Positions 1 to 64,000 of a stretch of DNA of 64,000 nucleotides are shown here, piece after piece. Every line of letters starts with the position of its first letter. The first letter of the stretch is position 1. The position numbers and the translations under genes are program-made. Source of the stretch: Arthrobacter zhangbolii (GTDB lineage Bacteria > Actinomycetota > Actinomycetes > Actinomycetales > Micrococcaceae); NCBI RefSeq assembly GCF_022869865.1, contig NZ_CP094984.1, positions 930,001-994,000 on the forward strand, written 5' to 3'. The notes below the pieces were generated by a model. That model was given only the letters and a program-made list of their open reading frames with translations. It had not been told where the DNA came from and did not search any database.

Positions 1-465
1 GGACTGGGCGTCGTCGTAGCAGCACAGACGGGCGAGCGGTAGTTCGCCCACACCCAGCGCTGCGGCAGTGACTCCCAGGGCTACCGGGCGCGTGGGTTTG
101 GGAACGGTCCGCAGCAGTTCGACGACGGCGGGATGCCCGGGCCGCAGCCGGCCGGCCAGGCGCAGCATGCCCCGGCCCAGGCGGCGGGAGGCGTCCCGCT
201 GCGCGGCGGAGGGCGTGCGCGCGTCCAGGGCCGCCTCAATCCGGTCAAACCCCGAATCCGTCCGGTGCGCCAGCACCGCCGCGGCGGTTTCCACGCGGAC
301 AACGGTGTGCAGCCGGGAGCGCAGGTAGGGATATACCCCGTCCACGCCCAGCCCGGCAATCACTGCCGGTTCCAGGCCGGCCGAGTGCGAGTAGGCCCCG
401 GAGGGCAGGCGGGAATCGGCCAGCAGAAACGCGGCAATTCCGGTGTCGTCGGGCACGCTCGTCAT
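1..465 (-). CDS. ureF: Urease accessory protein UreF (partial, 3' end outside window)
   Basis: UreF acts with UreD/UreH and UreG in the cytoplasm to insert nickel and carbamylate the active-site lysine of apo-urease. Reading the minus strand from the ATG at 465-463 gives 155 codons with no stop before the window edge, beginning MTSVPDDTGIAAFLLADSRL and continuing with PSGAYSHSAGLEPAV, the conserved N-terminal signature of UreF. The start lies one base beyond the ureC stop, so translation is probably coupled. The family is usually about 220-230 residues, so roughly a third is missing. The order ureABC-ureF leaves no room for ureE directly after ureC; ureG and ureD are expected beyond the edge. 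Identification rests on the visible N-terminal motif and on context. Confidence 0.9.
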   Translation of the reverse strand, partial: MTSVPDDTGIAAFLLADSRLPSGAYSHSAGLEPAVIAGLGVDGVYPYLRSRLHTVVRVETAAAVLAHRTDSGFDRIEAALDARTPSAAQRDASRRLGRGMLRLAGRLRPGHPAVVELLRTVPKPTRPVALGVTAAALGVGELPLARLCCYDDAQS

Positions 466-466
466 G

Positions 467-2173
467 TCAGAACAGCGAGTAGCGCTGGGTCAGGGGCAGG
501 TCGGAAACGGGGGCCGGTTCAATGACCTGCCCGTCGATGCTGACCATAAATGTTTCCGGGTTCACCCGGATGTCCGGCAGCGCCGTGTTGTTGGGCAGTG
601 ACGCCTTGGTGACGTTCCGGGTGGAGCGGATGGGGGTCAGGGAACGGACCAGGCCCAGCCTGTCGGCCAATCCGTCCTCGAGGGCCGCCGGTGCCACAAA
701 GGAGGTGGACAGGTGCGGTGCCGACGACGCCGTCCCGGCCAGTGCCTCGCGCATCCAGACCGGCTGCGGCGTGGGCAGCGTGGCATTTGGATCACCCATC
801 TGCCCGGCCACAATGGCGCCGCCCTTGATCACCAGGGCCGGCCGGATCCCGAAGAACGCCGGTTCCCAGAGCACCAGGTCCGCCATTTTTCCGGTCTCGA
901 TGGATCCCACCTCGTGGTCAATGCCGTGCGCCACCGCGGGGCAGATGGTGTATTTGGCAATGTACCGGCGCACCCTTTCGTTATCTGCCGGCAGCGCGGA
1001 TTCCGCCGCACCCATGTAGTCCTTCATCACGTGGGCCACCTGCCAGGTGCGGGTGATGGTTTCCCCGATCCTGCCCATGGCCTGGGCATCCGAGGAAGTG
1101 ATGGACATGGCGCCCAGATCCTGCAGCACGTCCTCGGCCATCATGGTGTTGGCCCGGATCCGGGACTCGGCAAAGGCCAGGTCCTCGGGGATCCTCGGGT
1201 TCAGATGGTGGCAGACCATCAGCATGTCCAGGTGCTCGGCCACGGTATTGACCGTGAAGGGCAGTGTGGGGTTGGTGGAGGCCGGCAGCACATTCGCGGC
1301 GGCCGCTACCGTAATAATGTCCGGGGCATGGCCGCCGCCGGCACCCTCGGCATGGAAGACGTGGATGCCCCGGCCCTTGATGGCGGCAAGGGTGTCCTGG
1401 ACGTAACCGGCCTCGTTGAGCGAGTCCGCGTGCAGTGCCACCTGGACACCCCACCGGTCCGCAGCGGTCAGCGCGGCGTCGATGGCGGCCGGCGTCGAGC
1501 CCCAGTCCTCGTGGACCTTGTACCCGGCGGCGCCCGCGAGTGCCTGTTCCCCGAGGGCCGCCTGGCTGACGGTGTTGCCCTTGCCGTAGAGCAGGAAGTT
1601 CATGGGCAGGTGATCCAGCGCCCGGTGCATAACCTGCAGGTTCCAGGCTCCGGGGGTCACGGTGGTGGCCTTGGATCCTTCCGCCGGGCCGGTTCCGCCA
1701 CCGCCCACCGTGGTGATGCCGGAGGCCAGCGCCTCGCGCAGCGCGTCGGTGCCCAGCAGGTGTACATGCGTGTCGATGCCGCCGGCGGTGAGAATGCGTC
1801 CCTCTCCGGACACCACCTCGGTGCCCGGACCAATCACCAGGGCCGGATGGACGTTGTCCATGATGTCCGGATTGCCGGACTTCCCGATGCCGGCAATCCG
1901 GCCCTGCCGCACACCTACATCGGCGCGGACAATGCCCCAGTGGTCCACAATCACCACGTTGGTAATGATCAGGTCCGGGGCTCCCTCTGCCGAGGTGCGG
2001 GTGGACTGGGCCATGGATTCGCGGATGTTCTTGCCGCCGCCGAACACGGACTCGTCACCGCCGAAGGTGTAGTCCTTATCCGGGCTGATCCACAGATCAG
2101 TGTCTCCCAGCCGGATGGAGTCGCCGACGGTGGGTCCGTAGAGATGGGCGTATTCGTGCCTGCTGATGTGCAT
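467..2173 (-). CDS. ureC: Urease alpha subunit
   Basis: This is the catalytic subunit of the cytoplasmic nickel enzyme that hydrolyses urea to ammonia and carbamate. The 568-residue length is normal. The metal-binding [10 protein letters not shown] motif lies near residue 135. The lysine that is carbamylated to bridge the two nickels is in [12 protein letters not shown] near 217. Further ligands and active-site residues are in [22 protein letters not shown] and MVCHHLNP, with the metal-binding aspartate in [10 protein letters not shown]. All expected residues are present, so the enzyme should be active once matured. It follows ureB by two bases and precedes ureF by one, forming a tight operon. 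Confidence 0.98.
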
Positions 2174-2175
2174 GC

Positions 2176-2498
2176 CTAGGCGCCTTCCTGCAGTGTGTCG
2201 GGCCGAAGCCGGAGGCCGGGAACGGTGCCGGTGCCTGCCAGCCGGACGAGGGTGACCTCACGGGAGGCGCCGGGCTCGAACCGCACGGCAGTTCCTGCGG
2301 GCACACCGAGGCGGAAGCCGACGGCGGCTGCCCGGTCGAAGGTCAACGCGGCGTTAACGTCTGCGAAGTGGAAGTGGGAGCCGATCTGCACCGGACGGTC
2401 GCCGTCGTTGGTAACAACCAGCGTGCGGGTTTCCCGGCCGGCATTGATCTCCAGGGCGCCGTCGGCGGTACGGATTTCGCCGGGAATCATGCGGCCGC

Positions 2499-2502
<4 letters not shown>
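2176..2502 (-). CDS. ureB: Urease beta subunit
   Basis: Structural beta subunit of the (alpha-beta-gamma)3 urease, 108 residues, within the usual 100-130. MIPGEI near the N-terminus is the family hallmark, preceded here by four extra residues (MSGR). [12 protein letters not shown] and [20 protein letters not shown] are the conserved core strands. The start overlaps the end of ureA by four bases, which supports the upstream ATG and translational coupling. The gene is intact and shows nothing unusual. Confidence 0.97.
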
Positions 2503-2801
<299 letters not shown>

Positions 2802-2807
2802 GCGGCG

Positions 2808-2813
2808 ATTCTG
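2808..2813 (-). promoter_or_regulatory. -10-like hexamer of ureA, leaderless geometry
   Basis: Coding-strand CAGAAT, four of six matches to TATAAT, six bases before the ureA ATG. Transcription would start at or next to the A of the start codon. Confidence 0.4.
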
Positions 2814-2870
2814 CCACCGGGTTGTTTCCGTCGTGTTGCGCAGGGGGTGTTTGTGACAGATTGCGAATTG

Positions 2871-2890
2871 GGCGGGGCCCGTGCCCCGCC
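2871..2890. promoter_or_regulatory. Inverted repeat in the ureA/TSUP divergent promoter region
   Basis: GGCGGGGC and GCCCCGCC form perfect eight-base arms around a four-base loop (CCGT). The repeat ends just upstream of the -10-like hexamer of the plus-strand TSUP gene, so it occupies the -10/-35 spacer. It could be an operator. GC-rich palindromes also arise by chance in this genome. Confidence 0.35.
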
Positions 2891-2891
2891 A

Positions 2892-2897
2892 TAGACT
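2892..2897 (+). promoter_or_regulatory. -10-like hexamer of the first TSUP gene, leaderless geometry
   Basis: TAGACT lies six bases before the GTG at 2904, and no Shine-Dalgarno sequence is present. This supports the GTG as the true start and a leaderless message. Confidence 0.45.
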
Positions 2898-2903
2898 GCG
2901 GCG

Positions 2904-3653
2904 GTGAGTTCCGGACTGCTGCTAACCGTGCTGATTGCCGTCTTCATTGGTGGCATCGCCCAGCGTGTGGCCGGCATCGGTTTCGGCCTGCTGCTGGCAC
3001 CGTTCCTTATTGTTGCCCTGGGCCCGGCTCCGGGCGTCGTCGTGACGAATGTGTGCGGGGCTGTCGCTGCCGGACTGGTGATCCGTTCAGTGTGGCGGCG
3101 GATCGACTGGCGGATGTATCGGTGGCTGATGCCGCCGGCGGCTGCCGGGGTGCTGCTGGGTACCTATGCCGCCTCACAGCTGCCCGCGCCGCCGCTGGAA
3201 ATAGGTGTTGGCGTTTTTATGCTCGCCGCCCTGACCTCCTCCCTGCTGCTAACGCGGACCGACGTGGTGCTGCACGGCGGGCCGCCAAAGCTGGCCGCCG
3301 GCCTGCTCGCCGGTCTCAGCAATTCCATGGCCGGTGCCGGGGTGCCGGCAGTGAGCGCCTACGCCGTGCTGGCACGCTGGCCGCAGCCGGCATTTATGGC
3401 CACCATGCAGCCGTTCCTGGCGTCCCTGAGCCTGGCGACCATTCTGGTTCATGCCGTCCTGGATCCCGGCCAGTGGCCGGATCTGCAGTGGTGGATCTGG
3501 CTGTTGCTCCTGGTGCTGACGCTGGGCGGGCTGCGGACCGGAGCGGCGCTGGCACAGCATGTACCGCAGGCTGCTGCACGGCGGGCCGTGATTGTGCTGG
3601 CCTACCTCGGCGCTGCGTCTGCCGTGGTGAAAGGCGTCATCGGTTTGCAGTAA
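2904..3653 (+). CDS. TSUP/TauE-SafE family membrane transporter (first paralogue)
   Basis: Predicted inner-membrane exporter of the sulfite exporter TauE/SafE (TSUP) family, 249 residues with about eight hydrophobic segments. The N-terminal block [20 protein letters not shown], followed by a Gly-rich helix and a second related half ([20 protein letters not shown]), shows the typical two-repeat architecture. Substrates in the family include sulfite, sulfonates and other organic anions; the substrate here cannot be read from sequence. A close paralogue with the same N-terminal pattern lies at 16986-17732. The gene is divergent from urease. The GTG start is supported by the -10-like hexamer directly before it. 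Confidence 0.85.
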
Positions 3654-3704
3654 CGGAACCGGCGGTGGCCGTAACTGTGCGGGCCGCCGCCCGCCGCCCG
3701 CCGT

Positions 3705-4310
3705 CTAGTTCTTTGCTGCCTTGTCCTTAACCGCCTTACCCGCGGCCGCTGCGGCTTTGCCGGCTGCTGTGGCCTTGGCAGCTTTGGCTGCGCCCTTGGA
3801 AGCCTTCCCCGCTGCCTTGCGGGCAGCCTTGCCTGCCGTCTCCACACCGGCCACTGCGGCTGCCGCCTTCACGGGGGTCGGAACCTTCACCACTTTGACC
3901 TTGGTCTTCTTCTTTCCGCCGTCCAGGAGCAGGGCGGCGGCAATACCGGCCATCCACGTGTCCTTGGCCAGGCCGGTACCCGCAGCGGTGGGACGGATCC
4001 CGTCCTCCTCGGTCATGCCGGGGGTTTTGAGGTACATGCGGATCATGCCGCCGGAGAATGCGCCCAGAATCAGGCCCGCCAGCCGGCTGGGAATGAAAGG
4101 CAGCAGGAGGGAAAGGCCCACACAGATCTCGGCATTGCTCAGCAGTTTGCCGAACCGCACCGCATCAAGGTCCTGGACCTGCGGAAAGGCGTTTGCGGCC
4201 ATCTGCTGCAGGCCGGCGGCCGATTCGGCATCGAGGTTGCGCTTGTTGAGGCCGGAATTCAGGATGAAAGCGCCGGTGGTGAGCCGCAGGGGGAGATGGC
4301 TGAGTTTCAT
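3705..4310 (-). CDS. DoxX-like membrane protein with a Lys/Ala-rich C-terminal tail
   Basis: 201 residues. The N-terminal two thirds match the DoxX/SURF4-like membrane family: [20 protein letters not shown], then [20 protein letters not shown] and [20 protein letters not shown]. DoxX proteins take part in redox or oxidative-stress functions, but the role here is unknown. The last 65 or so residues are quite different: almost only Ala, Lys and Gly in repeats such as [20 protein letters not shown], resembling histone H1-like or mycobacterial HupB tails, predicted cytoplasmic and strongly basic. The ATG at 4310 is chosen because AGGA lies a suitable distance upstream (AAGGAACGTCC before ATG). 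An open extension further upstream lacks both a ribosome site and homology. Confidence 0.8.
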
Positions 4311-4516
4311 GGACGTTCCTTCGCAGACGTAAGGGTACAAACCTGCCACCGAGCCTACGGCCGGTCCGGTCCCGCGCGCCAGAGCAGTTCCTTCCGATTC
4401 CCGTGGCCGGCAGCCAAAACCCGGCGAAACGCGCCCGTGCAGGTTACTCCGGGGCCGCGATGTCTGCTTGTATGGAAGAGGTACGCAGTAGCAGCTGTCG
4501 AGTCGAGAAGGTTCTG

Positions 4517-5413
4517 ATGGATTTCCGCCCGGCCGAGCATCCCCGTCCGCGCCACTTCCTCCTCCACCTAAGCGATACCCACCTGCTGGGAGGTGAAGCA
4601 CCTCTCTACGGTGCCGTGGACAGCCACGCCAACCTCCGGAACCTCTTCGCCCGGCTGGAAGACAGCGGGCAGCGGCCCGACGCCCTGGTGTTCACCGGCG
4701 ACCTTGCCGACAAGGGTGAAGCCGGGGCCTACGCGCGGATCCGTGACATTGTCCTGCCTGCTGCGGAGCGAATGGGCGCCCAGGTCATCTGGGCCATGGG
4801 CAACCACGACAACCGGGCCCGCTTCCGGGAAATCCTGCTGAACGATGCCCCGGAGATGTCTCCGGTGGACCAGGTACACCATGTGGGCGGGCTGCGCATC
4901 ATCACCCTGGACACCAGCGTCCCGGGGCGGCATTACGGCGAACTGGCGGACACCCAGCTGGCCTGGCTCCGCCGGGAACTGGACACTTCCGCTCCGGACG
5001 GAACCATCCTTGCGATGCATCACCCGCCCGTGCCGAGCGTGCAGGACCTTGCCGTGCTGGTGGAACTCCGCAACCAGCGGGACCTGGCGTCAGTGCTGTC
5101 CGGGACGGACGTGCGTGCCATTATTTCCGGGCACCTGCACTACTCCACGTTCAGTACCTTCGCCGGCATTCCAGTGTCCGTGGCCTCCGCCACCTGCTAC
5201 GCACAGGACCTTTCCACCCCGGGGACCCGCGGGCAAAACGCGGGGCAGGGGTACAACATGGTGCACCTGTATGAGGATTCGGTGGTGCACTCGGTAGTTC
5301 CCCTGGAGGAAAGCACCACGGTGGGCGAGCGGGTGGGGCCCGAGGAGACTGCTGCCCGGCTGGCTGCTGCGGGAATCCGCATTCCCGAGGACCGCCGGCT
5401 TACCTCAGCCTGA
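4517..5413 (+). CDS. Class III cyclic-nucleotide phosphodiesterase / metallophosphoesterase (CpdA-like)
   Basis: 298-residue calcineurin-like phosphoesterase. The full metal-site signature is present in order: LSDTHLLGG (residue ~18), [10 protein letters not shown] (~62), AMGNHDNR (~94), MHHPPVPS (~160) and ISGHLHYS (~197). This arrangement is that of CpdA/Rv0805-type cAMP phosphodiesterases that bind two metal ions. Hydrolysis of 3',5'-cAMP or related phosphodiesters in the cytoplasm is the likely reaction; substrate range in the family is broad. ATG 4517 is preceded by GAGAAGG at good spacing, so a longer in-frame opening upstream is rejected. Confidence 0.88.
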
Positions 5414-5437
5414 ACCTGCGGCCCCACGCTGGCCGGA

Positions 5438-5857
5438 TTACTCCGGTTCCGGCCCCAGATTGAAGAATCGTCCCGAGAGGGTTTCCGGAGAGAGCTCCAC
5501 AAAGCGGTATTTTTCGGTCCGGACCCAAGGCTTCAGCGGCAGCTTTTCGGCAGCCTCGATCTCCGCGGAGGTCTCCAGTTCCCGGGTGGTGCCCTGCACG
5601 ATGACGGACCAGGCCTGGTCACTGTGGACACCGTCCGCTTCGAACGCCACATACGAGTTGACCGTCAGCTCCGCGAGCTTGGTGCCGGGCGCCGTCCGGA
5701 AGAGAATCACGCCGTCGTGCGCAAAATAGTTGATCGGAAAGATGTTGGGCCGGTTGGCGACACTGACCGCCAGCCTGCCGTGGAACGTGTGTTCGAGGTA
5801 CTTCCAGCTTTGCTCGGAGGTCAGTTCCACTACCGGGGGGCGCTCGTCACTTGTCAT
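5438..5857 (-). CDS. Pyridoxamine 5'-phosphate oxidase family protein
   Basis: 139 residues with the split-barrel fold of the PNPOx-like superfamily. The segments [20 protein letters not shown] and [20 protein letters not shown] match the F420/FMN-binding barrel seen in actinobacterial members, and [15 protein letters not shown] is the usual N-terminal lead. Such small proteins bind FMN, F420 or heme and reduce diverse substrates; no specific activity can be assigned. It is divergent from catalase. On the coding strand CACACT lies six bases before the ATG, a weak leaderless-type -10. Confidence 0.8.
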
Positions 5858-5996
5858 GTTTCCAGTGTGCCAAGGGGGCTCCCCGGCCGCTACTATCAGG
5901 CTGCTTACGAACTTGACTGGCTGCGGGGTTTTAAAGAGAGTTGAGAGGGTAGTTATGCCAGCCAGCTATGGACCTCACACACTCAGAGAGCACGTG

Positions 5997-7670
5997 ATGA
6001 CAGAAGCAGATACGCAGAATCCCGGTAACGGCCAGAACAATGCCGAGGCCCCCAAGACACTGACCACCCGGCAGGGACACCCGGTCTACGACAACCAGAA
6101 CACCCGTACGGTGGGCGCCCGCGGACCGGCCACGCTGGAGAATTACCAGCTCCTGGAAAAGATCAGCCACTTCGACCGTGAACGGATTCCGGAACGCGTA
6201 GTGCACGCCCGCGGTTTCGTTGCCTACGGCGAATTTGAGGCTTCCGGCAAGTGGGGCGACGAGCCCATTGCCAAGTACACCCGCGCCAAGCTCTTCTCCG
6301 AGCCGGGCAAAAAGACCGACGTCGCCATCCGGTTCTCCTCGGTGATCGGCGGCCGCGACTCCTCCGAGGCCGCCCGCGATCCGCGCGGCTTCGCCATCAA
6401 GTTCTACACCGAGGACGGCAACTGGGACCTGGTCGGCAACAACCTGGGCGTCTTCTTCATCCGCGACGCCATCAAGTTCCCGGACGTGATCCACTCCCTC
6501 AAGCCGGATCCCGTCACCTTCCGCCAGGAGCCGGCGCGCATCTTCGACTTCATGTCGCAGACCCCGGAGTCGATGCACATGCTGGTGAACCTGTTCAGCC
6601 CGCGCGGCATCCCCGCCGACTACCGGCACATGCAGGGCTTCGGCGTGAACACCTACCGCTGGGTCAACGCACAGGGCGAGTCCAAGCTGGTTAAGTACCA
6701 CTGGCAGCCGCAGCAGGGCGTGAAGTCCCTGACCGAGGAAGACGCCGCGAACATCCAGGCCAATGACCTGGGCCATGCTTCCAAGGACCTGTACGAGGCC
6801 ATCGAACGCGGCGACTACCCCAAGTGGGACCTGTACGTGCAGCTGATGGATGACCACGATCATCCTGAACTGGACTTCGATCCGCTCGATGACACCAAGA
6901 CCTGGCCGGAGCAGGACTTTGAGCCCAAGTACGTGGGCACCATGACCCTGAACCGCAACGTCACCGACCACCACAACGAGAACGAGCAGATCGCCTTCGG
7001 TACCGGTGTGCTGGTGGACGGCCTGGAATTCTCCGACGACAAGATGCTGGTGGGCCGTACGTTTAGCTACTCGGACACGCAGCGCTACCGCGTGGGCCCG
7101 AACTACCTGCAGCTTCCGGTGAACTCCGCGAAGAACGCCCGGGTGGCGACCAACCAGCGCGGCGGCCAGATGTCCTTCGGCACCGACCTCGCGCCGGGCC
7201 AGAACCCGCACGTGAACTACGAGCCGAACATCACCGGCGGCCTGCAGGAAGCGCCCAAGCCGGAGCAGGCCGAGGTTGGCCCCGAGCTGGAGGGGCGCCT
7301 GACCCGTGCCCGCCTGCCGCGCACCAATGACTACATGCAGGCCGGCCAGCGCTACCAGCTGATGGAGCAGTGGGAGAAGGACGATCTGGTCGCCAACTTC
7401 GTGGCAAACATCGGCGAGGCGGTCCGGCCGGTGCAGGAGCGGATGCTCTGGCACTTCTACATGTGTGACGACGAGCTGGGCGCACGCGTGGGCGAGGGCC
7501 TGGGCATCAGCCTGGAGGAGATCAAGGATCTTGGCCCGCTGGCTACCCAGACGCTCAACGAGGAAGAAACCGAGCGGATGAAGAACCTGGGCCACAACGG
7601 TCCCCGCAACGTCGAAGGCCTCACCATGACGCACTGCGTGCCCAATGAGCACGTGGTGGTCACCCGCTAG
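5997..7670 (+). CDS. katA: Catalase (monofunctional, heme)
   Basis: 557-residue heme catalase that dismutates hydrogen peroxide in the cytoplasm. The distal histidine lies in [17 protein letters not shown], the distal asparagine in [20 protein letters not shown], and the proximal tyrosine in [16 protein letters not shown], so every catalytic element is present. [20 protein letters not shown] is another family block. The length fits a small-subunit clade catalase with a modest C-terminal extension. The start is uncertain: ATG 5997 gives [10 protein letters not shown], while the in-frame ATG at 5955 has a better purine-rich upstream (GAGAGG) and would add 14 residues. A strong terminator follows. 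The symbol is assigned by family only. Confidence 0.95.
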
Positions 7671-7695
7671 GACAGCACGGCTGCCTCAGCGAACA

Positions 7696-7736
7696 ACGAC
7701 GGCGGCAGCGCACTTTTGGTGCGCTGCCGCCGTCGT
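7696..7736 (+). terminator. Terminator hairpin between catalase and the convergent Stealth gene
   Basis: Perfect 18-base stem (7696-7713 with 7719-7736) around loop TTTTG, followed by CGTTT. It lies between convergent genes and can act in both directions. Confidence 0.85.
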
Positions 7737-7755
7737 CGTTTAAGCAGTAGGCTGC

Positions 7756-9381
7756 TCAGCGCTCCCAGGGCGCTTTGACCGGGAAGTACTTCTCCAGGAA
7801 ATCAGTGACCCGTTCCGCACGCTCACCGGCGGGAACCTCCGGGAAACTGCCGTCATTGAGGCAGAACATGTCCATGTTCCGCTTCGCGAGCAGCCGCTCC
7901 AGGACTTCCAGCCCGGCGTAGGACGTGGTGTCCACGTACTTCACCTTCGCCGTTTCCTGCGTGACGGCACGTCCGGTCAGCAGGGCGTAGTAGTGGTACA
8001 GGGAGTTGGTCACCGAGATGTTGTCCTTGGCCCGGAAGGTGCTGGCGGCGGTGGCTGCGAACTCCTCGGGGAATTCCTCCTCCATCTCCAGCAGGACACT
8101 GCGGCGCAGGGGAGCGGCGGTGTGTTCCAGGTGCCTGGTGGTGATGCGGCCGAACCGTTCCCACAGCAGCCGCCGGTTCACCCGGGCCGCGTTCTCGAAC
8201 CCGCTGCGCTCCGCGTCGTTGGCGCCCAGGCCGATCCGGGTGCTGGCCTCGATGAATTTGGTGATCCCGCCGGGGGAGAAGAACAGGTCCGGGGCCACCG
8301 GGCGGCCGAAGAACATATCGTCATTGGAGTACAGGAAGTGCTCCGCCAGCCCCGGAATGTGCTGCAGCTGCGCCTCGACCGCCTGGGAATTGTGGGTGGG
8401 GAGCACTGACGGATCCCTGAAGTGCTCCGTAGCCGGCACAAAGGTGACCGACGGGTGCTCTGCCAGCCAGGCCGGCCGAGGGGAATCAGAGGCAATAAAG
8501 ATGCGCCGTATCCACGGCGCGAACATGTGTACCGAGCGCAGGGCGTACTTGAGCTCGTTGATCTGGCGGAAGCGGGCCTCATGGTCGTCGCCTTCACCCA
8601 CCACGGCGTCCTTCATCCGGGCGGCACGGGCTGCCTGGAACTCGGCTGAGCTGCCGTCCACCCAGGAGAACACCAGATCAATGTCGAACCGGATGTCCGT
8701 GGCATGGTCGGCGAACATGTTTTCAATGGTCGGCCAGACGAGTCCGTGCTTTTCCACCGTTCCGCGCACCACTTCAGCGGCTGGAAGGGTGCGGCGGGTG
8801 AGGGAATTCTCCACCGGCAGGGTGATCTCGGCTCCTTCCAGGTCCCACAGCTCGAGCTGGACGCCTGCGGCGGCTGACAGAACCAGGTTTGTGCCGCTGA
8901 AGGCCCGCGGGCGGTAAACCCTGATGATCCGGGTTTTTTCCGTGGGGGCCAGGCTGCCGTCGGCAATGAGCAGGGTGCGGCTCTTTTTGGTATCCACGCT
9001 GCGGGCATAGAACGGCTCGTCGCGGCAGGCTTCCACCATTGCCTTGCGCAGGGCGGCCCGCATGCGCAGGTCGACGGCGATCACCGGCCGCTGGTCATTG
9101 CCGCGTACCAGCAGATAGGGGATGCCGGCGTCTTCGAGGACCTTCCGCACAAAAAGCAGATCCTCCACCATGGCCTCATGCGCAGTGCGGCCGGTGTCCA
9201 TCAAGGCCAGACGGCCCTTGACGAGGGCGATGTCGGGGCGGTCCCTGACCCGCTGAACTACGGCAAGGGACGCGGTCTGCAGGTTCTCCGGCTCGAAGTC
9301 CGGCTCCGGGGCTCCGAAGTAGACATCGTGTTCGGCGGCTGTATCTGTAATGGGAACCTCCAACAACTGGTGGGCGCCCAC
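7756..9381 (-). CDS. Stealth family sugar-phosphate transferase
   Basis: 541-residue protein of the Stealth family, which transfers hexose-1-phosphate units to build phosphodiester-linked capsular or wall glycans. Conserved region 1 is IDLVFSWVDGSSAEF (about residue 237). Conserved region 2 is FRQINELKYALRSVHMFAPW, followed by IRRIFIASDSPRPAWL. HNSQAVEAQLQHIPGL and LYSNDDMFFGRPV come next, and the CR3/CR4-like part includes STFRAKDNISVTNSLYHYYA. The first 230 residues are an extra N-terminal domain found in actinobacterial members. The start is the GTG at 9381. No glycosyltransferase, flippase or polymerase genes flank it, so the polymer it makes cannot be inferred. Confidence 0.87.
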   Translation of the reverse strand: MGAHQLLEVPITDTAAEHDVYFGAPEPDFEPENLQTASLAVVQRVRDRPDIALVKGRLALMDTGRTAHEAMVEDLLFVRKVLEDAGIPYLLVRGNDQRPVIAVDLRMRAALRKAMVEACRDEPFYARSVDTKKSRTLLIADGSLAPTEKTRIIRVYRPRAFSGTNLVLSAAAGVQLELWDLEGAEITLPVENSLTRRTLPAAEVVRGTVEKHGLVWPTIENMFADHATDIRFDIDLVFSWVDGSSAEFQAARAARMKDAVVGEGDDHEARFRQINELKYALRSVHMFAPWIRRIFIASDSPRPAWLAEHPSVTFVPATEHFRDPSVLPTHNSQAVEAQLQHIPGLAEHFLYSNDDMFFGRPVAPDLFFSPGGITKFIEASTRIGLGANDAERSGFENAARVNRRLLWERFGRITTRHLEHTAAPLRRSVLLEMEEEFPEEFAATAASTFRAKDNISVTNSLYHYYALLTGRAVTQETAKVKYVDTTSYAGLEVLERLLAKRNMDMFCLNDGSFPEVPAGERAERVTDFLEKYFPVKAPWER

Positions 9382-9543
9382 GGGTGAGGCGCTGGGATGA
9401 TGTGCAGCGCTGCACTGGGGGGGGAACCGGCGGAAGTCGGCACGGCACCGTCAGGTATACCGCAGCGGACGGCTTGCACGCTATGTGCTCAGCTGCCCGC
9501 CGCCAGTAGCATGGGTTCGGACACGGACATTCCGGGAGCCGCT

Positions 9544-10215
9544 GTGGGATACCGTAACACCGCACGACGCGTCACCGCCCGAAACACCCTGCTGGCCGGG
9601 GCTCTATTACTTCTGGCCGGTACGTCCTCCTGCGCCCAAGTGCCGGATCCGCCGTCGTCGTCCTCCGCCACGTCCCGCCCGTGGTCCGGATACACCACCG
9701 CTGACGGTTCACTGAGCTTTGAGCACCCGCAGGACTGGAAAGTCACCGAACTGCCGGCGCTCGCCAACGATCCGGCCGGCGGGATTTCAGTTGAGGTTGC
9801 CGAGGGCTCCGGCAGGGTAGTGGCACGCCTGGATACCGGCATCATTGCGGATTTGAGCTGCACCGCGCCGGCAGGGGCGGCCTCCTATACCGAGTACGAA
9901 AGCGTGCCGATGCCGGAACTGGACTCGGCGCAGGGATCCGAGCAACGGTTCGTCTACCGGTCACTGGCCCCCTCCGGAACGCGGAGCGCCCAGGCCACCT
10001 ATGCCGTGGTGAGCGGACGGCAGGATGGCAACTGCGGACTGTTCGATTTCTTCACGTTGACGGAAACCAGTGGCGGCCGCTTCGCGGGGGAGTATCCGGC
10101 CGCTGATGCGCAGAGCGATGCACGGAGCTACCTCGACGGCGCCGCCCGGTATCCGGATACGCAGGAGTACCGGGACCTGCGGAGGATGCTGACATCGCTC
10201 CGGAACGCCGGGTGA
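9544..10215 (+). CDS. Putative exported lipoprotein of unknown function
   Basis: 223 residues. The basic start MGYRNTARRVTARNT is followed by hydrophobic LLAGALLLLAGTSSC and then a Ser/Pro linker. The cysteine has TSS before it rather than a classical L-[AS]-G, so lipidation is likely but not certain. The mature part begins WSGYTTADGSLSFEHPQDWK, a pattern shared with secreted proteins of PsbP/LpqN-like fold, but I do not recognise a defined family. GTG 9544 is chosen because CGGGAG lies five bases upstream; an ATG at 9511 would add 11 residues before the signal peptide. Confidence 0.65.
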   Translation: MGYRNTARRVTARNTLLAGALLLLAGTSSCAQVPDPPSSSSATSRPWSGYTTADGSLSFEHPQDWKVTELPALANDPAGGISVEVAEGSGRVVARLDTGIIADLSCTAPAGAASYTEYESVPMPELDSAQGSEQRFVYRSLAPSGTRSAQATYAVVSGRQDGNCGLFDFFTLTETSGGRFAGEYPAADAQSDARSYLDGAARYPDTQEYRDLRRMLTSLRNAG

Positions 10216-10235
10216 GCGGACCGTTGGCGGGACGG

Positions 10236-10751
10236 CTATCCGGGAACCGGGCCGGCGCCGGGGCGCAGCCGCGTGCGTTTGCCCGTGGCTGAGACGGCGA
10301 AGCGCGCCCGGTGTTGGCGCGGAATGAGCGGCAGGTATTCGGGCCTGGCAGCAACATAGGCCCGGGTCCGCGGGCAGAAGGGCAGCAGCGCGATACGGCT
10401 CCTGCGGGCATCAGCGAGCACTTCCTCGATGAGGAGCGTCTCGGCAGTCCGTTGCCGGTACGCCGGATCCACGATGATGCGCAGGGCCCAGAGCTCCCCG
10501 CCGTGCATTTCATACTGCAGGTAAGCGGCCATGGTGCCGTTCACAAACAGCTCGAACCGGCTGTGCAGGCGGTTGTTGTAGACGGTCGCGTTGGGGATGC
10601 CGGTTTTTCCGCCCTTTGGGGCCGGTTTGCGGCGCTGGGCCCTGCCTCGGGAACCGGCCGGAGCGGCGGGGCCGGGTTCCGGTCCGGTTTCCGCGGGCGC
10701 CGGCAGATCCGGCTGGACAGCGTCGCTGGTTGGTCGGGTTTTGGGATTCAC
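10236..10751 (-). CDS. GNAT-like acetyltransferase domain protein with a basic N-terminus
   Basis: 171 residues. The first 55 or so are Pro/Ala/Arg-rich and low in complexity (GSRGRAQRRKPAPKGGK). The rest resembles a small Gcn5-related acetyltransferase: HSRFELFVNGTMAAYLQYEM, LWALRIIVDPAYRQRTAETL, then DARRSRIALLPFCPRTRAYV. The RQRTAE segment stands where the acetyl-CoA pyrophosphate loop (R/Q-x-x-G-x-G/A) is expected, but it lacks the glycines, so activity is uncertain. GTG 10751 is preceded by TGGAG. The gene converges with the lipoprotein gene to its left and is divergent from the DUF6318 array. Confidence 0.6.
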   Translation of the reverse strand: MNPKTRPTSDAVQPDLPAPAETGPEPGPAAPAGSRGRAQRRKPAPKGGKTGIPNATVYNNRLHSRFELFVNGTMAAYLQYEMHGGELWALRIIVDPAYRQRTAETLLIEEVLADARRSRIALLPFCPRTRAYVAARPEYLPLIPRQHRARFAVSATGKRTRLRPGAGPVPG

Positions 10752-10958
10752 GGCAGGCTCCACACTAGAAACTGGGTGGACAGCTGCTGGACCACGATGA
10801 CATGAGCATAGCGGTGAATCTGTGCCGCTCAAATTCACGGTAACCCTCCGGTTCCGGATTCCCGCCGACTGTCCTGTGGATAACGGGCTGGGGGCGCGTG
10901 GGGCTGGCTAGGATGGCCGGACTGACAGTCTTGCGGGTTGCCCGACCGGGGGTTACAG

Positions 10959-11606
10959 ATGACCAGAACCATTGCGCGGCGTGTTGCATCCTTGTTTGGT
11001 GCGGGGGTGCTTTTGGGTGGGCTGGTTGCCTGTTCCCAGGCTGCGGGGGATCCCGGCGGTGGATCACCGTCGCCTGCCCCGCCTTCCGTCTCTGCTTCGG
11101 CCACGCCGACGCCTACACCCACCCCGTCGGCGACCTACAAGCCGGCTTCGGCTGATGGTCCGGCGGAGAATGTGCCTGTGCCGGTGATGCCGGAGGAGGC
11201 GAAGCTGGAGTCCAAGGAAGGGCTGGAGGCATTCGCGCGGTACTGGTACGAGGCTGCGAATTACGGTTTCGAAACCGGCGATGTGGAGCCCATCCGCGCC
11301 ATCAGCGGCCCGGACTGCGCTGTTTGCAAGAACTTCTACCAAATGGTCGAGTCTGGTTACCAAAATGAAGATTGGATTGTCGGTGGGCAGCTAACAGTCC
11401 AAGGGATACATTCAGATTATGTTCTAACTCCAGAAGGACGGTATCAGGTGCTGATTCAGAATATTCAGGCACCAATTGGCTATTACGGACCGGGAGTTCA
11501 CTACGGTACTCGCGATGGTTACCAAGATTCCGCGGTACAGATGATCGAAGCTAGATACAGTCCGGACGGTTGGTACGCAGAGAGCGTAGTAACCATAAAG
11601 GGATGA
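10959..11606 (+). CDS. DUF6318-type lipoprotein, copy 1
   Basis: 215-residue predicted lipoprotein. The signal peptide MTRTIARRVASLFGAGVLLG is followed by lipobox LVAC near residue 26, a Ser/Pro/Thr linker (ATPTPTPTPSA), then the conserved domain with YKPASADGPAENVPVPVMPE and EGLEAFARYWYEAANYGFET. A CxxC pair (PDCAVC) comes next and is shared by all three paralogues here. I recognise the family as probably DUF6318, actinobacterial exported proteins of unknown role. The first half is nearly identical to copy 2, while everything after PDC is diverged and lower in GC. It ends two bases before the PKD gene. The ATG lies just after a G-run (CCGGGGGTTACAG), and TAGGAT about 50 bases upstream is a possible -10. 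Confidence 0.8.
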   Translation: MTRTIARRVASLFGAGVLLGGLVACSQAAGDPGGGSPSPAPPSVSASATPTPTPTPSATYKPASADGPAENVPVPVMPEEAKLESKEGLEAFARYWYEAANYGFETGDVEPIRAISGPDCAVCKNFYQMVESGYQNEDWIVGGQLTVQGIHSDYVLTPEGRYQVLIQNIQAPIGYYGPGVHYGTRDGYQDSAVQMIEARYSPDGWYAESVVTIKG

Positions 11607-11608
11607 AA

Positions 11609-12502
11609 ATGAAGTTTCGTCCACGCAAGTTTTGTCTGGTTATAGCCATCGCGCTTTCGACTCTCGTTGCGGGAAGTGGTGCCGCTCTCGCGGCCATCAA
11701 TGACACTGGATTCAAGGACGATTTGGTCACCTCAGGAGCATTCCAGCGGGACCCTGGCACCGGTGTCTGGACAACTATGCCGGTTGGTATTCCCAGTGAT
11801 CCCATGGGCTACCGATTCGTACCGGTTTGCTTCGACGATATGGCTGGCCACGTCGAATGCTTGGCTGCGAATCAAGCTGCATGTACCGCCGGTGATGATG
11901 GGCGCCTGGTGTACTGGTTTTCGGGACTGAAAACCGTTGATCCGAGCACTTGGTCCAGAGTCAGTGATACGCCGTCGTGCATTTACTCCGAGGAACCGGT
12001 TGATATTGGTGAGCAGATCCGGGCGCAAATCCTTGCCGCGTTTCAGGAACGGCCCATAGTTCCCGGCGGGCTGGTGTTGCAGCCGAGCCCGCACACGTTG
12101 GTCGGGATGGAAACGAACGTGTATATCGAAGCAACTGAGCAGGTTTTCGAGATGGTCCTGCTGGGGCAGAGCATCCGGATTGTGGCCACACCGACGGAAT
12201 ACGAGATCAACTACGGTGACGGCACGGTGTACGGGCCCACCCCGGTACCGGGAGGCCCGTTGGGCCAGGACCGTTGGGGTGAGGTGACGCAGACCAGCCA
12301 CGCGTATGCGGCCAGCGGGGATTATCAGGTGGGCGCAACGGTGTATTTCTCCGGCAAGTATTCGGTGAACGGGGGAACCGTGATTCCCATCGATGGGCGG
12401 GCAACGGTGTCTTCGCCCGCCCAGACCCTGCGGGTGTGGCGGTCGGAAACCCGCAGTGTGGCGGACAACTGCCTGGTGAACCCGAACGGCGTCGGATGCT
12501 AG
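11609..12502 (+). CDS. Secreted PKD-like domain protein, copy 1
   Basis: 297 residues with an export signal (MKFRPRKFCLVIAIALSTLV, then GSGAALA) and no lipobox. The C-terminal third resembles a PKD/Ig-like fold: YEINYGDGTVYGPTPVPGG, then TSHAYAASGDYQVGATVYFS, the usual YxWDFGDG...HxYxxxGxYxV layout. Cysteines in VPVCFDDMAGHVEC suggest disulfides outside the cell. It probably acts at the surface together with the preceding lipoprotein; no function is known. ATG 11609 matches the start of copy 2 and has AAGGGA upstream; ATG 11603 overlaps the previous stop but leaves no room for a ribosome site. The last 224 codons are almost identical to copy 2, while the signal peptide and next 45 or so residues differ. 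Confidence 0.75.
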   Translation: MKFRPRKFCLVIAIALSTLVAGSGAALAAINDTGFKDDLVTSGAFQRDPGTGVWTTMPVGIPSDPMGYRFVPVCFDDMAGHVECLAANQAACTAGDDGRLVYWFSGLKTVDPSTWSRVSDTPSCIYSEEPVDIGEQIRAQILAAFQERPIVPGGLVLQPSPHTLVGMETNVYIEATEQVFEMVLLGQSIRIVATPTEYEINYGDGTVYGPTPVPGGPLGQDRWGEVTQTSHAYAASGDYQVGATVYFSGKYSVNGGTVIPIDGRATVSSPAQTLRVWRSETRSVADNCLVNPNGVGC

Positions 12503-12641
12503 TCGCACTCTAGTCGGCCTGACACAGCCCACGGTTCAGGCTTCCGGTGTACTGTCCTGTGGATAACGGGCTGGGGGCGCGTGTGGCTGGCTAGGATGGC
12601 CGGACTGACAGTCTTGCGGGTTGCCCGACCGGGGGTTACAG

Positions 12642-13298
12642 ATGACCAGAACCATTGCGCGGCGTGTTGCATCCTTGTTTGGTGCGGGGGTGCTTTTGTG
12701 TGGGCTGGTCGCCTGTTCCCAGGCTGCGGGGGATCCCGGCGGTGGGTCACCGGTGCCTGCCCCGTCTTCCGTCTCTGCTTCTGCCACGCCGACGCCTACG
12801 CTCACCCCGTCGGCGAAGTACAAGCCGGCTTCGGCTGATGGTCCGGCGGAGAATGTGCCTGTGCCGGTGATGCCGGAGGAGGCGAAGCTGGAGTCCAAGG
12901 AGGGACTGGAGGCGTTCGCGCGGTACTGGTACGAGCTAGTGAACTACGGTTTCGAAACCGGCGATGTGGAGCCCATCCGCGCCATCAGCGGCCCGGACTG
13001 CAAAGTATGCGGCACATTCTACAAAATGGTGGGCAAAGGATTTGAGAACGAAGATTGGATCGTAGGCGGAAAGATTGACGTTCAAGGGGTTAGCTCGGAT
13101 TACATTCTCACTACAGAAGGGCGCTATCAAGTACTGATTCAAGAACGACAAGAGGAGATTACCTTTCATGGTCCCGGAGAAATATACGGATCATACGAAG
13201 GTACAGAAGATTCCGGTGTTCAGATGATTGAGGCGCGCCATACAGGACATGAATGGTTTGCAGAAAATGTTGTAACTATTACCAGTCCCACAAAATGA
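12642..13298 (+). CDS. DUF6318-type lipoprotein, copy 2
   Basis: 218 residues. The N-terminal half, including signal peptide, lipobox (LVACSQ), Thr/Pro linker and the PAENVPVPVMPEEAK block, is nearly the same as copy 1. From the CxxC pair (PDCKVC) on, the sequence diverges: GTFYKMVGKGFENEDWIVGG here against KNFYQMVESGYQNEDWIVGG in copy 1. Motifs such as EGRYQVLIQ and VQMIEAR are kept, so the fold is the same. The diverged part is visibly AT-richer than its surroundings. The stop overlaps the next ATG by four bases, so the pair is translationally coupled. Confidence 0.8.
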   Translation: MTRTIARRVASLFGAGVLLCGLVACSQAAGDPGGGSPVPAPSSVSASATPTPTLTPSAKYKPASADGPAENVPVPVMPEEAKLESKEGLEAFARYWYELVNYGFETGDVEPIRAISGPDCKVCGTFYKMVGKGFENEDWIVGGKIDVQGVSSDYILTTEGRYQVLIQERQEEITFHGPGEIYGSYEGTEDSGVQMIEARHTGHEWFAENVVTITSPTK

Positions 13299-14188
13299 AG
13301 TTTATAAAGGGTGCGCTTGCTGTCGTTGCACTGGTTCTTGCTACGGTGCCATACAGTACACCGGCGGTTCACGCCGCTGTCGTTGGCGGTGGATGGCATG
13401 AAGACGATTCGGTGTCAGGTGGAGCATATTCCCAGGATCCAGATTCCGGGGTGTGGACCACAGTGCCGGTGGGGATCCCGGATGATCCAAGAGGCTACCG
13501 GTTCGTACCGGTTTGTTTCGACGATATGGCTGGCCACGTCGAATGCTTGGCTGCGAATCAAGCTGCATGTACCGCCGGTGATGATGGGCGCCTGGTGTAC
13601 TGGTTTTCGGGACTGAAAACCGTTGATCCGAGCACTTGGTCCAGAGTCAGTGATACGCCGTCGTGCATTTACTCCGAGGAACCGGTTGATATTGGTGAGC
13701 AGATCCGGGCGCAAATCCTTGCCGCGTTTCAGGAACGGCCCATAGTTCCCGGCGGGCTGGTGTTGCAGCCGAGCCCGCACACGTTGGTCGGGATGGAAAC
13801 GAACGTGTATATCGAAGCAACTGAGCAGGTTTTCGAGATGGTCCTGCTGGGGCAGAGCATCCGGATTGTGGCCACACCGACGGAATACGAGATCAACTAC
13901 GGTGACGGCACGGTGTACGGGCCCACCCCGGTACCGGGAGGCCCGTTGGGCCAGGACCGTTGGGGTGAGGTGACGCAGACCAGCCACGCGTATGCGGCCA
14001 GCGGGGATTATCAGGTGGGCGCAACGGTGTATTTCTCCGGCACGTATTCGGTGAACGGGGGAACCGTGATTCCCATCGATGGGCGGGCAACGGTGTCTTC
14101 GCCCGCCCAGACCCTGCGGGTGTGGCGGTCGGAAACCCGCAGTGTGGCGGACAACTGCCTGGTGAACCCGAACGGCGTCGGATGCTAA
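13295..14188 (+). CDS. Secreted PKD-like domain protein, copy 2
   Basis: 297 residues, the same length as copy 1. The signal peptide MKFIKGALAVVALVLATVPY and the following segment (GGGWHEDDSVSGGAYSQDPD) differ from copy 1. From about residue 70 (FDDMAGHVEC) the two proteins are identical apart from Thr in place of Lys in GTYSVNGG. The PKD-like domain is in the C-terminal third. The start is fixed by the ATGA overlap with the lipoprotein gene. The end overlaps the start of the third DUF6318 gene by seven bases (ATGCTAA). Confidence 0.75.
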   Translation: MKFIKGALAVVALVLATVPYSTPAVHAAVVGGGWHEDDSVSGGAYSQDPDSGVWTTVPVGIPDDPRGYRFVPVCFDDMAGHVECLAANQAACTAGDDGRLVYWFSGLKTVDPSTWSRVSDTPSCIYSEEPVDIGEQIRAQILAAFQERPIVPGGLVLQPSPHTLVGMETNVYIEATEQVFEMVLLGQSIRIVATPTEYEINYGDGTVYGPTPVPGGPLGQDRWGEVTQTSHAYAASGDYQVGATVYFSGTYSVNGGTVIPIDGRATVSSPAQTLRVWRSETRSVADNCLVNPNGVGC

Positions 14189-14856
14189 AGGTCAAAGGAC
14201 GCCGGGGACGCATCACAATAATGATGGCCTCGATAGGGGCGGCTGTCGGGTTTGCAGGGTGTGCCATGAGCGACGGGGATGCCTTCGAGGGGGAGTCCCC
14301 ACTAACGACGGAGTCATCCGTTACTCCCACCCCCACTCCCACCCCCAGATATAAGCCTGGGTCCGCCAAGGGTCCGGCTGAAAATGTTCCGCTCCCAGTG
14401 GTGCCTGTCGAAGCCAAAACCGCATCCAAGGTCGGTCTTGAGGCCTTCGCTGAGTATTGGTACGAGACGGCGAACTACGGGTACGAGACCGGCGATACCT
14501 CTTTGACTCAGGCCGTGAGTGGTCCCGAATGCGAAACCTGTGCGAACTATTTCGAGGTAGTCGAAGGCGGGTACATTGGCGACGATTGGATGGCGAACTC
14601 GGCAATAGAGGTTTTGCAAGTTCACTCTGACTACGTGCTCACACCCGACGGGCGGTACCAGGCGGTTGTTTACTTTAGACAGGAGGCGATGGAGTATTAC
14701 GGCCCCGAAGGCCTGCAACTGGAAGGTGAGGCCGATTTGGGTGTTGTGCAACTCTTCGAGGCGGTATGGGAAGGCGATCATTGGGTGGCGGCGAACATCG
14801 CGACTATGAACGTCCTGGATAAATGTCAGTTCCACCCCGAAGATCCCGACTGCTAA
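14182..14856 (+). CDS. DUF6318-type lipoprotein, third divergent paralogue
   Basis: 224 residues. It starts MLKVKGRRGRITIMMASIGA with lipobox GFAGC near residue 27, then a Thr/Pro linker (TPTPTPTPRYK) and the family block GPAENVPLPVVPVEAKTASK. The CxxC pair is in PECETC. It matches copies 1 and 2 in layout and motifs, but the DNA is diverged throughout, so it is an older paralogue rather than part of the recent duplication. It overlaps the PKD gene by seven bases. Its stop shares four bases with the convergent gene on the other strand. Two methionines at 14221 and 14224 are possible alternative starts, but they would remove the basic n-region. Confidence 0.78.
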   Translation: MLKVKGRRGRITIMMASIGAAVGFAGCAMSDGDAFEGESPLTTESSVTPTPTPTPRYKPGSAKGPAENVPLPVVPVEAKTASKVGLEAFAEYWYETANYGYETGDTSLTQAVSGPECETCANYFEVVEGGYIGDDWMANSAIEVLQVHSDYVLTPDGRYQAVVYFRQEAMEYYGPEGLQLEGEADLGVVQLFEAVWEGDHWVAANIATMNVLDKCQFHPEDPDC

Positions 14857-15653
14857 AGGTCGGCAGGCCGGGGCACCGCAAACAGGGTCCGGGGATCCTG
14901 CAGCACTGCGGGATAGCTGAACGCAGACCGGGGAATGCTCCCGGAGAGTGCCACCGGCCGCACGGCAGTGTCGTTTGTGAGTTCCACCGGACCGGCACGC
15001 CCCAGCAGCAGCCGCGACCTGTCATTCGGGGCTATTACGGCCACCGGATCGCCGTCGTCCATGTCCTCCAGCAGCCGCACCAGCTGCCGGCCACGCTTGC
15101 CGGTAATGGGCGTGCCCTTTGCGGAAAGCATCGGCAGGACGATGGTGGCAGCATCGCCGTCGGGCACTGCCCGAGCCACCCACAGTGTGTCCGCGGGGTC
15201 CGGATCCGCGGGATCCGGCACGTCGGCGGGGGAGGGCCAGACATACGGCAGCCCGGCATCGGTATCCGGAAACAGCGGCCCGTAAACCTCGGGAGACTTC
15301 TCGATCAGATTGGACCGGTGACTGCGGTGCAGCTCCTCGTCACCCAGCCAGGACGGCAGCTCAACCGCGCCGCCATCCCCGTCCACCCGGGGCGCGAACT
15401 CCAGGATCTGTTCACGCACGGTATCGGCATGTCCGCGGGCAATCCACTCGTCCGTCATCGCCAGCCCGTAGGCGGTCAATGCGGGCACAAAGCCCTTCCA
15501 CATCAGCAGTGCCGGGTGCCGCCGCCAGCCGTAGTCCGGAACCACCAGCCCGCGCAGCAGCTGCAGGGTCTCCACGCGCTGCTTGCCCAGCCGTGCCTGA
15601 TCCAGCACCGCCGCGCTGCGGGCGAAGCTCTCATAGGGGAGGAAGGTTTGCAC
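14853..15653 (-). CDS. MSMEG_6728 family protein (pyrimidine-dimer glycosylase-like fold)
   Basis: 266 residues. The N-terminal block MQTFLPYESFARSAAVLDQA, followed by RLGKQRVETLQLLRG and GWRRHPALLMWKGF, is the signature of the MSMEG_6728 family, related to the Pyr_excise domain of phage T4 endonuclease V-type proteins. Pairs such as EELHRSHRSNLIEK support it. A DNA-repair role is inferred from the fold only; biochemical function is not established. The start is a GTG with CAGACT six bases upstream, a weak leaderless-type promoter that would lie just before the end of the upstream acetyltransferase gene. Confidence 0.8.
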   Translation of the reverse strand: MQTFLPYESFARSAAVLDQARLGKQRVETLQLLRGLVVPDYGWRRHPALLMWKGFVPALTAYGLAMTDEWIARGHADTVREQILEFAPRVDGDGGAVELPSWLGDEELHRSHRSNLIEKSPEVYGPLFPDTDAGLPYVWPSPADVPDPADPDPADTLWVARAVPDGDAATIVLPMLSAKGTPITGKRGRQLVRLLEDMDDGDPVAVIAPNDRSRLLLGRAGPVELTNDTAVRPVALSGSIPRSAFSYPAVLQDPRTLFAVPRPADL

Positions 15654-15665
15654 CGGCCCAGTCTG

Positions 15666-16268
15666 TCACTGTTCGCCGGGACGGGCCGCTCCGCGAACAG
15701 CACCGGCACCCGCATCCGGAGCGGCCACCAGCTGGCGGACCATGATCAGGTCACGGAAGGTATGGCTGCCTACCCGGAAGGACCGGCGGCCGGAGGTCTG
15801 GAACCCTGACTTGCGGTAGAAGGACTGCGCCCTGACGTTACGGTTGTTGACGCCCAGCCACATGGAGCGGGCCCCCACAGAAGCCGCGGCGCCGGCGGCC
15901 GCTTCAACCAGCTGGCCGGCCAGCCCGCTGCCGTGAGCGTCCGGGTGCAGATAGAACTTGTTCAGTTCAGCCGAAGGCCGCACCGCACGGCCCTGATCCA
16001 GGGCTTCAAGCACCTCCGGATCCGACGGTGCCGCCAGGACCAGCAGGCAGTAGCCCAGCAGCCGGCCGGCGTCCCGGGCCGCCAGAACCAGCGCCTTCTC
16101 GTCATTCAGATAAGCGGCGAACCGCTCGGCGGACAGGTTCTCCGTGACAAAGGCGGTGCTGTCCTCCGGTGTGACCTCAGGCGGACACGCCAACGGGAAC
16201 GTAAGGGCGGCCAGTCCGACGAGCCCGGGGATATCTTCTGGTGTTGCATGTGAAATCGAGGCTTGCAC
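15666..16268 (-). CDS. GNAT family N-acetyltransferase
   Basis: 200 residues. The acetyl-CoA site is clear: LNKFYLHPDAHGSGLAGQLV with the Q/H-G-S-G-L loop (about residue 115), followed by MWLGVNNRNVRAQSFYRKSG, motif B with the catalytic-region tyrosine. The N-terminus ISHATPEDIPGLVGLAALTF is typical of RimI-like enzymes. The acceptor substrate is unknown. Of two adjacent GTG codons the second (16268) is preferred, because coding-strand TATGCT sits exactly six bases before it and there is no Shine-Dalgarno sequence. Confidence 0.85.
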   Translation of the reverse strand: MQASISHATPEDIPGLVGLAALTFPLACPPEVTPEDSTAFVTENLSAERFAAYLNDEKALVLAARDAGRLLGYCLLVLAAPSDPEVLEALDQGRAVRPSAELNKFYLHPDAHGSGLAGQLVEAAAGAAASVGARSMWLGVNNRNVRAQSFYRKSGFQTSGRRSFRVGSHTFRDLIMVRQLVAAPDAGAGAVRGAARPGEQ

Positions 16269-16274
16269 CACTCC

Positions 16275-16280
16275 AGCATA
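16275..16280 (-). promoter_or_regulatory. -10 hexamer of the acetyltransferase gene, leaderless geometry
   Basis: Coding-strand TATGCT, six bases before GTG 16268. It decides between two adjacent GTG codons. Confidence 0.5.
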
Positions 16281-16327
16281 GGCATGCCCGGCAGGTGCCT
16301 GCCCTTCGACCCGGGCATACCGCCGGT

Positions 16328-16963
16328 TTAGTACCGGGCGTAGAGCTCTCCGACCGGAAGCCCGGCGTCCACGGTGTTCTCCGGTCCGGGCAGGGGGCAG
16401 GCCCAGGCCTCGTCGTAGGCACAGGACGGGTTGTAGAGATAGTTGAAGTCCAGCACCAGGCTGCCGGGCCGTTCGCCCGCGCCCAGGTTGGCTCCCTTGA
16501 TGGTGTCCAGCAGGTAGCGCCCGCCACCGTAGCTGCCGCCGTCAGCGCCGGAGGTTGCGTCCTTGACCGGAATGAAAATACCTCCGCCGTAGGAATCCAG
16601 GTTCCAGACCGCCAGGGAACCCACACCGTCAACGCTGACCGTGCCCAGCCGGGTAAACGGCACCACGCCGTCGGTGCCCGTGGCAACCTCCATGGACTGG
16701 CCGGCACCCGCGTCCTCAATTACCGCCTCGAAGCGGAACGTAGGATCGTAGCGGGCGGTGCGGAGGCCGCGGAAGCGACGCCGCGTGGCTTCGGGGAGGG
16801 GCGACGCCGGGTGTGTACCGAAGAGCCGGTCCCGACCGGTGGCCCACAGGGAATGGGCGTGTGACACGGAAATCGATTCGGATGCGCGCCGGGCCTGCTC
16901 GTAAAGGGCAAACACGTTACGGCGCCAGTCGGCGGTGGCAAGGGCAGTGACGGGGGATACCAT
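16328..16963 (-). CDS. DUF1684 domain protein
   Basis: 211 residues. The C-terminal half carries the DUF1684 hallmark: YGGGRYLLDTIKGANLGAGE, then LVLDFNYLYNPSCAYDEAWA and CPLPGPENTVDAGLPVGE. The conserved Cys pair and PPEN-like turn are intact. The family is widespread in actinobacteria and its role is unknown. The N-terminus (WRRNVFALYEQARRA) is amphipathic with no signal peptide, so it is cytoplasmic. ATG 16963 is chosen because TACGCT lies six bases upstream. The start is only 22 bases from that of the divergent TSUP gene. Confidence 0.82.
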   Translation of the reverse strand: MVSPVTALATADWRRNVFALYEQARRASESISVSHAHSLWATGRDRLFGTHPASPLPEATRRRFRGLRTARYDPTFRFEAVIEDAGAGQSMEVATGTDGVVPFTRLGTVSVDGVGSLAVWNLDSYGGGIFIPVKDATSGADGGSYGGGRYLLDTIKGANLGAGERPGSLVLDFNYLYNPSCAYDEAWACPLPGPENTVDAGLPVGELYARY

Positions 16964-16969
16964 CTGTCC

Positions 16970-16979
16970 AGCGTAGTGT
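16970..16979. promoter_or_regulatory. Overlapping divergent -10 elements of DUF1684 and TSUP genes
   Basis: The ten bases AGCGTAGTGT hold TACGCT on the minus strand (16975-16970, six bases before ATG 16963) and TAGTGT on the plus strand (16974-16979, six bases before GTG 16986). The two hexamers share two bases. Each promoter's -35 region must lie inside the other gene's first codons. Confidence 0.5.
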
Positions 16980-16985
16980 GTTCCA

Positions 16986-17732
16986 GTGACTACCGGACTT
17001 CTTATTGTGGTGCTTGTCGCCATCTTCATCGGAGCGATCGCCCAGCGGATTGCCGGACTGGGCTTCGCGCTGCTGATTTCCCCGTTCCTCGTAATCATCC
17101 TCGGTTCGCACGGCGGGGTGATCATGGTAAATATCTGCGGCCTGGTGTCCTCGCTCCTGATTATGAGCCGCGTCTGGCGGGATGTGGACTGGTCAATGTA
17201 CCGCTGGCTCGCCGTGCCCGCTGTGATAGCCAGCGTGCCGGCGTCGGCTGCCGCGGTGTTCCTTCCCGCTGCACCGCTGGCCGTGACGGTAGGCGCCGTC
17301 GTCCTGGTGGCCCTGAGTATCTCCCTGCTCCTGCAGCGGACCTCGGTGGTCCTGACCGGAAATGTTCCCAAGGCGGTGGCCGGTTTCGCATCCGGGATCA
17401 CCAACGCCATGGCCGGCGTAGGCGGCCCGGCCGTCAGCGTTTACGCACTGCTGGCCCGCTGGCCGCAGCGGCCCTTCGCGGCCACCCTGCAGCCCTTCTT
17501 CGTCACCACGGCCGCCGTCACCCTGACCTCCAAGCTCTTCCTGGACCCCGGACAGATGCCGCCCTTCGAGGCCTGGGCCTGGGCCCTGGTGGCGCTGATG
17601 ATTGTGGCCGGCATTTATGCGGGGGAGAAACTGCAGCGCTTTATCCGCGATGACCAGGCCCGCCTGGCCGTGATTGTGATCGCGTTCATCGGAGCAGCTG
17701 CGGCTCTGGTGAAGGGCCTGATCGACCTCTGA
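16986..17732 (+). CDS. TSUP/TauE-SafE family membrane transporter (second paralogue)
   Basis: 248 residues with about eight membrane segments. TTGLLIVVLVAIFIGAIAQR followed by IAGLGFALLISPFLV aligns position by position with the paralogue at 2904-3653, and the second-half block ASGITNAMAGVGGPAVSVYA also matches. The family exports or imports organic anions and sulfur compounds; the substrate is unknown. The GTG start has TAGTGT six bases upstream. The ribosome-site region is taken up by the divergent neighbour's promoter. Confidence 0.85.
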   Translation: MTTGLLIVVLVAIFIGAIAQRIAGLGFALLISPFLVIILGSHGGVIMVNICGLVSSLLIMSRVWRDVDWSMYRWLAVPAVIASVPASAAAVFLPAAPLAVTVGAVVLVALSISLLLQRTSVVLTGNVPKAVAGFASGITNAMAGVGGPAVSVYALLARWPQRPFAATLQPFFVTTAAVTLTSKLFLDPGQMPPFEAWAWALVALMIVAGIYAGEKLQRFIRDDQARLAVIVIAFIGAAAALVKGLIDL

Positions 17733-17805
17733 CCCGGGGCTCCGTTAGCCGACTCACGCCGGAGCCTCGCCGGGCTGCGCGGGGCCGGGTGGCACGATAG
17801 AACCG

Positions 17806-19116
17806 ATGAAGATTTTATTGCGGCGCAAGAAGCCGGGTATGCCGCCCATGCCGCTCTGGCTGCAGGGAACGTTTGAACTGGGCCAGGCTGCCCTGCTCTC
17901 GGCGCTGGTGGTACTGCTGCCGCTGGTCGGCGTCTGGTTTGCCAACGGTTTCACCGACCGGGAGTTCTCCTCCCTTGCCCGGCTGGGCGGTCAGGCCTGG
18001 CTGCTGATCCACGGCGTGCCGCTGTCCCTGAGCCTTCCCGCCGGGGAGCTCGGCGCATCGCCCTCCACCGGCCTGCTCTCACTGCTTCCGCTCGGACTGA
18101 GCCTGATTCCGTTCTTCCTGTCCTGGCGGGCCGGACGCCGGCTGGCCCGGGCCTCCTACACCGACCAGCTCTGGCAGGCCCTGCTCGGGGCCTTGGGAAC
18201 CTATGCACTGCTGGGCGCGGCCGCGGCATATTTCAGCAGTACGGACGGTGTCCGGATTTCGGTGACAGCCGGGGCGCTGCTGCCCCTGATCGCTGCCGGA
18301 GCCGGCCTTATTGTGGGTGCCCGAATCGAGGCCGGTTCGTGGGTGCGGCTGATCGGCATGGACCTTACCGACTGGATTGCCCGGACCAGCCAGCATTCGC
18401 GCTGGGCAGGTTCTTACCTGTGGTCCGCGTTGCGGGCCGGGGTGGTGGGAATCGTCGCCGCCCTGGGCCTGTCAGCTGTACTGCTGGTTGTTGCCCTGGC
18501 ACTGAACTGGGCCACCATCGCGGCGGTGTACCAGCGGCTCGACGCAGGGATAATCGGCGGGGCGGTGCTCACCGTGGTGGAGCTGGGCCTGATGCCGAAC
18601 TTTGTGGTGTGGACCCTTGGCTGGGCTTCCGGCGCCGGGTTCTCCATGGGCACCGGCAGCATCATCAGCCCGCTGGAAACCACCGTGGGTCCGCTGCCGG
18701 CGGTCCCGGTGCTGGCGGCCCTGCCGGCAGGCGGCATGGAATACGGCTACGTTGCCCTGCTGATCCCCGTGGCCGCGGGCATCCTGGCCGGCTGGTGGTT
18801 CCTGCGTGAGGGTGAGAACCACTTTGATGAGTGGCTGTCCATCAAGATCCGTGCCCGGTGGTTCACCGCTCCGGTATCCACCCTGGTGCTGGGCGCCATT
18901 GTGGGCCTGGTGTCCGGCGTGCTGGCGGCGGCAGCGGGCTGGCTTTCCCAGGGCTCGCTGGGCGTGGGGCGTTTTGTCGGCCTCGGACCCGACCCGCTGT
19001 GGCTGGGCCTGTGGGTTGCCGCGGAGGTTGGGGTCGGCGTCGTCATTGGCTACGCCGTGGGCCCGTGGCTGGAACGCGAGCCGAAACAGGTACGCGAACC
19101 TGCGCTCAAGGCCTGA
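17806..19116 (+). CDS. DUF6350 family polytopic membrane protein
   Basis: 436 residues with about ten hydrophobic segments and no signal peptide. It starts MKILLRRKKPGMPPMPLWLQ, then GTFELGQAALLSALVVLLPL. The conserved centre NFVVWTLGWASGAGFSMGTG and SIISPLETTVGPLPAVPVLA is characteristic of the actinobacterial family found directly upstream of purN. That synteny holds here, apart from a small gene on the opposite strand. The function is not established; some members are annotated as cell-division membrane proteins without firm support. Confidence 0.82.
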   Translation: MKILLRRKKPGMPPMPLWLQGTFELGQAALLSALVVLLPLVGVWFANGFTDREFSSLARLGGQAWLLIHGVPLSLSLPAGELGASPSTGLLSLLPLGLSLIPFFLSWRAGRRLARASYTDQLWQALLGALGTYALLGAAAAYFSSTDGVRISVTAGALLPLIAAGAGLIVGARIEAGSWVRLIGMDLTDWIARTSQHSRWAGSYLWSALRAGVVGIVAALGLSAVLLVVALALNWATIAAVYQRLDAGIIGGAVLTVVELGLMPNFVVWTLGWASGAGFSMGTGSIISPLETTVGPLPAVPVLAALPAGGMEYGYVALLIPVAAGILAGWWFLREGENHFDEWLSIKIRARWFTAPVSTLVLGAIVGLVSGVLAAAAGWLSQGSLGVGRFVGLGPDPLWLGLWVAAEVGVGVVIGYAVGPWLEREPKQVREPALKA

Positions 19117-19122
19117 GGACGG

Positions 19123-19554
19123 TTACGGCAGCTCGAAGCTCAGGTACTCGGACTGGCAGGACTCGGATGCGTTCAGCGTGATGGCTGAACGCATGCAGGA
19201 TTCGTAGGTTACCGTCCGGTCCCAGAGCATGGCCATGGCCGCCATGCCGAGCGTGGTGACGAACGTGATGACCAGGCCGATGGAGATCAGGACCGGCAGC
19301 ACGGGCCGCATCTTTGCCCGGGCTGCTTTGACCAGCGCAATAATGCCTACTACGACGGCGGCCGTTCCGAGCGCTATCGGCACCAGCTTCCACGGCAGTA
19401 CAAGATTGCTGCTCAGCAGTGTGGCGATTGCCAGCAGCCAGAAGATCCGAACGTACTGAACCGCGTTGCGCTTCTGCTCGTCGGGAACATCCTGGCGGCT
19501 GCTGTCCGCCCCGGCCGGGGACTTGGTCTGGGTCTGGGCACCGTCGTCGTTCAT
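19123..19554 (-). CDS. Small membrane protein of unknown function
   Basis: 143 residues. A charged, Gln/Ser-rich N-terminus of about 30 residues precedes three hydrophobic segments: YVRIFWLLAIATLLSSNLVL, LVPIALGTAAVVVGIIALVK and VLPVLISIGLVITFVTTLGM. The C-terminal 30 residues (TVTYESCMRSAITLNASESC) contain two cysteines and are probably outside the membrane. I do not recognise the family. It sits antisense between DUF6350 and purN and is nearly back to back with both. Confidence 0.65.
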   Translation of the reverse strand: MNDDGAQTQTKSPAGADSSRQDVPDEQKRNAVQYVRIFWLLAIATLLSSNLVLPWKLVPIALGTAAVVVGIIALVKAARAKMRPVLPVLISIGLVITFVTTLGMAAMAMLWDRTVTYESCMRSAITLNASESCQSEYLSFELP

Positions 19555-19582
19555 GCGTTTAACCCTAGGCGACGCGGCACCC

Positions 19583-19588
19583 TATGGT
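19583..19588 (+). promoter_or_regulatory. -10 hexamer of purN, leaderless geometry
   Basis: TATGGT, six bases before ATG 19595, with no Shine-Dalgarno sequence in between. Confidence 0.5.
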
Positions 19589-19594
19589 TGACGC

Positions 19595-20164
19595 ATGCGC
19601 ATTGTAGTTCTTGTGTCCGGCACCGGATCCAACCTCCAGGCCGTGCTGGACGCCGTCCGGGACGGGCAGCTCGACGTCGAAATTGCCGCCGTGGGTTCGG
19701 ACCGGCCCGGCACCTACGGTGTGGAGCGCGCCGCCGACGCCGGGTACCCCACCTTTGTGGTGAACTTCCGCGACTATCCGGCGCGGGCTGACTGGAACCG
19801 GGCACTCACCAGGGAAGTGGCCTCCTACGCTCCGGATCTGGTGCTCTCCTCCGGATTCATGCGGATAGTGGACGAGGAGTTCATCAACTCCTTCAACGGC
19901 CGCTACCTGAACACCCACCCGGCCCTGCTGCCCTCCTTCCCCGGAGCCCACGGGGTGCGGGACGCCCTGGCCTACGGAGTGAAGATCACCGGCTGCACCG
20001 TCCACTGGGCCGACGCCGGCGTGGACACCGGGCCGATCCTGGCCCAGGCGGCCGTCGAGGTGCTCGACGGCGACACGGAAGAGACCCTGCACGAACGCAT
20101 CAAGGTGCAGGAACGCCGTTTGCTGCTGGAAACCCTGGACCGCCTCAGCCGCGAAGGGCTCTGA
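19595..20164 (+). CDS. purN: Phosphoribosylglycinamide formyltransferase
   Basis: 189 residues. PurN transfers the formyl group of 10-formyl-THF to GAR, the third step of de novo purine synthesis. The nucleotide-binding start IVVLVSGTGSNLQAVLDAV, the catalytic Asn and His in YLNTHPALLPSFPGAHG, and the essential Asp in HWADAGVDTGPILAQAAV are all present. It is normally followed by purH in this lineage. Here an MFS gene and a DUF559 gene separate them by about 3 kb, so co-transcription is impossible. Confidence 0.97.
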   Translation: MRIVVLVSGTGSNLQAVLDAVRDGQLDVEIAAVGSDRPGTYGVERAADAGYPTFVVNFRDYPARADWNRALTREVASYAPDLVLSSGFMRIVDEEFINSFNGRYLNTHPALLPSFPGAHGVRDALAYGVKITGCTVHWADAGVDTGPILAQAAVEVLDGDTEETLHERIKVQERRLLLETLDRLSREGL

Positions 20165-20204
20165 GCGGGTTCCGGAAGGCCCGGACCGCCGGCTCCCTGG
20201 CCGC

Positions 20205-21557
20205 TCAGTCCAGCGCCGCGCCCCTGGTCTCGGGAGCGAAGCGGGCCATCCAGAGTACTGCCAGCAGCACCAGCACCCCGGCCAGCGCGAAGGACAGCGG
20301 CAGCCCGAGGTACGGCCACAGCACCGACACGAAAATCAAAGGACCGAACCCGGCGCCAATCCGCGAGACGGTGGACGCCCAGCCGAATCCGCTGCCGCGC
20401 AGCTCGGTGGGGTAGAGCTCGGACACATAGGCGTAGAGCACCGGAATGGCCACCTGCACCACAAATCCGTAGGCCAGCAGCCAGATGGTGGCGGCCGTGG
20501 GTACGTCCACTACCAGGGCCACCACCACCAGGATCGCCGCGGACAGCGGCCCGGTCACTGCCAGGATCCACTTCCGCCCCACCTTTTCCACCAGCAGGGC
20601 GGCGGCAATCACGCCCAGCAGTCCGACGGCGGCCATGCCGGATGTGGTCAGGAACGCGCGGTATTCCGCGAACCCGGCGTCCACGAGGATCTTGGGCATC
20701 CACTGCAGGGCCAGGTAGTAGACCAGCAGGATGGTCAGGAACAGGGACCACGCGGCGATGGTGGTTTTGGTGCTGAACCGCCAGAGGTCGGCGAGCTGGG
20801 TGCCCATGGTGCGCAGTGTCAGCTTCTCCGGCTCCGCGGGTTCGGGCAGCCGCCACTCGGTTTTGGCGCCGCCGGTGCGCCGGATCAGATCCTCGATGAC
20901 GGCGGCTGCTTCAGCGGTCCGGCCCTTGCGCACGAGGTAGAGCGGGGATTCCGGCACCGAGCGGCGCACCCAGAAGACCAGCAGGGCCGGCAGCACCATG
21001 ATCAGCATGGTGTACCGCCAGTCGGCGAAGGTCGCCATGATCACCGCAGAGGTAACTCCGCAGAGCGCCGCCCCTACCGGCCACCAGCCGTCCATCGCGG
21101 TGAGCACCCGGCCGCGTTGTTTTTTGGGCGTGAACTCTCCCACCAGGGCATAGTCCACGGGCACGCAGCCGCCCAGGCCAAACCCGGCCATAAAGCGGAA
21201 GATGCAGAACCAGACAATGTCCGGGGAAAACGCACCGAGCACGGTGAAGACCGAAAAGACCAGCAGCGTGGCCGAGAACGCCCGCTTGCGCCCAATCGCA
21301 TCAGCAATGGACCCCCAGACAAATGCCCCGATGGCCATGCCGAGCAGATTCGCGGTACCGATCCAGGCGGCCTGCGCCGGCACCAGGTCCCATTCCTTGG
21401 AGAGCAGTGGAATCAGGACGCCGTTCAGGGTCACGTCCCAGGCGTCGAACATAAAGCCGAGGCCGCCGATCAGGAAGATCCTGCCCTGAACGTTCCACCG
21501 CCAGGGCAGGTTTTGGACCACCTGGTCGCCGGTGGGCAGGGCATTGGTGATGGACAT
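20205..21557 (-). CDS. MFS transporter, organic-acid/sugar-porter type
   Basis: 450 residues with 12 predicted membrane segments. The loop 2-3 motif is GSIADAIGRKRAF and the second signature region is RFMAGFGLGGCVPVDYALVG followed by EFTPKKQRGRV. A central cytoplasmic loop (VRKGRTAEAAAVIEDLIRR) and PESPLYL match the sugar-porter, aromatic-acid and SV2-like branch of the superfamily. The substrate is not determinable. ATG 21557 gives the typical short N-terminus and has GGAAGG upstream. The gene is antisense to the purN-purH axis. Confidence 0.85.
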   Translation of the reverse strand: MSITNALPTGDQVVQNLPWRWNVQGRIFLIGGLGFMFDAWDVTLNGVLIPLLSKEWDLVPAQAAWIGTANLLGMAIGAFVWGSIADAIGRKRAFSATLLVFSVFTVLGAFSPDIVWFCIFRFMAGFGLGGCVPVDYALVGEFTPKKQRGRVLTAMDGWWPVGAALCGVTSAVIMATFADWRYTMLIMVLPALLVFWVRRSVPESPLYLVRKGRTAEAAAVIEDLIRRTGGAKTEWRLPEPAEPEKLTLRTMGTQLADLWRFSTKTTIAAWSLFLTILLVYYLALQWMPKILVDAGFAEYRAFLTTSGMAAVGLLGVIAAALLVEKVGRKWILAVTGPLSAAILVVVALVVDVPTAATIWLLAYGFVVQVAIPVLYAYVSELYPTELRGSGFGWASTVSRIGAGFGPLIFVSVLWPYLGLPLSFALAGVLVLLAVLWMARFAPETRGAALD

Positions 21558-21693
21558 CTGGGCGGGGCCTTCCGGAGCTGGGCAGAAGATGATGCAGCGG
21601 AGCGCTGATTGCGTCGGGGAAAACAGTACCGCGTGGAGGCATATGCCTGTGGACAAAACCGGAGGAACCCGCAGAAGCAGGAAGTATGGGGCC

Positions 21694-22671
21694 ATGGCTG
21701 ACGCGGAGCGGGGTGAACAACCGGCCCTTCCAGGACCGGTGCTGCCCGGGTCCGTGTTCACCGTGGCGGAGGCACGGGCACGCGGTGTGCCGCCGGCGGC
21801 CCTGCGGAGGAAAGAGTACGACGCCGTCGGGTACGGCATCCGTGCCGTCACGGGGGTGGAGCCTTCCCTGCTGCACATCGTTCGTCCGCTTGCGCCTGTT
21901 AGCGGCCTTACCGTAGCCAGCCACACCACCGCCGCCGCCCTGTGGGGAATGTGGCTGCCGCGGCGCCTGGCGAACGGCCCGCTTCACCTCACTCGGCCGC
22001 TGCGGTTGTCACGGCCCCGGCGGAAGGGCGTGGCCGGGCATCAGGCTCCGCTCCTGCGGGAAGACGTAGTACGGATAGCCGGGATACTGATCACCTCTCC
22101 CTCATGGACGTGGTGTGACCTCGCGGCCCTGCTCCCGGTCGCTGACCTGGTGGTGGCCGGCGACTCGGTGCTTCGACGGCTGGATGCCCCGGTGCGAGGC
22201 GGCTACCTTCCCCGGCCCGATCCGCTGTGCCGGGTCCAGGACCTGCAGGACCTCATCGACCGGAGATCCGGAAGCCGCGGCATTTCCACGGCGCGGACGG
22301 CACTTGGGCTGATGCGCCCGGGTGTCGATTCAGCCCCGGAATCGCGTCTGCGGCTGCTCATCCTGTCCGCGGGCCTGCCGGAGCCGGAGGTGAACCGGTG
22401 GATCATGGGTGCCGGCGGGCGGCCCGTGTCCCGGCCGGACCTGCAGTACCGGGCACTGCGGATTGCCCTTGAATACGAAGGGGAACACCATCTGCGGGAT
22501 CCGGACCAGTGGCATCGCGACATTGAACGGGATGAGAGGCTGCGGCAACTGGGCTGGGTGGTGCTGCGCTTCAGCAAAAAGCACCTTCGCCCCGAGAATC
22601 GGGCAGCAACGGAGGAACGTATCCGTAGTACCTTGCGTGCGCGGGGCTGGTATCCCGGCAGAGCCGTGTAG
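21694..22671 (+). CDS. DUF559 endonuclease-like protein with an N-terminal AbiEi-like region
   Basis: 325 residues. The C-terminal 110 residues carry the DUF559 (Vsr/MTES_1575-type nuclease fold) pattern: RPDLQYRALRIALEYEGEHH, then RDIERDERLRQLGWVVLRFS, with D, E-x-E and a late hydrophobic strand as expected for a PD-(D/E)xK-like site. The N-terminus (VFTVAEARARGVPPAALRRK) resembles the winged-helix start of AbiEi-type antitoxins. Such proteins are common and multi-copy in Arthrobacter and their function is unknown. ATG 21694 follows AGGAAG. It has no toxin partner next to it, but it abuts the repeat-rich gap at 22672-23200. Confidence 0.75.
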   Translation: MADAERGEQPALPGPVLPGSVFTVAEARARGVPPAALRRKEYDAVGYGIRAVTGVEPSLLHIVRPLAPVSGLTVASHTTAAALWGMWLPRRLANGPLHLTRPLRLSRPRRKGVAGHQAPLLREDVVRIAGILITSPSWTWCDLAALLPVADLVVAGDSVLRRLDAPVRGGYLPRPDPLCRVQDLQDLIDRRSGSRGISTARTALGLMRPGVDSAPESRLRLLILSAGLPEPEVNRWIMGAGGRPVSRPDLQYRALRIALEYEGEHHLRDPDQWHRDIERDERLRQLGWVVLRFSKKHLRPENRAATEERIRSTLRARGWYPGRAV

Positions 22672-22827
22672 ACCAGACCGGGCTGCCGGTCCGGCCGGTC
22701 CCGGGTGCCGGTCCCGGGTGCCGGTCCCGCCGGTGGAGCGGGCCCCTTGATCCCGGTCCCGCCGGCCCCTGGGGTCCCTTGGTCCCTGTCCCGCCGGTGC
22801 GGTGGGTCCCCGGTGCCGCGGCACTGA

Positions 22828-22887
22828 ATCGAGAAGGCACGATTTACCGAATTCCGGGCCGAAAACGGTAAATCGTGCCTTCTCGAT
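22828..22887. repeat. 22-base perfect inverted repeat
   Basis: Left arm 22828-22849 and right arm 22866-22887 (CGGTAAATCGTGCCTTCTCG plus AT) are perfectly complementary around a 16-base spacer. There is no T-run, and both neighbouring genes run on the plus strand. It looks like a REP-type element rather than a terminator. Confidence 0.85.
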
Positions 22888-22895
22888 GCGCAAAA

Positions 22896-22917
22896 CGGTA
22901 AATCGTGCCGTTTCGAT
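22896..22917 (+). repeat. Third, direct copy of the 22-base element
   Basis: Same orientation as the right arm at 22866-22887, 30 bases further on, with two mismatches. The shared stretch AAAACGGTAAATCGTGCC is exact. Confidence 0.8.
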
Positions 22918-22920
22918 CCG

Positions 22921-23090
22921 CTGGAGCCCGCAACCGCACCCCGCAACCGCCACACCGCACCCGCCCCACCACGCTCCGCAACGGCCACGCCCCGCAACCG
23001 CCACACCACACCCCGCACCCGCCACACCGCACCCCGCACCCGCCCCACCACGCTCCGCAACCGCCCCACCACACCCCTCATTCATCCCCC
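22921..23090. repeat. C/A-rich degenerate tandem repeat
   Basis: Reiterations of CCGCAACCGCCACACC and CGCACCCGCCCCACCACG. A 27-base stretch at 22956-22982 recurs exactly at 23035-23061. The plus strand is extremely poor in G and T. Confidence 0.75.
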
Positions 23091-23200
23091 GAGACACCGT
23101 GTTACACCGCCCCGAGGCGGGGCGGAGGGCTCAAGGCATAAACTTCTCGTGGGCCGCACGGCCTGCGCACGCCGTTCATCGAATCCTTGGAGTGTCAGTT

Positions 23201-24814
23201 GTGAGCAACCCCGTCCTCGACCGTGTCCCTATCCGCCGGGCCCTGATTTCGGTCTACAACAAGACGGGGCTGACGGAACTCGCGCAAGGCCTCGCCGCAG
23301 CCGGTGTCAGCATTGTCTCCACCGGCTCCACGGCCAAGCAGATCGCTGCTGCCGGCGTCGCCGTCACCGAGGTATCCGAGGTGACCGGGTTCGCTGAGTG
23401 CCTCGACGGCCGGGTCAAGACCCTGCACCCCCGCGTCCATGCCGGCATCCTCGCCGACCGCCGCCGGGATGACCATGTGGCCCAGCTCGAGGAAATGGAG
23501 ATTGAACCCTTCGACCTCGTGGTGGTCAACCTCTACCCGTTCGTTGAAACCGTCCGCTCCGGCGCGGCGCAGGATGACGTGGTGGAGCAGATCGACATCG
23601 GCGGGCCCTCCATGGTCCGCGCCGCCGCCAAGAACCACCCGTCGGTGGCCGTGGTGGTTGACCCGGACAAATACTCCGACGTTGTCACCGCAGCGGCGGA
23701 GGGCGGCTTCGACCTGGCGCAGCGCCGCCGGCTGGCTGCTGAAGCATTCGCCCACACTGCCGCCTACGACAACGCGGTAGCCACCTGGACGGCCGAGCAG
23801 TTCGGCGACGGCACCGAGGACGGCGCCAAGTGGCCGGCCTACACCGGCCTCGCCCTGGAGCGCGCCGAAGTGCTGCGCTACGGCGAAAACCCGCACCAGG
23901 ACGCTGCCCTGTACGTGGAGAAGGGCGGCCAGCCCGGCGTCGCCCAGGCCGACCAGCTGCACGGCAAGGCCATGTCCTACAACAACTACGTCGACGCCGA
24001 CGCCGCCCTGCGTGCCGCCTTCGACTTCGATGAGCCCGCCGTCGCCGTCGTGAAGCACGCGAACCCGTGCGGTATCGCGGTGGCGTCCCCGAATGCGGCC
24101 GATCCGATTGCGGACGCGCACGCCAAGGCCCACGCCTGTGATCCCGTCTCCGCGTTCGGCGGCGTGATTGCCGCCAACCGCACGGTCACCGCGGGCATGG
24201 CGGAAACGGTGAAGGACATCTTCACGGAGGTGGTGATTGCTCCGGACTTCGAGCCGGCCGCCGTCGAGATCCTCAGCGCGAAGAAGAACATCCGCCTGCT
24301 CGCCCTGCCGGACGGATACGGCCGCAACACTGCCGAATTCCGGCAGGTCTCCGGCGGTGTGCTGGTGCAGAAGGCGGACCGGCTGCAGGCCGAGGGCGAT
24401 GATCCGGCCAACTGGACCCTCGCCGCGGGGGAACCGGCGGACGAAGCCACCCTGGCCGATCTCGCCTTTGCCTGGGCCGCCGTGCGGGCCGCGAAGTCCA
24501 ATGCCATCCTGCTGGCAAAGAACGGCGCGTCCGTGGGTGTGGGCATGGGCCAGGTAAACCGGGTGGATTCCTGCCGGCTCGCCGTTGAACGGGCCAACAC
24601 CCTGGGCGCCGGGGGCGAGGACCGCGCCCGCGGTTCCGTAGCGGCGTCGGACGCGTTCTTCCCCTTCGCGGACGGACTGCAGATCCTGCTCGACGCCGGT
24701 GTGCGCGCCGTGGTCCAGCCGGGCGGCTCCATCCGCGACAACGAAGTGGTCGAAGCTGCTGCCGCTGCGGGCGTGACCATGTACTTCACCGGCGCCCGGC
24801 ACTTCTTCCACTAG
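23201..24814 (+). CDS. purH: Bifunctional AICAR transformylase / IMP cyclohydrolase
   Basis: 537 residues, the last two steps of IMP synthesis. The N-terminal cyclohydrolase domain has [34 protein letters not shown] and [18 protein letters not shown]. The C-terminal transformylase domain has [13 protein letters not shown], the [11 protein letters not shown] motif and [17 protein letters not shown] blocks near the end, finishing with [14 protein letters not shown] 23201 is chosen because TTGGAG lies eight bases upstream; an in-frame GTG at 23192 overlaps that site. An open frame extends far upstream through the repeat region but has no homology. A strong terminator follows. Confidence 0.96.
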
Positions 24815-24836
24815 CGAATACGCCGCAGGCCATACG

Positions 24837-24877
24837 AAAACGCGGGACGGTGCAGGTAATGTGCCGTCCCGCGTTTT
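24837..24877 (+). terminator. purH terminator
   Basis: Fourteen-base perfect stem AAAACGCGGGACGG / CCGTCCCGCGTTTT around a 13-base loop. The right arm ends in TTTT. Confidence 0.9.
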
Positions 24878-24989
24878 AGGGCACAGATAGTGCGCTGTGG
24901 CATAGTTGAACTCAAATACAAGCCTAAAAAACGGGTTCCGTCATGCCACAAGACATGCTCCGGTGCCCACCAACACACAAGGAGACCGT

Positions 24990-26225
24990 GTGGCTGAGAA
25001 AATCAAGGTTGTGGGCTCTGTCGTAGAGCTCGACGGCGATGAGATGACCCGTATCATCTGGCAGTTCATCAAGGACCGCCTGATCAACCCGTACCTGGAC
25101 GTAGACCTGAAGTACTACGACCTCTCCATCCAGAACCGCGACGCGACCGATGACCAGGTCACCATTGACGCCGCCAACGCCATCAAGGAACACGGCGTGG
25201 GCGTCAAGTGCGCAACCATCACCCCCGACGAGGCACGTGTCGAGGAATTCGGCCTGAAGAAGATGTGGGTCTCCCCGAACGGAACCATCCGCAACATCCT
25301 CGGCGGCGTGGTCTTCCGCGAGCCGATCATCATCTCCAACATCCCGCGCCTGGTCCCGGGCTGGAACAAGCCGATCATCATTGGCCGCCACGCCCACGGT
25401 GACCAGTACAAGGCCACGAACTTCAAGGTTCCCGGTGCCGGTACGCTGACGCTGACCTACACCCCGGCCGACGGCAGCGAAGAAATCAAGCAGCAGGTTG
25501 TGACGTACAACGAAGATGGCGGCGTCGCCATGGGTATGTACAACTTCAACGATTCCATCAAGGACTTCGCCCGCGCTTCCTTCGCGTACGGCCTGCAGCG
25601 CAACTACCCGGTGTACCTCTCCACCAAGAACACCATCCTGAAGGCCTACGACGGCCAGTTCAAGGACCTGTTCCAGGAAGTCTTCGACGCCGAGTTCAAG
25701 GACCAGTTCGAAGCAGCCGGGCTCACCTATGAGCACCGCCTGATCGATGACATGGTTGCCTCCGCAATGAAGTGGGAAGGCGGCTACGTCTGGGCCTGCA
25801 AGAACTACGACGGCGACGTCCAGTCCGACACCGTGGCACAGGGCTTCGGCTCGCTGGGTCTGATGACCTCCGTGCTGATGACCCCGGACGGCAAGACCGT
25901 TGAGGCTGAAGCTGCACACGGCACCGTGACCCGTCACTACCGCCAGCACCAGCAGGGCAAGCCCACCTCCACCAACCCGATCGCCTCGATCTTCGCGTGG
26001 ACCCGTGGCCTGATGCACCGCGGCAAGCTGGACAACACCCCCGAGGTCATCAACTTCGCCGAGACCCTTGAAGACGTTGTCATCAAGACGGTCGAATCCG
26101 GCAAGATGACCAAGGACCTGGCACTGCTGGTCGGCCCGGACCAGCCGTACCTGACCACCGAAGAGTTCCTCGCCGCACTGGATGAGAACCTCAAGGCCCG
26201 CCTGGGCGCCGAGGTTGCGGCCTAA
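24990..26225 (+). CDS. icd: NADP-dependent isocitrate dehydrogenase (dimeric type)
   Basis: 411 residues. It oxidatively decarboxylates isocitrate to 2-oxoglutarate in the TCA cycle, producing NADPH. The sequence is of the homodimeric, eukaryote-like class: [20 protein letters not shown] at the start, [20 protein letters not shown] with substrate-binding Ser/Asn/Arg, [13 protein letters not shown], and [20 protein letters not shown], which contains the NADP-binding His and Arg. GTG 24990 has AAGGAG five bases upstream. The frame stays open upstream into the leader without homology. Confidence 0.96.
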
Positions 26226-26269
26226 CCGGCTCTCCTCACCGCGCCTTCCCCGCCCTGTTGCGGGGGAGC

Positions 26270-26316
26270 ACGACGACGGCGCGCTGCCCCTTCGCGGGGC
26301 GGCGCGCCGTCGTCGT
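26270..26316 (+). terminator. icd terminator
   Basis: Twenty-one-base stem (26270-26290 with 26296-26316, one G-T wobble) around TTCGC, followed by TTTAAT. Confidence 0.9.
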
Positions 26317-26375
26317 TTAATACGGAGGCCGCGTAATAAGTAGCGCGGAGGTACCCGCGGTGCCACCATGTGGGG

Positions 26376-27341
26376 ATGTCGAATTCCACCACTACGCCGG
26401 CCCCGGCGGTTTCCGCTGCCGAAGAGCGCAGCGCCCGCATAGCGGTAACGGTTTTTCCGCTGCTTATTGTTGCCGGGGGAGTGATTGCGCTCTTCTTCCC
26501 GCAGCCCTTCACCGGGCTCTCCGCCTACATTAACCCGGGGCTGATGCTGATTATGTTCGGCATGGGCCTGACGCTGACCCTCCCGGATTTCGGGATGGTG
26601 GTCCGCCAGCCGCTTCCGGTGCTGCTGGGCGTGGTGGCGCAGTTTGTCATAATGCCGCTGCTGGGCCTGGGGATCGCCTGGGCGCTGAATCTCAGCCCGG
26701 AACTGGCTGCGGGCGTGATCCTGGTGGGCTGCGCTCCGGGCGGCACGGCGTCCAATGTGGTGACCTATCTGGCCCGCGGCAACGTGGCCCTCTCCGTGGC
26801 CATGACCTCGGTGTCCACGCTGCTGGCGCCCCTGCTGACCCCGCTGCTGGCGCTCTGGCTCGCGGGCCGGTACATGGCAGTTGACGCCGGTTCCATGGCG
26901 TGGTCCATTGTGCAGATTGTCCTGATTCCGGTGGTGCTCGGACTGGTTATCCGCTACCTGATGCCGCGGCTGGTGGACCGGATCCTCCCCGTGCTGCCCT
27001 GGGTTTCCGTGCTGGCGATTACGTTTGTGGTGATCGCGGTGGTGTCCGGCAGCGCCCAGGCAATTTTCACCGCGGGCTGGCTTATCCTGCTCGCGGTGGT
27101 GCTGCACAACGCGCTGGGACTGGGACTGGGGTACGGCGCCGCCAAGCTGTTCCGGCAGCCGATCCCGTCACGCCGGACCATGGCTATTGAAGTGGGGATG
27201 CAGAACTCCGGGCTTGCTGCCGGCTTGGCGAAACAGTACTTCGCTCCGGAAGCGGCGTTGCCCGCGGCAGTGTTTTCGGTCTGGCACAACGTCTCCGGCG
27301 CACTGATGGCCGCCATCTGGCAGCGCCGGCCGGTGTCCTGA
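26376..27341 (+). CDS. Bile acid:sodium symporter (BASS) family transporter
   Basis: 321 residues with about nine to ten hydrophobic segments. Family signatures are INPGLMLIMFGMGLTLTLPD, then LVGCAPGGTASNVVTYLARG (the discontinuous Na+-site helix) and EVGMQNSGLAAGLAKQYF. Bacterial members carry pantoate, 2-keto acids or other organic anions; substrate not assignable. ATG 26376 is preferred; an in-frame GTG lies two codons before it. It ends toward the convergent hsp20 gene with a shared terminator. Confidence 0.87.
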   Translation: MSNSTTTPAPAVSAAEERSARIAVTVFPLLIVAGGVIALFFPQPFTGLSAYINPGLMLIMFGMGLTLTLPDFGMVVRQPLPVLLGVVAQFVIMPLLGLGIAWALNLSPELAAGVILVGCAPGGTASNVVTYLARGNVALSVAMTSVSTLLAPLLTPLLALWLAGRYMAVDAGSMAWSIVQIVLIPVVLGLVIRYLMPRLVDRILPVLPWVSVLAITFVVIAVVSGSAQAIFTAGWLILLAVVLHNALGLGLGYGAAKLFRQPIPSRRTMAIEVGMQNSGLAAGLAKQYFAPEAALPAAVFSVWHNVSGALMAAIWQRRPVS

Positions 27342-27410
27342 CTGTCTGGAGGCGGCCGGCCCCGGACAAACATAGTCGGCCCTGAACAAACGCGGCCTCA
27401 AACAAATGCA

Positions 27411-27440
27411 GCAGGCCCCGGACCGAAGTCCGGGGCCTGC
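27411..27440. terminator. Bidirectional terminator between the symporter and hsp20
   Basis: GCAGGCCCCGGAC / GTCCGGGGCCTGC, a perfect 13-base stem around CGAA, placed between convergent genes. Confidence 0.85.
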
Positions 27441-27459
27441 TTCGCTTGCAGTTGAACGG

Positions 27460-28077
27460 CTAGATGCCGGCACCCTGATCGCCGGAGGAGGATGGCCCGG
27501 ACGAGCCTGAGCCGCCGGAACCGGAGCCGCCGGAGCCCATTCCTGAACCGCCGCCCATGCCTGAGCTGGAACCGCCCATGCCGGAGCCCGAGCCGCTTGA
27601 ACCGGATCCCATTCCGGAGCCGGATGAAACGGACGCCGGCTCCGAGGAACTCTGGCCCGAGATCGTGTTCCCGTCCTTATATGCCGCGGAAACCTCGATC
27701 TTCCGCGGCTTCGAACGCTCGCTGACAGGGATAAAGACGCTCAGCACGCCGTTCTCGTACTTGGCTGAGATGTTGTCGATATCTATGCCCTGGCCAAGGT
27801 TCAGCTGCCGGAGGAAGCTGCCGCTTTCCCTCTCGCGGGTCAGCCAGGTCACCCCTTCGGTGGTATGGATGGTCCGTTCGGCGCGGATGGTCAGCAGCTG
27901 GCCATCCACGTCAACGTCCACCGAGCCGGGATCGATGCCGGGAAGATCTGCATTGAGGATGTAATGGTCGCCCTCGCGGTACAGATCGATGGGCATCAGC
28001 CGAAGCCGCTGGCGCGGGTCCAGAAGGGCTCCCGCAACCCGGTCCAGCTCACGGAATGGATCAAACTTCATCGCCAT
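27460..28077 (-). CDS. Hsp20/alpha-crystallin small heat-shock protein with a Gly/Ser/Met tail
   Basis: 205 residues, an ATP-independent holdase. The start MKFDPFRELDRVAGALLDPR and the alpha-crystallin domain (IDLYREGDHYILNADLPGID, RERESGSFLRQLNLGQGI, then YENGVLSVFIPVSE) are typical. The expected protein ends near residue 140. Here about 60 further residues are almost pure Gly, Ser and Met (GSGMGSGSSGSGSGMGGSSS), a disordered low-complexity tail. AAGGAG lies nine bases before ATG 28077 and three before an in-frame ATG at 28083. A CIRCE and a HAIR-like operator lie upstream, so heat control by HrcA and perhaps HspR is expected. Confidence 0.88.
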   Translation of the reverse strand: MAMKFDPFRELDRVAGALLDPRQRLRLMPIDLYREGDHYILNADLPGIDPGSVDVDVDGQLLTIRAERTIHTTEGVTWLTRERESGSFLRQLNLGQGIDIDNISAKYENGVLSVFIPVSERSKPRKIEVSAAYKDGNTISGQSSSEPASVSSGSGMGSGSSGSGSGMGGSSSGMGGGSGMGSGGSGSGGSGSSGPSSSGDQGAGI

Positions 28078-28146
28078 GTTCATCAACTCCTTTGTGCCAC
28101 CGACGTCGGTCGGGCATCGGTGGTGGAAACGCCGATTGTGGAAGGG

Positions 28147-28175
28147 TCGATAAAGGTTGAGTCGCACTACCTCAA
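28147..28175 (-). promoter_or_regulatory. Candidate hsp20 promoter
   Basis: Coding strand: TTGAGG (28175-28170), 17-base spacer, TATCGA (28152-28147). It overlaps the HAIR-like repeat. A second candidate, TGGCAC-N17-TAGCGT, overlaps the CIRCE element. Confidence 0.35.
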
Positions 28176-28176
28176 C
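28156..28176. promoter_or_regulatory. HAIR-like inverted repeat (possible HspR operator)
   Basis: GTTGAGT-N7-CCTCAAC against the HspR consensus CTTGAGT-N7-ACTCAAG: spacing exact, 11 of 14 arm positions match. It lies 13 bases from the CIRCE element on the gene-proximal side. Confidence 0.5.
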
Positions 28177-28188
28177 GATGAAATTACG

Positions 28189-28215
28189 CTAGCACTCGGG
28201 CATAGTGAGTGCCAG
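28189..28215. promoter_or_regulatory. CIRCE element (HrcA operator) upstream of hsp20
   Basis: CTAGCACTC-N9-GAGTGCCAG against the consensus TTAGCACTC-N9-GAGTGCTAA: spacing exact, 15 of 18 arm positions match. It is about 110 bases upstream of the hsp20 start and overlaps one candidate promoter. Confidence 0.85.
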
Positions 28216-28260
28216 ATCACATGGATAAAAACGGTCCGGGAGGACCGGTTTTTTCTGTCC

Positions 28261-29730
28261 TCAGCCCACCGGCCAGGCGTGCACGGCCGTATTGCTGTGC
28301 ATGTTCTCCCAGTAGAGGCGGGACATTTCGGCCAGCGCGGCGCTGCGTGCCAGTCCGGATTCCTCCAGACGGCGAAGCGTGGCGATCTGCCAGGCTGCTC
28401 CGTTCTGCTCGGTCCGTGCCCGCTCGGAGACGACGTCCAGATAGCGGTTTATGAGCGTGGGGTCCACCTTCAGGGCGCGCAGCCCTTCGGCGGCCTGCGG
28501 GATCAGGTGCCGCACAATCAGTTCAGCAACCGGAATTTCGCCGATGCCCGGCCAATACACCGTGGCCTCCAGCCCGTGGCGGGCACAGGAGAGGAAATTG
28601 TCGGACGCGGTCTTGAAGGCAAGCCGGCTCCACAGCGGACGGTCTGCGGTGCGGATGTATTCCACCAGGCCGTAATAGAAAGCTGCATTGGCTACAACGT
28701 CTATGACTGACGGACCTGCCGGCAGCACACGGTTTTCCAACCGCAGATTGGGGGTGCCGCTGCCCGGGTCATAGATGGGCCGGTTCCAGCGGTAAACGGT
28801 ACCGTTGTGCAGCCGCAGTTCAGCCAGCAGCGGTGCACCTGCAGAGGTGGTTTCATCCCCTCGGCCCGAGAGCTCCGGGAGCAGCGCCGGGAAGTAGCGT
28901 ACGTTCTCCTCAAACAGGTCGAAGATGGAGGTGATCCACCGTTCTCCGAACCAGACGCGGGGCCGCACACCCTGCTGGCGCATTTCCGGGGGTCGGGTAT
29001 CAATTGACTGCTTGAACAGTTCAATCCGGGTTTCATGCCACAGGACGTGTTCCATGAAAATGGGCGAGTTGGCCGCCAGCGCAACCTGGGGAGCAGCGAT
29101 CATCTGCGCTGCATTCCAGGCCGGTGCAAATTGCTCGGGTGAGACTTCCAGATGCAGCTGCACCGACGTACACGCCGCTTCGGGGGCAATGTTCTGGGCG
29201 TAAAAGGACAGAGGCTCCGGGCCGGAGAGATCCAGCAAAACGTCTTCACCGCGCGCCTGGAGTACCGAAGTGTTCAGGGCGGCATATCGCTGGCCGCTGC
29301 TGAGCCACTCCCAGCCATCCATGAACCCGGGCGTCAGGGTGGGCAGGATTCCCACCATCATGATGTCCGCGTCCTCCTGCTCCGCGCGTTGGTCAGCACG
29401 GTTCAGCTGCGTTCGCAGGCCGTCTTCGAGGTCCTTGAGTCCGAACTGCCCGATCGAAAGTGCGGGATGGTTCATCTCGATGTTAAAAGCGCCGATTTCG
29501 GTCTGGAAAGCCGGATCGGCGATGCGTTTCAGGACAGCCTGGTTGCGCAGGGCGGGGGAGAAGTCACGGTTGGTGAGGTTCAGCTCGAGCTCCAGCCCAA
29601 TGCTCGCCGTGTCGGCGAACCGGGCGGTGGACAGGTAATGGGCAAAATGGTCCAGGTTTTCCAGCAGCCGCTGCCGGTAGGCGGTCCGCTGTGCCCTGCT
29701 GAACGTCCGGCTGGTGACTTCGGCGCCCAT
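28261..29730 (-). CDS. Glutamate-cysteine ligase family protein (GCS2)
   Basis: 489 residues. The GCS2-type ATP-dependent carboxylate-amine ligase signature is seen in TASIGLELELNLTNRDFSPA (metal-binding glutamates), FQTEIGAFNIEMNHPALSI, and SVQLHLEVSPEQFAPAWNAA. LRLHNGTVYRWNRPIYDPG and NLRLENRVLPAGPSVIDVVA form the later active-site part. Members join glutamate to cysteine or to other amines; in actinobacteria without glutathione the product may be an ergothioneine or other gamma-glutamyl intermediate. The precise substrate is not assigned. It lies five bases downstream of the membrane-protein gene at 29736-30269, so the two are an operon. Confidence 0.82.
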   Translation of the reverse strand: MGAEVTSRTFSRAQRTAYRQRLLENLDHFAHYLSTARFADTASIGLELELNLTNRDFSPALRNQAVLKRIADPAFQTEIGAFNIEMNHPALSIGQFGLKDLEDGLRTQLNRADQRAEQEDADIMMVGILPTLTPGFMDGWEWLSSGQRYAALNTSVLQARGEDVLLDLSGPEPLSFYAQNIAPEAACTSVQLHLEVSPEQFAPAWNAAQMIAAPQVALAANSPIFMEHVLWHETRIELFKQSIDTRPPEMRQQGVRPRVWFGERWITSIFDLFEENVRYFPALLPELSGRGDETTSAGAPLLAELRLHNGTVYRWNRPIYDPGSGTPNLRLENRVLPAGPSVIDVVANAAFYYGLVEYIRTADRPLWSRLAFKTASDNFLSCARHGLEATVYWPGIGEIPVAELIVRHLIPQAAEGLRALKVDPTLINRYLDVVSERARTEQNGAAWQIATLRRLEESGLARSAALAEMSRLYWENMHSNTAVHAWPVG

Positions 29731-29735
29731 GGTTC

Positions 29736-30269
29736 CTACTTCCCCTTCAGGCCCTTGTAGACGTTGACGGGCCGCTGCATCTCACCGTGTTGTGCGCCCA
29801 TCACGATCACAGCTCCGGACAGTACAGGGATGCTCCACTGGAGAACTTTGAGCTGCCGCTGCGCCGCCTTCAGTTCCTCGGAGGCGTCTTCCCTCGGCTC
29901 GGTGGCACCCCGGCTGCCCTGTTCGGCGAGCTGCTCCACCTTTCCGCCCAGGATGCCCGCGTACAGCGTGACCCCTGCGCCGAGAACAGTCGCCGCGGTT
30001 TTGTATACGGTAAGCCGGCCCACCCCGTCCTGCCGGCCAATCCGCGCGCTGTTCTCGCCCAGGAGTGCCAGGCCGGCCAGGGCATGGCCGCCGATTGCCG
30101 CAGCCTGGACCGGTGCCCATTTCTTCCATCCGAGGGCGGAGAGCCGGGTCCGTTCGGTGGGATCCTTCGCTTCGGCTGCTGCCCCGTTCAGGCCAACGGC
30201 GCCCATAAGGGAACCGCCAAACCACGCTGCTGCGGTGAGGTCATGAACAGATCGCGTCAGTGCTGCCAT
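29736..30269 (-). CDS. Four-helix membrane protein of unknown function
   Basis: 177 residues with four hydrophobic segments: LTAAAWFGGSLMGAVGLNGA, PVQAAAIGGHALAGLALLG, TAATVLGAGVTLYAGILGG and SIPVLSGAVIVMGAQHGEMQ. A charged loop (EQGSRGATEPREDASEELKA) separates the last two. I do not assign a family. ATG 30269 is chosen because AGGAG lies eight bases upstream. It is divergent from the 30445-32293 operon, and the AT-rich palindrome-bearing gap suggests shared stress control. Confidence 0.7.
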   Translation of the reverse strand: MAALTRSVHDLTAAAWFGGSLMGAVGLNGAAAEAKDPTERTRLSALGWKKWAPVQAAAIGGHALAGLALLGENSARIGRQDGVGRLTVYKTAATVLGAGVTLYAGILGGKVEQLAEQGSRGATEPREDASEELKAAQRQLKVLQWSIPVLSGAVIVMGAQHGEMQRPVNVYKGLKGK

Positions 30270-30349
30270 GTTGATGCTCCTGGGGTCGCGGAGAGAACCT
30301 GCGCCGTCGTTCTCGTCGGTGCACATCAGACAACCATGCACCGGTCGCA

Positions 30350-30393
30350 TAAGCAAGGTTGCTTACTACCCATGATTAGCTAAGTATGCTTAG
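30350..30393. promoter_or_regulatory. Palindromes in the divergent stress-gene promoter
   Basis: TAAGCAA-GG-TTGCTTA (30350-30365) and CTAAG-TATG-CTTAG (30380-30393) lie in a markedly AT-rich patch between divergent genes. The shared TAAG/CTTA halves suggest one regulator or an alternative sigma factor. Confidence 0.5.
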
Positions 30394-30444
30394 TATTGTT
30401 GTGCGGTTTCGATCCGATCAGCAACGCGACGACGAAAGAGAGCG

Positions 30445-31254
30445 ATGATGACAGACAACTTCAGCCCACGCGACGGAAGCCATGCAGCATCCCCCGGGTC
30501 AGGAGCGGGATCTGACTCAACCGCGGCCGCCAAGACGGATGCAGCCAAGCAGCAGGCTGGTGACCTCGCCCAGCATGCCAAAGGGAACGCCGGGCAGGTG
30601 GCAGAAACAGCCAAAACCGAAGCTGCCGGCGTCGCATCCGAAGTGAAAAGCAACGCCAGGGACCTCTTCACCCAGGCACGTTCCGACCTCACCGAGCAGG
30701 CGGGCGCACAGCAGCAAAAGGTGGCCGAAGGCCTGCGGTCCGTCGCCGACGAGCTGCAGTCCATGGCCCAGTCCGGCCAGTCCGGTGTGGCCGCCGATCT
30801 GGTAGGGGAAGCAGCCAGCCGTGCCTCGTCGGTCGCCGGTTGGCTTGACGGACGGGATCCGGGATCGCTGCTGGATGAGGTCAAGGGTTTTGCCCGGCAG
30901 CGGCCAATGGCCTTCCTCGCCATCGCGGCCGGTGCGGGTTTCCTCGCGGGACGCCTGAACAAGAGCCTGAGCGCCGGAGTTCCGGCACAAGGTGTGTCCG
31001 GCGGTTCCACCGGCCAGCATGCAGCCCCGCCGGTGCCCCCGGCCCCGCCGATACAGCCGCCCCAGCCCCGGGTAGCTGAAACCGAGGCGGAAGGGCCGGG
31101 TACCTCACCGGACGCTGCCGGGGTCGATGATCCCTTCGGTTCCGAGCCGGTACGCAGTGCCGGTTCCGGCCCGGCTTCGGCACAGACCCTGCCGCCCACT
31201 CCGTCCACCGGAGTTCCGGCAGCTGATCCCTACAGCGGCGGTCGGCACTCATGA
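30445..31254 (+). CDS. Ala-rich, LEA-like membrane-associated protein
   Basis: 269 residues. The first 130 residues are an Ala/Lys/Glu/Gln-rich amphipathic helix region (AAAKTDAAKQQAGDLAQHAK, QVAETAKTEAAGVASEVKSN), like late-embryogenesis-abundant or nutrient-deprivation proteins. One short hydrophobic segment, MAFLAIAAGAGFLAGRLNKS, lies near residue 155. A Pro-rich disordered tail (PPVPPAPPIQPPQPR) follows. It is the first gene of a three-gene operon whose members overlap by ATGA. Envelope protection under stress is inferred from composition and partners only. Confidence 0.75.
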   Translation: MMTDNFSPRDGSHAASPGSGAGSDSTAAAKTDAAKQQAGDLAQHAKGNAGQVAETAKTEAAGVASEVKSNARDLFTQARSDLTEQAGAQQQKVAEGLRSVADELQSMAQSGQSGVAADLVGEAASRASSVAGWLDGRDPGSLLDEVKGFARQRPMAFLAIAAGAGFLAGRLNKSLSAGVPAQGVSGGSTGQHAAPPVPPAPPIQPPQPRVAETEAEGPGTSPDAAGVDDPFGSEPVRSAGSGPASAQTLPPTPSTGVPAADPYSGGRHS

Positions 31255-31700
31255 GTACCGAAATGCCTCCCACACCTGCGCAGGCCAAACCTCCCACACC
31301 TGCGCAGGCCAAAGCGGAGTCCACGTCGCTGGGAGACCTTCTCGGCCAGGTAACGCAGGACATGACCACGCTGATGCGCCAGGAAGTTGAACTGGCGAAG
31401 GTGGAGATGAAGCAGTCGGCAACCCGCGCCGGAAAAGGTGCCGGTATGTTTGGCGGTGCCGCCGTCGCCGGTTACTTCGTCCTCCTCTTCCTGTCCGTTG
31501 CCCTGTGGTACGGCCTCGGCACCACCGCGATCGGCTTCGGCTGGTCCGCCGTGATCGTAGCCGTCATCTGGGCCATCATCGCCGCAGTCCTGGCGGCGCG
31601 CGGACGTACGGAGATGAAGAAGATCAAGGGCCTGCCGCAGACCTCGGAAACCCTGCAGGAATTCCCCCGGACCATGAAACCAAGCGAGGAAACACGATGA
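31251..31700 (+). CDS. Phage-holin-like family membrane protein (actinobacterial holin-X type)
   Basis: 149 residues. SLGDLLGQVTQDMTTLMRQE, then VELAKVEMKQSATRAGKGAG, is the conserved N-terminal helix of this family. Two membrane segments follow: GYFVLLFLSVALWYGLGTTA and WSAVIVAVIWAIIAAVLAAR. Despite the name there are no phage genes around; these proteins occur with DUF3618 in actinobacterial stress operons. Codons 6-21 are an exact 24-base tandem duplication (31266-31289 and 31290-31313) encoding PPTPAQAK twice. Start and stop overlap both neighbours by four bases. Confidence 0.85.
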   Translation: MSTEMPPTPAQAKPPTPAQAKAESTSLGDLLGQVTQDMTTLMRQEVELAKVEMKQSATRAGKGAGMFGGAAVAGYFVLLFLSVALWYGLGTTAIGFGWSAVIVAVIWAIIAAVLAARGRTEMKKIKGLPQTSETLQEFPRTMKPSEETR

Positions 31701-32293
31701 GTGAAAACCCTGATGAGATTCGCGCCGACATCGAGCGGACCCGCCAACGGCTGGGCACGAACGTGGATGCCGTGGCGGACAAAGTAACCCCCTCCCACAT
31801 TGTCCAGCGACAGACAAACAAGGTGAAGGACAAGGTATTCGGAGTGAAGGACAAGGTGATGGGTGTGGCAGATTCCATGGGCAACAGTGCCTCAAATGCC
31901 GGCGGCAGTGTGTCGGAAGGTATGTCCGCTGCCGGTTCAGCTGTGCAGGATGCCCCGGGACAGCTGGTGGGCAAGGCACAGGGCAATCCCATGGCAGCGG
32001 GCCTGATCGCGTTCGGCGCCGGACTGCTCGCCGCCTCCCTGATCCCCGCCAGTGAGAAGGAACGCGTCGCGGCTGACAACCTTAAGACCGCTGCCAAGCC
32101 GATGACCGATGAGCTGGCAGGGGCTGCTAAGGAAATGGCCCAGGGGCTCAAGGAGCCGGCTCAGGAAGCGATGGAGAACGTCAAGGCTACTGCTGCCGAC
32201 GCCGCGAAGAATGTGAAGTCCGAGGGGCAGAGCGCTGTGACCGAGGTGAAGGATTCCGCCACCGAGGCACAGCAAAACGTTCGGAACGCCTAA
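31697..32293 (+). CDS. DUF3618 domain protein
   Basis: 198 residues. The family signature is at the N-terminus: NPDEIRADIERTRQRLGTNV, then DAVADKVTPSHIVQRQ. One hydrophobic segment (AAGLIAFGAGLLAASLIPAS) lies near residue 105. The remainder is Ala/Lys/Glu-rich with helical repeats (AAKEMAQGLKEPAQEAMENV). Together with the two preceding genes it forms the usual actinobacterial trio; the role is unknown. It is followed by a perfect 25-base terminator stem. Confidence 0.85.
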   Translation: MSENPDEIRADIERTRQRLGTNVDAVADKVTPSHIVQRQTNKVKDKVFGVKDKVMGVADSMGNSASNAGGSVSEGMSAAGSAVQDAPGQLVGKAQGNPMAAGLIAFGAGLLAASLIPASEKERVAADNLKTAAKPMTDELAGAAKEMAQGLKEPAQEAMENVKATAADAAKNVKSEGQSAVTEVKDSATEAQQNVRNA

Positions 32294-32298
32294 ACAAC

Positions 32299-32354
32299 CG
32301 CACAACGACGGCGGCCCCGCACCGGAAAAGGTGCGGGGCCGCCGTCGTTGTGCG
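32299..32354. terminator. Strong bidirectional terminator
   Basis: Perfect 25-base stem (32299-32323 with 32330-32354), six-base loop, then TTTTT, between the convergent DUF3618 and oxidoreductase genes. Confidence 0.92.
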
Positions 32355-32358
32355 TTTT

Positions 32359-33447
32359 TCAGCGCGGTACAGCTGCTTCGTCGTTGCGGTAAAGCACACC
32401 CATCTGGGCGCGGGCGGCATCAAAGATGCGCATGGTGCGCAGCGAATCGGCCCAGGTCATGGTGGGGCTTTCGAGCAGGCCCGCCTGAATGCAGCGGGTC
32501 ACCTCACGCAGTTCGTAGGTGTAGCCGTTGCCAACCTGCGGGAACCGTTCCGTCCGCGTCTCACCCATATGCGGGGTAATCGTCAGTTCCACCGGGTTGT
32601 GCAGCGGGGACCCGGTGTGCAGCCAGCCCTTGGTGCCGGAGATGACCGCCGTCCGCGGGCACGAGGACACCAGCGAGGATGTCAGCTGAGCCATGCCGCC
32701 GGAGGCATAACCCAGGGTCAGGGCGTTCTGCACATCCACGCCATCCGCATTGACCGCGCCGATGGCGTGGACCGTCTCCGGGTATCCCAGGGCTCCGAGC
32801 GCAAAGGTCAGCGGGTAGACGGTGAGATCCAGCAGGGCTCCGCCGCCTGCAGCGGGATCCCAGAGCCGGTGCGACGGGTCATAGGCGGCAGGGAAGCCCA
32901 GATCGGCCTGGACCCATTGGATGTCACCCAGTTCACCGGACGCCACCAGCTCCCAGATGCGGTTGATGCAGGGCAGGAACCGTGTCCACACCGCCTCCAT
33001 CAGGAACACGTTGCGGGAGCGTGCCAGCTCGATCAGGTCCTCGGCTTCCCTGGCATTGATGGTCAGGGATTTTTCGCACAGGACGTGCTTGCCGGCTTCC
33101 AGCGCCCGCCGGGTGATCTCATAGTGCTGGGCGTGCGGGGATGCGACATAAACAATGTCCACGTCCGGATCAGCAAACAGCTGGTCGTAGCCCTTGCCCT
33201 CCGAGGAGTCGGAGTAGCTGGTGGCGAAGCCAAACCGCCGGGCAAAATCCTCGGCGCTGGCCTGGCCGCGTGAACTCACTGCCTGCAGGACGGCATCTTC
33301 AAGCCGGGCGATGTCCTCGGTGACCCGTTCGGCAATATTGCCGGTGGCGACTACGCCCCAGCGAAGGGTTCGGCCGGTGGCCTGGACCGGGCTGGGGGCC
33401 CCGGGCTGCACACAGGGAGGGGTGGGAATGTGTTGAACAGCGGTCAT
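32359..33447 (-). CDS. Gfo/Idh/MocA family NAD(P)-dependent oxidoreductase
   Basis: 362 residues. The Rossmann start is LRWGVVATGNIAERVTEDIA, and the sugar-dehydrogenase motif is GKHVLCEKSLTIN, where the EKP lysine is kept but the proline is serine. NVFLMEAVWTRFLPCINRIW and DPAAGGGALLDLTVYPLTFA place it near the dihydrodiol/glucose-fructose oxidoreductase branch. It follows the sugar ABC genes on the same strand, after a terminator and a 165-base gap, so it probably oxidises a sugar taken up by that transporter, though under separate transcription. Confidence 0.87.
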   Translation of the reverse strand: MTAVQHIPTPPCVQPGAPSPVQATGRTLRWGVVATGNIAERVTEDIARLEDAVLQAVSSRGQASAEDFARRFGFATSYSDSSEGKGYDQLFADPDVDIVYVASPHAQHYEITRRALEAGKHVLCEKSLTINAREAEDLIELARSRNVFLMEAVWTRFLPCINRIWELVASGELGDIQWVQADLGFPAAYDPSHRLWDPAAGGGALLDLTVYPLTFALGALGYPETVHAIGAVNADGVDVQNALTLGYASGGMAQLTSSLVSSCPRTAVISGTKGWLHTGSPLHNPVELTITPHMGETRTERFPQVGNGYTYELREVTRCIQAGLLESPTMTWADSLRTMRIFDAARAQMGVLYRNDEAAVPR

Positions 33448-33534
33448 TGTCCTCGTCTTCCGCGTCGTTGCAGGGAGTGTCCCTACTCTATGGTGGGCAG
33501 CGGCCCGAGCCTAGGGGGCGGCGCCAGTCCCAAA

Positions 33535-33573
33535 GGAACGGCCCGGGTCCCCGTCAGGGTCCCGGGCCGTTCC
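33535..33573 (-). terminator. Terminator of the sugar ABC operon
   Basis: GGAACGGCCCGGG / CCCGGGCCGTTCC, a 13-base perfect stem. On the coding strand it is followed by TTTGGG. Confidence 0.75.
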
Positions 33574-33612
33574 GCCCCGGAGGGCGGTAGTGCTACTTCA
33601 GGTAATGCTTAT

Positions 33613-34695
33613 TTACTTGACCAGCTCGGAAAGCGTCGGATCGTTGGCGTAGGCTTCGCCGGCGTTGGCCTTGGTAACGATGACCGGCTCCAGCAGGTAA
33701 GCCGGAACAACCTTGGTGCCGTTGTCGTAGCTCTCGTCGTCGTTGATCTCAACATCCTCACCGGCGGCCAGGTTCTTGACCATCTCGATGCTGTGGTTCA
33801 CCAGGTTTCGGGTGTCCTTGTTGATGGTGGAGTACTGCTTGCCTTCCATGATCAGCTTCACGGACTCAACCTCGGAGTCCTGGCCGGTGATGACGGGCAG
33901 CGGCTTGCCGGCCGCTTCAACGGAGGTCAGGACCGCGCGGGCCAGGGTGTCGTTGGGGGAGAGGACGCCGTCCAGTTCCACCGAGGCGTAGTTGGCGGAG
34001 AGCAGCGTGTCCGCACGCTTCTGGGCGTTCTCGGCCTTCCAGCCCTGGGTGACAGCCTGGTTGAATTCCGTCTGGCCGGAAACAACCTTGAGGTTTCCTG
34101 CTTCGATCTCCGGCTTCAGCACGTCCATGGCGCCGTCGAAGAAGACCTGGGCATTGGCGTCATCGGGGGATCCGGCGAACAGCTCAATGTTGTAGGGGCC
34201 CTCGGGCTTCTTTTCCTTCAATCCGTCCAGCAGCGCCTGGCCCTGCAGCTGTCCGACCTTGAAGTTGTCGTAGGCCACGTAGTAGTCCACGTTCTCGGTG
34301 TTGGTCAGCAGGCGGTCATAGGCGATGACGGTAATGCCGGCATCCTTGGCTTCCTGCAGCTGGGAGCCGAGCTGGCTGCCGTCGATGGCGCCGACAATCA
34401 GGACCTCGACGCCGTTGGTGATCATGGAGCTGATCTGGTTCTGCTGTTCGGAGACGCCGCCGTTGGCGAACTGGACCTGGCCTTCGAAGCCGGCTTCCTT
34501 GAGGCCGTCGTTGAACAGGGATTCGGCGAGGACCCAGTTTTCGGAGGTCTTCTGCGGCAGGGCAACGCCGATGGCGGCACCCTCACCGAAACCGGATTCG
34601 GATTCGGATGCTGCTTCTTCGGAGCGGCCGCAGGCGGACAGCGACAATGCTGCCACCGTTGCGACAACGGCGAAGGACTTTGCGAATTTACGCAT
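33613..34695 (-). CDS. chvE: Multiple-sugar ABC transporter substrate-binding lipoprotein (ChvE type)
   Basis: 360 residues. Signal peptide MRKFAKSFAVVATVAALSLS with lipobox LSAC near residue 22, then an acidic linker. The binding protein begins IGVALPQKTSENWVLAESLF; ITVIAYDRLLTNTENVDYYV and DGVLSPNDTLARAVLTSVEA match the ChvE/xylose-binding cluster B fold. It captures monosaccharides such as xylose, arabinose, galactose or glucose for the GguAB transporter. It is the last gene of the operon and is followed by a terminator. Confidence 0.92.
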   Translation of the reverse strand: MRKFAKSFAVVATVAALSLSACGRSEEAASESESGFGEGAAIGVALPQKTSENWVLAESLFNDGLKEAGFEGQVQFANGGVSEQQNQISSMITNGVEVLIVGAIDGSQLGSQLQEAKDAGITVIAYDRLLTNTENVDYYVAYDNFKVGQLQGQALLDGLKEKKPEGPYNIELFAGSPDDANAQVFFDGAMDVLKPEIEAGNLKVVSGQTEFNQAVTQGWKAENAQKRADTLLSANYASVELDGVLSPNDTLARAVLTSVEAAGKPLPVITGQDSEVESVKLIMEGKQYSTINKDTRNLVNHSIEMVKNLAAGEDVEINDDESYDNGTKVVPAYLLEPVIVTKANAGEAYANDPTLSELVK

Positions 34696-34749
34696 GGTGT
34701 TCTCTTTCTTGATAGCGGTGCTGTGAGTAATGCCAGTCAGTGGAAAGGA

Positions 34750-36042
34750 TTAGGCGTCGGTGGAGATGACGGTTTTGGTGCCCGTGGGCATTTCGGGGGT
34801 GGCATCCACGGCTGCGGGAGCCGGCGCCGGCTTGTTCCCACCGAAGTTGCGCATCAGGAGCCCGGTAACGGAGGGCCGCCCCTGGGTCTTGTTGTAGACA
34901 TCCAGGGCAACGGCGAGCAGCAGGACCAGGCCCTTGATCATGGAGGTGGTATCCGCGCCGACGCCCAGCAGCTGCAGGCCGTTGTTCAGCACGGCCATCA
35001 CCAGTCCGCCGACGATGGAGCCGACAACGGTGCCGACGCCGCCGGAGACTGCGGCGCCGCCGATGAAGACAGCGGCAATGGCGTCCAGCTCCCAGTTGGT
35101 TCCGTCAAACGGACCGGAGGCGGTGGAACGGGCCACGAAGATCATGCCGGCCAGGGCGGCGAGGATGGACATGTTCATCATGACCATGAAGTTCACCTTC
35201 TTGCCCTGCACACCGGAGAGTTCCGCTGCGTGCCGGTTGCCGCCCACGGCGTAGACGTGGCGGCCCAGGATGGTCTTGTTGGAGACGAAACCGTAGAACA
35301 GCACCAGTGCACCGAGGATGATGCCCGAGATGGGGAACGAGGTGCCGGGACGGCCGGTGGCGAAGAGGTACGTTGCGTAGAGGATAACGGCACAGAGAAG
35401 GCCGATCTTCACCATGGGGACCCAGGCCGGCGGGTTGACGGTGCCCAGCTTGGCATTGCGGCCGCGCTTGCGCATTTCACCGTAGATGACGGCGGCACAC
35501 AGGATCAGGCCGAGGAGCAGCGTGAGGTTGTTGTAGCCCGGGATGGGCCCGCCCTCGGGCAGGTAGCCGGCACCGATGAACTGGAATTCGGAGGGGACCG
35601 GCACGGTGTTGGACTTGCCGACCCACTGGTTGGCTCCGCGGAAGATCAGCATGCCCGCCAGCGTCACGATGAACGCCGGTATGCCGACGTAGGCCACCCA
35701 GAAGCCCTGCCAGGCGCCGATTGCGGCACCGACCAGCAGGCCCAGGATGATGCCGGCGTACCAGGGCAGCCCCCAGTCACGCATGGCCATGGCCACGACG
35801 ATGCCGGAGAACGCGGCCACCGAACCGACGGAGAGATCGATGTGCCCGGCGATGATCACAAAGACCATGCCCACGGCCAGGATGAGGATGTAGGAGTTTC
35901 CGTTGAACAGGTTGATCATGTTCGTGGACGTGAGGGTCTTGCCCCCGGTCAGTACCTGGAAAAGGACGACCAGGATGCCCAGGGCGAAGATCATCCCGAA
36001 CTGGCGGCCGTTGCCGCTCAGGAGCTGCTTGAAGGCGTTCAT
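34750..36042 (-). CDS. gguB: Sugar ABC transporter permease (GguB/MmsB)
   Basis: 430 residues with about ten to twelve membrane segments. [20 protein letters not shown] and [20 protein letters not shown] are the hallmark of carbohydrate-uptake CUT2 permeases. [24 protein letters not shown] sequence near residue 270 is the coupling loop for the ATPase, and [20 protein letters not shown] follows. The extended length and central insertion match the multiple-monosaccharide GguB subgroup. Its start overlaps the gguA stop by four bases. Confidence 0.92.
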
Positions 36043-37604
36043 GAAAGGGTTCCTTGAGTGGCGTAGGTTTTCTTGGTGGGGGAGGTCATGAGCCTCATGA
36101 GGTTCTCCTGGCTGGCTTCCGCCTTGGAGACCTCGCCGGTGATGGCCCCTTCAAAAATGGTGTAGATGCGGTCCGAGAGGCCCAGCAGTTCGGGCAGCTC
36201 CGAGGAGATCACGATGACTCCCTTGCCCTGGTTGGCAAGCTGCTGGATGATCCCGTAGATCTCATACTTGGCACCCACGTCAATGCCGCGGGTGGGCTCG
36301 TCGAGGATCAGCAGATCCGGGTCGGTGAACATCCACTTGGCCAGCACAACCTTCTGCTGGTTGCCGCCGGAAAGCTTGGCGACGCCTTCATCCACCGTCG
36401 GGGCCTTGGTGCGCAGGTTCCTGCGGTATTCCTCGGCGTGGCGGAACTCGGCGTCGTCATCCACCACCAGGCCGTGGGTGATCCTTTTCAGGTCCGCCGA
36501 GACAGTGGTGGCCTTGATGTCATCGAGCAGGTTCAGGCCGAGTGTCTTACGGTCCTCGGTGACGTAGGCCAGGCCGTGGCTGATGGCGGAGTGCACGCTC
36601 TTGAGCGTGATTTCCTTGCCGTCCTTGATGATCTGGCCGGAGATGAAGTTTCCGTAGGAGCGGCCGAAAATGGAGCGTGCCAGTTCGGTGCGGCCGGCAC
36701 CCATCAGCCCTGCGAAGCCCACAATTTCGCCGCGGCGGACGTGGAAGTCCGAGCCCTTGCAGACCAGACGGTCCGCCACGGACGGGTGCCCCACGGTCCA
36801 GCCGCGGACCTCGAAGAAGGTTTCCCCGATATTGGGGGTGTGGTCCGGGAACCGGGATTCCAGGGAACGCCCCACCATGCCTCGGATGATCCGGTCCTCG
36901 TTCGCCCCTTCAACGGCGACGTCGATGGTTTCCACCGATTTGCCGTCGCGGATGATGGTGATGGAGTCGGAGATCTGCTCGATTTCGTTGAGCTTGTGCG
37001 AAATCATGATGCAGGAGATGCCCTTGTCCCGCAGGCCGGACATCAGGCCCAGCAGGTGCTGGGAATCGGTTTCATTCAGTGCGGCAGTCGGCTCGTCCAG
37101 GATGAGCAGCTGAACCTTTTTGCTCAGCGCCTTGGCGATTTCCACCAGCTGCTGCTTGCCTACGCCGAGTTCCTTGACGGGAGTGGCGGGGTCTTCGCTA
37201 AGGCCCACGCGTTCCATCAGGTCCAGGGTTTCGAAGTTGATCCGGTCCCAGTTGATGACTCCGAAACGGGTGGGTTCGTTGCCCAGGAAGATGTTCTCGG
37301 CAATGGAGAGCTCCGGGATGAGGGCAAGTTCCTGGTGGATGATGACGATGCCGGCAGCCTCGCTGGAGCGGATGTCGCGGAACTGGACGGGACGGCCCTG
37401 GAAGGAGATCTCGCCGGTGTACGTGCCGTAGGGGTAAACCCCGGAGAGGACCTTCATCAGGGTGGATTTGCCGGCGCCGTTTTCGCCGCAGATAGCGTGG
37501 ATTTCGCCGGCGCGGACCTTCAGTGAGACGTCGGACAAGGCTTTAACGCCGGGAAACTCCTTGGTGATGGAGTCCATTTCCAGAATGAATGGATTAGCCG
37601 ACAT
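36039..37604 (-). CDS. gguA: Sugar ABC transporter ATP-binding protein (GguA/MmsA)
   Basis: 521 residues, two fused ATPase domains as in all CUT2 systems. The first has Walker [17 protein letters not shown], a Q-loop, and Walker [17 protein letters not shown]. The second lacks the Walker lysine ([16 protein letters not shown]) but keeps the [16 protein letters not shown] signature and [15 protein letters not shown]. This asymmetry is normal for RbsA/GguA proteins. It is the first gene of the operon behind a promoter region with a 20-base element also found upstream of the ROK regulator gene. Confidence 0.94.
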
Positions 37605-37710
37605 GCAGGGTGTCCCTGCTGCCGGGGCAGGGCGCGCAGTATGCGTGTTCTGCCGGAGCTGCTGCTGCTGCTCGCATGAGTGCCTCCGTGTGACCTCTTT
37701 GTCGTGAGAT

Positions 37711-37726
37711 GACCCACATGTGGGTC
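37711..37726. promoter_or_regulatory. 16-base perfect palindrome upstream of gguA
   Basis: GACCCACATGTGGGTC is fully symmetric. It lies about 107 bases upstream of the gguA start, downstream of the shared ROK-type element. A possible second operator. Confidence 0.5.
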
Positions 37727-37758
37727 GATAAGGCAGTTAACATGGTCATAGGCACTGT

Positions 37759-37778
37759 CGTCAAGTCTTGAACGCAAT
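37759..37778 (-). promoter_or_regulatory. Shared 20-base element A, gguA promoter (probable ROK operator)
   Basis: Coding strand ATTGCGTTCAAGACTTGACG. It contains an imperfect dyad (GTTCAAG-A-CTTGAC) and a possible -35 (TTGACG) with GTTAAC 17 bases further on. It matches element B at 39042-39061 in 17 of 20 positions. Confidence 0.65.
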
Positions 37779-37796
37779 ACCGCGTATTTCCGGGGG

Positions 37797-39011
37797 TCAG
37801 CGGACCGGGGCGCCCTGTTCCTGCAGCACCAGGGCGGCTGCACCGAGGGCTTCCGCACGCTCCCCGAGCGAGGACATCATGACGGTGGAGGTCTCATCCA
37901 CCATGGGCACGGCGTGGCGCAGCAGGCCGCGCCGGATCGGCTCCAGGAAGGTGTCACCGAGGTCCGCAAGGGACCCGCCCACAACGATTAGTTCGGGATT
38001 GAGCGTATTGGCGAGGTTGGCCGCGGCCCGCCCGACTGCCATGCCGGCGTCGTCGATGACCCGCAGGGTTGCCGGGTCCCTGGCGGCGGCGCGGGCGAGG
38101 ATGTCTGCGGTCCCCACGGGTTCCTGGCTGCTGCGGCTGAGCAGCTCGGTCATGATGGCGGTGGAGGCGATGGTTTCCAGGCAGCCGCGGTTGCCGCAGC
38201 GGCAGATAAGGCCCTGGTCGGAGATGGTGGCATGGCCGATTTCCCCGGTAATGCCCACGTTGCCGTAGTAGAGCGAACCGTTGATGATCAGCCCGGCGCC
38301 GATGCCGGTGGCCACCTTGATGAAGATCAGGTTCTCGGTGCCGCCGTGCGGACCCCAGGTCACCTCGGCCAGGGCGCCGAGGTTGGCGTCATTGTCGATG
38401 AAGACGGGGACGCGCAGCCGTTCGGCCAGGTCCTGCCGCATGTTGATGCCCACCCATTCGGGCAGGATGGCGCCCTGCACCACGGTTCCGGTACGCCGGT
38501 CGATGGGTCCGGGAATGCCGACGCCGGCGCCCAGTAGGGCGCTGCGGTCCACGCCCTGGCGTTCCAGCAGCTCCTCCAGCAGTTCCGTTGCCGCGTCCAT
38601 GCCTTCAGAGGCGCAGTGGCCCAGCGGAAGCCGGAGGGATTTCTCCTGCAGGATCCGGTAACTGAGCGAGGCCAGCACCACGCGGACGTGGCTCCGGCCG
38701 ATGTCGATGCCTGCGGCCACCGCGCCGGTGTCGTTGAGCCGGACGGAGAGGGCGCGGCGTCCGGAGCTGGTGGTGGGCTCGGTGCTCACCAGCCGGTTCT
38801 GGTGCATCAGCTTCACAATGTTGGACACGGTGGCGTTGGAGAGTCCCGTCTGGCGGGAAAGCTCGGCCTGGGTCTGCGGTCCGGAAGCAACCAGTGCCTC
38901 GATGATGCGCTGGCGGTTGCGGGCACGCAGGGCACTCTGGGAACCGGGCTTGGCGGTGACCGGTTCCGGAGTCAGGGGGTTCCTCGACGGTGAGGATAGG
39001 TCGGCTGGCAT
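37797..39011 (-). CDS. ROK family transcriptional regulator
   Basis: 404 residues. The N-terminal winged helix is LVASGPQTQAELSRQTGLSN, then ATVSNIVKLMHQNRLVS. The ROK domain follows with VAAGIDIGRSHVRVVLASL (ATP-type fold), GAGVGIPGPIDRRTGTVVQG, and the zinc-binding ROK motif GHATISDQGLICRCGNRGCL with Cys residues near 260-270. It probably represses the adjacent gguA-gguB-chvE operon until a sugar ligand binds. A nearly identical element precedes both its own gene and gguA, so autoregulation is likely. Confidence 0.92.
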   Translation of the reverse strand: MPADLSSPSRNPLTPEPVTAKPGSQSALRARNRQRIIEALVASGPQTQAELSRQTGLSNATVSNIVKLMHQNRLVSTEPTTSSGRRALSVRLNDTGAVAAGIDIGRSHVRVVLASLSYRILQEKSLRLPLGHCASEGMDAATELLEELLERQGVDRSALLGAGVGIPGPIDRRTGTVVQGAILPEWVGINMRQDLAERLRVPVFIDNDANLGALAEVTWGPHGGTENLIFIKVATGIGAGLIINGSLYYGNVGITGEIGHATISDQGLICRCGNRGCLETIASTAIMTELLSRSSQEPVGTADILARAAARDPATLRVIDDAGMAVGRAAANLANTLNPELIVVGGSLADLGDTFLEPIRRGLLRHAVPMVDETSTVMMSSLGERAEALGAAALVLQEQGAPVR

Positions 39012-39041
39012 TAGTTCAGAGTGCTACATCACATCAGTTGG

Positions 39042-39061
39042 CGTCAAGAAGTGAACGCAAT
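39042..39061 (-). promoter_or_regulatory. Shared 20-base element B, ROK gene promoter
   Basis: Coding strand ATTGCGTTCACTTCTTGACG, about 31 bases before the ROK gene start. It differs from element A in three adjacent central positions. TTGACG could serve as the -35. Confidence 0.65.
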
Positions 39062-39103
39062 GACGGTGTCCGGCACTTGCGTCCCTGCCTCCGGGGCTAC
39101 CGT

Positions 39104-39646
39104 TCAGCCCGCTGCCGGCGGCTGTGCGGCCGCGACGGCACTGCGGTGTTCGGCGGCAGTCTGCCGGTAGTTCTCGGCGTTGGCCCGGACACCGGCAAAC
39201 TCTTCGTCGGAGAGCGGGCGGCGCACCTTGGCCGGGACGCCGGCCACCAGGGAACGCGGAGGCACCACGGTTCCCTCAAGCACCAGGGCGCCGGCCGCCA
39301 CGAGCGATCCCGCGCCGATGACGGCGCCGTTCATAACGGTGGCGCTCATTCCGATCAGGCAGTCATCCTCCACTGTGCAGCCGTGGACTACGGCATTGTG
39401 GCCCACACTGACGCGTTCCCCGACCGATGTAGGGAAGCCGGGATCAGCGTGCAGCACCACGTTGTCCTGCAGGTTGGTGCCCGCTCCCACTGTGATGCTG
39501 TTGGAATCGCCGCGAACGCACACGCCGTAAAAGGCGCTGGAATCCGGCGCCATGGTGACATCGCCAATCAGTGACGCCGTGGGGGCGAGGAAAACGGTGG
39601 GATCAACGGAGGGGGACTTGCCCCGGAACTCAATAATGTGTGCCAT
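39104..39646 (-). CDS. Gamma-class carbonic anhydrase family protein
   Basis: 180 residues, left-handed beta-helix. MAHIIEFRGKSPSVDPTVFL, GVCVRGDSNSITVGAGTNLQ, DNVVLHADPGFPTSVGERVS and VGHNAVVHGCTVEDDCLIGM carry the three zinc-ligand histidines (HAD, VGHNAVVHG) in the expected order. It may hydrate CO2 or be one of the many PaaY/YrdA-like relatives of unclear activity. On the coding strand TAGGCT lies seven bases before the ATG. The gene lies downstream of purU on the same strand, 31 bases away. Confidence 0.87.
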   Translation of the reverse strand: MAHIIEFRGKSPSVDPTVFLAPTASLIGDVTMAPDSSAFYGVCVRGDSNSITVGAGTNLQDNVVLHADPGFPTSVGERVSVGHNAVVHGCTVEDDCLIGMSATVMNGAVIGAGSLVAAGALVLEGTVVPPRSLVAGVPAKVRRPLSDEEFAGVRANAENYRQTAAEHRSAVAAAQPPAAG

Positions 39647-39653
39647 GGCACAC

Positions 39654-39659
39654 AGCCTA
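39654..39659 (-). promoter_or_regulatory. -10 hexamer of the carbonic anhydrase gene, leaderless geometry
   Basis: Coding-strand TAGGCT, seven bases before ATG 39646. Confidence 0.4.
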
Positions 39660-39677
39660 GCCGGGGTGGACGGCGTC

Positions 39678-40559
39678 TTAGTTGAAGACGATGGTCCGCA
39701 TGCCGTCCAGCAGGACGCGGTGTTCGGCGTGCCACTGCACGGCTTTGGACAGCGCCCGCCCTTCAACGTCGCTGCCCAGGGCAGCGAGCTGGGCGGCGGA
39801 ACGGGCATGGTCCACCCGGATCACTTCCTGCTCAATGATCGGACCCTCATCCAGGTCCGAGGTGACGTAGTGGGCAGTGGCGCCGATGAGCTTCACGCCG
39901 CGGGCATGCGCCTGGTGGTAGGGCCGGGCGCCCTTGAACGAGGGCAGGAAGGAGTGGTGGATGTTGATTGCCCGGCCGGAGAGGTCGGCACAGAGCTCGT
40001 TGCTCAGGATCTGCATGTAGCGGGCCAGGACCACCAGCTCAATGTCCAGTTCGGCCATCAGGGCACGCAGGCGGTCCTCGGCCTGCTGCTTGGTCTCCGG
40101 TGTTACGGGAATGTGGTGGAAGGGCACACCGTAAAACTCTGCCAGCGGCTCAAGGTCGCGGTGGTTGGAGACAATGGCGGGGATTTCCACCGGCAGGGTG
40201 CCGGCCCGCTGCTGGAACAGCAGGTCATTGAGGCAGTGCCCGGATTTGGACGCCATAATCAGGGTGCGGACCCGCTGGCCGGCACGGTGCAGCTGCCAGG
40301 ACATGGAGAAGCCGCCGGCAACGGCGGACAGCTCGCTGTGCACCTGCTCATAGGAACGGGGCGAGGTGAATTCCACCCGCATAAAGAAGGACCCGGTCTC
40401 CGGGCTGCCGTACTGCGCCGACTCGGTGATGTTGCCTTCCGCTGCCACGAGCGAGGCGCTCACTGCATGCACAATTCCCGGCCGGTCAGGGCAGGAAAGG
40501 GTGAGTGTGTAGGCGCCTGTACGTGCGCCTGCGGGCAGGGGAGGAATCAATTCGGTCAC
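39678..40559 (-). CDS. purU: Formyltetrahydrofolate deformylase
   Basis: 293 residues. It hydrolyses 10-formyl-THF to THF and formate, balancing the one-carbon pool. An N-terminal ACT domain (LTLSCPDRPGIVHAVSASLV) is followed by a formyltransferase-like domain: MASKSGHCLNDLLFQQRAGT, INIHHSFLPSFKGARPYHQA with catalytic Asn and His, and IGATAHYVTSDLDEGPII with the Asp. GTG 40559 is chosen because TAACCT lies seven bases upstream and the ACT domain follows directly. The frame stays open upstream without homology. Confidence 0.95.
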   Translation of the reverse strand: MTELIPPLPAGARTGAYTLTLSCPDRPGIVHAVSASLVAAEGNITESAQYGSPETGSFFMRVEFTSPRSYEQVHSELSAVAGGFSMSWQLHRAGQRVRTLIMASKSGHCLNDLLFQQRAGTLPVEIPAIVSNHRDLEPLAEFYGVPFHHIPVTPETKQQAEDRLRALMAELDIELVVLARYMQILSNELCADLSGRAINIHHSFLPSFKGARPYHQAHARGVKLIGATAHYVTSDLDEGPIIEQEVIRVDHARSAAQLAALGSDVEGRALSKAVQWHAEHRVLLDGMRTIVFN

Positions 40560-40566
40560 CCTAGCT

Positions 40567-40572
40567 AGGTTA
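40567..40572 (-). promoter_or_regulatory. -10 hexamer of purU, leaderless geometry
   Basis: Coding-strand TAACCT, seven bases before GTG 40559. Confidence 0.4.
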
Positions 40573-40592
40573 CCGGTTTTGCCGCCTTGGCT

Positions 40593-40598
40593 TAGGGT
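40593..40598 (+). promoter_or_regulatory. -10 hexamer of the 40606 acetyltransferase gene, leaderless geometry
   Basis: TAGGGT, seven bases before ATG 40606. The divergent purU start is only 46 bases away. Confidence 0.35.
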
Positions 40599-40605
40599 TG
40601 GGCTC

Positions 40606-41151
40606 ATGGATGTGACGTTCCTGCCGCTTTCGGACAAGGATGAGGAAGAACTTGTCCGGTTCCTCACCACCAACAGTTTTCCCTACCACCGGATCAAGGC
40701 GCCTTCCGAAGGCCTGGTCCGGAGGCTGCTGATGGAAGGGCGCTTCGTTGGGGATGCCGTGCGCACCTACTGGGTGATCGGAGACAACCACCGGCTGGGC
40801 CTGGTCATCCTGGAGGAACTGGATACCCCCACGCCCATGCTGGACCTGAGGCTGGTGGAACGGTTCCGGGGGCGCGGAAACGCGGTGCCCGTGCTGCAGG
40901 CACTGACGGAAAAAGTCTTCGGCGACTATCCCCGCATCCACCGATTTGCCGGCCGTACCCGCGAGGACAACGTGGCCATGCGCAAAACACTGCTGCGCTC
41001 GGGCTTCCTGAAGGAGGCACACTACCGGGAGGACTGGCCGCTCGAGGACGGCCGTCGGGTGGCCACCGTGGTCTATGCCATCCTGCGCCGGGACTGGGAG
41101 CGCGGAACGGTTACCCGCTTTGAGTGGGAAGAGCTGGAACAGCCGCGGTAG
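40606..41151 (+). CDS. GNAT family N-acetyltransferase
   Basis: 181 residues, RimJ/RimL-like. MDVTFLPLSDKDEEELVRFL at the start, then LDLRLVERFRGRGNAVPVLQ with the R-G-x-G-N-A acetyl-CoA loop near residue 95, and GRTREDNVAMRKTLLRSGFL, the family's motif B. YREDWPLEDGRRVATVVYAI ends the domain. Acceptor unknown. Its last 41 bases overlap the convergent monooxygenase gene, and both reading frames appear genuine. Confidence 0.82.
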   Translation: MDVTFLPLSDKDEEELVRFLTTNSFPYHRIKAPSEGLVRRLLMEGRFVGDAVRTYWVIGDNHRLGLVILEELDTPTPMLDLRLVERFRGRGNAVPVLQALTEKVFGDYPRIHRFAGRTREDNVAMRKTLLRSGFLKEAHYREDWPLEDGRRVATVVYAILRRDWERGTVTRFEWEELEQPR

Positions 41152-42238
41152 GGCTGCCTTCCGCTTCCAGCAGCCGCACTGCAGCCAGCGCTGCGGAACG
41201 GCCGGCCCGGGTGGCACCCAGTGTGGAGGAGGATTCCCCGTAGCCCACCAGGAACAGCCGGGGCTCACGCGCCACCCGGACGCCGTCCATCCGGATTCCT
41301 CCGCCGGGTTCACGCAGCCGCAGCGGGGCCAGATGCTCCAGTGCGGCACGGAACCCGGTGGCCCACAGGATCACGTCCGCTTTCTCCTCCGAGCCGTCCA
41401 CGAAGCGGACCGTGTCCGTGCCCAGGCTCTCCAGGGGGCCGCGGGAGACCAGGATGCCGGCGGCAATGCCGTCCTGATACTGCTGCGTCAGCGGCAGTCC
41501 GGTGGCAGCAACCACGCTCAGCGGCGGCAGCCCGGCACGGGTGCGGGCACTGACCCGGGCCTCGACGGCCCGGCCCCACTCGGCATCGAACGGCCGCCGG
41601 GTAAACTCCGGCGGGCGCCGGGTGGACCACAGGGTCTGCGCCCCGGCCCGGTGCAGCTGCAGCAGGAACTGTACGGCGGAGGTGCCGCCGCCCACCACCA
41701 CAACGCGCCGGCCGGCAAACTCCGCGGCGCTGCGGAAGTCATGGGTATGCAGCTGCCGGCCGCGGAAAATATCCCGTCCCGGGTAATAGGGCCAGTAGGG
41801 GCGGTCCCAGGTGCCGGTGGCATTGATAACCGCCCGGGCGTCCCAGCTCCGGCCGCCGTCGGACGCGGAAGCCACGGCCAGCCGGCCGCCGCCGCCGTCG
41901 GACACGGAAGCCACCGCCACCGGACGCACGACGTCGAACCCGAACTCCCGTTCATACTGCCCGTAATACCGGGTCACCACGGAGGAAGCAGGCTCTGCCG
42001 GATCCGGGGTGCCCAGCGGCATACCGGGGAGGTCATGCAGGGCGTGGGCGGCCCCGAACGTCAGCGAATCCCACCGGTGCCGCCAGGCACCGCCAGGTCC
42101 GGGATTGGCATCCAGCACCACAAATCCGGGACCGGGTTCCAGGCCGCGGCGGCGCAGGTGGTACGCCGCGCTCAGGCCTGCCTGCCCGGCGCCGATCACC
42201 ACCACCTCCGTCTGCACGGATACCCCTTTCATTGCCAT
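41111..42238 (-). CDS. Flavin-containing monooxygenase-like oxidoreductase
   Basis: 375 residues. The FAD-binding Rossmann motif is VVVIGAGQAGLSAAYHLRRR (residues ~11-30), then GGAWRHRWDSLTFGAAHAL, and the second dinucleotide fold for NADPH is VVVVGGGTSAVQFLLQLHRA (~165). RGRQLHTHDFRSAAEFAGRR corresponds to the FxGxxxHxxxF-like fingerprint, and VILWATGFRAALEHLAPLRL is the C-terminal ATG motif. It may oxidise sulfur or nitrogen compounds or ketones; substrate unknown. Its 3' end overlaps the convergent acetyltransferase gene. Confidence 0.85.
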   Translation of the reverse strand: MAMKGVSVQTEVVVIGAGQAGLSAAYHLRRRGLEPGPGFVVLDANPGPGGAWRHRWDSLTFGAAHALHDLPGMPLGTPDPAEPASSVVTRYYGQYEREFGFDVVRPVAVASVSDGGGGRLAVASASDGGRSWDARAVINATGTWDRPYWPYYPGRDIFRGRQLHTHDFRSAAEFAGRRVVVVGGGTSAVQFLLQLHRAGAQTLWSTRRPPEFTRRPFDAEWGRAVEARVSARTRAGLPPLSVVAATGLPLTQQYQDGIAAGILVSRGPLESLGTDTVRFVDGSEEKADVILWATGFRAALEHLAPLRLREPGGGIRMDGVRVAREPRLFLVGYGESSSTLGATRAGRSAALAAVRLLEAEGSPTAAVPALPTQSG

Positions 42239-42345
42239 GCCTCAGATAACTTCCACGGCTCCGACCCTATTCCGGCAGGTTCGCCCCGGCAGGAACGTGG
42301 TCGGTTTGTTTCGGTCACACAGCGGGGCAGCGGCGGCCGGGAGGT

Positions 42346-42351
42346 TAGGAT
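42346..42351 (+). promoter_or_regulatory. -10 hexamer of the riboswitch-glyA-folD transcript
   Basis: TAGGAT, placing the transcription start about 42358, right at the 5' edge of the ZTP aptamer. Confidence 0.5.
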
Positions 42352-42356
42352 GGGGG

Positions 42357-42452
42357 TGTCGCGACTGGCGTCGGGTGGGTCACCACCAGGAAGCGGCACG
42401 GGTGCCTGTTGTGGTGCCTTCGACCACGGATCGCACGCCTGGGCCGCGGGTC
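42357..42452 (+). ncRNA. ZTP (pfl) riboswitch aptamer upstream of glyA
   Basis: The conserved core CGCGACTGGCG (42360-42370) and the 3' element CGCACGCCTGGGCCGCGGG (42432-42450) match the two halves of the ZTP/ZMP aptamer, whose GGC and GCC form the pseudoknot. CCAGGAAGCGGCA lies at the expected internal loop. The 3' domain closes as GACC-CGG / CCG-GGTC. ZTP accumulates when 10-formyl-THF is short and turns on one-carbon genes, which fits glyA-folD downstream. A weaker hairpin (ACCCGG 42469-42474, CCGGGT 42489-42494) may belong to the expression platform. Confidence 0.85.
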
Positions 42453-42542
42453 ACGCAAGACTGTCTGTACCCGGAGTGTGTCCTTAGCCCGGGTGGCGGC
42501 AGGTAGCCTGACCTATAGAGACCCCGTTCCCAGGAGATCCAC

Positions 42543-43826
42543 GTGAGAGTATCCACCCAGCCCGTCACCAACGCGCCCCTGTCGGATGTCGATCCCGAAA
42601 TTGCGGCCGTTCTGAACGATGAGCTGTCCCGCCAGCGCAGCACCTTGGAAATGATCGCCTCGGAGAACTTTGCGCCGCGGGCGGTCCTGGAAACCCAGGG
42701 ATCGGTGCTGACCAACAAATATGCCGAGGGTTATCCCGGACGCCGGTACTACGGCGGATGCGAGCATGTGGACGTAGCGGAAAACCTGGCCATCGAGCGG
42801 GTGAAGGCCCTGTACGGTGCGGAGTTCGCCAACGTCCAGCCGCACTCCGGTGCCTCCGCGAATGCCGCGGCGCTCGCCGCCCTGCTCCAGCCGGGGGAGA
42901 AGCTGATGGGGCTGAACCTTGCCCACGGCGGCCATCTCACCCACGGCATGAAGCTGAACTTCTCCGGCAAGCTCTACGACGTCGCCGCTTACGGTGTGGA
43001 TGAGCAGAGCTACCGGGTGGACATGGACAAGGTCCGCGAGCAGGCGCTCGCCGAACGTCCGCAGGTCATCGTCGCCGGCTGGTCCGCCTACCCCCGGCAG
43101 CTGGACTTCGAGGCTTTCCGTTCCATAGCTGATGAGGTGGGTGCCTACCTCTGGACGGACATGGCGCACTTCGCCGGACTGGTCGCAGCGGGACTCCATC
43201 CGAACCCGGTGCCGGCCTCCGACGTGGTTACCTCCACGGTGCACAAGACCCTGGCCGGGCCCCGCTCGGGCATGATCCTCGCGAAGCAGGAGTATGCCAA
43301 GAAGCTGAACTCCGCCGTTTTCCCGGGCCAGCAGGGCGGGCCGTTGATGCACGTTATTGCCGCGAAGGCAGTGGCCTTCAAGATCGCCGGGTCGGAGGAA
43401 TTCCGGGAACGGCAGGAACGTGTGCTTGAAGGCGCCAGAATCATTGCGGACCGGCTCAACGCACCCGATGTGGCCGAACACGGCGTATCGGTCCTGACCG
43501 GCGGCACCGACGTCCACCTGATTCTGGTGGACCTGCGGAACTCGGCACTGGACGGGAAACAGGCCGAAGACCTGCTGCACTCCGTCGGCATTACGGTCAA
43601 CCGCAATTCAGTGCCCTTTGATCCCCGACCGCCCATGGTCACCTCCGGCCTGCGGATCGGCACCCCGGCGCTGGCAACCCGCGGCTTCGGCAGCACCGAA
43701 TTCACCGAGGTTGCCGAAATCATTGCGGCCGCACTGAAGCCGGCCCCCGACGTCGACGCGCTGCGCGCCCGCGTGGCGGCGCTGGCGGAAAACTTCCCCC
43801 TCTACCCCGGACAGGAGCAGTGGTAA
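42543..43826 (+). CDS. glyA: Serine hydroxymethyltransferase
   Basis: 427 residues, PLP enzyme making glycine and 5,10-methylene-THF from serine and [23 protein letters not shown] and [20 protein letters not shown] are the N-terminal signatures; the PLP lysine lies in [19 protein letters not shown] near residue 235; [24 protein letters not shown] sequence near the end binds folate. GTG 42543 has AGGAG seven bases upstream. It is the first gene of the ZTP-controlled operon, followed by folD after 20 bases. Confidence 0.96.
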
Positions 43827-43846
43827 CCGTGGAGAAAGGAACCAAC

Positions 43847-44854
43847 ATGGAGGGCAGTGTTGCCAAGACACCCGTCGCCGAAACACCCGCCGAAACCCCC
43901 GAGGAAACAGGCGTGAACCTGGGCTGGGATGTGAAGGAGAAAACGGAATTCGGCACCCCGGTAGCCGCCCGGATCCTGGACGGCCGGGCCGCTGCCCGCG
44001 ATATTAAGGACGAGCTCAGCGAACGGGTCCGGCTGCTGAAGGATGAACACGGCATCACCCCCGGGCTGGGCACCGTCCTGGTGGGGGATGACCCGGCCAG
44101 CCACTCCTACGTGGGCGGCAAGCACAAGGACTGCAAGCAGGTGGGCATTAACTCCATCCGCCGCGACCTGCCCGGCGACATCAGCCAGGCGGATCTGGAA
44201 AAGGTTATCGACGAGCTGAACGAGGACCCGGCCACCACCGGGTACATAGTCCAGCTTCCGCTGCCGGCCCACATAGATACCAACGCCATCCTCGAACGGA
44301 TTGCGCCGGAGAAGGACGCCGACGGGCTGCACCCGGTGAACCTGGGCCGCCTGGTGCTGAACGTCAGCGAACCCATGACCTCCCCGCTGCCCTGCACCCC
44401 GCACGGGATTGTGCAGCTGCTGGTGCGCAACGGCATTGCCCTGACCGGCAAGAAGGTGCTGGTGGTGGGCCGCGGCGTCACCGTCGGCCGCCCGCTGGGG
44501 CTGCTGCTGACCCGCCGGCCGATCAACGCCACCGTCACCTTGGCGCACACCGGGACCGTGGACCTCTTTGAACATCTGCGCTCCGCCGACGTTGTGGTGG
44601 CTGCTGCCGGCTTCCCCGAGATGATCAAGGCCGAGGACCTCAAGCCGGGCGCGATTGTCCTGGACGTGGGCGTCACCCGCGTCACGGATCCGGAGACCGG
44701 CAAGACCACGCTTACCGGAGACGTGGATCCCGCGGCCGCCGACGTCGCCTCCTGGATCTCGCCCAACCCCGGCGGTGTGGGTCCGATGACCCGCGCCATG
44801 CTGCTGGCCAACGTTGTGGAAGCGGCCGAGCGGAAGGCCGGAATCCTGGCCTAG
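43847..44854 (+). CDS. folD: Methylenetetrahydrofolate dehydrogenase / cyclohydrolase with an N-terminal extension
   Basis: 335 residues. It interconverts 5,10-methylene-THF and 10-formyl-[23 protein letters not shown] contains the catalytic Tyr-Lys pair; [66 protein letters not shown] and [20 protein letters not shown] complete the family. The usual protein begins near [15 protein letters not shown], so about 43 extra residues ([20 protein letters not shown] and flanks) precede it. ATG 43847 has AAAGGA seven bases upstream, so the extension looks real. Coupled with glyA under the riboswitch. Confidence 0.93.
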
Positions 44855-44879
44855 GGAAGTTTCCGTAGGGATGTGTGAC

Positions 44880-44909
44880 GGGCCGGTGCGTGCAGAGGCG
44901 CGCCGGCCC
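44880..44909. terminator. Hairpin after folD
   Basis: GGGCCGGTGCG / CGCGCCGGCCC, an 11-base stem with one wobble and an eight-base loop, but no T-run. It may end the folD message. Confidence 0.4.
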
Positions 44910-44922
44910 GCACTGCGTCCAC

Positions 44923-44928
44923 TATGCT
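44923..44928 (+). promoter_or_regulatory. -10 hexamer of the ABC exporter operon, leaderless geometry
   Basis: TATGCT, six bases before GTG 44935, with no Shine-Dalgarno sequence. Confidence 0.5.
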
Positions 44929-44934
44929 GTCTGA

Positions 44935-45900
44935 GTGTCGCAGATCACAGCAAGCAAAAAAGCCCCTGAAACCCGCTCCGACTACGTTATTTCCGCCCGG
45001 GACCTGACCAAGTCCTACGGCAGCTTCACAGCCGTTAACGGCATCTCCTTTGATGTACCCCCGGGGGAGTCCTTCGGACTGCTCGGCCCCAACGGTGCGG
45101 GCAAGTCCACCACCATGAAGATGATCGGCGGCGTCTCCCAGCGGACCTCCGGTGAGCTGAGCATCATGGGCCTGGACCCCAACACGTACGGACCCGAGGT
45201 GCGGGCCCACCTGGGCGTGGTCCCGCAGCAGGACAACCTCGATGAAGACCTGCGGGTACGGGACAACCTGCTGGCCTATGGGCGGTATTTCGGCCTGCCC
45301 AAAAGCTATCTCCAGCCCAAGGCGGACGAACTGCTGGAATTCGCGCAGCTCACCGATAAGGCCAAGGCCCGCGTGGACTCCCTCTCCGGCGGCATGAAGC
45401 GGCGCCTGACCATCGCGCGGTCCCTGATCAATGACCCGAAGATCCTGCTGCTGGACGAACCCACCACCGGCCTGGACCCGCAGGCACGCCACATCCTCTG
45501 GGACCGGCTCTTCCGGCTCAAGGAAGCAGGCGTGACCCTGATCCTCACCACCCACTACATGGACGAGGCAGAGCAGCTCTGTGACCGCCTGATTGTGGTG
45601 GACAAAGGCACCATCATGGCCGAAGGGTCCCCGGCGGCCCTGATCCGCGAGCACTCCACCCGCGAAGTGGTGGAGCTGAGATTCGGTTCGGAGCGGAACA
45701 CCACCGTTGGCGCGGAGCTGGAGGGCATCGGTGAGCGGCTGGAAACGCTGCCGGACCGCGTGCTGATTTACGCCAACGACGGCGAGGCTGCCCTGGAGGC
45801 CGTGACCGGACGGGGACTGCGTCCCATCACCTCGCTGGTACGCCGTTCCTCCCTGGAAGACGTATTCCTGCGCCTGACCGGGAGGAGCCTCGTTGACTAA
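44935..45900 (+). CDS. ABC-2 type exporter ATP-binding protein
   Basis: 321 residues, one ATPase domain. Walker A is GLLGPNGAGKSTTMKMIGG (~residue 52), the Q-loop region is VVPQQDNLDEDLRVRDNLLA, the signature is DSLSGGMKRRLTIARSLIND, Walker B is ILLLDEPTTGLDPQARHILW, and the H-loop is TTHYMDEAEQLCDRLIV. The C-terminal 80 residues form the extra domain of NodI/DrrA-type ATPases. It works with the two permeases that overlap it downstream. Exported substrate unknown: drug, lipid or polysaccharide precursors are all known for the family. Confidence 0.92.
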   Translation: MSQITASKKAPETRSDYVISARDLTKSYGSFTAVNGISFDVPPGESFGLLGPNGAGKSTTMKMIGGVSQRTSGELSIMGLDPNTYGPEVRAHLGVVPQQDNLDEDLRVRDNLLAYGRYFGLPKSYLQPKADELLEFAQLTDKAKARVDSLSGGMKRRLTIARSLINDPKILLLDEPTTGLDPQARHILWDRLFRLKEAGVTLILTTHYMDEAEQLCDRLIVVDKGTIMAEGSPAALIREHSTREVVELRFGSERNTTVGAELEGIGERLETLPDRVLIYANDGEAALEAVTGRGLRPITSLVRRSSLEDVFLRLTGRSLVD

Positions 45901-46777
45901 GCTGCCAACCCGGGACGCCCGGCATGAGGTGCTGGGGCTGCGATCACCGCTGACCCCGCTGCAGACGGCCGCCAAGGCGAGGCGTTTCGGAGCCTTCTAC
46001 TACGCCGAAATGTGGATCCGCCGGATGCGCGGCTACCAGTGGACCGTGCTGATGACGGCGGTGGGGACCCCCGCGGTCTACCTGCTGGGCATGGGCACCG
46101 GGCTGGCTGTCCTTATCGACGGCAATTCGAACGCAGGTTTCCCCGGTGCCGACGGATCCACGGTGTCCTACCTGGTGTTCCTGGGCCCTGCCCTGGTGGC
46201 CACAGCGGCCCTGATGATCTCCAGTGAGGAAAACACCTATACCGTCATGGGCGGGTTCAAATGGCACCGGACCTACTACGGTCCCAATGCCAGCCCCCTC
46301 GCCAGCGGGCAGATTGCCATGGGCCATGTCCTGGGCCTGACCGTCCGCATCCTTTTCACCACGGTGATTTACTACCTGTTCCTGCTGCTCTTCGGCGCGG
46401 TGGTACAGCCGGCCACCGGCTGGCTTATGATCTTCACCGCCCTGCTGGCGGGCCTGGCTTTCGGCATGCCGCTGCTGGCGTTCAGCGCCACGCTGAAGGA
46501 GGACAAGGGGCAGTTCGCCATGGTCCAGCGGTTTATCGTTATGCCGCTGTTTTTGTTCTCGGGAACCTTCTTTCCGCTGGAGTCCCTGCCGCTGGGCGTT
46601 CGCTGGATCGGCTGGATTTCCCCGCTCTGGCATTCCACCGAGCTGGGCAGGCTGCTCAGCTACGGGCATCCCGAACCGCCGGCCCTGACGGTGCTGCATC
46701 TGGCCTACCTGCTGGCTCTCACCGCCGTCGGCCTGCTGCTTGCCCGCCGCAACTTCACGAGGAGGCTGGCCGGATGA
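45893..46777 (+). CDS. ABC-2 type permease (first of two, NodJ-like)
   Basis: 294 residues with six membrane segments. FGAFYYAEMWIRRMRGYQWT begins the amphipathic lead; VSYLVFLGPALVATAALMIS, IFTALLAGLAFGMPLLAFSA and FSGTFFPLESLPLGVRWIGW are typical of the lipooligosaccharide/NodJ exporter branch. The start is a TTG at 45893 overlapping the ATPase stop by eight bases; AGGAG lies six bases before it, which strongly supports this rare start. Confidence 0.87.
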   Translation: MTKLPTRDARHEVLGLRSPLTPLQTAAKARRFGAFYYAEMWIRRMRGYQWTVLMTAVGTPAVYLLGMGTGLAVLIDGNSNAGFPGADGSTVSYLVFLGPALVATAALMISSEENTYTVMGGFKWHRTYYGPNASPLASGQIAMGHVLGLTVRILFTTVIYYLFLLLFGAVVQPATGWLMIFTALLAGLAFGMPLLAFSATLKEDKGQFAMVQRFIVMPLFLFSGTFFPLESLPLGVRWIGWISPLWHSTELGRLLSYGHPEPPALTVLHLAYLLALTAVGLLLARRNFTRRLAG

Positions 46778-47613
46778 GTGCGCACGCTGAAAACAGAACA
46801 GCGCCCACCACACTGGTGCCCAAGGACCGGTTCCTCGGATCCCTGTACGGACGGAACATCCGGGCAGTGATCGCCCGCGGACTGAAAGCCACCTGGGGCA
46901 CCAACTGGTCCATCATGGTCAGCGGATTCGTGGAACCGGTGCTCTATCTGGTGGCCATGGGCATAGGCCTGGGTGCGCTGGTGGGCACGGTGGCCGGCCC
47001 GGGCGGACAGGAAATGAATTACGCGAACTTCATCGCGCCGGCCCTGCTGGCTGTGTCAGCGATGAACGGAGCCGTCTATGACTCCACCATGAACGTGTTC
47101 TTCAAACTCAATTACGCCCGCCTGTATGAGGGCATGCTGTCCACCCCGCTGGGGCCGCTGGATGTTGCCATGGGGGAGATCTTCCTGGCCCTGCTGCGCG
47201 GTGCCATGTATGCCACCGGCTTCACCGCAGTGATGGGAGCCATGGGGCTGATCACCTCGCCCTGGGCACTGCTGATGATCCCGGCAGCCGTAGTGATCGC
47301 TTTTGGCTTTGCCTCCTTCGGGATGGCCATCACCAGCTACATGAAGACGTTCCAGCAGTTGGACTGGGTGAACATGATCATGCTCCCCATGTTCCTGCTC
47401 TCAGCAACCTTCTATCCGCTCAGTGTTTATCCCGAGGCGGTGCAGTCAGTGATCCAGGCGCTGCCGCTATGGCACGGGGTGGAACTGCTGCGCCAGATCA
47501 GCGTAGGCATCTTTACCTGGGGAACGGCGGGGCATCTGCTCTACTTCGTTGTGATGATTGCCGTAGGCCTGACGATGACCACCAACCGGCTGAAAGCGCT
47601 GTTCCTGAAGTAG
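46774..47613 (+). CDS. ABC-2 type permease (second of two)
   Basis: 279 residues with six membrane segments, homologous in layout to the preceding permease. SLYGRNIRAVIARGLKATWG, then EPVLYLVAMGIGLGALVGTV, and LSATFYPLSVYPEAVQSVIQ match the same family block (FSGTFFPLESLP in its partner). The ATG overlaps the previous stop (ATGA). The two permeases plus the ATPase should form an A-A-B-C exporter. The 3' end is followed by a palindromic CCGGCCCGGGCCGG without a T-run. Confidence 0.87.
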   Translation: MSAHAENRTAPTTLVPKDRFLGSLYGRNIRAVIARGLKATWGTNWSIMVSGFVEPVLYLVAMGIGLGALVGTVAGPGGQEMNYANFIAPALLAVSAMNGAVYDSTMNVFFKLNYARLYEGMLSTPLGPLDVAMGEIFLALLRGAMYATGFTAVMGAMGLITSPWALLMIPAAVVIAFGFASFGMAITSYMKTFQQLDWVNMIMLPMFLLSATFYPLSVYPEAVQSVIQALPLWHGVELLRQISVGIFTWGTAGHLLYFVVMIAVGLTMTTNRLKALFLK

Positions 47614-47652
47614 GAGCCGGCCCGGGCCGGGCATGCGGCACTGTTCGCGTGC

Positions 47653-48174
47653 CTAGCCTTCGGCCTGCTCGTACCTGCGGCGGAAAACACCGGCCAGCCG
47701 GTCATTGAACAGGACGAACTCCGCCCGTTCCAGGCTGCCCGGCCGGTGGGCGGCCACTTCCGCCAGAGCCACTTCAGCGACCGTCTCCGGGTTCCAGCCG
47801 TACACGCCGGCGCTGACGGCGGGGAACGCGATGCTGCGTGCCCCCAGTTCCTCGGCGGCTGTCAGCGCTGTCCGAAAACAGGAGCGCAGCAGCTCCGGGT
47901 CGGTCTCGCCCGCGGTCGCGTTGGGGCCCACGGTATGCACCACCCAGCGGGCCGGCAGGTCAAACCCCTCCGTTGCGACTGACTGTCCCGTGGGCAGCCC
48001 GTCCGGCAGCGTGGTGGCGCGCAGTTTCCGGCAGGCGGCCAGCAGGCCCGGCCCCGCCGCCCGGTGAATGGCGCCGTCCACGCCGCCGCCGCCCAGCAGG
48101 GAGGAATTGGCGGCATTCACAATAACGTCGGTGTCGCGTTCGGTGATGTCTCCGGTGAGAATCTCAATCTGCAT
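47653..48174 (-). CDS. Macro domain protein (O-acetyl-ADP-ribose deacetylase type)
   Basis: 173 residues. The ADP-ribose-binding signature MQIEILTGDITERDTDVIVN, followed by NAANSSLLGGGGVDGAIH, and SIAFPAVSAGVYGWNPETVA are the hallmark of MacroD/YmdB hydrolases, including the Asn and Gly-rich loop used in deacetylation. It probably removes ADP-ribose or acetyl groups from metabolites or proteins. A weak leaderless-type hexamer (CACACT) sits six bases before ATG 48174. Confidence 0.9.
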   Translation of the reverse strand: MQIEILTGDITERDTDVIVNAANSSLLGGGGVDGAIHRAAGPGLLAACRKLRATTLPDGLPTGQSVATEGFDLPARWVVHTVGPNATAGETDPELLRSCFRTALTAAEELGARSIAFPAVSAGVYGWNPETVAEVALAEVAAHRPGSLERAEFVLFNDRLAGVFRRRYEQAEG

Positions 48175-48308
48175 CGGCCCAGTGTGCCACCGCTCCGCGG
48201 CGGGCACCACCGGCCCCGGACTCCCCTAGGGGCGCGGAAAGCATGCCCGGCGGTCACCCTGAGCGAAACCGGAACCGGACCCCTGCGGAAGTTTGAGAGA
48301 ATGAAACC

Positions 48309-48818
48309 ATGCAGTCGATCCGAAACGGCAAGACGCCGTCGCCTTCGTCCACGCCCGGCCGCGGTGTCAGCCGCAAGATGGGCAACATCGGCATCACCGT
48401 GATGCTCATCGTGTTCCTCGTGGCGGTGGTTTTTGCCGCCAACCAGAATGACGTTATTGGCTGGCTTGTAGTCATCGTCTCCCTTGGCTGGCTGTGCCTG
48501 GCCACCTTTGTTGTTTTCTCCGTCCGCGGGGCCGCACGCAAGGCCACTGCGAAGCTGGCGGACGCCACCGCAGGGCTTCGCCCCGCAGGCGCACCCGGGG
48601 TCTCCGTGGTGGATGAGGGCACCATTGTCCGGGATCGGAAACTGGACCACAGCTTCAAGATCATCCAGGTCCAGTCCAAGGTGATTCGCGAGAACTTGGA
48701 CACAGACCGCGAGATGGTGGACCGTGCACTCGAGACCATCGAGATTACCGCGCACAACGCGCGTGGCATGATCAAGAAGGAGGATGGCGGGCCCGTCGAG
48801 GGCACCGTCGTCGATTAG
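48309..48818 (+). CDS. Small two-helix membrane protein of unknown function
   Basis: 169 residues. A Ser/Pro-rich basic N-terminus is followed by NIGITVMLIVFLVAVVFAAN and IGWLVVIVSLGWLCLATFVV, two membrane helices with a very short turn. The cytoplasmic C-terminal 90 residues are charged and helical (VIRENLDTDREMVDRALETI). Not recognised as a named family. It is separated from xth by 95 bases. Confidence 0.65.
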   Translation: MQSIRNGKTPSPSSTPGRGVSRKMGNIGITVMLIVFLVAVVFAANQNDVIGWLVVIVSLGWLCLATFVVFSVRGAARKATAKLADATAGLRPAGAPGVSVVDEGTIVRDRKLDHSFKIIQVQSKVIRENLDTDREMVDRALETIEITAHNARGMIKKEDGGPVEGTVVD

Positions 48819-48900
48819 CAAAAACGCAGCGTTCCCGGCGCCGCCAGTTTCCACGGCGGCAGGCCGGAGACGCTGTTCGGGGTGAGCAGCTACTGAGGAG

Positions 48901-48906
48901 TATGGT
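48901..48906 (+). promoter_or_regulatory. -10 hexamer of xth, leaderless geometry
   Basis: TATGGT, seven bases before GTG 48914. A GAGGAG lies just upstream but only one base from an alternative ATG at 48902, too close to act as its ribosome site. Confidence 0.4.
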
Positions 48907-48913
48907 TATTCGC

Positions 48914-49780
48914 GTGAGTTCGGCATCAGAGGAAACAGCGTCAGCAGAGACTACGGACAGCTCCGGAAAAACGCTGCGCATTGCGTCAGTGAACGTCAAC
49001 GGAATCCGTGCAGCCTACAAGCGCGGCATGGCCGAGTGGCTGGCCGAGCGTGACGTGGACATCCTCTGCCTCCAGGAAGTCCGTGCACCCGACGCCATCC
49101 TGCGCGGACTGCTGGGGGACACCTGGCACATCGAGCACGCCGAATGCGTCGAAGCCAAGGGTCGGGCCGGGGTAGCCATTGCCTCCCGGATGCCCCCCAC
49201 GGCTGTGCGTGAGCACATCGGCGACGAGTACTTCGCGCTCTCCGGACGCTGGGTGGAAGCGGATTACAAGGTCACCGTGGACGGTGCCGAAAAGATCCTG
49301 ACCGTGGTCAGCGCGTACGTCCACTCCGGCGAGGTGGACACCCCCAAGCAGGTGGACAAGTACCGCTTCCTGGACACCATGAGTGCCCGGCTGCCCGCCC
49401 TGGCGCAGGAAAGTGACTATGTACTGGTTGTGGGTGACCTGAACGTGGGACACACCCCGCTGGACATCAAGAACTGGAAGGGCAACGTCAAGCGTGCCGG
49501 CTTCCTGCCCGAGGAACGCGCCTACTTCGACCGTTTCTTTGGCGAGGAAATCGGGTACACCGACGTGCACCGCAAGCTGGCGGGCGACGTCAACGGCCCC
49601 TACACCTGGTGGTCCTGGCGCGGCCAGGCGTTCGACAATGACTCCGGCTGGCGCATTGATTACCACATGGCCACCCCGGAGTTGGCTGCCCGTGCCGCAA
49701 ACGCCGTCGTGGACCGTGCGCCCACTTACGACTCCCGCTTCTCAGACCACGCTCCGCTAGTGATCGACTACCACTTCTAA
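48914..49780 (+). CDS. xth: Exodeoxyribonuclease III family nuclease
   Basis: 288 residues. AP endonuclease/3'-5' exonuclease of base-excision repair. [20 protein letters not shown], then [15 protein letters not shown] with the metal-binding glutamate, [40 protein letters not shown] and [13 protein letters not shown] cover all catalytic motifs, including the SDH histidine. The first 20 or so residues are a Ser/Thr/Glu-rich lead. The start could be ATG 48902 (four residues longer); GTG 48914 is preferred for its promoter geometry. trpS follows after ten bases. Confidence 0.92.
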
Positions 49781-49790
49781 GGTTTTCTCC

Positions 49791-50825
49791 ATGACTTCGA
49801 ACTCCTCCACCGGCCGCGCGCGCATTCTTTCCGGGATGCAGCCCTCCGCCGACTCGCTCCATCTGGGCAACTACCTCGGTGCCCTGGTGAACTGGGTGCG
49901 GCTCCAGGACGAGTACGACGCCTACTTCTTCATCCCCGACCTTCACGCGATCACCGTCCCGCAGGACCCGGCGGACCTGCGCCAGCGCACCAGGGTCACC
50001 GCCGCGCAGTACATAGCCGGCGGCGTCGACGTCGAGAAGGCCACCCTCTTTGTCCAGTCCCAGGTGCCCGAGCACGCGCAGCTCGCCTGGGTGCTCAACT
50101 GCCTCACCGGGTTCGGCGAAGCCTCCCGGATGACTCAGTTCAAGGACAAGCAGCAGCGTTTCGGCGCCGATTCGGCCAGTGTGGGGCTGTTCACCTACCC
50201 CATCCTGCAGGTGGCGGACATCCTGCTGTACCAGCCGCAGGGCGTCCCGGTGGGGGAGGACCAGCGCCAGCACGTGGAGCTGAGCCGGGACCTGGCCAAG
50301 CGCTTCAACACCCGCTTCGGCGAAACCTTCACGGTCCCGGAGGTCTTCATCCAAAAACAGGCCGCGAAGATTTATGACCTGCAGAACCCCGCGGCAAAGA
50401 TGTCCAAGTCGGCAGCCTCGCCAGCCGGCCTGATCAACCTGCTCGACGAGGACAAAGTCATCGCCAAGCGGATCAAATCCGCGGTGACTGATGACGGCAG
50501 CGAGATCCGGTTCGACCGGGACACGAAGCCGGGCATCTCGAACCTGCTGTCCATCTACTCCCTGATCAGCGGACGCAGTGTGGAAACACTGGAAAAGGAG
50601 TACGAAGGCAAAATGTACGGACACCTCAAGGTGGACCTTGCGGACGTAGTCACCGAACATATCCGCCCCATCCGCGAGCGGGCGCTGCACCTGCTGGACG
50701 ATCCCGCGGAGCTGGACCGGCTGCTGGCGGTCGGGGCCCGGAAGGCCCGCGAAACCGCATCAGTCACCCTGGCGGACGTATACGAGAAAGTCGGCTTCCT
50801 GCCCCTGGGCAGCGCCACGGTCTAG
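49791..50825 (+). CDS. trpS: Tryptophanyl-tRNA synthetase
   Basis: 344 residues, class I aminoacyl-tRNA synthetase. The HIGH-like motif is [20 protein letters not shown] (residues ~19-38) preceded by ILSGMQP, and the KMSKS motif is [19 protein letters not shown] (~202). [20 protein letters not shown] and [20 protein letters not shown] are the tryptophan-specific blocks. The length is normal. It is likely co-transcribed with xth and followed four bases later by the 2H phosphoesterase gene. Confidence 0.96.
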
Positions 50826-50829
50826 TGCC

Positions 50830-51417
50830 ATGAGAATCTCTGAATCCCTCGACCAGATCCACGCCGCCGGTGTCCCCGACGACAGCAGGACGGTGGAGTG
50901 CGCTGCCCGCTGCGTGGGCATCGTTATTGCGGTTCCCGAGCCCATGGCCAGTGAGCTCCGGGCCGCCCGGGCGTCCTTCGGGGATCCCATGGCGGCAGTG
51001 ATTCCTGCCCACATCACCCTTGTGACCACCACCGAGACCAGCGACTGGGATGCCACCGTGGACCATGTGCGGGAGGTGGCTGCGGCACAGGAGCCGTTCC
51101 GGGTCACTCTGCAGGGAAGCGCCTCGTTCCGCCCCGTGTCTCCGGTGGTGTACGTGAACGTGGACCAGGGCTTCGATGAGTGCATTGCCCTGCACAAGGA
51201 ACTCCAGAGCGGCCCGCTGGCCCGCGATCTGGTCTTTCCCTTCCATCCCCATGTCACAGTGGCACACGATGTCAGCGAACAGAGCATGGATGAGGCCGTC
51301 AGGCGTCTGGATGACTACCAGGCATCCTTCACAGTGGACTGCGTTGGCCTCTATGAACACGACGCCACCGGGCTGTGGAAGCTGCACGAGCACGTGCAGC
51401 TCGGCACAGGGGCCTAA
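50830..51417 (+). CDS. 2'-5' RNA ligase / 2H phosphoesterase superfamily protein
   Basis: 195 residues. The two HxT-type motifs are AHITLVTTTETSDWD (about residue 62) and HPHVTVAHDVSEQSM (about 140), spaced as in the 2H superfamily, whose members hydrolyse or ligate 2',5'- or cyclic phosphodiesters. The natural substrate is unknown. It follows trpS by four bases, so it is the last gene of a probable xth-trpS-2H operon. Confidence 0.87.
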   Translation: MRISESLDQIHAAGVPDDSRTVECAARCVGIVIAVPEPMASELRAARASFGDPMAAVIPAHITLVTTTETSDWDATVDHVREVAAAQEPFRVTLQGSASFRPVSPVVYVNVDQGFDECIALHKELQSGPLARDLVFPFHPHVTVAHDVSEQSMDEAVRRLDDYQASFTVDCVGLYEHDATGLWKLHEHVQLGTGA

Positions 51418-51469
51418 ACCGCCACGCCCGCCTGCGGCCTCTGGCAGTGCCAGGCAGCGCCGAGCGCGT

Positions 51470-52243
51470 CTAGGGCTCGTCCAGATCCAGGTACGTACCT
51501 GCCCACGCGGCGATGATGGCAGCTGCGCGGGAGGTCTGGGACCGCTCCACCATCAGATGGTCGCTGCCCTCCAGGGAAATGAAGTTGCGCGGATGCCGGG
51601 CCGTGGAGAAGATCTCGCTCGCGTTATCGATCCCCACCGTGTTGTCGGTGGGGGAGTGCATCACCATCAGGGGCAGATGCAGGTCCCGGATGTCCCCGGT
51701 GAGGTCATGGCTGCGCAGATCCTCGATCAGGTGCCGGCGGATTTCGAGTTCCCCGCCGCCCAGGTCCACCCGCGCCGATCCCTGTTCGGCAATCAGGTCC
51801 AGTTCGGACTCGAACAGGTGCACCACGTGGGAGGGCCTGAACGGGGCCGCGATGGTGGCTACTGCCCGCAGCCCGGAAATCTCCGACGCGGCGGCCAGAA
51901 CGGCGGCTCCGCCCAGGGAATGCCCCACCAGCAGGGAAACCGGACGCCCGGATTCGGCCATAAAGGCTGCTGCATGCTGCAGGTCGGCGACCTTGGTGCT
52001 GAAGCTGCCGTCCTCCCAGTTGCCGGTGGAGCTGCCCAGTCCGGCAGCGTCATAGCGCAGCACACCGATGCCGTGACCGGCCAGCGCCTTCGAAATTCGG
52101 GACGCGGCAGCACTGTTCTTCCCCAGGGTGAAACCGTGGCTGAACAGTGCCCAGGCGCCGGTTCCGCCGTCGGGAATGTCGAGGGTGCCGGCCAGGGTGG
52201 TGCCGTTGACACCGGGGAAGGAGACGGATTCAAACGTAGGCAT
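51470..52243 (-). CDS. Alpha/beta hydrolase
   Basis: 257 residues. The oxyanion region is ALFSHGFTLGKNSAAASRI, the nucleophile elbow is LLVGHSLGGAAVLAAASEI (Ser near residue 107), the acid lies in VMHSPTDNTVGIDNASEIF, and the His in LEGSDHLMVERSQTSRAAAI. The pattern resembles small esterases or peptidase-like hydrolases of the YqiA/BAAT type; substrate unknown. On the coding strand TAGAGT lies seven bases before the ATG, giving a likely leaderless transcript. Confidence 0.88.
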   Translation of the reverse strand: MPTFESVSFPGVNGTTLAGTLDIPDGGTGAWALFSHGFTLGKNSAAASRISKALAGHGIGVLRYDAAGLGSSTGNWEDGSFSTKVADLQHAAAFMAESGRPVSLLVGHSLGGAAVLAAASEISGLRAVATIAAPFRPSHVVHLFESELDLIAEQGSARVDLGGGELEIRRHLIEDLRSHDLTGDIRDLHLPLMVMHSPTDNTVGIDNASEIFSTARHPRNFISLEGSDHLMVERSQTSRAAAIIAAWAGTYLDLDEP

Positions 52244-52250
52244 GCCCTCA

Positions 52251-52256
52251 ACTCTA
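52251..52256 (-). promoter_or_regulatory. -10 hexamer of the hydrolase gene, leaderless geometry
   Basis: Coding-strand TAGAGT, seven bases before ATG 52243. Confidence 0.45.
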
Positions 52257-52262
52257 TCCAGT

Positions 52263-52312
52263 ACGCAAAAGGCGCCGGTCCGCGGAAAACCGCGGACCGG
52301 CGCCTTTTGCGT
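52263..52312 (-). terminator. sdh operon terminator
   Basis: Perfect 23-base stem (52263-52285 with 52290-52312) around AAAA. On the sdh coding strand it ends in T-rich sequence. It lies nine bases after the sdhB stop. Confidence 0.92.
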
Positions 52313-52321
52313 TGATGCAGG

Positions 52322-53098
52322 TTACAGCGAGCGGGCCAGGATGGCCTGCTTGACCTCGGAAATGGCCTTGGTGACCTGGATGCCGCGGGGGCATGCTTCC
52401 GAGCAGTTGAAGGTCGTGCGGCAGCGCCAGACGCCTTCCTTGTCGTTCAGGATCTCCAGGCGCATGTCGCCGGCGTCGTCACGGGAGTCGAAGATGAAGC
52501 GGTGCGCGTTCACAATCGCTGCCGGGCCGAAGTACTGACCGTCGGTCCAGAACACCGGGCAGGAGGAGGTGCACGCGGCGCAGAGGATGCACTTGGTGGT
52601 GTCATCGAAGCGCTCACGGTCCTCGGCGGACTGCAGGCGTTCCTTGGTGGGCTCGTGGCCCTTGGTGACCAGGAACGGCATGATCTCGCGGTAGGACTGG
52701 AAGAAGGGTTCCATGTCCACGATCAGGTCCTTCTCCACCGGCAGGCCCTTGATGGGCTCAACGAGGATGGGCTTGGACGTGTCCAGGTCCTTCAGCAGCG
52801 TCTTGCAGGCCAGGCGGTTACGGCCGTTGATGCGCATGGCATCGGAGCCGCAGACACCGTGGGCGCAGGAGCGGCGGAACGAAACCGAACCGTCGTGCTC
52901 CCACTTGACCTTGTGCAGGGCGTCCAGCACACGGTCGGTGCCGTACATGGTCAGCTTCCACTCATCCCAGTAGGCTTCGTCGGAAACCTCGGGGTTGTAG
53001 CGGCGGACCTTGAGCGTGATCTCGAACGAGGGGATGTCCCCGCCCACAGATTCCGGGAGCTCGATCTTGGAGGCGGGCTCCGCGATTTCCGTTGTCAT
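52322..53098 (-). CDS. sdhB: Succinate dehydrogenase iron-sulfur subunit
   Basis: 258 residues, electron-transfer subunit of complex II. The [2Fe-2S] cysteines are in SFRRSCAHGVCGSDAMRING plus a later Cys in LACKTLL; the [4Fe-4S] and [3Fe-4S] ligands are in CILCAACTSSCPVFWTDGQY and CRTTFNCSEACPRGIQVTKA. All ligands are present. The start overlaps the sdhA stop by one base (TAATG). Confidence 0.96.
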   Translation of the reverse strand: MTTEIAEPASKIELPESVGGDIPSFEITLKVRRYNPEVSDEAYWDEWKLTMYGTDRVLDALHKVKWEHDGSVSFRRSCAHGVCGSDAMRINGRNRLACKTLLKDLDTSKPILVEPIKGLPVEKDLIVDMEPFFQSYREIMPFLVTKGHEPTKERLQSAEDRERFDDTTKCILCAACTSSCPVFWTDGQYFGPAAIVNAHRFIFDSRDDAGDMRLEILNDKEGVWRCRTTFNCSEACPRGIQVTKAISEVKQAILARSL

Positions 53099-54864
53099 TA
53101 GTACTTCCTCACCATCGGCTCGTAGCGCGTGAAGATGACCGGCTTGGTGTCCAGTCGAATGCCGGCGGTGTGCTCGGCGTTCTCTGCTTCATCAACCTTG
53201 TACGCCATCGAATGCTTCATGAAATTCTCGTCGTCACGCTCGGGGAAGTCCTCGCGGAAGTGTCCGCCGCGGGATTCCTCGCGGTGGAGGGCTGCCACCG
53301 TCATGACCTTTGCCAGTTCCAACAGGAAGCCCAGTTCCACGGCTTCGAGCAGGTCCAGGTTGAAGCGCTTGCCCTTGTCCTGGACGCTGATCTTCTTGTA
53401 CCGCTCTTCGAGCGAGGCAATGTCGGTCAGCACCTGGTTGAGCGTATCCGCAGTGCGGAACACCTGCATGTTGGCATCCATGGTGTTCTGCAGATCCCGG
53501 CGAATCTCGGCGACCCGTTCGGTGCCTTCGGAGTTGCGGACCACGTCCAGCAGCTCGATCGTGGCTGCTTCCGGGTTTTCCGGCAGATCCACGAAGTCAG
53601 CGGTCAGTGCGTACTCTGCGGCGTGGATGCCCGCACGCCTGCCGAACACGTTGATGTCCAGCAGCGAGTTGGTACCCAGGCGGTTGGAGCCGTGAACCGA
53701 AACGCAGGCAACTTCGCCGGCTGCGTAGAGGCCCGGGATCACCGTGTCGTTGTCCTGCAGGACCTCGGCCTTGATGTTGGTCGGGATGCCGCCCATGGCG
53801 TAGTGCGCCGTGGGGAAGACCGGCACCGGCTCGGTGTAGGGCTCCACACCAAGGTAGGTGCGTGCAAACTCGGTGATGTCCGGGAGCTTGGCATCAATGT
53901 GTGCCGGTTCCAGGTGCGTCAGGTCGAGCAGGACGTAATCCTTGTTCGGGCCGCAGCCGCGGCCTTCACGGACTTCGTTGGCCATGGAACGGGCAACAAT
54001 GTCACGCGGGGCGAGGTCCTTGATGGTGGGGGCGTAACGCTCCATGAAGCGCTCACCCTCCGAGTTGCGCAGGATCGCGCCTTCTCCGCGGGCTGCTTCG
54101 GAAAGCAGGATGCCCAGTCCGGCAAGGCCGGTCGGATGGAACTGGAAGAACTCCATGTCTTCCAGGGGGATGCCGCGGCGGAAGGCGATGCCCATGCCGT
54201 CACCGGTCAGGGTGTGGGCGTTGGACGTGGTCTTGAAGACCTTGCCGGCACCGCCGGAGGCGAAGATGACGGACTTGGCCTGGAAGACGTGCAGTTCACC
54301 GGTTGCCAGGTCGTAGGAAACGACGCCGGCCACCCGCTTCTGCCCGAAGGTGTCCTCCACCGTCAGCAGGTCGAGCACGTAGAACTCGTTGTAGAACTCC
54401 ACGTTGTGCTTGACGCAGTTTTGGTAGAGGGTCTGGAGGATCATGTGGCCGGTGCGGTCCGCGGCGTAGCAGGCGCGGCGTACCGGTGCCTTGCCATGGT
54501 CCCGGGTGTGCCCGCCGAACCGTCGCTGGTCAATGCGGCCTTCGGGCGTGCGGTTGAAGGGCAGGCCCATCTTTTCCAGGTCCAGCACGGCGTCAATGGC
54601 TTCTTTAGCCATGACCTCTGCTGCATCCTGGTCCACCAGGTAGTCACCGCCCTTGACGGTGTCGAAGGTGTGCCATTCCCAGTTGTCTTCTTCGACATTG
54701 GCCAGTGCCGCACACATGCCGCCCTGCGCCGCACCCGTGTGGGAGCGGGTGGGGTACAGCTTGGTCAGTACCGCCGTCCGTGCGCGCTGACCGGATTCGA
54801 TGGCGGCACGCATACCGGCGCCGCCGGCGCCGACAATGACGACGTCGTACTTATGGACCTGCAT
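53098..54864 (-). CDS. sdhA: Succinate dehydrogenase flavoprotein subunit
   Basis: 588 residues. FAD-binding start YDVVIVGAGGAGMRAAIESG; the covalent FAD histidine lies in TRSHTGAAQGGMCAALANV near residue 40. Catalytic residues are in FQFHPTGLAGLGILLSEAAR and GEGAILRNSEGERFMERYAP; GSNRLGTNSLLDINVFGRRA is the C-terminal flavin block. The length is normal. It oxidises succinate to fumarate at the inner face of the membrane. Confidence 0.97.
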   Translation of the reverse strand: MQVHKYDVVIVGAGGAGMRAAIESGQRARTAVLTKLYPTRSHTGAAQGGMCAALANVEEDNWEWHTFDTVKGGDYLVDQDAAEVMAKEAIDAVLDLEKMGLPFNRTPEGRIDQRRFGGHTRDHGKAPVRRACYAADRTGHMILQTLYQNCVKHNVEFYNEFYVLDLLTVEDTFGQKRVAGVVSYDLATGELHVFQAKSVIFASGGAGKVFKTTSNAHTLTGDGMGIAFRRGIPLEDMEFFQFHPTGLAGLGILLSEAARGEGAILRNSEGERFMERYAPTIKDLAPRDIVARSMANEVREGRGCGPNKDYVLLDLTHLEPAHIDAKLPDITEFARTYLGVEPYTEPVPVFPTAHYAMGGIPTNIKAEVLQDNDTVIPGLYAAGEVACVSVHGSNRLGTNSLLDINVFGRRAGIHAAEYALTADFVDLPENPEAATIELLDVVRNSEGTERVAEIRRDLQNTMDANMQVFRTADTLNQVLTDIASLEERYKKISVQDKGKRFNLDLLEAVELGFLLELAKVMTVAALHREESRGGHFREDFPERDDENFMKHSMAYKVDEAENAEHTAGIRLDTKPVIFTRYEPMVRKY

Positions 54865-54934
54865 ACCAGATGCTCTTTCTGTTGAAACTACTAAAAACTC
54901 AGGGACTTACCGCACCGTGGGTGCCGTGCAGCTG

Positions 54935-55417
54935 CTACAAGGAGCTGCAGAAATCAGGGATCAGGTCAGCCGGAGCGTTTGCGGGGCAGGGATCGAAGGT
55001 GAAGATCACCAGGGTGCCGAGCAGGATGATCACAGCGGTTGCGACGTAAAGAACCGTCTTGAGCCACATACGGGTGGCTTTCTTATCCGCGTAGTCGTTG
55101 ATGATGGTGCGCACGCCGTTGCCGCCGTGCAGCATGGCCAGCCAGAGCATGACCAGGTCCCAGACCTGCCATACGGGGTTGGCCCACTTGCCGGCAACGA
55201 AACCGAAATCCACGGCGTGGATGCCGTCGCCAACCACCAGGTTCACGAACAGGTGGGTGAAGATCAGGACGACCAGGATGACACCGGATACACGCATGAA
55301 CAGCCAGGCCAGCATTTCAAAGTTGCCGCGGCCTGATCCGTTGCGGGTGTACTTGGGAGCAATGCGTCCGGAGCGGGGTGCTTCGAGGGCGTGCGCTTCG
55401 TTGGTTGATGTAGTCAT
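54935..55417 (-). CDS. sdhD: Succinate dehydrogenase hydrophobic membrane anchor subunit
   Basis: 160 residues with three membrane helices: MLAWLFMRVSGVILVVLIFT, WDLVMLWLAMLHGGNGVRTI and VLYVATAVIILLGTLVIF. The RVSG and HGGNGVRTIINDY motifs belong to the quinone/heme anchor of actinobacterial Sdh. The N-terminal 35 residues are hydrophilic. It lies six bases after sdhC and 70 before sdhA. Confidence 0.92.
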   Translation of the reverse strand: MTTSTNEAHALEAPRSGRIAPKYTRNGSGRGNFEMLAWLFMRVSGVILVVLIFTHLFVNLVVGDGIHAVDFGFVAGKWANPVWQVWDLVMLWLAMLHGGNGVRTIINDYADKKATRMWLKTVLYVATAVIILLGTLVIFTFDPCPANAPADLIPDFCSSL

Positions 55418-55423
55418 TGCGTG

Positions 55424-55801
55424 CTAACCCCCGAAAACGTTCGGAATGTGGCGAATTGAGAAGCCGATGAGCGTCACTGCCCACAGGCCAACGACGGCCC
55501 AGAGCATCTGCCGCTGGTACTTCGGCCCCTTCTTCCAGAAGTCGATCAGGACCACGCGCAGGCCGTTGAAGGCATGGAACACGATGGCTGCGACGAGGCC
55601 AAGCTCGCCGAGTCCCATAATCGGGTTCTTGTAGGCTCCGATCACCACGTTGTAGGCCTCGGGCGATACTCGCACCAATGAGGTATCCAGAACGTGGACC
55701 AAAAGGAAGAAGAAGATCACCACGCCAGTGATGCGGTGGGCGACCCACGACCATTGGCCCTCACGGCCACGGTAGAGAGTGCCTGCTGGTAACTTCGACA
55801 C
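55424..55801 (-). CDS. sdhC: Succinate dehydrogenase cytochrome b556 subunit
   Basis: 125 residues with three membrane helices. LYRGREGQWSWVAHRITGVV is the family lead (the H-R-x-T-G motif), VIFFFLLVHVLDTSLVRVSP carries the heme histidine, and VAAIVFHAFNGLRVVLIDFW is the second histidine block. It anchors SdhAB and passes electrons to menaquinone. GTG 55801 has GGAGG seven bases upstream; a longer open frame lacks such a site. Confidence 0.92.
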   Translation of the reverse strand: MSKLPAGTLYRGREGQWSWVAHRITGVVIFFFLLVHVLDTSLVRVSPEAYNVVIGAYKNPIMGLGELGLVAAIVFHAFNGLRVVLIDFWKKGPKYQRQMLWAVVGLWAVTLIGFSIRHIPNVFGG

Positions 55802-55888
55802 TGAATTTTCCTCCCTGCATCGCAGCGGCGTTAGCGCGTCTTCCACGCAGTGATGACGCCGGTGCGACAGCGCTATAAGCTCTACCAT

Positions 55889-55917
55889 AATCTAGGTGCG
55901 CGTGACCGCGGTTTCAA
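55889..55917 (-). promoter_or_regulatory. Primary sigma promoter of the sdhCDAB operon
   Basis: Coding strand: TTGAAA (55917-55912), 17-base spacer, TAGATT (55894-55889). Five of six and four of six matches to consensus. It gives a leader of about 80 bases before the sdhC GTG. Confidence 0.7.
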
Positions 55918-55950
55918 TTTAGGTCCGCCTATGGTGTGACCCTGATTACA

Positions 55951-55979
55951 TTGATTTGGCTCCGCAAACAGTGTAGAAA
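55951..55979 (+). promoter_or_regulatory. Candidate manC promoter
   Basis: TTGATT, 17-base spacer, TAGAAA. It is divergent from the sdh promoter, with 33 bases between the two -35 boxes. A second -10-like hexamer, TAATCT, lies eight bases before ATG 56029. Confidence 0.6.
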
Positions 55980-56028
55980 AACGCGGCTTCCCCGAAGAGC
56001 GGTCCCGGCTCGGCTAATCTTGGCTGTG

Positions 56029-57168
56029 ATGAGTAATGAAAAGGCATACCCCGCACCTTCGTCCGCCGTTCTCGACCGTTTCTACGGCGTGATTCCGGCC
56101 GGCGGCGTCGGCACACGGCTCTGGCCGCTGTCACGGGCTGCCGCACCGAAGTTCCTTCATGACCTCACCGGCTCCGGATCCACGCTGATCCGTGCCACCT
56201 ACGACCGCCTGGCGCCGCTGAGCGGGGACCGGGTCATGGTGGTCACCGGCGCGGTGCACCGGCAGGCGGTCCGCCAGCAGCTGCCCGAAATCTCCAACAA
56301 GAACCTGGTGCTTGAGCTTGAGCCCAAGGACTCCGCGGCGGCCATCGGCCTGGCTGCGGCCATTCTGTACAAGCGCGATCCGCAGATCATCATGGGTTCC
56401 TTCGCGGCCGACCAGGTGATCGCCCCGGTCGAGGTTTTCCAGCAGGCAGTCCGTGAAGCTGTGCACACTGCGGCGCAGGGCTACATTGTCACCATCGGCA
56501 TCCAGCCCACCCATCCGTCCACCGGTTTTGGCTACATCCGGGCAGGGGCGCAGCTGAAGGTTGCGGGAGCGCCGAGTGCGCATTCGGTGGTGGAGTTTGT
56601 GGAAAAGCCCTCCGCCGACGTAGCGCAGACGTACCTCGCCAGCGGCAGCTACAGCTGGAATGCGGGTATGTTCGTGGCGCCCGTGGACCTGATGCTGAAG
56701 CATTTGGAAGCCAACGAGCCGGTCCTGTATGCGGGGCTGATGGAGATTGCCGACGCCTGGGACACCACGCGCCGCCGGGAGGTAGTCCGGCGGGTCTGGC
56801 CTACCCTGCCCAAAACAGCCATCGACTATGCGGTGGCCGAGCCTGCTGCAGCTGCCGGCGACGTCGCCATGATCCCGGGAGCCTTCAGCTGGGATGACGT
56901 GGGGGACTTCGCCGCCATCGGCCGGCTGAACCCGGCCGAGGAGAACAGCGACCTCACCGTGATGGGCGACGGCGCGAGGGTCTACTCGGAAAACGCCAGC
57001 GGGATTGTCGTTTCCGACACCAAACGCGTCATCGCCCTGATCGGCATCGAGGATGTGGTGATTGTTGATACACCCGACGCCCTGCTGGTCACCACCAAGG
57101 AACATGCCCAGGAAGTAAAGAAGGCCGTGGAGCACCTCAGGGCCAGCGGAGACACCGACGTCCTGTAG
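56029..57168 (+). CDS. manC: Mannose-1-phosphate guanylyltransferase
   Basis: 379 residues. It makes GDP-mannose from mannose-1-phosphate and GTP. The nucleotidyltransferase signature is YGVIPAGGVGTRLWPLSRAA with the catalytic Arg; KFLHDLTGSGSTLIRATYDR follows; THPSTGFGYIRAG and FVEKPSADVAQTYLASGSYS, then WNAGMFVAPVD, form the sugar site. There is no C-terminal isomerase domain, so this is the short monofunctional type common in actinobacteria. GDP-mannose feeds wall glycans, lipoglycans and protein O-mannosylation. Confidence 0.92.
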   Translation: MSNEKAYPAPSSAVLDRFYGVIPAGGVGTRLWPLSRAAAPKFLHDLTGSGSTLIRATYDRLAPLSGDRVMVVTGAVHRQAVRQQLPEISNKNLVLELEPKDSAAAIGLAAAILYKRDPQIIMGSFAADQVIAPVEVFQQAVREAVHTAAQGYIVTIGIQPTHPSTGFGYIRAGAQLKVAGAPSAHSVVEFVEKPSADVAQTYLASGSYSWNAGMFVAPVDLMLKHLEANEPVLYAGLMEIADAWDTTRRREVVRRVWPTLPKTAIDYAVAEPAAAAGDVAMIPGAFSWDDVGDFAAIGRLNPAEENSDLTVMGDGARVYSENASGIVVSDTKRVIALIGIEDVVIVDTPDALLVTTKEHAQEVKKAVEHLRASGDTDVL

Positions 57169-57239
57169 GGCGCGCGCGGACGCCGTCATAAGCGGTCGTA
57201 TCCGGGGGCGCACATTCCCGTTTCCCGGGTGGAATTGGC

Positions 57240-57245
57240 TAACCT
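57240..57245 (+). promoter_or_regulatory. -10 hexamer of the amidohydrolase gene, leaderless geometry
   Basis: TAACCT, seven bases before GTG 57253. It supports that start over an in-frame GTG at 57229. Confidence 0.45.
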
Positions 57246-57252
57246 AGAAGTT

Positions 57253-58458
57253 GTGCAAACTATCCCGTTGAGCAATTCCCCCATCCCCTCGATACGGGGA
57301 AGTGTGGCTCCGCTGCTGGGTGGGTTGATCGACTTCCGGCGGGACCTCCATGCCCACCCCGAGCTGTCAACCAAGGAGTTCCGGACCACCGACCGGATCG
57401 TGGAAGCACTGGAAGCGGCCGGCCTCGCACCCAAGCGGCTGCAGAACACCGGTGTTGTCGTCGACATCGGAGACGGACCGCTTCGCCTCGCCCTGCGGGC
57501 GGATATCGATGCCCTTCCGGTCCTGGAGGAAACGGGGCTGCCCTATGCCTCGGAGCACACGGGCATAGCCCACGCCTGCGGGCATGACATTCACACCACC
57601 GTGATGCTCGGTGTTGCCCAGGTGCTGGCGAAGTTCGACGCCGCCGGTGAGCTCGGCGGACGCGTGCGGGTGATTTTCCAGCCGGCCGAGGAAGTGATGC
57701 CCGGCGGCGCCCTGTCCGTCATAGAGCAGGGAGCCCTTGACGGCGTTCCCCGCATCCTTGCCCTGCACTGCGATCCGCGGGTGGACGTTGGACAGATTGG
57801 TACCCGCATCGGCGCTATCACTTCGGCGTCGGACACCATCCGGATCGAACTCAGCGGACGGGGCGGGCACACGTCCCGGCCCCACCTGACCGAGGATCTT
57901 GTTTTCGCCCTGGCCGAGATTGCAGTCAGTGTCCCTGCCGTGCTGTCGCGGCGGATCGATGTACGCAGCGGCGTTTCGGTGGTCTGGGGACAGATGCATG
58001 CCGGCTCCGCCCCCAATGCCATTCCCGGCCACGGCTTCATGGCCGGAACCATGCGCTGCCTGGACGCCGAGGCCTGGTATGCCGCCGGTGAGCTCCTGGA
58101 CAAAGTGGTGCGGGAAGTTGCCGCTCCGTTCGGCGTCGAGGTAGCCCTGGAGCACACCCGCGGTGTGCCGCCGGTTATCAACGCGGACGCGGAAATCAGC
58201 CTGCTTGAAGCCTCAGCCCGCGCCGAACTGGGTGAAGACGCCGTGGTCCTGGCCCCGCAGTCCATGGGCGGTGAGGACTTCGCCTGGATGACCCAGACTG
58301 TGCCGGGCGCCCTGATGCGCCTGGGTACGCGGTCTCCCGGCGGGGAGACCTTTGACCTGCACCGGGGGGACTATAACCCCGACGAACAGGCCATCAGCTG
58401 CGGCGTGAGCGTGATGGCAGCGGCTGCCCTGCGTGCCGCGCGCGGACTGCGCCACTAG
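57253..58458 (+). CDS. M20 family amidohydrolase
   Basis: 401 residues. The zinc-peptidase pattern is RRDLHAHPELSTKEFRTTDR, LALRADIDALPVLEETGLPY, then AHACGHDIHTTVMLGVAQVL (Cys and His ligands of the M20D branch), FQPAEEVMPGGALSVIEQGA, and SMGGEDFAWMTQTVPGALMR. A dimerisation domain sits between. Such enzymes remove acyl groups from amino acids or hydrolyse aminobenzoyl-glutamate or indole-acetyl conjugates; substrate unknown. The start is set at the GTG with TAACCT seven bases upstream. Confidence 0.9.
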   Translation: MQTIPLSNSPIPSIRGSVAPLLGGLIDFRRDLHAHPELSTKEFRTTDRIVEALEAAGLAPKRLQNTGVVVDIGDGPLRLALRADIDALPVLEETGLPYASEHTGIAHACGHDIHTTVMLGVAQVLAKFDAAGELGGRVRVIFQPAEEVMPGGALSVIEQGALDGVPRILALHCDPRVDVGQIGTRIGAITSASDTIRIELSGRGGHTSRPHLTEDLVFALAEIAVSVPAVLSRRIDVRSGVSVVWGQMHAGSAPNAIPGHGFMAGTMRCLDAEAWYAAGELLDKVVREVAAPFGVEVALEHTRGVPPVINADAEISLLEASARAELGEDAVVLAPQSMGGEDFAWMTQTVPGALMRLGTRSPGGETFDLHRGDYNPDEQAISCGVSVMAAAALRAARGLRH

Positions 58459-58751
58459 GAAATTCCCCGCATCCGGGTGCTGATCCCCGGGTGCCACCCC
58501 GACGCGCGCACGGAGACTAGCAGTAGGCACCGGGACGGCCGGTGTCATTTGATAACAACATGTAAACAATTGTTCCGACAGGGCCGAAATGTGACTGGTG
58601 TCGCGTCGGAGACCTTATGGTTGTCTTGCTGCGGTCCAACGACGGACGGAGCGCCGCATCACACCGGGTACCGGTGCGCCTTTTCCGGCAGACCGGGATT
58701 GGCACCGAGTACCCACCTACGGCGAACGCCATTTTCTTTCCTGGAGGAACA

Positions 58752-59846
58752 TTGAAGAATTTCCCGCGCAGCTTCAAGCGCAATGCCGGCGTCTCCGCCG
58801 CCATGCTCGGCGTGTCGGCGCTCCTGCTTTCCGGTTGCGGCGCTGCACCGGAAGAGGAGGCCGAGGGCAGCTCCGAGGCCGCTGCGAGCAGCGACTTCAC
58901 CGGCTGCATTGTCTCCGACGCCGGTGGCTGGGACGACCGCTCGTTCAACCAGTCCACCTATGAAGGCCTGATGGCTGCCAAGGACGCGCTGGGCATTGAA
59001 ACCCGTGAAGTCGAGTCCAAGGATGCATCCGACTACACCAACAACGTCAACAGCACGGTTGACGCGGGCTGCGACCTGACGGTCACCGTTGGCTTCCTGC
59101 TCTCCGACGCCACGAAGGACGCGGCGGAAGCAAACCCGGACACCAACTTCGCCATCGTTGATGACAACGCCATTGAGCTCGACAACGTCAAGCCGATCAT
59201 CTACGACACGGCCCAGGCCGCGTTCCTGGCCGGCTACGTTGCCGCAGGCACCACCCAGACCGGCACCGTTGCCACCTACGGCGGCATGAACATCCCCACC
59301 GTGACCATCTTCATGGAGGGCTTCGCCGACGGCATCGAGTACTACAACGAAGAAAACGGCACCGATGTGAAGCTCCTCGGCAGCGATTCCTTCGTGGACA
59401 GCTTCGACAACCGCGCCGCCGGCAAGACGCTGACCCAGAACTTCATCAATGAAGGCGCCGACATCATCATGCCCGTCGCCGGTCCGGTAGGCCTGGGCAC
59501 CATGGAAGCCGTTGTTGAAGCCAACGACGGCGGCAAGGACGTCAAGGCCGTATGGGTTGACTCCGACGGCTACGAGACCGCCGGCATCGGCCAGGAATAC
59601 ATCCTGACCTCCGTCATGAAGCTCATGGGCGACGCCGTAGAGAACATCGTCACCGAATCCGCCGAAGGCAACTTCAGCGCCGAGCCGTACGTCGGCACCC
59701 TCGAAAACGGCGGAGTGGACCTGGCTCCGTTCCACGACCAGGAAGGCAATGTGCCGGAAGAGGTCAAGACCGCGATTGAGGATCTGAAGGCCAAGATCAT
59801 CGACGGCGAGATCAAGGTCGAGTCCAAGTCCAGCCCCCAGCAGTAA
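58752..59846 (+). CDS. BMP family nucleoside-binding lipoprotein
   Basis: 364 residues. The TTG start at 58752 has GGAGG about four bases before it, and the signal peptide LKNFPRSFKRNAGVSAAMLG with lipobox LLSGC begins directly. The mature protein is a Bmp/Med family binding protein: GCIVSDAGGWDDRSFNQSTY, DLTVTVGFLLSDATKDAAEA, NFAIVDDNAIELDNVKPIIY and FLAGYVAAGTTQTGTVATYG. Relatives bind purine and pyrimidine nucleosides. It is the binding protein for the ABC genes downstream but is separated from them by a terminator, which allows it to be made in excess. Confidence 0.9.
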   Translation: MKNFPRSFKRNAGVSAAMLGVSALLLSGCGAAPEEEAEGSSEAAASSDFTGCIVSDAGGWDDRSFNQSTYEGLMAAKDALGIETREVESKDASDYTNNVNSTVDAGCDLTVTVGFLLSDATKDAAEANPDTNFAIVDDNAIELDNVKPIIYDTAQAAFLAGYVAAGTTQTGTVATYGGMNIPTVTIFMEGFADGIEYYNEENGTDVKLLGSDSFVDSFDNRAAGKTLTQNFINEGADIIMPVAGPVGLGTMEAVVEANDGGKDVKAVWVDSDGYETAGIGQEYILTSVMKLMGDAVENIVTESAEGNFSAEPYVGTLENGGVDLAPFHDQEGNVPEEVKTAIEDLKAKIIDGEIKVESKSSPQQ

Positions 59847-59872
59847 CGGGTCCCGGACTGCCTGCAGACACC

Positions 59873-59913
59873 AACCGCCATGTCCCGCAGCCACGCTGCG
59901 GGGCATGGCGGTT
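59873..59913 (+). terminator. Terminator/attenuator after the BMP lipoprotein gene
   Basis: Nineteen-base stem (59873-59891 with 59895-59913, one wobble), three-base loop, ending GTTTG. Read-through would give lower expression of the ABC genes. Confidence 0.8.
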
Positions 59914-60015
59914 TGTCTGTGCACACCAGGTTTTTCCTCCCAGGCTGCAGGGACGTCTTCCGCACTGCAGCTTTTACTCCCACACAGCACTTTCGAACAG
60001 ATTGGTTGGGGTTTT

Positions 60016-61575
60016 GTGAAACTCGAACTCAAGGGCATCACTAAGCGATTCGGTTCGCTGGTGGCCAACGACCACATCGACCTCGTGGTCGAACCCGGGC
60101 AGGTGCACAGCCTGCTCGGTGAAAACGGCGCCGGTAAATCGACGTTGATGAACGTCCTTTACGGACTGTATGAACCCACCGAGGGGCAGATCCTCCTCGA
60201 CGGCAAACCCGTGACCTTCAACGGACCTTCAGACGCGATGGCTGCAGGGATCGGCATGGTGCACCAGCACTTTATGCTGGTGCCCGTGTTCACCGTGGCG
60301 GAGAACGTCGCTTTGGGAAATGAATCGACGCGGCTCGGGGGCGCACTGAACCTGCAAACTACCCGCACACGCATCCGTGAAATCTCCGACAAGTACGGCT
60401 TCGACGTTGATCCCGATGCCGTGGTCGAGGACCTGCCCGTGGGCGTGCAGCAGCGCGTGGAAATCATCAAGGCACTGATCCGGGACGCCGAGGTGCTGAT
60501 CCTTGATGAGCCGACCGCCGTCCTGACGCCCCGCGAAACGGACGAGCTGCTCGCCATCATGCGCCAGCTCACCAGCGACGGCAAAGGCGTGGTCTTCATT
60601 TCGCACAAGCTGCGCGAGGTCAAGGCGGTGTCCGATGTCATTACCGTGATCCGCCGCGGCAAGGTCATGGGCCAGGCTGAGCCCTCCGCCAGCACCACCG
60701 AACTCGCTGCCCTGATGGTTGGCCGCTCCGTCAGCCTGACCCTGGGCCGGGAGGCTGCAACGCCGGGCGAGGAAACCTTCCGCGTGGAGAACCTCTCCGT
60801 GCTGTCCGGGAATGGACAGGCGGTGGTGAACGGCCTCAGCTTCGGCATTGCCAAGGGGGAAATCCTGGCGGTCGCCGGTGTCCAGGGCAACGGCCAGACC
60901 GAACTGACCGAAGCGATCATGGGCCTCCAGGACCACGTCACCGGGTCCATCAGGCTCGACGGCCGCGAACTGGTGGGCATGAAAACCAGTCGGATCATCG
61001 ACTCAGGCGTCGGCTTTGTCCCCGAGGACCGCTCGGTGGACGGCCTCGTTGGAACGTTCTCGGTTGCCGAGAACCTGGTCCTGAACCAGTACAACGAGCC
61101 GCCTTTTGCCCGCGGCCTGTCCATGAAGCCCTCGGTCGTCGCGGCCAATGCGGACGCGAAGATTACCGAGTTCGACATCCGCACGCAGTCCGCTGCGGCC
61201 CTGGCCGGCACCCTTTCGGGCGGCAACCAGCAGAAAGTGGTCATGGCACGGGAGCTGTCCCGTCCGCTCTCACTCTTCATTGCCAGCCAGCCCACCCGCG
61301 GCGTCGACGTCGGGTCCATCGAGTTCCTGCACCGGCGGATCATCGCCGAACGTGATGCCGGCACGCCGGTGATGATCGTGTCCACGGAACTGGATGAAGT
61401 GCTGGAACTGGGCGACCGCATTGCCGTGCTGTACGGCGGACGTCTTATGGGCATTGTGCCCGGAGGCACCTCGCGGAACGTGCTGGGCCTGATGATGGCC
61501 GGAATGACGGCCGAAGAAGCACTGGCCCGCGAAGCAGCGTCAGAAGAGAACAATACCGAGGGAGGGGCCCTGTGA
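60016..61575 (+). CDS. Nucleoside ABC transporter ATP-binding protein (BMP system)
   Basis: 519 residues with two ATPase domains. The first has Walker [17 protein letters not shown] and [20 protein letters not shown]; the second has the degenerate loop VAGVQGNGQTELTEAIMGLQ, the signature [20 protein letters not shown] and the degenerate Walker B SLFIASQPTRGVDVGSIEFL. This asymmetry is typical for the YufO/NupA-type nucleoside importers. GTG 60016 gives KLELKGITKRFGSLVANDHI. The stop overlaps the next start by four bases. Confidence 0.93.
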   Translation: MKLELKGITKRFGSLVANDHIDLVVEPGQVHSLLGENGAGKSTLMNVLYGLYEPTEGQILLDGKPVTFNGPSDAMAAGIGMVHQHFMLVPVFTVAENVALGNESTRLGGALNLQTTRTRIREISDKYGFDVDPDAVVEDLPVGVQQRVEIIKALIRDAEVLILDEPTAVLTPRETDELLAIMRQLTSDGKGVVFISHKLREVKAVSDVITVIRRGKVMGQAEPSASTTELAALMVGRSVSLTLGREAATPGEETFRVENLSVLSGNGQAVVNGLSFGIAKGEILAVAGVQGNGQTELTEAIMGLQDHVTGSIRLDGRELVGMKTSRIIDSGVGFVPEDRSVDGLVGTFSVAENLVLNQYNEPPFARGLSMKPSVVAANADAKITEFDIRTQSAAALAGTLSGGNQQKVVMARELSRPLSLFIASQPTRGVDVGSIEFLHRRIIAERDAGTPVMIVSTELDEVLELGDRIAVLYGGRLMGIVPGGTSRNVLGLMMAGMTAEEALAREAASEENNTEGGAL

Positions 61576-62921
61576 GCCCGGAAAAGTCCACCGAAGGTGG
61601 GCACAACGCAGACCGCGAAACGTCCGAAGCCGAAGAGCTTCGACTGGAAGCTGCGGCCGAAACCGCGGGAGGGCAGCTGCCTCCGCCCGCCGCTGCGGTA
61701 GGAACCACCATCAAGCCCGCCCCCGATGCGGCACCGGGAGTGCTTGAGCGCATCGTGACCGGCAGCGGTCTGGTGTCCGTGCTGGCTGTCCTGATGGCGC
61801 TGGTGGTCGGCGGGGTGCTGATTGCACTGACCGACGAGGACACCACCGCTGCGGCCGGCTACCTCTTCAACCGGCCCGGAGACTTCTTCGCCGCCGCGTG
61901 GGACGCTGCCGCCGGAGCCTACTATTCGCTCTTCCAGGGCTCGATTGTCAACGTTGAGGCTGAGAGCTTCACGCGAGCGATTTATCCCCTGACCCAGACG
62001 CTGACCACCGCCACTCCGCTGATCTGCGCCGGCCTCGGCGTCGCGCTGGCGTTCCGCGCCGGCCTGTTCAACATCGGTGCCCAGGGCCAGATCATCATCG
62101 GCGCCGCACTGGCCGGATGGGTCGGGTTCACCTGGCAGCTGCCCATGGCACTGCACCTGCTGCTGGTGATCGTCGCCGGACTGCTCGGCGGCGCCATCTG
62201 GGGCGGCATTGCCGGCCTGCTGAAGGCCCGAACCGGTGCGCATGAAGTCATTGTCACCATCATGCTCAACTACGTCGCCATCCAGCTGGTGGCCTACCTG
62301 CTGACCACACCGGGCTTCCAGCGCGAGGGATCGAACAACCCCATCAGCCCCCAGCTGAACGAAAGCGCCATGTTCCCCAAACTCCTGGGAGACAGTTTCC
62401 GGCTGCACTGGGGATTTGTGCTGGCCGTCGCCGCCACCGTGTTTGTCTGGTGGCTGCTGAACCGCTCCACGGTCGGCTTTGAACTCCGCGCAGTTGGCGC
62501 CAACCCCGACGCCGCCCGCAACGCCGGCATCAGCACCACCAAGGGCTACGTTGTGGTTATGCTGATCGCCGGTGCACTCTCCGGCCTGGCCGGCGTCTCG
62601 CAGGTTTCCGGCACCGAACGCGTGCTGACCGCCGACGTCGCCGCGAGCTTTGGCTTCGATGCCATCACCGTGGCGCTGCTGGGGCGTTCGACGCCGTGGG
62701 GAACCTTTGCAGCAGGCCTGCTGTTCGGCGCCTTCCGCGCCGGCGGCGTGGCCATGCAGACCAACACCGGGACCAGCATTGACATTGTCCTGGTGGTCCA
62801 GTCCCTGATCGTCCTGTTCATTGCCGCCCCGCCGCTGGTGCGTTCCCTGTTCAGGATCCCGCCACCCGGAGCCTTCCGCACCACCCGCAAGAGCGCCGAA
62901 GCCGCCGGAGGAGCAGCATGA
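61572..62921 (+). CDS. Nucleoside ABC transporter permease (NupP/YufP type)
   Basis: 449 residues. A 60-residue hydrophilic Glu/Ala/Pro-rich N-terminus precedes about nine membrane segments. TPLICAGLGVALAFRAGLFN, then IGAQGQIIIGAALAGW, is the branched-chain/nucleoside permease hallmark; FELRAVGANPDAARNAGIST is the EAA-type ATPase contact loop. GTG start overlapping the ATPase stop (GTGA). Confidence 0.91.
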   Translation: MSPEKSTEGGHNADRETSEAEELRLEAAAETAGGQLPPPAAAVGTTIKPAPDAAPGVLERIVTGSGLVSVLAVLMALVVGGVLIALTDEDTTAAAGYLFNRPGDFFAAAWDAAAGAYYSLFQGSIVNVEAESFTRAIYPLTQTLTTATPLICAGLGVALAFRAGLFNIGAQGQIIIGAALAGWVGFTWQLPMALHLLLVIVAGLLGGAIWGGIAGLLKARTGAHEVIVTIMLNYVAIQLVAYLLTTPGFQREGSNNPISPQLNESAMFPKLLGDSFRLHWGFVLAVAATVFVWWLLNRSTVGFELRAVGANPDAARNAGISTTKGYVVVMLIAGALSGLAGVSQVSGTERVLTADVAASFGFDAITVALLGRSTPWGTFAAGLLFGAFRAGGVAMQTNTGTSIDIVLVVQSLIVLFIAAPPLVRSLFRIPPPGAFRTTRKSAEAAGGAA

Positions 62922-64000
62922 GCACCGCAACCACCACAGCCCCCGCGCCGTCCCCGGCGCCGGAAACAGTAGTGCGCAGCTGGAAAACACCCATTCTGCT
63001 GGGCGTCCTGGCCATACTCGGACTGGTTTTCTTCGCGTTCCTCTCACCGGACACCGAGGTCACTTTCCGTCTCACCGACCCGGAAGCGGCCATCACGCTG
63101 CCTAACCTGGTCTTCTCAGCCCGGGCCTTTGGCTGGGCCGGCGCCATCGCGCTTGTCCTGCTTGCTGCCTGGTCCTTTGTCCTGGTCCGTTCGGGCCGGC
63201 GGCTGCCCCTGTGGCTGCCGATCATTTTCGGCGTCGTCTTCGTCTCGGGCTTCCTGGCCTGGTCCGTCGGCAGCACGGGTAACCCGAATGTTGCCCTGTA
63301 CGGCCTGCTGGCCGGCAGCGTGACGCTGGCCGTACCGCTGGTCTTCGGTTCGCTTTCCGGCGTCCTCTGCGAACGCTCCGGCGTGGTCAACATTGCCATT
63401 GAGGGCCAGCTGCTCTTCGGCGCCTTTGCCGCCGCGGTGGCCGGTTCCCTTTCCGGCAACGCGTTCATCGGCCTGCTCGCCGCAGCCATCGCCGGTGTGC
63501 TCGTTTCCCTGGTCCTGGCGGTATTCAGCATCAAGTACATCGTGAACCAGGTGATTGTGGGTGTGGTGCTGAACGTTTTGGTCTCCGGCCTCACCGGCTT
63601 CCTGTTCTCCACGGTCCTGAGCAAGAACGCCGCCGAACTGAACACGGCCCCCCGCCTGCCGAACATCAGGATTCCGTTCCTGGCGGACATTCCGATCATC
63701 GGTCCGATCCTCTTTGACCAGTCCCTGATCGGCTACCTGATGTACTTCGCCGTCGCCGCCGTCTACTTCGGGCTGTTCCGCACCCGCTGGGGCCTGCGCA
63801 CCCGCGCCGTGGGCGAACACCCGAAGGCAGCTGACACACTGGGCGTGAACGTCAACCGCACCCGCTTCACCAACGTGCTGCTGGCCGGCGCAGTTGCCGG
63901 CATCGGCGGGTCCTTCTTCACCCTGGTCTCCGTGTCCAGCTTCGGCCAGGACATGACCGGCGGCCAGGGCTACATTGCCCTGGCAGCCCTCATCCTGGGC
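62918..64000 (+). CDS. Nucleoside ABC transporter permease (NupQ/YufQ type), partial at window edge
   Basis: 361 codons are open from ATG 62918 to the last base, with no stop. It starts MSTATTTAPAPSPAPETVVR, then has membrane segments KTPILLGVLAILGLVFFAFL and AFGWAGAIALVLLAAWSFVL. The conserved block ERSGVVNIAIEGQLLFGAFA and the contact loop TRAVGEHPKAADTLGVNVNR identify it as the second permease of the same importer. ATGA overlap with the preceding gene. Perhaps 60-70 residues are missing. Confidence 0.9.
   Translation, partial: MSTATTTAPAPSPAPETVVRSWKTPILLGVLAILGLVFFAFLSPDTEVTFRLTDPEAAITLPNLVFSARAFGWAGAIALVLLAAWSFVLVRSGRRLPLWLPIIFGVVFVSGFLAWSVGSTGNPNVALYGLLAGSVTLAVPLVFGSLSGVLCERSGVVNIAIEGQLLFGAFAAAVAGSLSGNAFIGLLAAAIAGVLVSLVLAVFSIKYIVNQVIVGVVLNVLVSGLTGFLFSTVLSKNAAELNTAPRLPNIRIPFLADIPIIGPILFDQSLIGYLMYFAVAAVYFGLFRTRWGLRTRAVGEHPKAADTLGVNVNRTRFTNVLLAGAVAGIGGSFFTLVSVSSFGQDMTGGQGYIALAALILG

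Follow-up and report, generated by a model that had tools for sequence, protein, structure and literature searches.

The esaG genes of Staphylococcus aureus and the tipC genes of Streptococcus form T7SS immunity-gene arrays, described as tandem paralogues that combine conserved blocks with a variable part and recombine via the blocks (PMC9484751); the same design was found here in a stretch of 64,000 nucleotides (the window) of the Arthrobacter zhangbolii chromosome. TipC is presented as outward-facing, with a predicted lipoprotein signal peptide in S. mitis (PMC9484751); the account in PMC6193138 gives it an N-terminal transmembrane segment, and in both sources its concave beta sheet is the variable, toxin-binding face (PMC9484751, PMC6193138). 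The Arthrobacter locus differs from these arrays: the partner is encoded downstream and combines a Sec-type signal peptide with a PKD domain; the variable island extends over two genes; cassettes are exchanged between species at single-copy loci as well; and there was no LXG family match (PF04740) in the one genome of this strain, in a search that detected the family in one of 14 controls (B. subtilis). TipC was absent among the 50 matches listed for DUF6318, the lipoprotein family of the locus, which says nothing either way. Variable islands in neighbouring genes, encoding matched specificities and falling into allelic groups, are familiar from the Bacillus comQXP pherotypes. The hypervariable region of staphylococcal agr is likewise described as an island within neighbouring genes encoding matched specificities, with allelic groups (PMC10482373). 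The present locus differs from both in encoding large proteins rather than a short peptide and a kinase (no agr-type gene was recognised by Pfam among its five proteins), and its matched specificity is a putative one. In the lpl lipoprotein array of S. aureus, as here, the stretch that recombines runs from the 3′ part of one gene into the 5′ part of its downstream neighbour, but both lpl genes are described as paralogues (PMC9484751), whereas here two unrelated families form a conserved pair. The T6SS effector-immunity modules of Vibrio cholerae are reported as two-gene modules exchanged by homologous recombination, and its orphan immunity arrays as extra downstream copies of one partner only (PMC5361080); both features recur here, except that no toxin domain was found and that exchange is limited to a portion of each gene.

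The locus consists of two units of about 1.6 kb in tandem in one complete chromosome, each made of a DUF6318 lipoprotein gene and the gene of a secreted PKD-domain protein, followed by a third DUF6318 gene with no PKD gene behind it (Table 1). The tandem arrangement claimed in the initial annotation was borne out, with a spacing of 1683-1686 bases; the range it listed, up to position 14856, takes in the third, partnerless DUF6318 gene (copy C), and the end of the 3′ block of unit A corresponds to the first bases resembling the start of that gene.

Table 1 Features of the locus, with positions in the 64,000-nucleotide window.
Feature	Positions	Strand	Remarks
Conserved 5′ block, unit A	10868..11318	+	Upstream region, lipobox, linker, DUF6318 helices 1-2; 431/451 identical to 12551-13001
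TGTGGATAA, unit A promoter-like element	10875..10883	+	DnaA-box-like
DUF6318-A lipoprotein gene	10959..11606	+	215 aa; lipobox LVAC
Cassette A	11319..11830	+	DUF6318-A 3′ part and PKD-A 5′ part; GC 0.506
PKD-A secreted protein gene	11603..12502	+	Start overlaps DUF6318-A stop (ATGA)
Conserved 3′ block, unit A	11831..12501	+	Rest of PKD-A; 670/671 identical to 13517-14187
Conserved 5′ block, unit B	12551..13001	+	Counterpart of 10868-11318
TGTGGATAA, unit B promoter-like element	12558..12566	+	DnaA-box-like
DUF6318-B lipoprotein gene	12642..13298	+	PF19843 E 2.2e-35; NTF2-like model
Cassette B	13002..13516	+	DUF6318-B 3′ part and PKD-B 5′ part; GC 0.495
PKD-B secreted protein gene	13295..14188	+	297 aa; start overlaps DUF6318-B stop
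Conserved 3′ block, unit B	13517..14187	+	Counterpart of 11831-12501
Third DUF6318 gene (copy C), partnerless	14182..14856	+	Start overlaps PKD-B stop (ATGCTAA)

All three DUF6318 copies pass the PF19843 gathering cut-off of 23.8 bits (A: E 6.1e-38, 131 bits; B: 122.7 bits; C: E 1.1e-30, 107.5 bits), the queries for A and B having begun one codon late, at 10962 and 12645. The model of DUF6318-B has an NTF2-like fold (an alpha+beta cone, pLDDT 87.1), in which the variable part corresponds to helix 3 and the beta sheet. The label ‘PKD-like’ lies below the Pfam cut-off in both window proteins (13-14 bits against 23.5-27, E 0.05-0.1), but it holds through their relatives, 70 of the 85 aligned PKD proteins matching PF00801 at E ≤ 0.01, and through the PKD beta-sandwich in the PKD-B model (residues ~145-280). 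In the window PKD proteins the variable part consists largely of the signal peptide and N-tail (about 70 residues), segments that drift easily, and this counts against the explanation proposed below. DUF6318 carries a Pfam name that marks a family without an assigned function, and no paper naming it was found in the literature searched. Counting against the function proposed below, Pfam, NCBIfam and PADLOC revealed no domain of a toxin, receptor or defence type in the five proteins of the locus and no recognisable toxin domain in the variable part; the PADLOC defence-system models had no match, PHROGs matched at E > 0.05 only, a sequence search of solved structures gave no convincing match, and Foldseek with the whole PKD model gave none at E ≤ 0.001.

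The two families are paired well beyond the window. Of the 67 PKD-selected loci examined (80 found), 66 have a DUF6318 gene immediately before the PKD gene and the remaining one starts at a contig end; in the genus, DUF6318 likewise precedes 36 of the 37 PKD ORFs (two of the 36 broken), the exception being a 146-aa fragment. A possible ATGA/GTGA stop/start overlap occurs in 22 of these 36 pairs, and the overlapping genes are presumably co-transcribed. Partnerless copies account for 31 of the 67 DUF6318 genes of the genus; two of the 31 reach a similarity of 0.80 or more to a paired cassette elsewhere, which lends little support to their being orphan immunity genes.

The mosaic described in the initial annotation is real, although its details were confirmed in part. 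The 3′ blocks are near-identical as claimed, with a single difference (12357/14043) in 671 bases; the 5′ blocks are not, showing 20 differences in 451 bases (95.6% identity), partly clustered (nine in 11063-11135, five in 11253-11261), and thus the blocks are of unlike apparent age. The sharply bounded, diverged centre was upheld: 292 of 515 columns are identical (56.7%, three gap columns), and the change-point gains at the island borders, 57.6 lnL (left) and 131.7 lnL (right), are beyond chance. The borders do fall inside genes; the left edges agree with the islands given previously (11319-11808 and 13002-13494), but on the right the islands reach 11830 and 13516. Over the 64 kb (GC 0.648), 512-base windows with a GC of at most 0.52 occur only over the two centres. 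Between units A and B, the DUF6318 part of the centre is synonymously saturated and the PKD part has a dS of 1.3, against 0.115 and 0 outside the centre. An assembly duplication was rejected, because the genome assembled into a single contig of 3.46 Mb, the units are not identical and the mosaic occurs in other assemblies too.

The locus is present in 29 of 29 genomes of the genus, unlike patchy toxin systems, an observation that counts against the proposed explanation. Comparison of close genomes shows what is expected of a cassette-exchange locus, an island of divergence that is framed by conserved flanks and has border zones in common between pairs. Genomes G009 and G010 have one DUF6318 and one PKD gene each, and between them identity drops to 35-64% in the island and then recovers; their 2.6-kb flanks are 98.7% (upstream) and 94.6% (downstream) identical, and the centres differ by about half. 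The island also lies in conserved surroundings in G027/G028 (2.6-kb flanks 95.3% and 95.6%) and in G020/G022 (92.7% and 90.9%); some close pairs (G006/G011) have both cassette and flanks in common, which counts against the proposed explanation. The converse was seen in G007b/G025b, where the DUF6318 genes are 85.0% identical before profile column 118 and 99.7% after it, the centre being 99-100% identical and the 5′ part 85%. In pairs picked for their mosaic look (one of them, G007b/G025b, with rising rather than falling identity), left borders of 14 DUF6318 pairs fell at profile columns 97-99 (six), 107-109 (three) and 118-124 (five), and right borders of eight PKD pairs at columns 59-69 (three), 119-122 (four) and 144 (one). 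Sharp drops at equal borders elsewhere, as anticipated for this locus, were therefore found in zones that are shared but not single. Of the two processes initially proposed, conversion of the flanks and replacement of the centre, replacement is primary, since G009 and G010 contain no paralogue as conversion donor and yet their centres differ within conserved flanks; flank homogenisation is secondary and also occurs in arrays, as in the 3′ blocks of the window (670/671) and in the array of G026, whose PKD genes are 96-100% identical after column 120.

The variable segments of the two genes have a linked history. Among 34 genus units (561 pairs), the correlation between DUF-C and PKD-N was 0.69 against 0.40 between DUF-C and DUF-N, and that between DUF-N and PKD-C was 0.69, the order being reversed in bootstrap fractions of 0.0015 and 0.002; as a point against the proposed pairing, PKD-N correlated as strongly with its own PKD-C (0.70) as with DUF-C. 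The corresponding values in 62 units outside the 29 genus genomes were 0.60, 0.27 and 0.65. Trees and genus correlations used 34 of the 36 paired units (G007a_5513 and G023b_4516, with broken PKD genes, were excluded); the outside set covered 67 of the 80 PKD-selected loci (the first 13 being in genus genomes) and gave 65 usable units, from which L133, L141 and L146, also genus genomes, were removed. Of the 21 genus pairs whose outer parts were both at least 0.80 identical, 12 had both inner parts below 0.60 and one had a single such part; among the 11 corresponding pairs from outside the genus the counts were nine and none. The inner-segment data rejected six of the eight groups tested, which were chosen after the identities were seen (for instance G009+G010, p-AU 4.2e-54; the window pair A+B weakly, p 0.026); the two groups retained were G027+G028, a clade in the inner tree, and the G026 pair (p 0.246), and G012+G013 formed no clade in the outer tree either. 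In the inner tree cassette A grouped with G016/G017/G026_4615 and cassette B with G009/G020/G021, and the groups {G010, G022, G018} and {G009, G020, G021} show alleles crossing species, against the flank tree. The recurring island, the G007b/G025b pair, the linked segments and the rejected groups thus indicate that cassettes of old allelic types change hands between genomes, with homologous recombination in the conserved flanks as the most likely route.

Synonymous divergence, which was to be compared inside and outside the island, is far higher inside, both in the window and between G009 and G010, where DUF-C is saturated and PKD-N has a dS of 2.8 against 0.08-0.20 outside (ORF matches below 100 bits were excluded from the codon alignments). 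Within same-type cassettes the DUF6318 C-part is under purifying selection (omega 0.07-0.16, four pairs), with no positive selection seen in these comparisons, and PKD-N is looser (omega 0.05-0.41, same pairs). The ‘diversifying surface locus’ of the initial annotation is consequently apt as regards allele swapping, but not as fast point mutation in the DUF6318 C-part; a surface location is suggested by the lipobox and the signal peptide.

We consider it probable that this is a cassette-exchange locus encoding a matched lipoprotein/PKD specificity that is swapped between strains and species. The exchangeable cassette, of ~0.5-0.7 kb, would reach from the 3′ part of the DUF6318 gene into the 5′ part of the PKD gene. 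Homology arms would be provided on the left by the conserved 5′ part of the DUF6318 gene and on the right by the conserved 3′ part that codes for the PKD domain. A large number of old alleles of the cassette would circulate among strains and species, with incoming DNA presumably replacing the resident cassette through a double crossover in the arms; paralogues within an array share homogenised arms. The variable sheet of the lipoprotein may bind the PKD protein of the same unit, which would act as ligand or effector. The cassette would then encode a matched specificity, maintained through recognition or inhibition of neighbours that do not match; partnerless DUF6318 copies could be extra receptors or immunity proteins.

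Several other explanations bear on the same data. A lipoprotein and a secreted PKD protein would also suit antigenic variation, in which exposed antigens (a phage receptor, or a predator or host target) swap alleles for escape without cognate pairing, their variable parts travelling together merely through adjacency. Old alleles crossing species lines agree with this, and recombination in conserved arms co-transfers anything between them; the co-swap of the variable segments could even follow from recombination mechanics alone, since crossovers need identity and cassette types share little. Antigenic variation alone, however, leaves unexplained why PKD occurs only behind DUF6318 whereas DUF6318 often stands alone, and we regard it as possible but rather unlikely. 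A structural or housekeeping role, for instance in the assembly of the cell wall or of secretion machinery, where frequent recombination would exchange cassettes as a by-product, seems improbable: the locus occurs in all 29 genus genomes, a sample of 297 genomes from the order contained DUF6318 in 173, and the NTF2-like fold is common to VirB8/TraM-type components, but no gene cluster beyond the pair occurs in more than 10 of 36 outside loci (one reaches 10), and a by-product would hardly maintain saturated allele types across species.

A further scenario is that gene conversion evened out the ends of an ancient duplication and left the older divergence of its centre untouched. This accords with the close similarity of the blocks, above all the 3′ ones, and with the homogenised ends in G026, where the inner data do not reject the pair as a clade. 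It is contradicted as the sole explanation by the equal island between the single-copy loci of G009 and G010, and in the inner tree the two window cassettes fall beside different species; it may apply to single arrays and is otherwise very improbable. Ordinary fast point mutation in segments under weak constraint (linker, signal peptide) can be practically discarded: the PKD N-tail and signal peptide do vary among aligned relatives, but the excess of synonymous divergence inside the island refutes it, and the low omega of same-type DUF6318 C-parts speaks against it as well.

Under the preferred reading of a matched, exchangeable cassette, DUF6318 (NTF2-like) and PKD most likely form a cognate pair for recognition or antagonism. 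Long-lived allelic types exchanged as a unit usually mark recognition or conflict between strains, and the locus is a possible new self/non-self system in Actinobacteria. We put forward only tentatively the fuller picture of an undescribed recognition or antagonism system of the Micrococcales, in which an NTF2-like lipoprotein at the surface and a secreted PKD protein would be cognate partners with their specificity in one exchangeable cassette, old balanced alleles would persist across species, partnerless arrays would be acquired extra immunity proteins or receptors, and transcription would start from a conserved promoter carrying a DnaA-box-like element. Phage or plasmid origin and phage-borne surface exclusion were rejected, no relative being found in viral contigs (pattern search, tblastn) or in 50,697 phage records; relatives occur in three plasmid records, all from Arthrobacter. 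Six other regions of the genome carrying TGTGGATAA (two near the chromosome start) revealed no similar gene family and no shared pattern indicative of a regulon; within the genus the element is found near 51 of the 67 DUF6318 genes.

The locus, in a source genome of one contig (3,464,001 bases, the window being 930001-994000), is bordered by an acetyltransferase-like gene and an MSMEG_6728-family gene, and comprises two tandem pairs of a DUF6318 lipoprotein gene and a secreted PKD protein gene (units A and B), followed by a third DUF6318 copy. The DUF6318 stop overlaps the PKD start (ATGA) in both units, and the DUF6318-C start sits inside the PKD-B stop (ATGCTAA). Units A and B were identical at 431/451 nucleotides in the 5' block, 292/515 in the centre and 670/671 in the 3' block. 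DUF6318-A and -B showed a dS of 0.115 and a dN of 0.041 in columns 1-112, and synonymous saturation (pS 0.78) with a dN of 0.29 in columns 113-215; PKD-A and PKD-B showed a dS of 1.33 and a dN of 0.40 in columns 1-76, and no synonymous change in 164 sites, with one non-synonymous, in columns 77-296. These three divergence levels are not expected from a single duplication followed by even decay, bearing out the initial annotation, which had considered ordinary decay insufficient. The GC content of the centres was 0.506 and 0.495 vs 0.648 for the whole window, throughout which 512-base stretches at or below 0.52 were found only over the two centres. The terminal bases of the unit A 3' block match the DUF6318-C start, the sequence diverging beyond; the remnant there is likely a duplication scar, unit A apparently having been copied from a unit with a C-type gene behind it.

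Features at and near the DUF6318-PKD locus (window coordinates)
Feature	Position	Strand	Remark
Stealth-type protein (CR1-CR4)	7756-9381	-	shortly upstream of the DUF6318 locus; possible surface polysaccharide transferase
DUF6318-A, PKD-A, DUF6318-B, PKD-B, DUF6318-C		+	gene order
TGTGGATAA	10875-10883		DnaA-box-like, ahead of DUF6318 gene
Unit A end	12495-12510		first bases of DUF6318-C-type start (ATGCTA), then short dead frame
TGTGGATAA	12558-12566		DnaA-box-like, ahead of DUF6318 gene

The clearest case between genomes (G handles, genus genomes; L handles, loci) was G009/G010, with one DUF6318 and one PKD gene each: flanks of 2.6 kb were 98.7% identical upstream and 94.6% downstream (92 gap columns), and the centre fell to 35-64% per 75-column window, followed by three windows of 69-75% and 87-100% in the remaining PKD. 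G027/G028 and G020/G022 carry a similar island; G007b/G025b show the reverse pattern (DUF6318 85.0% before column 118 and 99.7% after, PKD 97-100%), and G006/G011 are similar along the entire locus. Left borders fell at DUF6318 columns 97-99, 107-109 and 118-124, and right borders at PKD columns 59-69, 119-122 and once 144, the later of the two right zones (119-122) lying about 25 residues ahead of the PKD domain predicted in a structure model. At L087/L088, G020 and G021 were 99.4% identical over 2.6 kb upstream, whereas their downstream 2.6 kb aligned with 348 gap columns, most of them just behind the PKD gene.

Within genomes, two G007a DUF6318 genes (3572/5513) were 80-100% identical per 15-codon window to column 105 and 31-53% beyond; two in G015 (3711/6226), 89-95% to column 120 and 36-56% beyond; three G026 copies repeat the mosaic in part, and two G026 PKD genes rose from 38-76% to 96-100% past column 120. 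Many other within-genome pairs were diverged along their whole length or showed a mild step only. In strain YD2, a window-like N-part is present in at least three DUF6318 proteins (protein database clustered at 90%): P0121 carries cassette B, the diverged centre of unit B (C-part 99%, N-part 89%), and P0128 and P0129 match A at 96% and 87% in the N-part and 39% and 41% in the C-part. P0122 holds cassette A unaltered, its N-part differing slightly (97%).

The histories of the two variable segments (inner: DUF-C, PKD-N; outer segments: DUF-N, PKD-C) are linked. In 34 intact genus units (561 pairs), DUF-C correlated with PKD-N at 0.69 vs 0.40 with DUF-N, and PKD-C at 0.69 with DUF-N and likewise highly, at 0.70, with PKD-N; the same four comparisons gave 0.60, 0.27, 0.65 and 0.45 in 62 units from beyond the 29 genomes. 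Where both outer parts reached an identity of 0.80, both inner parts lay below 0.60 in 12/21 genus pairs and 9/11 outside, just one in 1/21 and 0/11; with DUF-C at or above 0.70, PKD-N was below 0.50 in 0/11 and 1/20. Outer and inner trees conflict: for groups picked once identities were known, inner data reject G009+G010 (p-AU 4.2e-54), G020+G021+G022 (4.3e-4), all five together (3.9e-8), G012+G013+G005 (3.8e-4), G012+G013 (7.1e-4; the outer tree does not unite them either, p 0.43) and, at weak strength, A+B of the window (0.026). G027+G028 still form a clade, and the data do not reject the G026 pair (p 0.246). Cassette A groups with G016/G017/G026_4615, and cassette B with G009/G020/G021. 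One island is exchanged, its border zones are shared and its alleles cross species lines. Same-type cassettes (G018/G022, G010/G022, G006/G011, G009/G020) gave omega values of 0.07-0.16 in the DUF6318 C-part and 0.05-0.41 in PKD-N, and different-type pairs are synonymously saturated in the former; this is consistent with old, constrained alleles being exchanged. Imported DNA would replace the cassette through homologous recombination, and we hold such an exchange to be very probable.

DUF6318 and a PKD relative occur in 29/29 genus genomes (1-10 DUF6318 copies each, 67 total), and DUF6318 in 173/297 genomes sampled from the order. DUF6318 lay immediately upstream in 66 of 67 PKD-selected loci examined (80 found), and 36/37 genus PKD ORFs (two broken) follow DUF6318, the remaining one being a fragment; 31/67 genus DUF6318 genes lack PKD. 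Among 36 DUF6318-selected loci (16 same family, 20 other families of the order), 29 had a PKD relative, 28 with both genes among the called ORFs, and seven had none; at L224 the ORF caller missed DUF6318. This one-way dependence of PKD recalls an effector with its immunity protein, or a ligand with its anchor. The DUF6318 and PKD of one cassette may bind each other as a matched pair, and the locus may serve recognition or antagonism. Linkage of the variable parts is no proof of matching, because recombination mechanics predict it as well; we give a cognate-pair function an even chance, and exchange and cognate-pair recognition stated jointly are somewhat favoured. The locus is like other systems in anatomy and is not classed as a member; among the closest are the esaG/tipC tandem immunity genes and lpl lipoproteins (PMC9484751) and the agr hypervariable region (PMC10482373). 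Membership of a T7SS immunity family is unsupported, the source genome having no LXG family match. A full-text literature search for DUF6318 returned no paper, and broader searches none on the locus among the matches listed.

PKD genes are broken or partial in L073 (G007a), L091 (G023b) and L086 (G019); the DUF6318 frame beside the broken G007a gene is complete, which hints at PKD loss with DUF6318 retention. L095 (G025b) and L074 (G007b) have one pair followed by DUF6318 genes that lack PKD (six and four, respectively), the N-parts of array members also being mosaic in identity. L144 is a pair on a contig labelled Acidobacteria MAG, possibly mis-binned Micrococcaceae.

The element TGTGGATAA, which equals a DnaA box, occurs in a single orientation near the 5' end of 51/67 genus DUF6318 genes, and in neither orientation in 259,834 flanking bases. 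Outside the 29 genomes it lay at 58/65 DUF6318 genes vs six sites in 649,503 flanking bases, one preceding an inverted DUF6318 gene (L176). Since a -10-like TAnnnT hexamer follows at a fixed 27 bases in 51/58 of these sites, the element probably belongs to a fixed promoter; it occurs 21 times in the source genome vs nine for the reversed control.
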